A stretch of DNA of 33,816 nt, taken from the NCBI GenBank assembly GCA_009694805.1, contig SICM01000031.1, positions 1 through 33,816 of the forward strand, read 5' to 3'. Both the position numbers and the translations under genes were made by a program. Positions 1-33,816 of this stretch are shown in pieces (the stretch's first letter is position 1; every line of letters starts with the position of its first letter). The notes below the pieces were generated by a model that was given only the letters and a program-made list of their open reading frames with translations, was not told the origin of the DNA and made no database searches. The stretch comes from Candidatus Latescibacterota bacterium. Lineage in GTDB: Bacteria; Latescibacterota; UBA2968; SICM01.

Positions 1-91
1 CCAGTTCGGCTACGCGCCGACGCAACCTGGCGTTCTCGGCCAGTAACTCCTCATAGGTTGGCCGCTGTTCTGTGTGGGTAGGGTCGCTCAT
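1..91 (-). CDS. IS66-family transposase (TnpC), N-terminal fragment running off the window
   Basis: Reading leftward from an ATG at 89-91, the minus strand encodes 30 residues beginning MSDPTHTEQRPTYEELL and continuing into ENARLRRRVAEL, then leaves the window open. The acidic start followed by a leucine-zipper-like ENARLR..VAEL segment is typical of the N-terminus of IS66-type transposases (TnpC), which catalyse transposition of the element. No tnpA or tnpB sequence lies upstream of it, so this may be a transposase-only IS66 variant. If so, the element should end within a few tens of bases to the right. A GTAA-type terminus, read on the minus strand near 125-128, is a candidate but unproven. 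Family assignment rests on only 30 residues. Confidence 0.6.
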   Translation of the reverse strand, partial: MSDPTHTEQRPTYEELLAENARLRRRVAEL

Positions 92-113
92 AGCATGATG
101 TGAGATCGGCAGA

Positions 114-548
114 TTGCTCGATGTCTTTACCCCGGTAACGTACTACGATTTTCTAAAGCAAAATATTAATACAAACCTAAAGCCTGGTATTGGTAGATTT
201 GAATCGATTTTAGGAAAACTGGGCCTCGGAGGCGAAGTGCCGGATAGGATCCGCCGTATAATGTTCGAACTTTCTGAAAAGCGAAATGTATTGATCCATT
301 GTAATGGGAAGGCAGATTCTCGTATAATAAAAAGATGCCTTTGGCTCAATCTATCAGTCGGAGACGAAGTCAGAATTAGTCGAAAGGATTTTGGTCGCTA
401 TATTCAATCAGCACACTGGTATCTGCTTGAGTTAATCGTCAGATTGAATCGGCCAACTATCAGCGATGATCCGCAGGATATAGATAGTTTACAAAAACAT
501 GAAGAGTTGCGTGATTTTATTCTATCAAGTCTTGAGAGTGGTAGCTGA
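114..548 (+). CDS. HEPN-domain-like protein, probably 5'-truncated
   Basis: This 144-residue frame opens with TTG at 114; an in-frame stop lies at 96-98 and there is no convincing ribosome site. Residues 57-62 read RNVLIH, an R-x4-H motif matching the catalytic motif of HEPN ribonuclease domains, set in a predicted helical context (residues 44-66 and 88-115). HEPN proteins act as RNA-cleaving toxins or defence effectors. The protein may instead be a non-toxic RiboL/MAE_28990-like relative. The gene is AT-richer than the rest of the window and starts only 23 bp from the start of the IS66 fragment, so its true N-terminus was probably removed by the insertion. The function is inferred from one motif and helical content. 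Confidence 0.5.
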   Translation: MLDVFTPVTYYDFLKQNINTNLKPGIGRFESILGKLGLGGEVPDRIRRIMFELSEKRNVLIHCNGKADSRIIKRCLWLNLSVGDEVRISRKDFGRYIQSAHWYLLELIVRLNRPTISDDPQDIDSLQKHEELRDFILSSLESGS

Positions 549-682
549 AATACAAAGACACAACGGCCCTGCCATCGCAGGGTTGTCCCATCGCCCAACC
601 CTCTCGCTCAGTCACAGCGGTTGCAAGATCAAAGGCAGACATCGTGTCCTTACTTTAGAACATTCCCGCCGGATGATCCATA

Positions 683-711
683 TTGACAAGCCCAATACGT
701 GTGAGTACATT
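683..711 (+). promoter_or_regulatory. Sigma70 promoter for the DUF433/DUF5615 pair
   Basis: TTGACA at 683-688 and TACATT at 706-711 are separated by exactly 17 bp. The expected transcription start is near 718, about 58 nt before the DUF433 start codon. No gene is apparent between 549 and this promoter. Confidence 0.6.
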
Positions 712-775
712 CTGGGGGATCAGTTTACAGTTGGATGATGTAGCAAAAAAACATGATCGAGTTACGGTGAGTCCC

Positions 776-994
776 ATGCGCGATTGGAATACATGCCGAG
801 CCGTTGAGCAGATACCGGGGAAGGTCAGTGGGACCTGGGTATTCCGGGGTACGCGAGTACCTGTCCGTGCTCTGTTCGAGAACCTGCGGGACGGCGCTTC
901 AGTCGAAGATTTTTTGAGATGGTTTCCGGGCGTTCAGCGAGAACAGGTCGAAGCGGTCCTTGACCATGAGCTTGAGTCCTTAGTCGTTCAATGA
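776..994 (+). CDS. DUF433 antitoxin (VapB45-like)
   Basis: The 72-residue protein starting MRDWNTCRAVEQIPGK carries the DUF433 signature: a GTWVFRGTRVPV segment (residues 18-29), then LFENLRDGASVEDFLRWFPGV, and a C-terminal helix. DUF433 proteins are small winged-helix DNA-binding antitoxins that pair with PIN-like DUF5615 toxins and usually repress their own promoter. Here the partner begins 1 nt after this stop codon. The ATG at 776 is preferred to the upstream in-frame TTG at 683 because it fits the usual domain start, follows a GGTGAG Shine-Dalgarno-like stretch and lies downstream of the promoter. A GTG at 767 is an alternative start. Confidence 0.85.
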   Translation: MRDWNTCRAVEQIPGKVSGTWVFRGTRVPVRALFENLRDGASVEDFLRWFPGVQREQVEAVLDHELESLVVQ

Positions 995-995
995 C

Positions 996-1316
996 ATGAA
1001 GATCCTGTTTGATCAAGGCACTCCCGTTCCATTACGTACGCACCTTACAGGGCACACGGTTGACACTGCATATGAGTTGGGATGGTCAGGTCTTCATAAC
1101 AGTCAACTGTTACAAGCCGCAGAAGAAGCAGGTTACGCTCTGTTGGTGACCACCGATCAAAATTTGAAGTATCAGCAGAATTTGCGTGGAAGAAAGCTGG
1201 CCGTTCTTGTCTTGCTTTCGACATCGTGGCCGCGTATGCAAGCACAAGTTCCGGAGATTGTCCAGTTGATCGAAACCGTGCAAACTGGAGATTACAAAGA
1301 ATTCAACATTGAATGA
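996..1316 (+). CDS. DUF5615 PIN-like toxin (VapC45-like ribonuclease)
   Basis: This 106-residue protein matches DUF5615: an N-terminal KILFDQGTP strand-turn with acidic D6, a VDTAYELGWSGLHNSQLLQAAEEAGYALLVTTDQNL core, and D54 in the TTDQNL motif. The acidic residues D6, E43/E44 and D54 are the likely metal-binding set of the PIN-like nuclease fold. Toxins of this group cleave RNA and are neutralised by the adjacent DUF433 antitoxin. The start codon is 1 nt past the antitoxin stop, so translation is probably coupled. Length is normal for the family and no active-site residue appears lost, so the module looks intact. Confidence 0.85.
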   Translation: MKILFDQGTPVPLRTHLTGHTVDTAYELGWSGLHNSQLLQAAEEAGYALLVTTDQNLKYQQNLRGRKLAVLVLLSTSWPRMQAQVPEIVQLIETVQTGDYKEFNIE

Positions 1317-1440
1317 TGAAGCACATCTGACGAGGGTCTGCAGGCGATGATTTTCAGTCATCCAAACGTTCCGCCAGCAAGGATTCCTGATGGAAAAATA
1401 ATATCTCCATAAATGGGAGGGGATGCCTTTCAGGACAGAT

Positions 1441-1466
1441 TCCCGCTAAAGAATCATTTAGCGGGA
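1441..1466. terminator. Perfect 10-bp inverted repeat after the toxin-antitoxin pair
   Basis: The arms TCCCGCTAAA (1441-1450) and TTTAGCGGGA (1457-1466) pair perfectly around a 6-nt loop. The following ATTTAGTTTG is only a weak T-tract, so termination may be partial; an operator role is also possible. The stretch 1317-1440 holds nothing else recognisable. Confidence 0.5.
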
Positions 1467-1542
1467 ATTTAGTTTGAGAGCGACCTTTTCATGGCATCAT
1501 CCATTCTTACGCTGGTTGCCATCCCATAAGGAGAAGCCACGG

Positions 1543-1986
1543 GTGCAGGGTAACAGTGTTCAGATAAGACTTCTCAGTGTGGCCGACGAGCCGTTGCTGG
1601 CCACTGTCCCTCAGGAATTCGGGCTTGGCCGGGTTCCGGAAGGTCGCGCTGCGCTTCTCCTCTCCAATCCGGCGAACCTCTGGATCGCGGCGGTTGAAGA
1701 CGGACAGGTCGTTGGTCTGCTTATTGGACATGAGATTCCTCTCCTGGATAAGACGGAGATGCTTTTATTTAGCATCGACACGAAGGAAGGGTATCGCAGA
1801 AGAGGTATAGGGAGAGATATGGTGCATCTCATGCGTGAGGTGTGTGTCTCGCGGGGTATATCCAGCATCTGGATTCCCACAAACGAGCGTAACGCTGGTG
1901 CGATGGCGTTCTACCGTGCGCTCGGGGCCACTCGCAAAGCGAACGACGATGTCATATGGGAGCTTGAAGTCCATATCAACTCATGA
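1543..1986 (+). CDS. GNAT-family N-acetyltransferase (AAC(3)-I-like)
   Basis: This is a single GNAT domain of 147 residues. The LWIAAVEDGQVVGLLIG strands are followed by the acetyl-CoA pyrophosphate-binding loop YRRRGIGRDMV (motif A, Q/RxxGxG/A) and the C-terminal TNERNAGAMAFYRALGA motif B. The overall pattern resembles AAC(3)-I-type aminoglycoside acetyltransferases, but substrate cannot be read from sequence. GTG at 1543 was chosen because AAGGAG at 1528-1533 sits 9 nt upstream and the domain begins immediately (VQIRLLSVADEPLL). An in-frame TTG at 1474 would add 23 unrelated residues. The stop overlaps the next gene by 4 nt (ATGA), so the two are likely translationally coupled. Confidence 0.8.
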   Translation: MQGNSVQIRLLSVADEPLLATVPQEFGLGRVPEGRAALLLSNPANLWIAAVEDGQVVGLLIGHEIPLLDKTEMLLFSIDTKEGYRRRGIGRDMVHLMREVCVSRGISSIWIPTNERNAGAMAFYRALGATRKANDDVIWELEVHINS

Positions 1987-4235
1987 CGCCACCCATCCTC
2001 TTTCTCGATGAGATCACCGACCGGCACGCGGTCGGGGGCAAGGCGCGGGGCCTGGCCAGGCTTCTGACTGTGGGGTTTGAGGTTCCGGAGGGTTTCGTCG
2101 TGAGTCCCGAGGCGACGGACGAGGAGATCGCGGCGGCCTACCGGCGCATGGGGGCGGGCCGTGCCGCGGTGCGCTCATCGGCGGACGAGGAGGACGCGGA
2201 AAGACTCTCCTACGCCGGACAGTTTGAGACGTTCCTGGGGGTGGAGGGGGAGGAGGCGCTCCTGCGCGCGGTGGGGGCGTGCCGGGCTTCCGGGGCAGGC
2301 CCACGGGTGGAGCGTTACCGGGAGGGAGCGGCGGCGGGCAGGATGTGCCTGGTCGTCCAGCGGATGCTGCACCCCGAATACGCTGGCGTGGCCTTCGCGG
2401 AGGGGGACGGCGCGGTGCGGGTCGAGGGGGTCCGGGGCCTGGGCGAGCAGCTCGTCTCCGGCCGGTCCGCCCCTGTCCCGCTGCCGGGGGACCTCCGGGA
2501 GCGGGTGGAGGCCCTGGCGCGGGAGGTGGTGGAGCGTCTCGGGGGGGCGCAGGACCTCGAATGGGCCGCCCAGGACGGCCGCATCTGGATCCTTCAGGCC
2601 CGCCCGATCACGGTCCCGCTCTCCACGCCGCTCCCCGAGCGATTCCGTCTCTGGACATCGGTCAACCTCCAGGAGGCCCTCCCCCGGCCGCTGACGCCGC
2701 TCTCTGAAGCGTCGGCGCTGCGCAACATCGGGGAGACGTTCCGGATCTCCTTCCGCTTCGCCGGCATGCCGGCGCCGGACGGGCCGTCCGTGCGGCTGGT
2801 GAACGGGCTGTTCTACATGAGCTACAGCGCCATGGCCTCGGCGATGTCGGTCCTCCCCGGCTTCCAGGTGGAGAACCTCCTCCGGATGTTCGGGGACAGC
2901 CCGGGCCTGGCGAGGTTCGTGGCCTATCGCCCGGCGTGCAGGCTGCCCTACCTGCTCCGGGCGCCGGGGGTCCTGGCCCGGCAGGCGCTCTGGATCGCCA
3001 CCGCCGGACGCCGTCTGCGCAAAGCGCGGGAGGCCGTGCGGGCGCTCGGGGAGGAGGCCCGGTCGGTCCTGGCGGAGGGGGCGAGTGACGCCCGGCTGCT
3101 GGAACTTTTCCAGAACTGGTTCGCCCGAATCCGTCCGGCGCTGGAGATGATGAGCATCTCGACCAGCCTGGCCAACGGCCTGCTCAGCACCATGATGGAG
3201 GTGGCCGCCCGGAAAGCGCCGGACGTGTCGAGCGCGGAGGTAGGGGCTCTGGTCGCGGTGGGGGAGATGGAGAGCCTGTCGCCTTCGAGGTACCTGTCCG
3301 CGCTGGCCGATTTTCTTCGCGCCAACCCCGGCAGGTCGGACGACGACCCGGAGGTCCAGCGTCACCTGGCGCAGTTCCTGGACGCCTGCGGCTTCAGGTG
3401 CGAGAACGAGGCGGAGCTGGCCCAGCCGCGCTGGCAGGAGCGGCCCGACGAGGTGCTCCGCCTGGCGCGGAAGCTGGCCTCGGCGTCGGCAGGGACGCCC
3501 GCAGACCCCGGACTCCCTCCTGCGAACACCTCGCGGGCCCTGCGCCGGATGCTGAGATTTTACGTGGGACCCGCCCGCACCTGGCAGCGGAGGCGGGAGG
3601 CGGCGCGCGCCAACCTGGTCCGGACGCCCCTGAGCCTTCGGCGTCTCCTGCTGGAGATCGGGCGGCGGCTGCGGGACCGGAAGGTCATTCGGGCGCCTGA
3701 GGATGTCTTTTACCTGCTCTGGGGCGAGATCGAGGCCCTGCTGGGGGGGAATCCGACGGATCGCGCGGGTGAGGGGATCGCGGACCGGGTCGAGCGCCGG
3801 CGCGCGCGCCATCTCCGGATGCTCGCGTGGCCCCCGCCGGCCCGGCTGCTGGCGGAACTCCCGGACGGCAGGCTGGTCCCTTTTATCCCCGATCCCGGTT
3901 CCGGGGACGCGCTCCAGGGCTTCGGGGCCTCCCCCGGCCGGGTCACGGGCCGCGCGCGTGTCCTGTCCGACGTGGGACAGGGCGGAGAACTCCGGCCCGG
4001 CGAGGTGCTCGTGGCCCGGACGACGGACATCGCCTGGACGACGCTGTTTCGCACAGCCTCTGCCGTGGTCACGGAGATCGGCGCGCCGACCTCCCACGCG
4101 GCGATCGTAGCCCGCGAGCTGGGCATCCCGGCCGTGGTCAACGTGGACGGGGTCACCGGGCGCGTGCAGACCGGGGACCTGCTGTTCGTGGACGGGTGGG
4201 CCGGAATGGTGCGGATGATCCGGGATCAGAGATAA
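1983..4235 (+). CDS. PEP synthase-like / rifampicin phosphotransferase-like phosphotransfer protein
   Basis: The 750-residue protein begins with a PPDK/PEP-synthase ATP-grasp domain: VGGKARGLA with K20, the AVRSSADEED segment around residue 64, and the closing strand ILQARPIT near 205. A long middle region follows. It ends with the PEP-utilising swivelling domain APTSHAAIVARELGIPAVV, whose H705 is the phosphocarrier histidine. The C-terminal pyruvate/PEP TIM barrel of true PEP synthase is absent. That ATP-binding, substrate, His-domain layout is the one seen in rifampicin phosphotransferases (Rph, about 860 aa) and in other uncharacterised dikinase-like enzymes. It overlaps the acetyltransferase stop by 4 nt. 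The fold is secure; the acceptor substrate is unknown and rifampicin is only one possibility. Confidence 0.8.
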   Translation: MTPPILFLDEITDRHAVGGKARGLARLLTVGFEVPEGFVVSPEATDEEIAAAYRRMGAGRAAVRSSADEEDAERLSYAGQFETFLGVEGEEALLRAVGACRASGAGPRVERYREGAAAGRMCLVVQRMLHPEYAGVAFAEGDGAVRVEGVRGLGEQLVSGRSAPVPLPGDLRERVEALAREVVERLGGAQDLEWAAQDGRIWILQARPITVPLSTPLPERFRLWTSVNLQEALPRPLTPLSEASALRNIGETFRISFRFAGMPAPDGPSVRLVNGLFYMSYSAMASAMSVLPGFQVENLLRMFGDSPGLARFVAYRPACRLPYLLRAPGVLARQALWIATAGRRLRKAREAVRALGEEARSVLAEGASDARLLELFQNWFARIRPALEMMSISTSLANGLLSTMMEVAARKAPDVSSAEVGALVAVGEMESLSPSRYLSALADFLRANPGRSDDDPEVQRHLAQFLDACGFRCENEAELAQPRWQERPDEVLRLARKLASASAGTPADPGLPPANTSRALRRMLRFYVGPARTWQRRREAARANLVRTPLSLRRLLLEIGRRLRDRKVIRAPEDVFYLLWGEIEALLGGNPTDRAGEGIADRVERRRARHLRMLAWPPPARLLAELPDGRLVPFIPDPGSGDALQGFGASPGRVTGRARVLSDVGQGGELRPGEVLVARTTDIAWTTLFRTASAVVTEIGAPTSHAAIVARELGIPAVVNVDGVTGRVQTGDLLFVDGWAGMVRMIRDQR

Positions 4236-4321
4236 GAGCCGGGGGCCGGAGATGCTGCGTCAGGAAGAAGTTCTGGCGGGTCGAGGGGACAGACGGTCCA
4301 GCGAGGAGCGAGGGCGGAGTT

Positions 4322-5155
4322 ATGGCGGCTGAAGACCTGAGGCGAGCGAACGCGGAGAGCCGGGATGCGTGGAACCAGAACGCAGCGTTCTGGGACCGGC
4401 GCATGGGCGAGGGCAATGACTTCGTCGAGGTGTTGCTCTGGCCTGCGACGGAATGGCTGCTCCAGATGCGGCCGGGGGAGCGGGTGCTCGACATCGCCTG
4501 CGGCAACGGCCTCACCTCCCGTCGCCTGGCCGCCTCGGGCGCTGAGGTGGTGGCCTTCGACTTCGCGGAGGAGATGATCGCCCACGCGCTGGAGCGGACG
4601 ACCGAGCGTGCGGAGCGCATCGCCTACCGGGTGCTGGACGCCACCGACGAGGCCGCCCTGCTGGCGCTCGGCGAGGGCCGGTTCGACGCGGCGCTCTGCA
4701 ACATGGCGCTCTTCGACATGGCGGAGATCGAGCCCCTCATGCGCGCGCTCGCCCGGCTGCTTCGTCCCGGCGGGCGCTTCGTCTTTTCGGTGCTCCATCC
4801 CTGCTTCAACAACCCGCACACGGCCCACGTGGCCGAGATGGAGGACCGGGAAGGCGAGATCGTCACCGTCTATTCGGTGAAGGTGTGGCGATACATCCAT
4901 TCGACGGTGGCTCACGGCCTGGCCATTCACGGCCAGCCGAGGCCGCAGCCCCTTTTTCATCGCCCGCTGCAGGTCCTGTTCGGCGCATGCTTCGACGCTG
5001 GGTTTGCGCTGGACGGCCTGGAGGAGCGGGCGTTCCCGCCGGACCATCCGGGTGGACGAAACCCTCTTGGGTGGGGCGCAAACTTCAGCGAGATCCCGCC
5101 CGTGCTCGTGGCGCGGATGCGGCTGCCGGGAGGGTCAGGAGGTGATTTCCAATGA
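4322..5155 (+). CDS. Class I SAM-dependent methyltransferase
   Basis: This 277-residue Rossmann methyltransferase has motif I VLDIACGNG at residues 55-63, an acidic residue ending strand 2 (VVAFDFAEEM), a motif IV-like ALCNMALFDM and a post-motif LLRPGGRFVFSVLHP. The sequence is of the type found in small-molecule methyltransferases of the UbiE/Methyltransf_11 group; the acceptor is unknown. The ATG at 4322 is preferred: the open frame extends upstream to 3827, but that part is antisense-like shadow inside the dikinase gene. A GAGGG stretch lies 8 nt upstream. The last codons overlap the next gene by 4 nt (ATGA). The 86-nt gap after the dikinase holds no terminator, so all four genes from 1543 may be co-transcribed. 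Confidence 0.85.
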   Translation: MAAEDLRRANAESRDAWNQNAAFWDRRMGEGNDFVEVLLWPATEWLLQMRPGERVLDIACGNGLTSRRLAASGAEVVAFDFAEEMIAHALERTTERAERIAYRVLDATDEAALLALGEGRFDAALCNMALFDMAEIEPLMRALARLLRPGGRFVFSVLHPCFNNPHTAHVAEMEDREGEIVTVYSVKVWRYIHSTVAHGLAIHGQPRPQPLFHRPLQVLFGACFDAGFALDGLEERAFPPDHPGGRNPLGWGANFSEIPPVLVARMRLPGGSGGDFQ

Positions 5156-5583
5156 TCACACGTGAAGAAGCCGGTAGGCGACTCGAATCGGATTTCATGC
5201 CAGGTCATACCTTGTTCGCTCGAAGGATCTTCCTCTGGTCCGGAATCTACGGAATCGCTGCCCTTCTGCCCCAGTACCTGCTGGAAGACAGACTGGCACG
5301 CGATTTCCCTCCCCCGCTGAATCATCCTGAGTACTTCTACGGATTCGTCGGAGTTGCTCTCGCGTGGCAGTTTGCTTTCATCGTGATCTCCCGCGACGTC
5401 GTGCGCTTCCGCCCGTTGATGCTGCCAGCCGCAGCCGAGAAGTTTCTGTTCGCCGCATCGACCCTCGCGCTGTACTTCAGTGGAAGAGTCGCTGCCTTCA
5501 CGGCTGGGGCAGCCATGGTGGATCTCTTCCTTGGGATACTCTTCGTAGTCAGCTACGTCCGCTGCTCAAACCCCAGGGCATAA
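5152..5583 (+). CDS. Small integral membrane protein of unknown function
   Basis: The 143-residue product has four hydrophobic segments at about residues 25-43, 62-80, 92-110 and 114-135, with short charged loops (DRLARDFPPPLNHPEYF, SRDVVRFRP). I do not recognise a characterised family. The start overlaps the methyltransferase stop by 4 nt, which argues for coupled translation. Base composition is a little less GC-rich than that of its neighbours. A role as a membrane partner of the upstream methyltransferase is possible but nothing in the sequence shows it. Confidence 0.75.
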   Translation: MITREEAGRRLESDFMPGHTLFARRIFLWSGIYGIAALLPQYLLEDRLARDFPPPLNHPEYFYGFVGVALAWQFAFIVISRDVVRFRPLMLPAAAEKFLFAASTLALYFSGRVAAFTAGAAMVDLFLGILFVVSYVRCSNPRA

Positions 5584-5590
5584 ACGTACG

Positions 5591-7684
5591 ATGGATCGCC
5601 TGCACATTCCCGACTCCGGCGCGACGTTCCTGTCCGGCCCGGCAGGGGCGGGGAAGACGACCCTGGCCGTGGCCCGGCTGGAGGCGCTGCTGAGGTCCGG
5701 GGTGCCGGGCCGGTCGATCCTGGTCACGGCCGCGCAGCGGAGCATGCTGCGCCCCTACCGGGCGAGGCTTCGGCGCGCGGACCTGCCTGCCGGGGAGGCC
5801 GTGGAGACGCTGACCCTGGGGGGGCTGGCGCGGCACGCCGTGGACCTGGCCTGGCCCGCCGTGGCGGGGGCCGCCGGGTTCACGCGGCCCGACCTGCCGC
5901 CGACCTTCCTGGCGCTGGAGACGGCGCAGTACTACATGCGGGGCATCGTCCAGCCTCTGATGGAGCGGCAGGGGTACTTCGAGGGGATCTCGATCCCCCG
6001 CCATCGGATCTGCAGCCAGCTCCTGGACAGCCTGGGCAAGTCGGCGCTGATGGGGTTCTCTCACGAGGAGATCGGGCCGCGTCTGAGCGCGTCATGGAGC
6101 GGGGAGCAGGCCCGCAAGGCGGTCTTCCACCAGGCGCAGGCGTGCGTGTCGGCGTTTCGGGAGATCTGTCTGACGCACAACCTGCTCGACTTCTCGCTGC
6201 AGGTGGAGCTGTTGTTCGGGCGCCTCCTCCGGATCGAATGGTGCCGGACCCTGCTGTTCGGGCGGTATCGCCACCTGATCGCGGACAACGTGGAGGAGGA
6301 GACGCCGGCGGTACACGATCTGATGCGGGTCTGGCTGCCGACCTGCGCGTCGGCCCTGCTGGTGTGCGACACAGACGCCGGGTACCGGTCCTTTCTGGGC
6401 GCGGACCCGGAGGGGGCGCTGGCACTCCGCGATCTCTGCCTACACCGGCTGGAGGCGGATTCCCGCGTCATGTCGCCGGGTATCCGGGCACTGGAGCGGC
6501 GGATCGCCCGGGCCCTGAGCGCGCCCGACGCCCACGCCGGGGGGGATGGGGAGGCCCTGGCGCTCGATGTGGAGGCGGGCCGGTTTTTCCCGCAGATGCT
6601 CGACCGGGCAGCGGAGCGGGTCGCCCGGCTGATTCAGGGGGAAGGGGTGTCCCCGTCCGAGGTCGTGATCCTGGCCCCGTACCTGGGGGACACCCTCCGG
6701 TTTGCGCTGACCGAACGCCTGAACCGCGCGGGCGTGGAGACGCGGTCCCTGCGGCCCTCCCGGTCCCTGGCCGAGGAGCCCACGGTCCGGGGGCTGATGA
6801 CCTGGGCGATGCTGGCCCACCCGGGGTGGGGGCGGGTCCCCCCGAAGCCCGACGTGGCGCACGCCCTGGCCGAGGCCATCGACGGCCTGGACCCGGCGCG
6901 GGCGCACCTCCTGACCCACTGGGCCTATCTCCCCGGTTTCGCGGGTCTCCGGCCCTTCGGGGAGGCGCCGTCTGAGGTGCAGGCGCGCATCGGGCGCGGG
7001 GTGGGGAGGCGGTATGAACGGCTGAGGGCCTGGCTGGAGGACTATCGCAGCGGGACGCCGCTGTTTCTGGACCACTTCCTGGGCCGGCTGTTCGGGGAGG
7101 CGCTGTCCCAGCCGGGCTACGGGTTTCACGCGGAGACCCGCCAGGGGCGGTTCGACCGGAGCCGCATCGCCAGCCACCTGATCGCCTCCGCGGCCCGGTT
7201 CCGGAAGACGGTCGCGTCCACAGACCTGCCCGGCGAACCCCCGGACCGGGCCTTCGTGGAGATGGTGGAGAGCGGGCTGATCGCCGGCCAGTACGTGGAG
7301 GCGCGGGCCGGGACGCCTCCGGACGCCGTGCTGCTGGCCCCGGCCACGACCTTCCTGGTGGAGAACCGTCCGGTGGACGTGCAGGTCTGGCTGAACGCCG
7401 GGAGTTTCGGCTGGTGGGAGCGGCCCTACCAGCCGCTGACGCATCCCTACGTGCTGACGCGTCGCTGGGAACGGGACCGGCTCTGGACGGACGCGGAGGA
7501 GCAGGCCTTCCGACGGAACGACCTCCTCCGGTTGCTGCGAGGCCTGTTGCGCCGCTGCCGGAAGCGGGTGGTGCTGGCCTTCAGCGCCCTGGACGAACGG
7601 GGGTTCGAGGAGCGGGGGCCGCTCCTGAACATTGTGCAGCAGGCGTTGCGAATGGATCGCATACAAGAAGGAAGTGCAAAATGA
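5591..7684 (+). CDS. AddB/RecC-like P-loop protein (divergent superfamily 1 helicase fold)
   Basis: The 697-residue protein has a Walker A motif SGPAGAGKTT with K22, then LVTAAQRSMLRPYRARL in the place of SF1 motif Ia. A degenerate motif II reads LIADNVEEETPAVHD, with DN where active helicases have DE. ILAPYLGDTLRFALTERLNRAGV resembles the second RecA-like domain of AddB, and the C-terminal third is family-specific. There is no C-terminal nuclease or cysteine cluster, unlike real AddB. It sits immediately upstream of a full helicase and a Fe-S nuclease, suggesting a structural subunit of one complex. The ATG at 5591 lacks a good ribosome site. The last codons and stop fall in an AT-rich repeat, so the C-terminus may have been altered by it. 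ATPase activity is uncertain. Confidence 0.7.
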   Translation: MDRLHIPDSGATFLSGPAGAGKTTLAVARLEALLRSGVPGRSILVTAAQRSMLRPYRARLRRADLPAGEAVETLTLGGLARHAVDLAWPAVAGAAGFTRPDLPPTFLALETAQYYMRGIVQPLMERQGYFEGISIPRHRICSQLLDSLGKSALMGFSHEEIGPRLSASWSGEQARKAVFHQAQACVSAFREICLTHNLLDFSLQVELLFGRLLRIEWCRTLLFGRYRHLIADNVEEETPAVHDLMRVWLPTCASALLVCDTDAGYRSFLGADPEGALALRDLCLHRLEADSRVMSPGIRALERRIARALSAPDAHAGGDGEALALDVEAGRFFPQMLDRAAERVARLIQGEGVSPSEVVILAPYLGDTLRFALTERLNRAGVETRSLRPSRSLAEEPTVRGLMTWAMLAHPGWGRVPPKPDVAHALAEAIDGLDPARAHLLTHWAYLPGFAGLRPFGEAPSEVQARIGRGVGRRYERLRAWLEDYRSGTPLFLDHFLGRLFGEALSQPGYGFHAETRQGRFDRSRIASHLIASAARFRKTVASTDLPGEPPDRAFVEMVESGLIAGQYVEARAGTPPDAVLLAPATTFLVENRPVDVQVWLNAGSFGWWERPYQPLTHPYVLTRRWERDRLWTDAEEQAFRRNDLLRLLRGLLRRCRKRVVLAFSALDERGFEERGPLLNIVQQALRMDRIQEGSAK

Positions 7685-7740
7685 AAAATGCAAAGTGCAA
7701 AATATAAAATAGAGACTTCGCTTTGCATTTTGCGTTTTCT
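7673..7740. repeat. AT-rich inverted/direct repeat between helicase genes
   Basis: This short AT-rich stretch breaks the GC-rich background. GTGCAAAAT occurs at 7674-7682 and again at 7695-7703. AAAATGCAAAG (7685-7695) pairs with CTTTGCATTTT (7721-7731). The TGA that ends the upstream gene (7682-7684) lies inside the element. It looks like a dispersed miniature repeat. Confidence 0.6.
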
Positions 7741-7754
7741 TATACGGAGCCGAC

Positions 7755-10130
7755 GTGTTCAAGCCTCGACCCGACCAGGAACGCCTCCTCGACTACGTCC
7801 AGACGGGCGGACGGATGGGGGTGTCCGCGGTGCCGGGGAGCGGCAAGACGGCCACGCTCTCCTGCCTGGCGGCGCAGCTCGTTCGGGACCGCATCCGGGG
7901 CGAGGAGGAGGTGCTGATCGTCACGTTCATGAACTCCGCGGTGGACGCCTTCTCGCGCCGCATCCGGGGGTTTCTGGACGATGCGGGACTGCTGCCGGGC
8001 GTGGGCTATCGCGTCCGCACGCTGCACGGCCTGGGCAATGACATCGTGCGGGAGCGGCCGGGTCTCGTGGGGCTGTCGGAGGATTTCACCATTCTGGACG
8101 AGCGGGTGTCCTCGCAGGTGCTGGACGAGGTGGTCGTCCACTGGATGCGGGCGCACCCCGGCGGGCTCCAGGACTTCCTGTCCGGGGAGGTGACGGACGG
8201 GCGGCGGGCGTGGGTGGAACGCGAGGGGTGGCCGAACACGGTGCGGGAGACGGCGCGCGCCTTCATCCGGCGGGCGAAGGACCTGCTGCTTTCGCCCGAA
8301 GAGGTCCATCTCCGGCTGGGCGATGCGGAGTGGGCGCTCTGCCGGGCGGGGGCGGAGGTCTATGCGGACTACCAGCGGGCGCTGGCCCACCGGGGTGCGG
8401 TGGACTTCGACGATCTGATCCGCCTGGCCGTGGAGGCCCTTCGGAGCGACGCGGGACTGCTGGACCGGATGCGGCGGAGATGGCCTTATGTCCTGGAGGA
8501 TGAGGCGCAGGACAGCAGCGGACTCCAGGAGCAGATCCTGCGGCTGCTCACGGAGGGGGGAAACTGGGTGCGGGTGGGGGACCCCAACCAGGCCATCAAC
8601 ACGACTTTCACCACGGCCGATGTGCGGTTCCTGGGGCGGTTTCTGGAGGAGCCGGACACGCAACGGCGGGAACTCCTCCACTCCGGGCGTTCCACGAGGC
8701 GGATCATCGACGTGGCCAACCGGCTGATCGACTGGACCGTCTCCGGGCACCCGAACCCCACCGTCCGGCTGAGGGCCTTCCGGCCCCAGCACATCGCGCC
8801 GGTCCCCCCAACGCCGGAGGACGCCGGGTGGCCGCTGAATCCCGAGGACCTGCCGGACCACCGGGTGGTCTTCCACGGGAGGGCTTACACCCCCGACCAG
8901 GAGCTGAGCGCGGTGGTGGATTCACTGGCCCGCTGGATGCCGGGGCACGGGGATCGAACCGTGGCCGTGCTGACGTCGGACAACCGGCGGGGCGCGCGGG
9001 TGGCCGAGGCGCTCAAGCGGCGGAAGATCGACTATGACGAACTCCTGCGGAGCACGGCCGCGGTGCGACAGGCCGCGGAGCGGGTGACGCGCGTCCTGCG
9101 CTATCTGTCGGACCCGCTGTCCGGCCCTCTGCTGGCGCAGCTCTATGAGGTCTGGGCCAGGACCGGGCCGGAGGCCGGGGAGGGGGTTGACGAGGAGAGG
9201 GCGCGAAACATAGCCGGACTGCGTCGGTGCAAGGGCGTGGAGGCGCTGCTCTGGCCTTCAGAAGAAGGCGAGAGGCATCCTTCGACTCCACTACGTTCCG
9301 CTCAGGAGGCAACAGGCGAGAGGCCCTCACCCCGTCAGGCTACGCCTTCCACCCCTCTCCCGTACACGGGAGAGGGGAAGCCGAGCGAAGCGAGGTGGGG
9401 AGAGGGCGGTTTACACCTCACGCCTGACGAGGAGATCCCCGAATCCCTGACGGGTTTCCTGGAGGTCGTGCGGCGCTGGCTGGAGGCGTCGGCCCTGCCG
9501 GTGGATCAGCTCGTCCTGACCGTGGCGCAGGACCTCTTCCGAGGCGAGGACCCCGGCGCGGTGGCCCGCGACCTGGCCGTGGCGCATAAGATCGCGTCCC
9601 TGCTCCGGGGCGTCGCCGAGCAGAACCCCGGCTGGCGGCTGCAGGAGATGGCCGGGGAGGTGGAGCGGATCGCGGACAACGAGCGGCAGTTCCTGGGGTT
9701 CGACGAGGACGAGGCGGGCTACACGCCGACGCCGGGCCGGGTGACCGTGGCGACGATGCACAAGGCGAAGGGGCTGGAGTGGGACCGGGTCTATCTGATG
9801 GGCGTCAACACCTACGACTTCCCGTCGGCGGACTCCGGGGACACGTACCGGGGCGAGCGGTGGTTCATCCGGGATAACCTGGACCTCCGGGTGGAGATGA
9901 TCGCGCAACTGGAGGCCCTGAGCCGGGGGGGCGCCTCTCCGGTGGAGGGGGACGCCTCCCAGGAGGAGCGGCTGCGCTACGCGGAGGAGCGGCTGCGGCT
10001 GCTCTACGTGGGCATCACGCGCGGCCGGCGGGAGGTGATCGCCACGTACAACGTGGGCCTCCGGGAGGAGGACCCGAAGCCGGCTGCCCTGCCGTTCATC
10101 GCATTACGAGGTTTCGTAGAAAACCTGTAG
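7755..10130 (+). CDS. UvrD/Rep-type ATP-dependent DNA helicase (AddA-like, no nuclease domain)
   Basis: All SF1A helicase motifs are present in this 791-residue protein: Q-motif RPDQERLL, Walker A VPGSGKT (K31), Ia LIVTFMNSAVDAF, Walker B DEAQD (249-253), III GDPNQAI (about 275), V ATMHKAKGLEWD (about 666) and VI YVGITRGRRE (about 750). It should translocate 3'-5' on single-stranded DNA. AddA would carry a C-terminal RecB nuclease; here that activity lies in the next but separate gene, so the three genes likely form one end-processing complex. Residues about 500-553 are low-complexity sequence produced by an in-frame repeat insertion. GTG 7755 has GGAG 5 nt upstream. The TAG stop is part of a 28-bp palindrome. 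Confidence 0.9.
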   Translation: MFKPRPDQERLLDYVQTGGRMGVSAVPGSGKTATLSCLAAQLVRDRIRGEEEVLIVTFMNSAVDAFSRRIRGFLDDAGLLPGVGYRVRTLHGLGNDIVRERPGLVGLSEDFTILDERVSSQVLDEVVVHWMRAHPGGLQDFLSGEVTDGRRAWVEREGWPNTVRETARAFIRRAKDLLLSPEEVHLRLGDAEWALCRAGAEVYADYQRALAHRGAVDFDDLIRLAVEALRSDAGLLDRMRRRWPYVLEDEAQDSSGLQEQILRLLTEGGNWVRVGDPNQAINTTFTTADVRFLGRFLEEPDTQRRELLHSGRSTRRIIDVANRLIDWTVSGHPNPTVRLRAFRPQHIAPVPPTPEDAGWPLNPEDLPDHRVVFHGRAYTPDQELSAVVDSLARWMPGHGDRTVAVLTSDNRRGARVAEALKRRKIDYDELLRSTAAVRQAAERVTRVLRYLSDPLSGPLLAQLYEVWARTGPEAGEGVDEERARNIAGLRRCKGVEALLWPSEEGERHPSTPLRSAQEATGERPSPRQATPSTPLPYTGEGKPSEARWGEGGLHLTPDEEIPESLTGFLEVVRRWLEASALPVDQLVLTVAQDLFRGEDPGAVARDLAVAHKIASLLRGVAEQNPGWRLQEMAGEVERIADNERQFLGFDEDEAGYTPTPGRVTVATMHKAKGLEWDRVYLMGVNTYDFPSADSGDTYRGERWFIRDNLDLRVEMIAQLEALSRGGASPVEGDASQEERLRYAEERLRLLYVGITRGRREVIATYNVGLREEDPKPAALPFIALRGFVENL
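9260..9412. repeat. Repeat elements inserted in frame within the helicase gene
   Basis: About 150 bp inside the helicase gene look like intergenic repeats. A CCTTCGACTCCACTACG.TCCGCTCAGGA unit lies at about 9279-9306. A perfect palindrome follows, with arms CCCCTCTCCCG (9352-9362) and CGGGAGAGGGG (9367-9377), then AGCCGAGCGAAGCGAGGTGG. Similar C-rich/G-rich palindromes occur between genes at 12283-12316, about 18460-18480 and 28808-28857. The frame stays open and adds a Pro/Ser/Thr/Gly-rich stretch between conserved helicase motifs III and V. Confidence 0.7.
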
Positions 10131-10154
10131 GGGCGACGCATGCGTCGCCCCTAC
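10127..10154. repeat. 28-bp perfect palindrome of the GTAGGGGCG family
   Basis: GTAGGGGCGACGCA (10127-10140) is followed directly by its exact reverse complement (10141-10154). The TAG at 10128-10130 is the helicase stop codon. Related palindromes end the genes at 25700 and 31164 and another lies at 28783-28809. Confidence 0.85.
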
Positions 10155-10170
10155 CCTAAATAATCTGACC

Positions 10171-10968
10171 ATGACCCTATCCCCTTCCTTCGCCTTCAGC
10201 CAGTCGAGCCTGAGCGCCTACGCGGCGTGTCCCCGCCGGTTTCAGTTGCGCCACGTCTCGGGGCAGGCGTGGCCCGCTGTTCAGGAGGTTCTGGAGCGGG
10301 AGCGGATGCTGGACCTCGCGCGCCGCTTTCACCACCTGGTCCAGCAGCATGTCTCCGGCCTGTCCGCAGACCCCCTGACCCGTGCGGCGCAGGAGGAGGA
10401 CGCGGACCTGGCGCGCTGGTGGGGAAACTACCTGGCCCACCCGGTCCCCGGCCTGCCCACGGACCGCCGGGCCGAGGTGGTCCTGTCGATGCCGATGGGC
10501 GCGCATCGCCTCCTGGCCAAGTACGACCTCCTGGCGCTGGACCCGGCGCGGGCGGTGATCGTGGACTGGAAGACGGCGCCGCGTCCCCCCGGCCGGGAGG
10601 ACCTGCTCCGCAGGCTCCAGACGCGGGTCTACCGGTATCTGCTCGTGGAGGCCGGGGCCACGCTGGTCGGGCGTCCGTTCGCGCCGGGGCAGGTGACGAT
10701 GGTCTACTGGTTCGCGGAGCGGCCGGCGCACCCGCAGATCCTGCCCTACGACGCGGCGCAGCACGCGGAGGACGGGCGGACTCTCTCCGGGATGATCGCG
10801 GAGATCGAGGCGGAGACAGCGTTTCCCATGACGGCGGAGGAGACCCGCTGCCGGTTCTGCGCGTATCGCTCCCTGTGCGTCCGGGGTGGGGGGGGCGGGA
10901 CGGGGGAGGAGGTGGATCTGGAGGAGGACGAGGGGATCGAGCCGGAAAAGGAGGAGGATGTCGCTTGA
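10171..10968 (+). CDS. PD-(D/E)XK nuclease with Fe-S cluster cysteines (AddB/Cas4-like)
   Basis: The 265-residue protein opens with SQSSLSAYAACPRRFQLRHV, containing C20. It has the nuclease core VIVDWKTA (D132, K134) followed by LQTRVYRYLL (the RecB-family Q-x-x-x-Y helix). The C-terminus carries C227, C230 and C236 in CRFCAYRSLC. One upstream plus three downstream cysteines is the 4Fe-4S 'iron staple' layout of AddB and Cas4 nucleases. It would cut the DNA strand fed by the preceding helicase. It follows 40 bp after the helicase, separated by the palindromic repeat, and ends in an acidic tail (EEDEGIEPEKEEDVA). No cas genes are nearby, so an AddAB-type role is favoured over Cas4. Confidence 0.85.
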   Translation: MTLSPSFAFSQSSLSAYAACPRRFQLRHVSGQAWPAVQEVLERERMLDLARRFHHLVQQHVSGLSADPLTRAAQEEDADLARWWGNYLAHPVPGLPTDRRAEVVLSMPMGAHRLLAKYDLLALDPARAVIVDWKTAPRPPGREDLLRRLQTRVYRYLLVEAGATLVGRPFAPGQVTMVYWFAERPAHPQILPYDAAQHAEDGRTLSGMIAEIEAETAFPMTAEETRCRFCAYRSLCVRGGGGGTGEEVDLEEDEGIEPEKEEDVA

Positions 10969-11055
10969 GAAAACGTGAAGCGTATCTCGTGAAGCGAGAA
11001 GCGTAAAAGGTCATACGAGATACGAACCGCGATCACATTCTTCAAGGAGGTTCCT

Positions 11056-12234
11056 GTGTCACGATTCTGCACGGTTTGCGTCGGTCTGGTTCTGGTCCTC
11101 ATCGTCTCCTTCGGCACAGGGATGGCCGAAGAGAAGGCGTCTGCGAGCAAGACGGATACGCTTTCGCTCCAGTCGAACTACTGGGCGCTCTACCCCCGCC
11201 GCGCGGACATCTCCCTGCGCACCTTCCATCAGCTCAAGGACGAGCCGGGGATCGTTCTCTCCCTGCGGACGGACGTGAAGGATTTCTCGCACTACCTCTA
11301 CACCTTCAAGCGGGATTCCCTCCCGGCCGAAGCGGCCCTGGAGAGCCGGGACGGGGAGATCGCCGTGCGCTTTGCCAAGCGGGATGAGCCGAAGGGCCAG
11401 CGCATCCTCACGGAGATCCGGGCGGTCTCCAGGTCGGGGGAGAAGACCCGTCCCTACGGGGTCGAGATCGGCTACTATCCGAAGGAGCTCTACGCGGCGG
11501 GCGGGCAGACATCGCCGAGCTGGCTGGTGGTGCAGAACACGGACCTGGTCCTGTCCGGCAGCTCCGTGGACGACTGGGTCCTGGAACAGGCGACGGCGGC
11601 GGACCGGGCCTACGCGCAGAAGCGCTGGGGGGATCTGATCAAGGGCTACAAGACCGACTCCGAGAAGGCCCAGGCCGTTGCGAAGGCGCTCATCAAGATC
11701 CTCAAGCCCCACGGTGGCGTGCCGTCCGACAGCATGCTGAACGCCTCCGGATTCGAGCAACTGGCGCGGGTGGAGGCCGGGAAGGACCACGCCTGGTGCA
11801 GCAACTTCGCGGACATCTTCACGAAGGCCTGCACCTCTCTGGGCATTCCGGTGCGCGAGATCAACATGCAGTATTTCTGGTCCTCCGAGGGGGAGAACAG
11901 CTTTGAGATCGCCGAGGGGCACCGGACCACGGAACTCTTCGACAGGGACCTCAACCGGTGGGTCTGGATCGACCTGACGTTCAGCATCCTGGGGGCGCGT
12001 GGGGGGGACCAGGACCCGCTCAACATGTGGGAACTCGTGCAGGCCCTGAATGACGGGAGCCGGATCAAGGGGCTGAAGGTCGTGGAGTACGACTCTGAGA
12101 AGGACGTGGAGAAGGCCGTGCCGGCGCTGGACAGCAGCCAGAAGAAGGCCCTGCTGAACTACTTCCGGCAGGACCAGCAATACAAGTACGTGCGGAAGGC
12201 ATCCGACGCGAAGCCCGCGACGACGGTTCCGTGA
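11056..12234 (+). CDS. Secreted transglutaminase-like protein, copy 1
   Basis: A 392-residue protein with a signal peptide (residues 1-24, hydrophobic VCVGLVLVLIVSFGTGMA) and a transglutaminase-core domain in the C-terminal half. The papain-like triad is visible: C248 in HAWCSNFADIF, H289 in AEGHRTTELF and D306 in WVWIDLTF. Such domains act as cysteine peptidases, amidases or cross-linkers outside the cytoplasm. The N-terminal 200 residues (WxLYPRR...[16 protein letters not shown]) form a domain I do not recognise that is shared with the next gene. A very strong ribosome site AAGGAGG (11044-11050) precedes GTG 11056. It is one of a tandem duplicate pair. Confidence 0.8.
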   Translation: MSRFCTVCVGLVLVLIVSFGTGMAEEKASASKTDTLSLQSNYWALYPRRADISLRTFHQLKDEPGIVLSLRTDVKDFSHYLYTFKRDSLPAEAALESRDGEIAVRFAKRDEPKGQRILTEIRAVSRSGEKTRPYGVEIGYYPKELYAAGGQTSPSWLVVQNTDLVLSGSSVDDWVLEQATAADRAYAQKRWGDLIKGYKTDSEKAQAVAKALIKILKPHGGVPSDSMLNASGFEQLARVEAGKDHAWCSNFADIFTKACTSLGIPVREINMQYFWSSEGENSFEIAEGHRTTELFDRDLNRWVWIDLTFSILGARGGDQDPLNMWELVQALNDGSRIKGLKVVEYDSEKDVEKAVPALDSSQKKALLNYFRQDQQYKYVRKASDAKPATTVP

Positions 12235-12261
12235 GAAGGAAAGAGAACAGGCAACAGGCAA

Positions 12262-12360
12262 CCCCCCCTTCCACCCCCTCACCCCTCCCTCCCCCGACAG
12301 GTGGGGGAGGGAGGGGGCGACAAGGGCTTTGCCCCTTGAGATGGGGGAGGGCTGGGGGCT
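12262..12360. repeat. C-rich/G-rich palindrome between the transglutaminase paralogues
   Basis: CCCCTCCCTCCCCC (12283-12296) and GGGGGAGGGAGGGG (12303-12316) form a perfect 14-bp stem with a 6-nt loop. It is followed by CAAGGGC.TTT.GCCCCTTG, a second imperfect hairpin. It belongs to the same family as the repeat inside the helicase gene. Confidence 0.7.
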
Positions 12361-12381
12361 CGTGACTCAAAGGAGGTCTCC

Positions 12382-13566
12382 GTGACATGGTTCTGTGTGG
12401 CCCTGGGCCTGACCCTGTTCCTCGCTGCGGCGATCGGAACGGCTCAGGAGAAGGCTCTGCCTGACGATATGACCAAACTTCAGATCAACCCCATTCCGTA
12501 CCCCACGACCGGGAAGCCTCAGGTCGTCCCGCTGGAGGGGAACTCCTGGGACCTGTACCCTCGCCGCGAACCGGTGTCCCTCCGCACCTTCAAGCAGCTC
12601 GTCGAAGAGCCGGGCGTCCTCCTCTCCCTGCGGACGGACGTGAAGGATTTCTCCCACTACCTCTACACCTTCCAGCGGGACTCCCTGCCGGCGGAGCCTG
12701 CGCAGGAGAGCCGGGACGGGCAGATCGCCGTGCGGTTTCAGAAGCGGAACGAGGCGAAGTCCCAGCTCATCGCCACGGAGATTCAGGCGGTCTCGAAGTC
12801 GGGTGAGCGGACGAAGGCCTACCGGGTCGAGATCGGCTACTACCCGAAGGAGCTCTACGCGGCCAGCGGGCAGACCTCCCAGAGCTGGCTGGTCGTGCAG
12901 AACACGGACCTGACCCTGTCCGGAAGTTCCGTGGACGACTGGATTCTGGATCGTCCGACGGCGGAGGACCGGGCCTATGCGCAGAAGCGCTGGGGCGACC
13001 TGGTGAAGGGCTCAAAGACCGACTATGAGAAGGCGCAGGCCCTGGCCCGGGCGATCATGATCGCGCTCAAGCCGCACGGGGGCATCCCGTCCGACCGGAT
13101 GCTCGCCTCGTCTCCGTTTCAGCAGCTCGAAATGGCCGAGGCTGGGAAGGGGGGCGTGGCGTGCGAGAACTATTCGGCCATCTTCTCCTGGGCCTGCAAC
13201 GCGCTGGACATCCCGGCGCGGCGGATCGGCATGAACTACCCCTGGTCCGTGGTGGGGGATTGCAACCTGGAGATCGCCGAAGGGCATAACTCGACCGAGA
13301 TCTTTGACGGACAGCTCAACCGGTGGGTCTGGATCGACGCCACGTTCAACATCCTGGGCGTGTACATGGGCGACCAGGGTCCGATCCACATGGCCGAGCT
13401 GGTGCAGGGCCTGAACGACGGGGACCGGGTCGGGGGGATGACCGTGGTGGCCTTCGACCCGGTGACCCGGACGGAGCGGCGCGTCTCCGCCCTGGAGAGT
13501 CCCCAGAAGGCCGCGCTGTTCAAATACTTCAAGAAGGACCAACAGTTCCGGTACTTCAGGAAATAG
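12382..13566 (+). CDS. Secreted transglutaminase-like protein, copy 2
   Basis: The 394-residue paralogue of the preceding protein aligns along its whole length (for example [39 protein letters not shown]). Signal peptide residues 1-22 end near GTAQEKA. The triad is conserved: C261 in [11 protein letters not shown]302 in [10 protein letters not shown] and D319 in WVWIDATF. Compared with copy 1 it has about 15 extra residues after the signal peptide and lacks the short C-terminal tail. Start GTG 12382 follows a strong AAAGGAGG. The two copies are divergent enough to suggest separate substrates. The nucleoside hydrolase starts 10 nt after the stop, so the genes may be co-transcribed. Confidence 0.8.
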
Positions 13567-13576
13567 GGGTCTGACC

Positions 13577-14455
13577 ATGACCACAAAAGTACTCCTGGAC
13601 ACGGACATCGGGTCGGACATCGACGACGCGGTCTGCCTGGCCTACCTGCTGGCCCAGCCGGAATGCGAGCTGCTGGGCATCACGACCGTCACGGGCGCGG
13701 CGGCGGAGCGGGCGATGCTGGCCAGCGCCCTCTGCAGGGTGGCGGGCAGGGAGGTCCCGATCTTCCCGGGGGCTGAGGTCCCCCTGCTGGTCCCCCAGAG
13801 ACAGATCAAGCCCCCCCAGGGGGCCGCCCTGTCGAAGTGGGACCACAAGACGGACTTCCCGCGCGGGGAGGCGGTCGAATTTCTGAGGCGGACCATCCGG
13901 GCGCATCCGGGGGAGGTCGTCCTGCTGACCATCGGCCCGCTGACGAACATCGGGCTGCTGTTCGGCGCAGACCCGGAGATCCCCTCGCTCCTGAAGGGGC
14001 TCGTGATGATGTGCGGGGTGTTCACCAACCGGCTGGCCGGGGCCGGGCCTGTGGAGTGGAACGCCCTCTGCGACCCCCACGCCACGCAAATGGTCTACCG
14101 GAGCGTCGCGCCGGTGCACCGGTCCGTGGGGCTGGATGTGACGTGCCGGGTGCGGATGGATGCGGGGCAGGTGCGGGCGCGGTTCCAGACGGACCTGCTG
14201 AGGCCGGTGCTGGACTTCGCGGAGGTCTGGTTCCAACAGGGGAGCGAGATCACGTTCCACGACCCGCTGGCGGCGGCGACGATCTTTGATGATCAGATCT
14301 GCGCATTTAAGCGGGGGACCGTGGAGGTGGAGCTGGCGAGCGAGCGGGTGAGGGGGATGACGTTCTGGAAGGCGGAGGCGGAGGGGCGGCACGAGGTGGC
14401 GCTGGAGGTGGACCCCGAAAGGTTCTTCGAGCACTATTTCTCGGTGTTTCAGTAG
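13577..14455 (+). CDS. Nucleoside hydrolase (inosine-uridine preferring family)
   Basis: This 292-residue protein has the N-terminal aspartate cluster [13 protein letters not shown] (D8, D10, D14, D16, D17) that binds the catalytic calcium, TIGPLTNI in the middle and the FHDPLAAA motif (H228, D229). These are the hallmarks of the IunH/RihA family, which hydrolyses the N-glycosidic bond of ribonucleosides for salvage. The length is typical (about 310 aa). It lies 10 nt after the second transglutaminase gene and is followed by the lactonase, all on the plus strand. The exact nucleoside preference cannot be judged. Confidence 0.9.
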
Positions 14456-14462
14456 GTGACAC

Positions 14463-14493
14463 CCGGCATTCTGTCTCAGATGCAGAATGCCGG
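14463..14493. repeat. Perfect 11-bp stem-loop between nucleoside hydrolase and lactonase
   Basis: CCGGCATTCTG (14463-14473) and CAGAATGCCGG (14483-14493) pair around a 9-nt loop. No T-tract follows, so it is more likely an mRNA processing or stability hairpin, or a dispersed palindrome, than a terminator. Confidence 0.55.
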
Positions 14494-14514
14494 ATCAACA
14501 GGGAGACCCAGACC

Positions 14515-15612
14515 ATGGCAGACCGGCAGAGCGCAGAGGTCCTGGTTTACGTCGGGACCTATACTAATGACAAGAGCGAAGGGATTTACATCTATCGGCT
14601 GGACCCCTCCTCGGGGGACCTGACGTTCGTCAGCAAGACGGCAGGGGTGGAGAACCCCTTCTTTCTGGCCATCGACTCCGGGCAGCAGCATCTCTACGCG
14701 GCCAATGTGGTCGAGACGTGCGAAGGTCAGCCGGGCGGGGGGGTGAGCGCATTCGCCATCGACCCGAAGACCGGGGGGCTGACTTTTTTAAACCAGCAGC
14801 CCGCGCGCGGGACCGTGCCGTGCTATCTGAGTATCGACCGGACGGGCCGGTACGTACTGGTGGCCAATTATGGGACGGGCAGCGTGGCGGTCCTCCCCAT
14901 CCGGGCGGACGGACAGGTGGGGCCGGCGACCGACGTGGTTCAGCACGAAGGGTCCAGCGTGAACAAGGAACGGCAGGAGGGTCCGCACGTGCACGGCGTC
15001 GTGCTGGACCCGGCCAGCCGGTATGCCTTTGCGGCGGACCTGGGGACGGACAAGGTCATGATCTACGCGTTCGATTCGACCCAGGGGAAGCTCAGGCCCA
15101 ACGAGCAGCCCTTCGCCCAGGTCCAGGCCGGGGCCGGACCGCGCCATTTCGCCTTCCATCCCAATGAGCGGTACGGCTATCTGATCAATGAGCTCGACAA
15201 CACCTTCACCGTGTTCGCCTACGATGCGGCGCGCGGGACGCTCGCGGAGGTTCAGACCCTCTCCACCCTGCCCGGCGGGTTCACCGGCGAAAGCTATTGT
15301 GCGGACGTGCAGGTTCACTCGTCGGGCCGGTTCCTCTACGGCTCCAACCGGGGCCACGACAGCATCGCGATCTTTGCCATCGACGAGGCCACGGGCAGGC
15401 TCACGCCTGCGGGCCACGAGCCGACCCAGGGGCATTTCCCGTGGAACCTGGCCATCGACCCGACGGGGACCTTCCTGATGGTCGCCAACCAGCGCGGGGA
15501 CTCCGTGGTGGTGTTCCGCATCGATCCGAAGACGGGGGGGCTCCAGGCGACAGGCCACGTGACCCAGGTGCCCAAGCCCGTCTGTATAAAGATGACGCAG
15601 AGGTCGTCGTGA
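14515..15612 (+). CDS. pgl: 6-phosphogluconolactonase, YbhE-type seven-bladed beta-propeller
   Basis: The 365-residue product begins VLVYVGTYTNDKSEGIYIYRLD and repeats propeller blades of the form 'YLSIDRTGRYVLVANYGTGSVAVLPI', 'PHVHGVVLDPASRYAFAADLG' and 'HFPWNLAIDPTGTFLMVANQ'. This is the Lactonase family (YbhE/YkgB), which hydrolyses 6-phosphogluconolactone in the pentose phosphate pathway; many members are uncharacterised sugar lactonases. No signal peptide is seen, consistent with a cytoplasmic enzyme. A GGGAG sequence lies 9 nt before the ATG. A strong terminator follows 36 nt after the stop. Confidence 0.85.
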   Translation: MADRQSAEVLVYVGTYTNDKSEGIYIYRLDPSSGDLTFVSKTAGVENPFFLAIDSGQQHLYAANVVETCEGQPGGGVSAFAIDPKTGGLTFLNQQPARGTVPCYLSIDRTGRYVLVANYGTGSVAVLPIRADGQVGPATDVVQHEGSSVNKERQEGPHVHGVVLDPASRYAFAADLGTDKVMIYAFDSTQGKLRPNEQPFAQVQAGAGPRHFAFHPNERYGYLINELDNTFTVFAYDAARGTLAEVQTLSTLPGGFTGESYCADVQVHSSGRFLYGSNRGHDSIAIFAIDEATGRLTPAGHEPTQGHFPWNLAIDPTGTFLMVANQRGDSVVVFRIDPKTGGLQATGHVTQVPKPVCIKMTQRSS

Positions 15613-15647
15613 GGCGCGGCCAGATCGGGGTTCATGATCGTTGTCAA

Positions 15648-15681
15648 AAAATCCCCGCCAGGATCGTCTGGCGGGGATTTT
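15648..15681. terminator. Bidirectional intrinsic terminator between convergent genes
   Basis: AAAATCCCCGCCAG (15648-15661) and CTGGCGGGGATTTT (15668-15681) form a perfect 14-bp stem with a 6-nt loop, with an A-tract on the left and a T-tract on the right. It ends the plus-strand lactonase and can also serve the minus-strand kinase ending at 15750. Confidence 0.85.
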
Positions 15682-15749
15682 CTATAAGACACGGACGGGA
15701 GTGGCCTTTTTGGTGCGCTCGTCAACGGGGGCGCCAAGTTGGACTTTTT

Positions 15750-16676
15750 TCAAGGCCCTGCCCTTCTTCCCATCAGCCGGGCGACCGCCAGCCCGTTCTG
15801 AAATCCTTCATCCTCAGCGATCTCTTCGACGCTCCAGCAGAGCGCGAGGATGAGGTCCACAAACCCGCAGGATCTGATCCTCCCTTCGCCCTCTCCCAGT
15901 TCCGAGCTGAGAATTTCGACTCTCTCGTCGATCCTCCGTTCCTTCTCGCGCAACGGCATCGTCTCGGGCAACTGGTTATGGAGGTACCTCCCGACCTCCA
16001 GGCAGGGGTCTCCGATGACACCCTTGGGGTCTATGGCGATCCATCCCCGCTCTTCGTCGTAGAGGATGTTTTCGTGGTGCAGGTCACCGTGTAAGAGCAC
16101 AGGTTTTCGCCCGGAATTCTGAATGTCCCGGAAGCACTGCTCGGCCTGATCGATGAACTCCACGGGCAGCGGGCCGCCCTCAGGTCCGAAGGTTTCTCTC
16201 GTCCGGCGGAATGCCTTTTCCGTCCACTGCGCGAATGTCGGCAGGTGGTGCTCCGTCGGCGCCGGGACAGGAAGCGCTCTCATGAGACGGCCGGCGATCT
16301 CCGCCTCCTGCCGGTTGTCTCCCAGGTCCTTCAACATCCGCCCCGGCGTGATCCTCTCCAGAAGCATCGCGCCGAGCCCCAGGTCCGCATCCAGGCACCG
16401 GACCATCCGTCTGCCATTATAAATCTGGAGAGCCTCGATCTCGGTCTCCAGTTCCCGATGCGGCACGCCGATCTTGAGGACCACCTGTTCACCGGTCTCC
16501 GTTGCGGCGAACGCCACGTAATTGATGGAGAGGTCCTTCACCGGAGCGCCGAGGATCAGTCTCCATCGCGCCCTGCACTGCTCCAGAATCCCCGGAAACC
16601 GGCCCATCCAATCCCTACCCCGTTCTCCAAAGTTCTTCAGAACGTTTTTCTGGAAACTGTCCGGAAGTTCGGTCAT
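15750..16676 (-). CDS. APH(6)/hydroxyurea-type small-molecule kinase
   Basis: This 308-residue protein belongs to the APH(6)/HUR kinase family: EQVVLKIG with ATP-binding K68, the catalytic loop LLHGDLHHENIL (D198, N203) and the metal-binding segment IAIDPKGVIGDP (D216). Known members phosphorylate streptomycin or hydroxyurea; chromosomal relatives act on unknown hydroxylated small molecules. It is the last gene of a minus-strand run and starts 19 nt after the small ATPase stop, so they are likely co-transcribed. The family is clear and the substrate is not. Linkage to an ABC exporter pair may mean export or resistance, but this is inference. Confidence 0.85.
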   Translation of the reverse strand: MTELPDSFQKNVLKNFGERGRDWMGRFPGILEQCRARWRLILGAPVKDLSINYVAFAATETGEQVVLKIGVPHRELETEIEALQIYNGRRMVRCLDADLGLGAMLLERITPGRMLKDLGDNRQEAEIAGRLMRALPVPAPTEHHLPTFAQWTEKAFRRTRETFGPEGGPLPVEFIDQAEQCFRDIQNSGRKPVLLHGDLHHENILYDEERGWIAIDPKGVIGDPCLEVGRYLHNQLPETMPLREKERRIDERVEILSSELGEGEGRIRSCGFVDLILALCWSVEEIAEDEGFQNGLAVARLMGRRAGP

Positions 16677-16695
16677 TGGATCTTTTCGATAGGGC

Positions 16696-17460
16696 TCATC
16701 GTTGCTGTTTTTTCAATTCCTGGAACCGGTGGCGCACGCCTTCCAGGGTGCGCTCCGGGCCCTTCAGCGCCTCTTCGAGGAAGGCGCGGCAAGACTTCTC
16801 ATGCTCCGGGTCGTGCGGCGCATCGGGCGTCAGGCCGGTTTCGGGGGTGTAGACGGAGGCGTGTTCCGAGACGCCGTCGGAATAGAAGATCCTGTTGATC
16901 ACGCGCCGCGTGGTCGTATCTTTGACGCGGCCTCCCGGGGGATTCCCGCCTTCGAGGCAGATGAAGACAAAGAGGTTGATGCGCCGGAACTGGGATTCCG
17001 GGACGTGGTTGGTTTCGACGATCTGGCCGTGGACTTCCTTCAGGTCGTCGGCGTGTGCGTTGCCCACGAGCAGATGGCCCTGCTCTGAAAGGGCGAAAAA
17101 ATCGCGCAGGTTCTGGCCCCACAGGTACGTGGGCGGTGGATGGTCGCTGAGTTCGTTGGAGATGACGCACTGGGGCGCGCCGCCGATGGCAGAGACTTCA
17201 CCGGGCAGGGCGATGGTGAAGCGGAGGTCCTCCGGCACAAAGCTGAGCAGGGAGCGCATGGTGGTGGTTTTGCCGACGCCGCCGGGTCCTGAGCCGGTGA
17301 TGTAGGAGGCCCCCCGGGAGACGAGGGATACAAACCACGCCGCAAGGTCGAGGTCGAAGGTTCTCAATTCGATGAGGTCCAGTAGGGACCGGGCGTGTTC
17401 TTCCCGCTTGGGGTTGCTGAGTCCCTTCAAGAGTTCTTCGTTGTGCTGTGTGTGTTCCAT
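16696..17460 (-). CDS. Small P-loop ATPase resembling PilT/GspE secretion ATPases
   Basis: The 254-residue protein contains Walker A GPGGVGKTTT (K64) after a SYITGS strand, then LRFTIALPGEVSAIG. A GHLLVGNAHADDLKEV segment resembles the 'GHLVLSTLHANDA' region of PilT/GspE-type ATPases. It is shorter than those enzymes and lacks their N-terminal domain and tetracysteine motif. It may be a degenerate or specialised member, and I do not recognise a named family. It lies between DUF1854 (96 bp upstream) and the APH(6)-like kinase (19 bp downstream). That position suggests a role in the same pathway as the ABC exporters. Confidence 0.6.
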   Translation of the reverse strand: MEHTQHNEELLKGLSNPKREEHARSLLDLIELRTFDLDLAAWFVSLVSRGASYITGSGPGGVGKTTTMRSLLSFVPEDLRFTIALPGEVSAIGGAPQCVISNELSDHPPPTYLWGQNLRDFFALSEQGHLLVGNAHADDLKEVHGQIVETNHVPESQFRRINLFVFICLEGGNPPGGRVKDTTTRRVINRIFYSDGVSEHASVYTPETGLTPDAPHDPEHEKSCRAFLEEALKGPERTLEGVRHRFQELKKQQR

Positions 17461-17556
17461 GTTGTCTCCCGCGCATAGACTTCCTGACGGAGGCGTTTGG
17501 TGGGACGCTTCGAGGCGGACAGGAAGGCAGCCTTTGTTCTCCCTCCGCCTGTCTTC

Positions 17557-18135
17557 TTAGATCACCAGTTCCAGGAGCTTTGCGCTCCGGCGATCGAGGG
17601 CGTCGATGGCGGGGATCTCGAACCGATTGCCGTCCACGTCGATCAGGAGCAACCGGCGCTCGCCCAGCCACTGGGCGTTCTCGGACACGTCCTGCACCAC
17701 GAACTCCCGCCGGCCCCGGTCGGTCTGCACATCCCAGTAGGACACTCCGAAATCGCTCCGGATGGACTCGATCCGTTCGACCGTGGAGGTGAGGTACCTC
17801 CGGTCCAGTTCCTCCTGGACAATCGGGCGGGACCCGGCCTCCAGGTCGTTCAGATCATCCACCATGCAGATGACCTCGTCCTTGCCGTCCAGGAAGCAGA
17901 TGTAGCGGGACGGCTGGGACAGGGGCGCTGCCCGGACGACCTTGAGCTTGAGGTAGGAGCGGTCGCCTTCGATGGTCATCCGCAGCTTCCAGGGCGGCTC
18001 CCGGAAGAGCCGGATGGCCTTCGGGGCGACGTGCTCCGGGTGGGTGACCTCGATGGGCGTGGCCGTGGGCTGGGTCTTCGGTTTTCCGTCCTGGTCGGAC
18101 GGAGGGACTTGCGTCGCGTTCTCTTCGGATGCCAT
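17557..18135 (-). CDS. DUF1854-family protein (ABC-transporter-associated)
   Basis: The 192-residue protein has an unstructured N-terminus (residues 1-35, rich in Thr, Pro and Gln), then a domain with IRLFREPPWKLRMTIEGDRSYLKLKVVRAAPLSQPSRYI split across strands, and a C-terminal RFEIPAIDALDRRSAKLLEL motif. This matches DUF1854, a family that NCBI names as cyanophycin-metabolism-associated because it occurs beside ABC exporters and cyanophycin genes in some Proteobacteria. Here too two ABC exporters lie just upstream on the same strand, but no cyanophycin synthetase or cyanophycinase is in the window. The molecular role is unknown. Confidence 0.8.
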   Translation of the reverse strand: MASEENATQVPPSDQDGKPKTQPTATPIEVTHPEHVAPKAIRLFREPPWKLRMTIEGDRSYLKLKVVRAAPLSQPSRYICFLDGKDEVICMVDDLNDLEAGSRPIVQEELDRRYLTSTVERIESIRSDFGVSYWDVQTDRGRREFVVQDVSENAQWLGERRLLLIDVDGNRFEIPAIDALDRRSAKLLELVI

Positions 18136-18182
18136 GACGTTACTCCGTTATGCGGATCTGATCCCTGCCACCCTTCCGGCAT

Positions 18183-18216
18183 TCCCACCTTTCTTGCTCG
18201 TGCAAGAAAGGTGGGA
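18183..18216. repeat. Perfect 15-bp hairpin in the 347-bp gap before DUF1854
   Basis: TCCCACCTTTCTTGC (18183-18197) pairs perfectly with GCAAGAAAGGTGGGA (18202-18216). It lies in the gap 18136-18482 between the second ABC gene and DUF1854. The rest of the gap shows no convincing gene. Its right end holds a C-rich/G-rich hairpin (about 18459-18480) that abuts the ABC stop codon. Confidence 0.7.
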
Positions 18217-18482
18217 CCAAAGAAACACGCCCCTCAAACGCCGGGGAGGCTTGGCGCGCCGTACTCTGTCCAGTGGCGTAACCGGGGTCCCGTGGTAGTC
18301 CGAACCCCTTCCACCGAACCCCCGCGCCGTCCACCCAACCTGTCGCTCCCATGCGGTCGCGACCCACGCCACTGCGTCGCTCGTACCCCACCGTGCCTGA
18401 ACGGACGCTCTGCTTGAAAGCCGGGACGTCGCGCCACTTTGTTGTTTGGACCGGTCTCCCCCTCTCCCCGTGGGGAGGGGTC

Positions 18483-20720
18483 TTATTTCGCGTTGGGGTC
18501 GTCCTTTCCCCCGCCCACGGCCACGACGGAGGAGGTCTCCTTCTGCGTCTGGACCAGGCGGTAGAAGATCCCCTGCCGCGCCAGGAGTTCCTCGTGCGTC
18601 CCGACCTCCGCGATTTTGCCGTCGTCCACCACGACCAGCCGGTTCGCGCTGCGGAGCGTGGAGAGCCGGTGGGCGATGGCGAAGGTGGTCCGGCCCTTCA
18701 CGAGACGGGCGATGGCCTCCTGGATCTTCTTCTCGGTCTGGGTGTCGAGCGAGGAGGTGGCCTCGTCCAGGATCAGGATCCTGGGGTCGTGCAGGATGGC
18801 CCTGGCGATGGCGATGCGCTGCTTCTCCCCGCCGGAGAGCTTGTTGCCCCGCTCCCCGACCAGGGTGTCATAGCCATCGGGCTTGGCCACGATGAACTCG
18901 TGGGCGTTGGCGGCCTTCGCGGCCCGGACGATCTCCTCGAACGAGGCCTCCGGCTTGCCGTAGGCGATGTTCGCGGCGAGGGCGCCGTTGAACAGGAAGG
19001 ACTCCTGGTGGACCATGCCGATCTGGCTCCGGAGGTCCTTCAGGCGGATCTTCCGGATGTCCACGCCGTCGATGAGGAGGCTCCCCCGGTCTATGTCGTA
19101 GAAGCGGCAGATCAGGTTGATGATCGTGCTCTTGCCCACGCCGGACCTGCCGACCAGCCCGATCATCTCGCCCGGCGTCACTTCCAGATCGATGCCCTTG
19201 AGCACAGGCTTGGCCCGGTCGTAGCCGAACATGACCTCCTTGAAGATCACCCGGCCCTCCATCCGGGGCATGGGGATGGCGTCCGGGTCCTCGGAGGGCT
19301 CGGCCGGGGCATCGAGGATCTCGAAGATCCGCGCGGCCCCGGCGAAGGCCCGCGTCATCCAGTTGCTGATCCCTCCGAACCAGGCGAGCGGCTGGTAGAG
19401 GAGCCAGAGGTAGCTGATGAAGGCCATGAGCGCGCCGAGGGTCAGCTCCTGGCGCAGGATCTGCTTCCCGCCGAAGTACCAGACGAAGAAGACCCCGAAG
19501 CTCATCAGGAAGTTGATCACGGTGAAGAAGACGAACCAGCGCCGGTCCGCGGTCACGCTGGCCTCCCGCACCCCCTCGTTGCGCTCGTCGAAGCGCTCCC
19601 CCTCCCGTCCCTCCTGGGAGAAGGCCTTGACCACCCGGATGCCGGAGATGGACTCGTTGAGCTGGGAGGAGAGCCGCGACCACTTGACCGACCAGCGGCC
19701 CCAGCTCCGTTCCAGGCGTTTCCAGATCAGGAGGCCGCCGAGGATGATCGCGGGCACGGGGAGCAGGACGAAGAGGGTCAGCTCCCAGCTCATGTAGAAC
19801 AGGAGGATGAGGATGCCCACCATCGTCAGTCCGTTGGTGAAGAGGTGGGGGAGTCCGAACATCAGGAACCCCTCGAGGCGGTCGGAGTCGTTGGTGATCC
19901 TGGCGATCAGGGTCCCCACCTTCCGCCGGTCGAAGACCTTCAGCGGCAGGTATTGCATCCGCCGGTAGAGCTGCGACCGGATGTCCGCGGTGGTCCGGCT
20001 GCCGAGATAGACGTTCAGCCATCCCCGGCCCACCTCCACCCCCCAGCTCAGGATGCGGAGGCCCAGGAGCCCCAGCACGAGCCAGACCAGAAGCCGGAAG
20101 TTGGCCCTGGGGGTGAGCACGTCGTCGATGATGTGCCGGGTGATGAGCGGGGGGAGCAGCCCCATCAGGGTGCCGGCCACCGTCAGCAGGACCAGGCCCA
20201 CCGCGCTGCCCCGATAGGGTTTCAGATAGCCCGCGATCCGCAGGAGCGTATCCCACCGTTTCACGCAGGCCGGGCAGATGCCGTCCTTCTCCGGGAGCAG
20301 TCGCCGGCACTTGGGACACCGGGTGCGCGGCAGTTCCGACGGCAGGGTTAGCGTCTCCCCCTTGGTGAGCTGCCGGATGCCCTCGGCCACTTCAGCGAAC
20401 CTGGGGGCCAGGGAGCTGGTGTAGTGCAGGTAGGCCGGGGCCCCCTGCTTCCGCTCCAGCTCCAGGCGGCCGCTGCCGATGAGGGCCTCGACCCGGACGG
20501 CCTTCACCTGCTCCATCGGCACTTCCACGGTACCGTCCGGGCCGTCGGAGGGGATGACCAGCAGGCGCTGGCCAGTGACCACCAGCCACTGCTCCCGGAA
20601 CGACTGGTCGCTGGCCAGGTCTGCGGCCACCTGAATGAGCACGGGCTCGTCGGAGGGCTTGGCCAGCCGGAGCCTGGCGTCCACGCCGGGAGGGAGGGCA
20701 TCGATGAAGGGATGCGTCAT
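18483..20720 (-). CDS. ABC exporter with N-terminal PH-like domain and zinc ribbon, second gene
   Basis: A 745-residue half-transporter. Residues 1-118 form a soluble domain (EQWLVVTGQRLLVIP.. resembling a PH-like fold). Residues 135-152 are a zinc ribbon (C135-x2-C138...C149-x2-C152). Residues 165-450 are the six-helix exporter membrane domain, followed by the nucleotide-binding domain with Walker A GRSGVGKST (about 523), signature LSGGEKQ (about 628) and Walker B ILILDEATSS (about 648). It is 35-40% longer at the N-terminus than ordinary MsbA-type exporters. It overlaps the stop of the previous ABC gene by 4 nt, so the two probably make a heterodimer. This N-terminal arrangement fits DUF1854-linked ('cyanophycin-associated') exporters. 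The substrate is unknown. Confidence 0.9.
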   Translation of the reverse strand: MTHPFIDALPPGVDARLRLAKPSDEPVLIQVAADLASDQSFREQWLVVTGQRLLVIPSDGPDGTVEVPMEQVKAVRVEALIGSGRLELERKQGAPAYLHYTSSLAPRFAEVAEGIRQLTKGETLTLPSELPRTRCPKCRRLLPEKDGICPACVKRWDTLLRIAGYLKPYRGSAVGLVLLTVAGTLMGLLPPLITRHIIDDVLTPRANFRLLVWLVLGLLGLRILSWGVEVGRGWLNVYLGSRTTADIRSQLYRRMQYLPLKVFDRRKVGTLIARITNDSDRLEGFLMFGLPHLFTNGLTMVGILILLFYMSWELTLFVLLPVPAIILGGLLIWKRLERSWGRWSVKWSRLSSQLNESISGIRVVKAFSQEGREGERFDERNEGVREASVTADRRWFVFFTVINFLMSFGVFFVWYFGGKQILRQELTLGALMAFISYLWLLYQPLAWFGGISNWMTRAFAGAARIFEILDAPAEPSEDPDAIPMPRMEGRVIFKEVMFGYDRAKPVLKGIDLEVTPGEMIGLVGRSGVGKSTIINLICRFYDIDRGSLLIDGVDIRKIRLKDLRSQIGMVHQESFLFNGALAANIAYGKPEASFEEIVRAAKAANAHEFIVAKPDGYDTLVGERGNKLSGGEKQRIAIARAILHDPRILILDEATSSLDTQTEKKIQEAIARLVKGRTTFAIAHRLSTLRSANRLVVVDDGKIAEVGTHEELLARQGIFYRLVQTQKETSSVVAVGGGKDDPNAK

Positions 20721-22948
20721 TCTTTCACCTCGATGATCTGCGAGACCTGCTGCTGCAACTGCACGAGGTTGTAAAAGTGGCCCTGTCTCTCCAGCAACTC
20801 CTGGTGCGTTCCGACCTCCACGATGCGTCCGGCGTCCAGGACCACCAGGCGGCCCGCGTTTCGGAGGGTAGAGAGCCGGTGGGCGATGGCGAAGGTGGTC
20901 CGCTTCTGCACGAGACGGCCGATGGCCTCCTGGATCTGTTTCTCGGTCTGTACGTCCACGGAGGAGGTGGCCTCGTCCAGGATCAGGATCTTCGGGTTGT
21001 GGAGGATGGCGCGGGCCAGGGAGACGCGCTGGCGCTCCCCGCCCGACAGCCGGGCGCCCCGCTCGCCCACCTGCGTGTCGTAGCCGTCGGGCTTGGCCAC
21101 GATGAAGGCGTGGGCATTGGCGGCCTTCGCGGCCTCCACGACCTCCTCAAAGCTGGCGCCGGGCCGGCCATAGCCGATGTTCTCGGCGATGGTCCCGCTG
21201 AACAGGAACGGCTCCTGGAGCACGATGCCGATCTGCCGGCGCAGGTCCTCCAGGCGGATCTTCCGGAGGTCCACGCCGTCGATCTCGATGCTGCCCTGGT
21301 CCACGTCGTAGAACCGGGCGATCAGGTTCACGGCCGTCGTCTTGCCCACGCCCGACTTGCCCACCAGCCCGATCATCTCCCCCGGCGCCACGTCGAGGTC
21401 GATCTCGTGGAGCACAGGCTTGCTCTTGTCGTAGCCGAAGGTGGCCTTCCGGAAGGTCACCCGCCCCTGCACGTCGGGCATGGACACGGCCTCCGGGTCC
21501 TCGTAGGCCTCCGTGGGCGTGTCGATGACCTCGAAGATACGCTCGGCCCCGGCGAAGGCCCGCGTCATCCAGGAGTTGACCTGGCCGAACCACTGGAGGG
21601 GGCCGTAGAGGAGCCACATGTAGGAGTAGAAGGCCAGGAGGGTGCCCAGGGTCAGGCTGCCTCCGATGACCTCCTGCCCGCCGAACAGGTAGACGATCAG
21701 CATGCCGAGGCCGGTGACCAGTCCCATCGTCGCGTGGAAGACCGACCAGTTCCGGTCCGTCTCCACCCCCACCCGCTGCATCTCCGCGTTCCGCTTCTCG
21801 AATTCCTCGATCTCGCGGTTCTCCTGCGCGAACGCCTTGACCACGCGGATGCCGGACAGGGCCTCATTCACCCGCGCGGTGAGCCGGGACCAGGCCTGTC
21901 CCCACTTGTGGAAGTAGCGCCGCATCCGCTTCCAGAAGACGATGCCCCAGGCCAGCAGGAGCGGGACGGGCACCAGGACATAGAGGGTGAGCCGCCAGTT
22001 CATCCAGAACAGGAACCCCAGGATGCCGAAGAGCATCAGGCCGTTGATCACCAGGTAGGGGAGGCCCTCGACCAGGAACTCCTGGAGCATGCCGGCGTCC
22101 CGGGTGACGCGGGACATGACGGACCCGATCTGCCGCTTGTCGTAGAACTGGAGGGAGAGCAGTTCCAGCCGGCGGTAGAGCCTGCTGCGGATGTCCGCGG
22201 TCACGCGCGCGCCCAGCCAGGTGGCGATCCAGCCGTGCCCCCACTCCGCGCCCCAGCTCAGGGCGCGGACGCCGACCAGGACCAGGACCAGGAGGCCCAG
22301 AAGGGCCACCCGCTCGTCCATCCCTGCGGGGACGTTTCCCTTGGGCATGAGCACCTCGTCCACGATGCGCCGGGTGACCAGGGGGGGGATCAGTTCCGCG
22401 GAGGTGGTGACGATGGAGGCGATGGCCAGGAGAATGGTGCGAGTCGTGTAAGGCTTCAGGTAGCCGGCGACCCGGCCCAGGGTGGCCAGACGCCGGATGC
22501 AGGCCGGGCAGATGCCGTTCTTCTCCGGGAGGAGCCTTCCGCACTTCTCGCACCGGGTCCGGTCGAGGCGGGTGTTGATCATGAAAGACTCCCCCTTGCG
22601 GAGCTGCTCGATCCCGCGCGCCACCTCGGAGAACTTGAGGGCCAGGGTGCCGGAGTAGGGGATGAAGACCGTCGGCCCGGCCTTCCGCGCGATCTCCAGC
22701 CGCCCGCCCCCGACCAGGGGCTCCGTGCGGGCGAGGGAGATATCCCGGATGGGCAGGTCCGCCGTGCCGTCCTCGCCGTCCGGCGGGACGACCAGGACAC
22801 GCTCCCCGGTGACGACGACCCACTGCTCCCCGAACCGCCCGTCGGGGGAGAGGTCCGTGTAGACGCGGATCAGCTCCTCCTCGCCGGGGGGGATGGCGCG
22901 ATGGATCTTCTGCGCAAGCTTCTCGGATGGGGGTTCGAGGAATTTCAT
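20717..22948 (-). CDS. ABC exporter with N-terminal PH-like domain and zinc ribbon, first gene
   Basis: This 743-residue paralogue of the next gene has the same architecture: a soluble N-terminal domain (residues 1-120), a zinc ribbon with C133, C136, C147 and C150, an exporter membrane domain and a full nucleotide-binding domain (GKSGVGKTT, LSGGERQ, ILILDEATSS). Both Walker motifs and signature are intact in both partners, so both ATP sites could be active. Translation starts at the ATG ending at 22948. Upstream is a leader with an intrinsic terminator and a consensus promoter. Its stop overlaps the second ABC gene (ATGA). Together they likely export a compound handled by the DUF1854, ATPase and kinase genes downstream. 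Confidence 0.9.
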   Translation of the reverse strand: MKFLEPPSEKLAQKIHRAIPPGEEELIRVYTDLSPDGRFGEQWVVVTGERVLVVPPDGEDGTADLPIRDISLARTEPLVGGGRLEIARKAGPTVFIPYSGTLALKFSEVARGIEQLRKGESFMINTRLDRTRCEKCGRLLPEKNGICPACIRRLATLGRVAGYLKPYTTRTILLAIASIVTTSAELIPPLVTRRIVDEVLMPKGNVPAGMDERVALLGLLVLVLVGVRALSWGAEWGHGWIATWLGARVTADIRSRLYRRLELLSLQFYDKRQIGSVMSRVTRDAGMLQEFLVEGLPYLVINGLMLFGILGFLFWMNWRLTLYVLVPVPLLLAWGIVFWKRMRRYFHKWGQAWSRLTARVNEALSGIRVVKAFAQENREIEEFEKRNAEMQRVGVETDRNWSVFHATMGLVTGLGMLIVYLFGGQEVIGGSLTLGTLLAFYSYMWLLYGPLQWFGQVNSWMTRAFAGAERIFEVIDTPTEAYEDPEAVSMPDVQGRVTFRKATFGYDKSKPVLHEIDLDVAPGEMIGLVGKSGVGKTTAVNLIARFYDVDQGSIEIDGVDLRKIRLEDLRRQIGIVLQEPFLFSGTIAENIGYGRPGASFEEVVEAAKAANAHAFIVAKPDGYDTQVGERGARLSGGERQRVSLARAILHNPKILILDEATSSVDVQTEKQIQEAIGRLVQKRTTFAIAHRLSTLRNAGRLVVLDAGRIVEVGTHQELLERQGHFYNLVQLQQQVSQIIEVKE

Positions 22949-22981
22949 GATTTACACCCTGACGGATGCACTTCTACACCT

Positions 22982-23048
22982 AAAAAAAACATCCGCTGAT
23001 CCCCGAAATCGAACGGACGCACGACGCCGTGTCGGGGATTAGCAGATG
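22982..23048 (-). terminator. Intrinsic terminator in the leader of the ABC operon (attenuator candidate)
   Basis: On the minus strand, CATCTGCTAATCCCCGA (23048-23032) pairs with TCGGGGATCAGCGGATG (23006-22990), 17 bp with two G-U wobbles. It is followed at once by eight T residues (22989-22982). It ends 34 nt before the ABC start codon and downstream of the promoter at 23117-23145. No gene precedes it on this strand, so it would terminate the operon's own leader transcript. Confidence 0.75.
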
Positions 23049-23116
23049 CCTCTTGGGTTGGTGTGGCAAATCCTGCTTGTTTCTGTATGGTTTTTTCTCA
23101 GGCCAACCGAGCTTGG

Positions 23117-23145
23117 ATTATAAGCCAGAATTCAGAACTTGTCAA
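23117..23145 (-). promoter_or_regulatory. Consensus sigma70 promoter for the ABC/DUF1854 operon
   Basis: The minus strand reads TTGACA (23145-23140), a 17-bp spacer, then TATAAT (23122-23117), a perfect match to the housekeeping consensus. Transcription should begin near 23110, giving a leader of about 160 nt. The leader has a possible early pairing between GGTTGG (about 23105) and CCAACC (about 23055). Confidence 0.85.
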
Positions 23146-23242
23146 GGAAAATCCTCGTCATTTTCTCTGTTTCTCGTCTAAGCGACGATGCCTCAAGGCG
23201 CTACGATTTTGCGTGGCCTGGAGGAGGGCCGGGCCTTTTCGC

Positions 23243-23271
23243 TTGACGCCTGTGTCCTCCTGTATTACATT
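23243..23271 (+). promoter_or_regulatory. Sigma70 promoter for the oxidoreductase gene
   Basis: TTGACG (23243-23248), a 17-bp spacer and TACATT (23266-23271) lie about 130 bp before the Gfo/Idh start. It is divergent from the ABC promoter. The transcript would begin near 23278 and start with the CGCAGAT repeat hairpin. Confidence 0.55.
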
Positions 23272-23278
23272 GGCTGGG

Positions 23279-23360
23279 AAAAATCCGCAGATTACGCAGA
23301 TGCACGCAGATGATCTTCTATCTGCCCCTATCTGCCCCTATCTGCGACATCTGCGGATTC
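23279..23360. repeat. CGCAGAT iterated inverted repeat in the oxidoreductase leader
   Basis: The left side has three CGCAGAT units at roughly 10-bp spacing after AAATC (23281-23312). The right side has four ATCTGC units at 10-bp spacing (23319-23356) ending CGGATT. The halves are complementary, so the RNA or a single strand could fold into one long, register-shifting hairpin. It is a dispersed-repeat type and not a CRISPR array, because units are about 7 bp and there are no unique spacers. The rest of the gap 22949-23403 holds only the two promoters and the attenuator. Confidence 0.75.
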
Positions 23361-23403
23361 ATTTGCATCCCTCATATCACCCCTTCAAGCGGAGAAGGAG
23401 CGT

Positions 23404-24498
23404 ATGGCTGCCAAGCAGGAGCGTATCGTTCGAGTGGGGATTCTGGGTCAGGGGCGCAGCGGGCGCAACATCCACGCCGCGTGGCTGTCCCAGTCGCCGG
23501 ACAAGTATCGGATCGTGGCGGTCTCGGACGCGCTGAAGGACCGCCGGGAACGGGCGGAGCAGGAGTACGGGTGTGACACGTACGCGCATTATCGGGACCT
23601 GTTGAAACGGGACGACGTCGAGCTGGTGGTCAATGCCCTTCCGAGCCATCTGCATCCGCAGGGGACGGTCGATGCCCTGAAGGCCGGGCGCCATGTGGTC
23701 TGCGAAAAGCCGCTGGCCCCCACGGTGAAGGACTTCAAGCGCATGGTCGCGGCCTCGAAGCAGGCGAAGCGGATTCTGGCGCCATATCAGCAGTCGCGCT
23801 ACGCCCCCCATTTTCAGCAGATCCTGAAGGTGTTGAAGTCCGGGGTCCTGGGACGAATCGTACAGATCAAGCTGTCCTACAACGGGTTTGGCCGGCGCTG
23901 GGACTGGCAGACGCTGCAGGAATTTCGGGGCGGGAATCTCCTGAACACGGGGCCTCACCCGATGGACCAGGCGCTCTGCCTGCTGGACTGGAACATGCCG
24001 GAGGTGTTCTGCCAGATGGACCGGGCCAATACCTGGGGGGACGCCGAGGACCACGTGAAGATTTTGATGTGTAAGAAGGGGCTGCCCACGGTGGACCTGG
24101 AGATCTCCTCCTGCTGCGCGTATTCGGGCGACATGTTCCAGGTCTACGGGACGCGGGGCGGGCTCACGGGTGGGGCCTCCAGCCTGAAGTGGCGGTATTT
24201 CAAGGTGAAAGAAGCGCCCCGGCAGAAGTTGATCCGGGCGCCGTTGCCGGGCCCCAGCTACTGCCGGGAGGAGTTGAAGTGGCACGAGGAGACCTGGGAG
24301 CCCACGGCCGCGCAGAAGGACTCGTTCAAGTCCATGTCCCAGTCCTTCTACGACCACCTCTATAAGGTGCTCCGCAAGGGTGCGCCCCTGTTCATCACGC
24401 CGGAGCAGGTGGGGGTGCAGGTGGCGGTGATGGAGGAATGTCACCGGCAGAACAAATTATCCAAGCTGACCCCGAAGGGCTGGGCAAAGGGGAGTTGA
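23404..24498 (+). CDS. Gfo/Idh/MocA-family NAD(P)-dependent oxidoreductase
   Basis: The 364-residue protein has the N-terminal Rossmann motif VGILGQGRSGRNIHAAWL (residues 11-28), the conserved VVCEKPLAPT (E101, K102, P103) and NALPSHLHPQGTVDALKAGRHV split around the active-site cleft. A C-terminal alpha/beta domain with HPMDQALCLLDW follows. The family oxidises or reduces sugars, inositols and related polyols; the specific substrate is not evident. The ATG at 23404 follows GGAGAAGGAG. The acyltransferase gene begins 14 nt after the stop, so the pair is probably an operon with a catabolic or sugar-modification role. Confidence 0.9.
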   Translation: MAAKQERIVRVGILGQGRSGRNIHAAWLSQSPDKYRIVAVSDALKDRRERAEQEYGCDTYAHYRDLLKRDDVELVVNALPSHLHPQGTVDALKAGRHVVCEKPLAPTVKDFKRMVAASKQAKRILAPYQQSRYAPHFQQILKVLKSGVLGRIVQIKLSYNGFGRRWDWQTLQEFRGGNLLNTGPHPMDQALCLLDWNMPEVFCQMDRANTWGDAEDHVKILMCKKGLPTVDLEISSCCAYSGDMFQVYGTRGGLTGGASSLKWRYFKVKEAPRQKLIRAPLPGPSYCREELKWHEETWEPTAAQKDSFKSMSQSFYDHLYKVLRKGAPLFITPEQVGVQVAVMEECHRQNKLSKLTPKGWAKGS

Positions 24499-24512
24499 GA
24501 GGAGGTTATGGG

Positions 24513-25562
24513 ATGAACGATGAACGCTTCTATCCTCAGATCGACATCGCCGGCACACCCCGAGAGATGGGCCTGGCCCACGGTCGGCAGTTGCGGGACC
24601 GCATCCACGCGACCGGAAAGGCCATGCGGGAGAAGGTCGGCGTGGCGCCCTACGAGGCGGGCTGGCGCGCTTTTCAGGAGACGCTGGCCTACTGCCGGAC
24701 GCACGCCCCGGACCTTGTGGAGGAGATGGAGGGCATCGCCGAGGGGGCCGGGATCGGTTTCCGCGACGTGTTCAACATCAATGCCCACCTCGACCTGATG
24801 GTGTGGAAGCGGCTGGTCTGGGACAAGCGGGACAAGGGGGAGAGCCCCGGGTGTTCGAGCCACGCGGTCGCGACGCCGTCGGAGGTCCTGCTGGGCTGGA
24901 ACGGGGACGACTGGAGGGGCTGGCTGGACTGCGGGGCCGTGGTCCGGGGCCGGCCGACGGGCGGGGAGCCGTTCATCTACTGGTCGCTGGCGGGATCGGT
25001 CGGGCGTCCTGGCATGAACACGCACCTGGCGCTGGGGGCGAACTCGCTGCCCAGCCATTGCTGGCGGCCTGACGGCCTGCTGTATCCGATGCTGTCACGC
25101 CGTGCCCTGGCGTGCCGGAGCACGGAGGAGGGGGTGGAGCTGTTCAGAAGGTCCAACGCCTGCGTCGCGATGAATTACCTGATCGCGGACGGCGCGGGGA
25201 ACCTCGCGGACGTGGAGATGAATGCGGAACGGGTCGTGGTGCAGCGGCCGGCGGACCAGGGGACGGAGGACTACCTGCTTCACACGAACTGCTTCCTGGA
25301 CGCGGACCTGGCAGGGGCACAGGTGGACCCGGACGCCGTCTGTCCCCGGTTGACAGCCGCCCGGCGGTTGTACCGGGAGGGGATGCCCGAAGACGCGGCC
25401 GGCGTGCGGGCGGTTCAATCGGACCACACGGGCGGCGTCTGTGTGCATCGGGAGGAGTCGTGTACGGTCGTGTCGTTTGTGGCAGAGGTGCGGGCCGGGC
25501 GCTTCCACGTGATCCGGGGGAATCCCTGCGCGGGGTGGGCCCGGACGTACGCGGTGGGCTGA
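24513..25562 (+). CDS. C45-family autoproteolytic acyltransferase/hydrolase
   Basis: The 349-residue protein resembles acyl-CoA:6-aminopenicillanate acyltransferase (peptidase family C45, Ntn-hydrolase fold). It has EMGLAHGRQL near the start, the PGCSSHAVA segment whose C114 would become the N-terminal nucleophile after self-cleavage at G113-C114, then LLGWNGDDW and the C-terminal SDHTGGVCVH...TVVSFV strands. Members hydrolyse or transfer acyl groups on amides. The ATG at 24513 is preferred because GGAGG lies 7 nt upstream and the family's usual N-terminus follows. An earlier in-frame start at 24438 would overlap the oxidoreductase. No signal peptide is apparent. Confidence 0.85.
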   Translation: MNDERFYPQIDIAGTPREMGLAHGRQLRDRIHATGKAMREKVGVAPYEAGWRAFQETLAYCRTHAPDLVEEMEGIAEGAGIGFRDVFNINAHLDLMVWKRLVWDKRDKGESPGCSSHAVATPSEVLLGWNGDDWRGWLDCGAVVRGRPTGGEPFIYWSLAGSVGRPGMNTHLALGANSLPSHCWRPDGLLYPMLSRRALACRSTEEGVELFRRSNACVAMNYLIADGAGNLADVEMNAERVVVQRPADQGTEDYLLHTNCFLDADLAGAQVDPDAVCPRLTAARRLYREGMPEDAAGVRAVQSDHTGGVCVHREESCTVVSFVAEVRAGRFHVIRGNPCAGWARTYAVG

Positions 25563-25584
25563 GGTGGGTTTATGGTTTAAACGA

Positions 25585-25624
25585 AAACAGACAGGCGCGG
25601 TCGAGAGACCGCGCCTGTCTGTTT
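25585..25624. terminator. Strong bidirectional terminator between convergent genes
   Basis: AAACAGACAGGCGCGGTC (25585-25602) and GACCGCGCCTGTCTGTTT (25607-25624) make a perfect 18-bp stem with a GAGA loop. It separates the C45 gene from the convergent CHRD/P460 gene. A sister copy lies at 31076-31115. Confidence 0.85.
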
Positions 25625-25676
25625 GATCAGATCCCCGCAGGGGCGACCCGACGGTGGATCAGAAATACATCCCCGC

Positions 25677-25703
25677 AGGGGCGATCACAAGGATCGCCCC
25701 TAC
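25677..25703. repeat. GTAGGGGCG-family palindrome supplying the CHRD/P460 stop codon
   Basis: AGGGGCGATC (25677-25686) pairs with GATCGCCCCT (25692-25701). The minus-strand gene's TAG (25702-25700) is the start of the palindrome. ATCCCCGCAGGGGCGA occurs twice just outside it (25631-25646, 25669-25684). Confidence 0.8.
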
Positions 25704-27985
25704 TTGATCAGGACCAGCTTTTTGACCTCCCTGAAGGTTCCCGCCTCCAGGCGGTAGTAGTACGTGCCCGATGCAAAGTCACGGGCATCCCACGTCACGC
25801 TGTAGGCCCCGGCCTCCTGTCGCACATCCACCAGCCGCGCCACCTGCTGACCCAGCGCATTGTAGATGGTCAGACGCACCTGCCCGGCCTGGGGCAGGGC
25901 GTAGCGGATGGCCGTGGCCGGGTTGAAGGGGTTGGGGGCGTTCTGGAACAGGGCATAGTCCTTCGGGGCGACCCCGTTGAGCAGGGCCTCGGCGGCCACC
26001 TCCGAGATGGGAATGAGGTTCCGGTCGTAGAGGAACCCGGTCAGCTTCAGGTCCCCCAGGGCATCGCCTGTGCGCCGGTCGAAGGAGAGGACCAGGCCGG
26101 TCTGGTCCGCCGGGGCCAGCCCTTCGAAGGCGAGGGATACGCTACCCGGCCCGGATTCCGTGACCGTCAGGCCGGTGTTTCCGATCCTGCCGGCCCGGAA
26201 GGTCAGCAGCGCCGGGTCGTAGGTCAGCGCCAGGTCCCCTCCGACCATGTCTTTCGCGTCGGCGATCTGCACGGGCAGGTCGATCCCGCCGTCCTTTCGC
26301 TTCTCCGCGCTGCCGAAGGAGAGGGCGGGGGACATCGGCTCGACGCCGGACAGGACCGTGACGGTCGGCGGGCCGACCACAGGCTTGGTCGATGCGAGGG
26401 GCGTGCCGAAGAACGGACCGACGATGGCCGCCTGTCCGCCGATCTCCAGGGCCAGGTCGATCATCCGGCCCCCCCGGACGGGGATGCTGGCCCAGTCGCT
26501 GACGGTCGTCCGGGTCTTGGTGTTGATGATACGCGCCCGGTAGTAGCCGCTGGCCGACGCCTCTTTCGTCGTGATGCTGACGGTCGCCTTCCCCTGTTCA
26601 TCCGTGACCCCCTTCCAGGCGAATTCCAATGTCTTGCCGGAGACCGTCCGGGTGAAGTTCACCTCCAGCCCTCCCAAAACGGAGATCGGGAGGATCTGCC
26701 CGCGGACCTCGCCGTTGGGATTGGCCGCGGTGCGGAAGTTGAGGTAGAGCCTGCCCGACTTCAACTCCGTCGCCATCGCCGCCGGGATGGCCCAGGCGCC
26801 GGACGTGGTGGCGCCGTCCATCGTGACAGGCTGGACCGCAGGTCCGTTGGCGTTGTTGGCCGCGTTGTGGAAGTTCGAAGCGGTGATCGCGCCGCTCAGG
26901 CCGGAGACCGTGGCGCGGTAGCGCAGGCTGCTCCCGTCCATCCAGAAGACCGCCGTGCCTCGCGACTTCCGGCTGAAGTCCTGGCCGTCCCGGAACACGA
27001 AGTCCTTCTTCGGGTCTCCCGCGGCCAGGTGACAGGTGGCGCAAGACTGGGTCCCGCCGGTCGTCGCATTGGGCGCCACCCGGCTCTTGTCCGCGCGGTA
27101 CTGCGCGTATTCCCACTCGCCGTTGCGGATGTCTTTGTAATCCGCGCCGAACCCCTGCTCCTTGCGCATCACGAAGACGGTAGGTGCGGCGCTGGAGGGA
27201 ATAAAGCGTCCGCCGGCGTCCCGCATCACGTTGCCCAGGGGGTCGTGCACGGTGGCCTGCGTCTCCAGCACGAGCACGCTGCCGTAGGGATACGGCTGAC
27301 CGGGCGTCGCCGACGCGGCCCTGTCGTTGGCGTAGACAGCGCGGCGCTGCCGGTTGTCCTGACGGTCAAACTCGTGGAGCAGCTTCCAGGTCCTGTAGCC
27401 CTCCGGGTAGCCCACGCGGTCCACGGTCGGCGCGGTGGCCGTCGCAGGCGGGGTGACCGAGGCGGGCCCCGGGAACTCCTGGCCCCAGTCCACGTCCGCC
27501 CAGAACGCCGTCCCGGCCACGGGGGTGAGCTGCCCCCGGATCTCGCCGCCGGGGTTGGCCGCGGTGTGGACATTCACGTAGATGTGGCCCGCCAGCAATT
27601 CCGTGCGCATCGCAGCGGGGATCTCCCACGCGCCTATCGAGGTGTTGCCGTCGAAGGTGACGGGCTGGACCACGCCTCCGTTGGTTCCGACAGCCGCGTT
27701 GTGGAAGTGCGAGGCCGTGATCGGGCCGCTCATCCCGTCTAGGGTGACCCGGTAGGAGAGCCCTTTGCTGTCCAGCACGAACACCCCCGTCCCCTTGGCC
27801 GGGGTCGTCACGGGCGGATTCTCCTGGCTCCCGTCCAGCGCCGCCGTGAAAATGGTCTGGGGGCCTGCCTCCGCCATGCTCACCTGCACGTTCACCCGGG
27901 CCGTGTTGTTCGCCTGAGCCATCCCTGTCCCGTGAAAGGCCAGAAAGAAGACGGCCATCGTCCAAAAGAGAATCATACGCTTCAT
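25700..27985 (-). CDS. Secreted CHRD / cytochrome P460 / cohesin-like protein with FlgD-type sorting tail
   Basis: The 761-residue protein has a signal peptide (1-24) and CHRD domain 1 (about 44-153, with SHFHNAAVGTNGG and NVHTAANPGGEIRGQ). Residues 161-180 match the first strand of a CHRD domain but are followed by a cytochrome P460 domain (about 190-330, start YPEGYRTWKLLHEF, haem motif CATCH 315-319). CHRD sequence resumes at 345-433. A further beta-rich region, a cohesin-like domain (about 550-655) and the FlgD-like/type IX sorting tail (YALFQNAPNPFNPAT...KKLVLIK) follow. P460 proteins bind a lysine-crosslinked c-type haem and oxidise hydroxylamine in nitrifiers; the role here is unknown. 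GGAGGAGGG lies 9 nt before the ATG. The protein should be exported and surface-bound or released. Confidence 0.85.
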   Translation of the reverse strand: MKRMILFWTMAVFFLAFHGTGMAQANNTARVNVQVSMAEAGPQTIFTAALDGSQENPPVTTPAKGTGVFVLDSKGLSYRVTLDGMSGPITASHFHNAAVGTNGGVVQPVTFDGNTSIGAWEIPAAMRTELLAGHIYVNVHTAANPGGEIRGQLTPVAGTAFWADVDWGQEFPGPASVTPPATATAPTVDRVGYPEGYRTWKLLHEFDRQDNRQRRAVYANDRAASATPGQPYPYGSVLVLETQATVHDPLGNVMRDAGGRFIPSSAAPTVFVMRKEQGFGADYKDIRNGEWEYAQYRADKSRVAPNATTGGTQSCATCHLAAGDPKKDFVFRDGQDFSRKSRGTAVFWMDGSSLRYRATVSGLSGAITASNFHNAANNANGPAVQPVTMDGATTSGAWAIPAAMATELKSGRLYLNFRTAANPNGEVRGQILPISVLGGLEVNFTRTVSGKTLEFAWKGVTDEQGKATVSITTKEASASGYYRARIINTKTRTTVSDWASIPVRGGRMIDLALEIGGQAAIVGPFFGTPLASTKPVVGPPTVTVLSGVEPMSPALSFGSAEKRKDGGIDLPVQIADAKDMVGGDLALTYDPALLTFRAGRIGNTGLTVTESGPGSVSLAFEGLAPADQTGLVLSFDRRTGDALGDLKLTGFLYDRNLIPISEVAAEALLNGVAPKDYALFQNAPNPFNPATAIRYALPQAGQVRLTIYNALGQQVARLVDVRQEAGAYSVTWDARDFASGTYYYRLEAGTFREVKKLVLIK

Positions 27986-28059
27986 GTTGTCGTTCCCTCC
28001 TCCGGTGAGATTCAGAAAGACGCTTCCGGGCGCGAAAACCGCGCTGGTTCAAAGATCGT

Positions 28060-28200
28060 GTCATTCTGAGCGACCGCAAGGGAGCGAAGAATCTCCTTCC
28101 CTGTAAAACGAGATTCTTCGCCGCGGAGTTTATCCTGAGCCGGAACGAGATTCTTCGCCTTCGGTTCAGAATGACCCGGCGAAGGGCTCCTCAGAATGAC
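28060..28200. repeat. Nested inverted repeat (GTCATTCTGA / GCGAAGAATCT element)
   Basis: The element begins GTCATTCTGAGCG (28060) and ends CTCAGAATGAC (28200). Inside are GCGAAGAATCTC (28084), GAGATTCTTCGC (28110), GAGATTCTTCGCC (28147) and TTCAGAATGAC (28165). These can pair in several ways. It resembles widespread dispersed repeats of uncultured bacteria and codes for nothing credible. Confidence 0.7.
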
Positions 28201-28442
28201 CCAATCACGTGTGACGTATCGTGTCCTCCTTTCTCCTGATGGGATGTCCGGGTTTCCCTGTCTCCGTGCCCGCTCCAGGCCGATGAACAGGCCCGAGACG
28301 GGCCTGCCGGGAATGAACCCTCCGGACCCTGTTCGCAAAGACCCGGAGGGGCACGGAGGACAGGAAGAGAAGAAAAAAGCGAACCGGAGAGCCGGTGAAG
28401 CGTCTTTTCCCCGATTCTTCCCTTCTCCGTTTCCCCGTTTCG
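28201..28442. other. Non-coding stretch between CHRD/P460 and STAS genes
   Basis: No convincing gene is seen. CAGGCCCG (28288-28295) and CGGGCCTG (28299-28306) form a small hairpin. CGCAAAGACCCGGAGGGGCACGG-type sequence near 28338 looks like degraded repeat. Open frames here are low-complexity. Confidence 0.5.
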
Positions 28443-28706
28443 CTATTCTCCCTCCTCTCCATTGAGCATGTCCTCGATGAGCGGAGAGCAGTTGATGATC
28501 CGGACGTCTCCGGCTTTCAACCGTCGTACCGTCGCAACCCCCTGTCTGTCGATGAAACTCACGTTTGAGAAGTCCAGCACGACCGCCTGTTTCGCTTCGA
28601 TCAGCTTTCGGCTTTCGTCCTCCAGCACGGCAGCCCAGTCCGAGATGATCCGGCCTTCCACCTTCAGGGTCGATGGGCTCTCCCCGATTTGGGTGATGCG
28701 AAGCAC
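28443..28706 (-). CDS. STAS-domain protein (anti-sigma factor antagonist-like)
   Basis: The 87-residue protein is a single STAS domain: LRITQIGE start, LKVEGRI strand, AVVLDFSNVSFIDRQGVATVRRL split over residues 41-63, and a C-terminal helix. STAS proteins of this size bind anti-sigma kinases and are usually controlled by phosphorylation of a Ser in the 'FIDSSG' loop. Here that loop is FIDRQG (R54, Q55), so the phosphorylatable serine is missing. It starts at GTG 28706 with GAAAGG about 8 nt upstream. It follows the sigma54 activator on the same strand but is separated from it by a terminator. It may be a constitutively active antagonist or act in a non-sigma pathway. Confidence 0.8.
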   Translation of the reverse strand: MLRITQIGESPSTLKVEGRIISDWAAVLEDESRKLIEAKQAVVLDFSNVSFIDRQGVATVRRLKAGDVRIINCSPLIEDMLNGEEGE

Positions 28707-28782
28707 GAGGGCGACCTTTCAAAGAGGGTTGAACAGGGATGTGCTGGATAGGCAGGATCGGCCCTCACCCTCCCCCAGGTCT

Positions 28783-28860
28783 GTAGGGGCGGTTCGCGAA
28801 CCGCCCTACCCCCTGCCCCCTCCCTCTCCGTATACGGAGAGGGAGGGGGCAGGGGGTGGG
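28783..28860. repeat. GTAGGGGCG palindrome fused to a 50-bp perfect palindrome
   Basis: GTAGGGGCGGTTCG..CGAACCGCCCTAC (28783-28809, one bulged G) runs into a perfect palindrome at 28808-28857. The latter's centre is GTATAC and its arms are runs of C and G broken by T or A. One G-U pair extends it to 28860. It lies upstream of the STAS gene on the minus strand. Confidence 0.85.
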
Positions 28861-28908
28861 TGAGGTCTCTTCACAAATTTATCGCAAGTCCCGTGCCGGA
28901 AAAGAAAA

Positions 28909-28938
28909 AGGTCATCTGGAGCGGATTCCAGATGACCT
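28909..28938 (-). terminator. Intrinsic terminator of the sigma54 activator gene
   Basis: On the minus strand a 12-bp perfect stem (28938-28927 with 28920-28909, 6-nt loop) is followed by TTTTCTTTT. A second imperfect stem-loop (28956-28984, 13 bp with one mismatch) lies between it and the stop codon at 28992. Confidence 0.8.
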
Positions 28939-28991
28939 GAGGGGCCTGACTTTGACGATATCTCGTCAGCGTGACGAAATATCGGGATTTT

Positions 28992-30542
28992 TCACGTCTT
29001 CCGCCTGATCCCGAGTTTCTTCATCTTCGACTCCAGCGTGGTCCGTTTCAACCCCAGGAGCATCGCCGCGCCTCGCTCCCCGCTCACCCGCCAGCCCGTC
29101 AACTCCAGCGCCTCCCGGATGTGCTCCCGCTCGACCTCTTCGAGGGTCCGGATTCGTAATCCATTGGAGACAACACCGGGTTTCGGGAGCCAGTCGCCGA
29201 ACTCCAGCCGGGGGCTCCGGCTGAGGATGACGGCGCGCTCGATCACGTTCTCCATCTCCCGGACGTTTCCGGGCCAGGGATAGGTCTGCAGGGCGTCCAT
29301 CGTCCTCTGGGGGATCGTCTCGATCTTTTTCCCCAGCCGGGCGCTGTGTTTCATGACCAGATGGCGAACGAGGAGGGGAATGTCCTCCTTCCGCTCGCGC
29401 AGGGGGGAGAGGTGGATGGGGAAGACGTTCAGCCGGTAGAAGAGGTCCTGGCGAAATTTCTCCTCCTGCATGGCCTGCTCCAGGTCCCGGTTGGTGGCCG
29501 CGATGACGCGCACGTCCGCGCGCAGGGTCTCCACGCCTCCCACGCGCTCGAACTCCCCCCCCTGGAGGACCCGGAGGAGTTTCGTCTGGAGCTCCAGGGG
29601 CAGGTCGCCGATCTCATCCAGAAAGATCGTCCCGCCGTCGGCCAGTTCAAACCGGCCGAGCTTGCGGGACAGGGCCCCGGTGAAGGCCCCCTTTTCGTGG
29701 CCGAACAGCTCGCTCTCGATGAGGCCGGCCGGCAGGGCCGCGCAGTTCACCTTCACCAGGGCCTGGTCTCTTCTGCGGCTGAGGTTGTGGATGGCCCGCG
29801 CGACCAGTTCCTTCCCGGTCCCCGTCTCGCCTGAGATCAGCACGCTGACGTCTGTGGGGGCGGCCGTCTCCACGGCCTTCAACACCTTTTTCATGGTGGC
29901 CCCCTGGCCCACGATCTCCTCGAAGTTGTGCTCGGTCTTGATCTCTTCCTGAAGGTAGACGTTCTCCTGTTCCAGCCGGGCCTTGAGCCGGGCGATCTCC
30001 TCGTAGGCGGTCATGTTCTGGAAGGCCAGGGAGATCTGTTTCGCCACCTCGAACAGGAAGGCGCCGTCCTCCTCCGAGTACTGCCCCACGACCTTGCTGG
30101 TCATGTTCAGCGTGCCGATGGTCTTTCCCCTGGCGATGAGCGGCGCGCCCATGCCGGACCGCAGGCCGGCCTTCAGGGCCGCCTCCCGGACGTGCCGGCT
30201 GACCGGGTTCGGGGGAGATTCGCGGATGTCCCGCGTGACAGAGGGGCGCTGATGAACGAGAAACTTTCCCTGGCCGCCCTTGCTTCCGGGGACCTCCGTA
30301 AAGGGGGCGATGGTGGGGCCTACCAGCACAAAGGCCTTGAAGACATCCCGTTCCGGGTCGTAGATGTTGATGTTGCAGCGCTCGAACGGGAGGACCTTCC
30401 GGAGGGACCGGGCGATGGTGTCGAACATGGTGCTGAACAGAGAGTCCCTGTCCAGATGCGTGATGATGGCGTTGTTGATCTCCAGGAGGATCTGAAGCTG
30501 CGCCTCAGACAAGGAGGGCTTCACTTTCGGTTCGCCTGTCAT
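28992..30542 (-). CDS. GAF-domain sigma54-dependent transcriptional activator (FhlA/NorR-like)
   Basis: This is a 516-residue enhancer-binding protein. The GAF domain spans about 15-175 ([37 protein letters not shown]). A coiled segment (180-205) leads to the AAA+ domain with Walker A GETGTGKE (238-245), the sigma54-contacting loop GAFTGA (285-290) and Walker [10 protein letters not shown] (302-310). A Fis-type helix-turn-helix closes the protein (about 470-516). It activates sigma54 RNA polymerase in response to a GAF ligand. The ATG at 30542 overlaps the stop of the aldo/keto reductase-like gene by 4 nt. An in-frame extension to 30773 is rejected because it only runs through that gene in another frame. 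Target promoters cannot be assigned. Confidence 0.9.
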
Positions 30543-31060
30543 GGCCACCTCGTCTCGAACGCACCCTTCCCGTCGCCGTGGACCAGGCGGCCGTACTCCT
30601 CCCAGGCCCTGTATTGTTCCGGGGAGAGGTCGGGACCGTCGCGCAGGATGGAGAGGTTGTCGTAGAGTTGCCTGACCGTCGCCGGGGCGGTCAGGGCGAT
30701 GCGCACGGCAGGGTGGCGCAGGACGAAGCGGTAGCAGTCGGCGGCGGCCGGGACGGGCCGGCCGGGGTCCCACGCCGGGGGGCGCTTCAGCAGGGAACCC
30801 CAGCGCGTGCAGGTGAAGGCCGTGACCGGGACGCCCGCCTTCAGGGCCGCGGGAAAGACCTTCTCCTCGGCCCCCTCGCGATGCCGCTGGAGGAGGGAGC
30901 GGAGGCCGTTGAGCATGGCCGTGAAGGAGGTGTTGTAGAAGAAGAAATAGGTGACGCCGCCCTCAAAGGCGGCCTGCACGCACCGTTCGTCCATGTCGCT
31001 GCCGGCGGCCAGGCCCAGGCGGCTCACGGGCCGGCCGGAGAGGGTGAGGATGTCCTGCAT
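30539..31060 (-). pseudogene. Aldo/keto reductase-like protein with a large internal deletion
   Basis: The 173-residue product starts like an aldo/keto reductase ([33 protein letters not shown] split over residues 11-43). It ends like one ([41 protein letters not shown]). The middle of the TIM barrel, normally more than 100 residues with the catalytic Lys and His, is absent. The join falls near residues 60-65 (about 30868-30880) and stays in frame. Enzyme activity is therefore unlikely; a non-catalytic role is possible. The ATG at 31060 follows AAAGG. A longer in-frame start at 31138 lies inside a terminator and is rejected. The stop overlaps the sigma54 activator start by 4 nt, so the remnant may persist for translational coupling. 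Confidence 0.7.
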
Positions 31061-31075
31061 TTTCAGCCTTTCATT

Positions 31076-31115
31076 AAAAAGGCAGGCGCAGTCGAGAGAC
31101 CGCGCCTGCCTTTTT
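31076..31115. terminator. Bidirectional-looking terminator after the temptin/CHRD gene
   Basis: AAAAAGGCAGGCGCAGTC (31076-31093) pairs with GACCGCGCCTGCCTTTTT (31098-31115), 17 of 18 bp, with a GAGA loop. It is a sister of the terminator at 25585-25624 and ends the minus-strand gene whose stop is at 31164. Confidence 0.8.
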
Positions 31116-31143
31116 TGGATCAGGAATACATCCCCCAAGAACA

Positions 31144-31167
31144 GGGCGAGGCTTGCCTCGCCCCTAC
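31144..31167. repeat. GTAGGGGCG-family palindrome supplying the temptin/CHRD stop codon
   Basis: GGGCGAGGC (31144-31152) pairs with GCCTCGCCC (31155-31163). On the minus strand the gene's TAG (31166-31164) lies within the GTAGGGGCG start of the palindrome. Confidence 0.8.
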
Positions 31168-33701
31168 TTGAGCAGGACGAGCTTTTTCACCTCCCTGAAG
31201 GTTCCCGCCTCCAGACGGTAGTAGTACGTGCCCGACGCAAAGTCGCGGGCATCCCACGTGATGCTGTAGGCCCCGGCCTCCTGGCGCACATCCACCAGCC
31301 GCGCCACCTGCTGACCCAGCATATTGTAGATGGTCAGGCGCACCCGGCCGGCTTCGGGCAGGGCGTAGCGGATGGTGGTGGCGGGGTTGAAGGGGTTGGG
31401 CACATTCTGGAACAGGGCATAGTCCTTCGGGGAGGCTCCGTTGAGCAGGGCCTCGGCGGCCACGTCCCCGATGGGCATGAGGTCTCTGTCATACAGCAGG
31501 CCGGCTAGCTTCAGGTCCCCCAGGGCGTCGCCTGCACGACGGTCGAAGGAGAGGACCAGGGCGGTCGGGTCGGCGGAGACAAGCCCCTCGAAGGCGAGGG
31601 AGACGTGGCCCGGGCCGGATTCCGTGACGGTCAGGCCGGTGTTTCCGATCCTGCCTTCCCGGAAGGCGAGCAGCGCCGGGTCGTAGGTCAGCGTCAGGTC
31701 GCCCCCGAAGAGGGCGCTCCCGCCGCCGATCTGCACGGGCAGGTCGAGGGAACCGTCCTCCCGCTTCTCTGCGCTCCCGAAGGAGACGGACGGAGCCAGG
31801 GGCTCCATCCCGGAAAGGACCGTGACGGTCGGAAGGGCCGCCACGGGCTTGGTCGCCGCGAGGGGCGTTCCGAAGAAGGGGCCGGTGATGGCGGCCTGTC
31901 CGTTAATCTGGAGCTGAAGATCCGTCGCGCGGCCACCTCGCAGGGGGATGCCGGACCACATCCCGAGCACGGTGCCGGTCGTGAGGTCTGTCAGGCGCGC
32001 CCAGTAGTAGCCGTTGGCCCCCACCCGGCGGAACGCAGGCTCCTGCTGCACCGAGATGTTGACGGTGGCCCTGCCGTTGGCGTCCGTGGTCCCCCGGTAT
32101 TGGAAGCCGAACCTGGCGGTGGTCGTAGGCGTGCTGTTCACCAGGCGCGAGAAGGGTTGCTGGCCAGCGACCGCACGGTCGAAGTCCACCGTCAGGCCCC
32201 CCAGGCCGGGCTTCGGCAGGGCGACCTGCCCGCGGATCTCGCCGCCGGGGTTGGCCGCGGTGTGGACGTTGAAGTAGATCTTGCCGGCCAGCAGTTCCTT
32301 GAGCAGCGCCGACGTGATGGCCCAATTGCCAGCCGAGGTCGCGCCGGTGAACGGGGTGGCCTGGACCACGCCCCCGTTGGTCCCTGCCGCGGCGTTGTGG
32401 AAGTGCGCGGCGGAGATTGCGCCGCTCAGGCCGGAGACCGTGACCCGGTACTGGAGGCCGTAGGCATCCCACGCGAACGCCCCGGTCCCTATCCCATTGG
32501 TCGTGACGGCCGGGTTCTCCTGCGTCCCGTCCAGCGCTGCCGAGAACCGGAGGCCGGAGGTCATCAGGACCTGCCCGCGGATCTCGCCGCCGGGGTTGGC
32601 CGCGGTGTGGAGGTTCGTGTAGATGCGGCCCAGCAGGAGCTGATCCAGAAGGGCCGTGGTGAGCGGCTGCGTGGCGTCGTCAAACCCCCAGGTGCCGGTT
32701 GCGGTGTTGCCGGTGAACGGGATATCCCGGACCACGCCTCCGTTGGTGCCCCTCGCCGCGTTGTGGAAGTGCGAGGCCGTGCGCGGCCCGGTCAGGCCCG
32801 AATAGGTGATCCGGTAGTTGAGTCCCTTGCTGTCCAGCCAGTACGACCCGGACGCGGTCCCCGTGACCGTGAGCGCCGGGTTCTCCTGACTCCCGTCCAG
32901 GGCCGCCCAGAAGCTCGCGCCCGCGTTGAGGGTGACCTGGCCGCGAACCTCGCCGCCGGGGTTGGCGGCGGTGTGGACGTTCACGTAGATGCGGCCCGCC
33001 AGCAGCGCAGCGACCTGCGCGGGGGTGATCGCCCAGACGCCGGTCGCGGTGTTGCCGGTGAACGTGATCGGCTGGATCACGCCGCCGTTGGTCCCGGCCG
33101 CCGCGTTGTGGAAATGCGCCGCGGTCATGGGGCCGCTCAGGCTGTCCACGGTGATTCGGTAGCGGAGGCCGCTGGCGTCCAGCACGAACGCCCCGGTCCC
33201 CTTCCCCGCGGTCGTGACCGCCGGGTTCTCCTGCGTCCCGTCCATCGCCGCGGTCAGGGAGATGGCGGGGGCGACCGTGGTGAAGGAGAGATCCCCCGGC
33301 TTGCTCTGGAAGTCGCCGGGGAGGGAGACGTTCCTGGGGCTGCCCGGCGCGGGCTGCCCGACCCTCCAGGCCCCGTTCGGGTCTCCCAGCTCCTGGCCGT
33401 TCGTGACGCCGTCCCCGTCCGAGTCCAGATTCGCCAGGTCAGGCCCCCAGTTCACGGCGAACAGGTCGATGGTGGCGTTCGCCGGGGTGGCGGGGGCCAC
33501 GAGGAAGGCCCTCTCGATCGTCTGCCCGAAGGCGTTGCGGCCGCCGCCTCCCATGGGGTTAAAGTGACAGTTGGAACACCGGTTGATCCCGCCGTTGGGG
33601 AGCTGGCCCGGACGGAACGGGCGCCCCTCGGCCTGCCCGAACATCCCTCCCATCATCAAGACTGCCAGGGCTAAGTACACGACAGTAATCGTTGACAGCA
33701 A
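31164..33701 (-). CDS. Secreted temptin-like / triple-CHRD / cohesin-like protein with c-haem motif and sorting tail
   Basis: The 845-residue protein has a signal-like N-terminus (1-25). A temptin-like region with haem motif CSNCH (42-46), NPMGGGGRNAFGQ and the calcium-loop NLDSDGDGVTNGQELGDP (91-108) follows. Three CHRD domains (about 147-258, 264-381, 386-494) each have HFHNAA.GTNGG and HTAANPGGE.RGQ. After a beta-rich linker come a cohesin-like domain (636-745) and the FlgD-like/type IX sorting tail (YALFQNVPNPFNPAT...KKLVLLK). Temptin is a molluscan pheromone family; the bacterial role is unknown. The start is uncertain: TTG 33701 is used, but it lies inside a transposase remnant and no ribosome site is evident. 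The product is predicted to be exported and surface-attached or secreted. Confidence 0.8.
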   Translation of the reverse strand: MLSTITVVYLALAVLMMGGMFGQAEGRPFRPGQLPNGGINRCSNCHFNPMGGGGRNAFGQTIERAFLVAPATPANATIDLFAVNWGPDLANLDSDGDGVTNGQELGDPNGAWRVGQPAPGSPRNVSLPGDFQSKPGDLSFTTVAPAISLTAAMDGTQENPAVTTAGKGTGAFVLDASGLRYRITVDSLSGPMTAAHFHNAAAGTNGGVIQPITFTGNTATGVWAITPAQVAALLAGRIYVNVHTAANPGGEVRGQVTLNAGASFWAALDGSQENPALTVTGTASGSYWLDSKGLNYRITYSGLTGPRTASHFHNAARGTNGGVVRDIPFTGNTATGTWGFDDATQPLTTALLDQLLLGRIYTNLHTAANPGGEIRGQVLMTSGLRFSAALDGTQENPAVTTNGIGTGAFAWDAYGLQYRVTVSGLSGAISAAHFHNAAAGTNGGVVQATPFTGATSAGNWAITSALLKELLAGKIYFNVHTAANPGGEIRGQVALPKPGLGGLTVDFDRAVAGQQPFSRLVNSTPTTTARFGFQYRGTTDANGRATVNISVQQEPAFRRVGANGYYWARLTDLTTGTVLGMWSGIPLRGGRATDLQLQINGQAAITGPFFGTPLAATKPVAALPTVTVLSGMEPLAPSVSFGSAEKREDGSLDLPVQIGGGSALFGGDLTLTYDPALLAFREGRIGNTGLTVTESGPGHVSLAFEGLVSADPTALVLSFDRRAGDALGDLKLAGLLYDRDLMPIGDVAAEALLNGASPKDYALFQNVPNPFNPATTIRYALPEAGRVRLTIYNMLGQQVARLVDVRQEAGAYSITWDARDFASGTYYYRLEAGTFREVKKLVLLK

Positions 33702-33816
33702 TATCGGAAATCTTTCAGGCAGTCTTGAGCGTTGTTGATCAGATGCATGAGTTGGTCTAAACCAAGCCGGAAAATGCTGATAGCACGACGTCCGTGTTTT
33801 TTGATCTTGATGGGTT
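33671..33816 (-). CDS. IS4-type transposase, C-terminal fragment running off the window
   Basis: The minus strand, entering from beyond the window, encodes 48 residues including KIKKHGRRAISIFRLGLDQL and ending FRYCCQRLLSCT before TAG (33673-33671). A basic HGR..SIFR.GLD segment near the stop is typical of the C-terminus of IS4-family DDE transposases. The frame overlaps the first 31 nt of the temptin/CHRD reading frame, so the element was probably inserted at or near the 5' end of that gene. Family assignment rests on a short stretch. Confidence 0.6.
   Translation of the reverse strand, partial: PIKIKKHGRRAISIFRLGLDQLMHLINNAQDCLKDFRYCCQRLLSCT

Follow-up and report, generated by a model that had tools for sequence, protein, structure and literature searches.

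Palindromes and gene ends in the window

Three genes in a stretch of 33,816 nucleotides from a Candidatus Latescibacterota bacterium (contig SICM01000031.1; the whole stretch is referred to here as the window) end inside short palindromes that supply their TAG stop codons, which raises the question of how a palindrome and a stop codon come to share the same bases. An earlier note on this DNA had suggested either a mobile palindrome that targets or mimics gene ends, or a repeat under selection to serve as both stop codon and 3'-end hairpin. The window contains six matches to GTAGGGGCG where 0.29 would be expected. The UvrD/PcrA-type helicase gene (7755–10130, + strand) ends in the foot of a perfect 28-bp palindrome of the form GTAG-GGGC...GCCC-CTAC (10127–10154, +), its stop being TAG 10128–10130. 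The CHRD/P460 gene (25700–27985, - strand), which carries a T9SS-type C-terminal signal and ends in KLVLIK-stop, uses TAG 25702–25700 of the palindrome at 25675–25703 (-), and the temptin/CHRD gene (31164–33701, -), ending in KLVLLK-stop, uses TAG 31166–31164 of the palindrome at 31144–31167 (-). An intergenic copy with a GTAG foot is located at 28783–28809 (+). As the note had described, and with the same ORF ends, all three stops occupy positions 2–4 of the arm, in the foot of a GTAGGGGC hairpin.

The outer arm, said to be constant around a differing middle, proved to be so on the gene side, and both full arms are present only at 10127–10154. On the far side the foot is degenerate at 25675–25703 (GCAG), one C short at 28783–28809 (GCCC-TAC), and missing at 31144–31167, which is a one-foot copy consisting of GTAG plus GGGCGAGGC...GCCTCGCCC. 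The C-terminus and 3' flank of the temptin/CHRD gene are homologous to those of the CHRD/P460 gene, including sequence past the hairpin, and the hairpin centres of the two differ. Since the CHRD genes share this homologous 3' end, the window provides two independent stop cases rather than three.

The copy of the 9-mer GTAGGGGCG at 5750–5758 (-) lies within a coding sequence (5591–7684), has no matching far arm and is probably there by chance. Directly beside the intergenic palindrome at 28783–28809, an inverted repeat of 28 nt, nearly perfect (96%) and lacking a spacer, occupies 28805–28860. No Rfam family matched the window at its gathering score, and no match was found in the plasmid collection.

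Genome-wide distribution and stop overlap

The genome (4.89 Mb in 293 contigs; assembly 92% complete) contains 58 perfect GTAGGGGCG...CGCCCCTAC palindromes and none of the reversed control sequence. The loci analysed were those around 50 listed palindromes of the 58, together with a 788-kb sample composed of the window and 40 contigs absent from the palindrome list. The genome-wide count of in-frame stops that the earlier note had suggested was carried out on 102 arms of 51 palindromes. Coding frames of at least 100 codons enter these arms in the phases GTA:TAG:AGG at 6:25:6 (binomial p ~2e-5; this and the other p-values given here are uncorrected and come from several tests on one genome). 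Among 63 gene 3' ends facing a palindrome, as defined by a simple home-made gene caller rather than an established one, 23 have their stop precisely on the arm TAG, another 15 are 0–9 bp away and seven 10–19 bp away. Fifty of the 51 palindromes are outside genes, and none lies between divergent genes. Several thresholds were chosen while viewing the data, namely the ORF length of 100 codons, the coding score of 0.06, the hairpin score of 7 and the "4 tolerated positions" used below.

One may ask whether a GC-rich genome simply yields palindromes and in-phase TAGs at random. This may well apply to one of the six window matches, the coding-sequence coincidence at 5750. As a general explanation it is hardly credible, in view of the 58 palindromes against none in the control and of the excess of the TAG phase.

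In the 788-kb sample 11 of 29 GTAGGGG hairpin arms are stops, as against none of the 10 arms of the GTAGCGCG family, another GTAG palindrome (Fisher p 0.04). GTAGCGCGGGAA...TTCCCGCGCTAC palindromes, which likewise have GTAG...CTAC ends, form a second family, seen at loci L205, L218, L226, L227 and L232 of this genome and on no stop codon in the sample. REP stems abut TAG stops, and no stem directly following a TAA or TGA stop was found. Tag-hairpins occupy 15 of 83 GTAG stops, 42 of 353 intergenic GTAGs and five of 3543 coding GTAGs; stops are thus occupied at much the same rate as other GTAGs where a copy would do no harm.

Identity of the palindromes

The palindromes are REPs of the GTAG superfamily, in a one-foot form (GTAG followed by a GC-rich stem) and a double-foot form (GTAG-stem-CTAC). 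The constant foot and stem base surround variable self-complementary centres. In the sample, the tetranucleotide found most often, by a wide margin, next to GGGC...GCCC cores is GTAG (30 of 86 flanks): it stands on one side of 20 cores, where it is unpaired, and on both sides of five, where it is paired. The remaining 18 cores lack it; several of these are inside genes and are probably due to chance. GTAG REPs are described by Di Nocera et al. (2013, PMC3733652) as elements of 20–40 bp, found singly or as head-head dimers near 3' ends in unidirectional or convergent gene gaps. The present palindromes are perfect, measure 27–30 bp and have a GTAG end; they are dispersed, mostly extragenic and near gene 3' ends, and head-head dimers with the GTAG feet outward are found at L205, L206 and L241. 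The joint occurrence of one-foot and double-foot REPs in this genome agrees with what is known of TnpAREP subclass 2.4 (RAYT group 4), where double-foot and canonical one-foot REPs accompany each other (Quentin et al. 2018, PMC6006769).

Length of the stop-tagged proteins

The proteins whose stop lies in a REP foot are not clearly truncated. Where a family model extends to the C-terminus, most of them stop no more than a few residues from where the model does; for about a third of the stop-tagged proteins there was no usable model. Among those ending near the model end are FabG, LysA, a GlcF-like protein, a BhcC-like aldolase, a caprolactamase-like subunit, a ROK kinase and a hydroxy-acid reductase; a rhamnulokinase is ambiguous, as its two models disagree. 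The helicase of the window is as long at its C-terminus as its homologues and ends where they do; its nearest relatives in the search belong to the Chloroflexota.

The proteins with T9SS signals allow a closer reading of the last codon. Fourteen proteins with T9SS-type C-terminal signals (TIGR04183) were noted at loci L172–L185 of this genome (G000), which also encodes a PorV/PorQ-family protein (L107:2043–3050, +). Among the 13 with a readable end, the REP lies exactly after the canonical terminal lysine codon in four, two of which are the paralogous pair of the window. Five others end in TAG with no REP at that place, four of them as AAG-TAG. These ends favour coincidence of the foot with a native GTAG stop over truncation. 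The idea that the palindrome targets or mimics gene ends can be kept in a narrower form: the foot contains a TAG that is in frame, and it is strongly over-represented at native C-termini in this genome.

RAYT genes and mobility

The mobility postulated in the earlier note is borne out by GTAG-footed REPs that are present, absent or replaced at the same site between species and that lie inside the RAYT genes of relatives. Among 20 distinct RAYT-like ORFs from relatives, 15 contain a GTAG hairpin, 11 of them with the GGGC stem base. In all 12 ORFs in which both the HuH and the Tyr motif were found the hairpin is located between the two, and the reading frame is kept. Translated in frame, such hairpins read, for example, VGAGLKPAPT or VGATHASPLL (L249, L259, L292–L308 and L317, all in relatives). 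The 28-mer at the helicase stop occurs, identical, inside a RAYT gene of relative G049 (L317). Against the NCBIfam RAYT model two of the relatives' proteins scored 62.3 and 52.4 bits, below the cut-off of 80. A subclass-2.4-like gene is present in 14 of 17 genomes with at least three palindromes and in 12 of 43 others, a comparison made without correction for phylogeny and with the cut at three set after the counts had been seen.

Searching the window's own genome (92% complete) with the subclass-2.4-like RAYT query gave no match, so that no cognate transposase was found. The one RAYT of this genome is of another type (100.7 bits, above the NCBIfam cut-off) and is split between two frames; it is situated at about 2943–3797 (-) of L145 (G000:C64), among genes of restriction-modification type (HsdS/HsdR-like by eye), and no GTAGGGGC hairpins were seen near it. 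This negative result does not exclude REP identity, since genomes with REPs and no tnpAREP have been published (PMC6006769).

Empty sites were sought in g12 and in g6, another genus of the class, and the latter gave two informative slots; the query covered the first 12 of 16 loci (3119 of 4160 bases). At the first, a gene end, GTAGGGGC palindromes with different centres are found in two species, two have a short REP-free sequence and three have other inserts. At the second, three species have GTAGGGGC-type palindromes, two have a GCGCCGGC palindrome and two a longer repeat, and a divergent species has an empty site. GTAG is absent from the junction of the two close empty sites; the divergent one has CTAC there, which is not decisive. 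The element therefore seems to bring its own foot in g6, the empty sites being without a clear GTAG. The comparison at L166, part of the g12 search, gave no clean empty site. No target-site duplication of 2–9 nt and no clear flank consensus were found. Gene-end slots at which unrelated palindromes are exchanged between species were noted at L188, L191 and L200 and the orthologous loci L267–L290 (genus g6).

The stop overlap differs between these genomes. It is exact at 23 of 63 facing gene ends here and at four of 58 in g6 (p 1e-4); in g12 it is exact at four of 23, about two of them independent (L150, L163 and L164 apparently represent a single homologous locus), the gene calls in g6 and g12 having been made on 3-kb loci. 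The large excess of stops therefore belongs to this genome; in g6 and g12 any excess is weak. An overlap no more frequent than chance, the outcome which the earlier note had set against its own idea, was thus not what this genome gave, and comes close to being what g6 gives.

Origin of the stop overlap

We propose, with a good degree of confidence, that the whole is explained by GTAG REPs of the kind tied to a RAYT/TnpAREP of subclass 2.4, the copies at gene ends probably coinciding with native stops. A RAYT acting on single-stranded hairpins would spread the copies, with binding, cleavage and transfer as putative activities of the transposase. A copy reaching a gene end would persist where its GTAG foot and the native stop fall together, which would leave the protein unchanged and give the mRNA a stable hairpin immediately past the stop codon. 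The likelier route here would be that the foot matched an NNG-TAG stop already in place, whether through target choice or microhomology, because the overlap is exact and restricted to TAG. Selection acting on the survivors is proposed as the last step.

The same pattern might arise without any targeting, if insertion near 3' ends were random in position and purifying selection left, among copies in the last codons, only those whose foot TAG falls in phase. This is a serious alternative which we nevertheless regard as somewhat improbable. Copies pile up just downstream of stops in any case (the 15 at 0–9 bp), the exact cases in g6 do not exceed what neighbouring positions there would give, and at the empty sites elsewhere the element brings its own GTAG. 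At about two copies per bp near the stop, however, the 23 exact cases would need roughly 10–15 tolerated codon positions and hence visible truncation, whereas the family models show little of it and the T9SS cases lie exactly at the canonical last codon. With about four tolerated positions, a figure of our own choosing, eight cases would be expected (Poisson p 1e-5). Within the preferred reading, in which copies coincide with native stops, the further step that the REP-spreading machinery of this lineage actively uses the native stop GTAG as its landing site, leaving the protein unaltered, is a tentative suggestion and on balance a doubtful one.

Hairpins and transcription termination

Might the hairpin at the stop have been selected for a function of its own, such as transcription termination, protection of the mRNA or modulation of translation termination? 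The hairpins are stable as RNA according to computation, no palindrome lies between divergent genes, and the g6 slots hold different palindromes in different species, all of which would suit such a function. The T-content after the arms does so as well: at least five T in the following 8 nt were counted at 13 of 102 arms compared with 0.7% of random positions, and the mean is 2.5 T in 8 against a background of 1.4. In work on E. coli cited in PMC12306157, REPs lying within 15 nt of a stop codon stall ribosomes. Yet most arms have no T-run, there is no excess in g6, and the stems never directly follow TAA or TGA, which selection for spacing alone would allow. This adjacency to TAG only speaks for a cause at the level of sequence rather than for selection of hairpin spacing. 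At both CHRD genes, moreover, a separate strong hairpin running into T's, terminator-like by eye, follows 28–50 nt past the REP (25585–25624, -, and 31076–31115, -); the former is absent from the list of a simple terminator scan. A selected function at the stop is consequently unlikely in our estimation, and the combined stop codon and 3' hairpin of the earlier note is unproven: the T enrichment is above background, and in its favour, and the TAG restriction and the second hairpins of the CHRD genes are not.

A general role as intrinsic terminators, which would take a GC-rich hairpin and a T-run, is doubtful, the T-run being missing from most arms. A minority of the hairpins may terminate transcription.

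Comparison with known systems

REPs are common, but their choice of site is poorly known. A genome in which more than a third of the REP-facing gene ends use the foot as stop, with proteins not clearly shortened, is a natural test of whether RAYTs target GTAG or selection alone shapes the pattern. Annotators should be aware that where a GTAGGGGC hairpin contains a TAG stop, the stop may be linked with a mobile repeat. Both forms of REP, the link to RAYTs and the frequent provision of TAG stops by GTAG REPs are already published; within the literature searched, what is new is how large the effect is in one genome, that the proteins are not clearly truncated, that only TAG is concerned and that the excess is nearly absent from another genus. 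Nothing relevant to the 9-mer or to the peptide GLKPAPT turned up in that literature.

Di Nocera et al. (2013, PMC3733652) state that the termini of GTAG REPs "often provide" a TAG stop to flanking ORFs; the text consulted contains no numbers for the stop overlap and no test of truncation, both of which are given here. In the REPs they describe the GTAG is unpaired, whereas in the double-foot copies found here it is paired with CTAC. The RAYTs with abundant REPs reported by Nunvar et al. (2010, PMC2817692) were found only in gammaproteobacteria. Their REPs, like the present ones, have a GT(A/G)G head that passes directly into a GC-rich palindrome, the short middle of which varies; they flank the rayt gene, however, whereas the hairpins of the relatives studied here lie inside RAYT genes. 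The closest resemblance in that respect is to the elements of Quentin et al. (2018, PMC6006769), for which REPs within the transposase gene, between HuH and Tyr, are the unique mark of subclass 2.4. We find the same in-frame position in relatives, and likewise a 5' GTAG matched by CTAC, its reverse complement, at the other end, and a stem base of consecutive G-C pairs. Unlike the situation described there, the window's own genome gave no match to a subclass-2.4-like gene; that paper makes no mention of stop codons, which the REPs described here supply at 23 of 63 facing gene ends.
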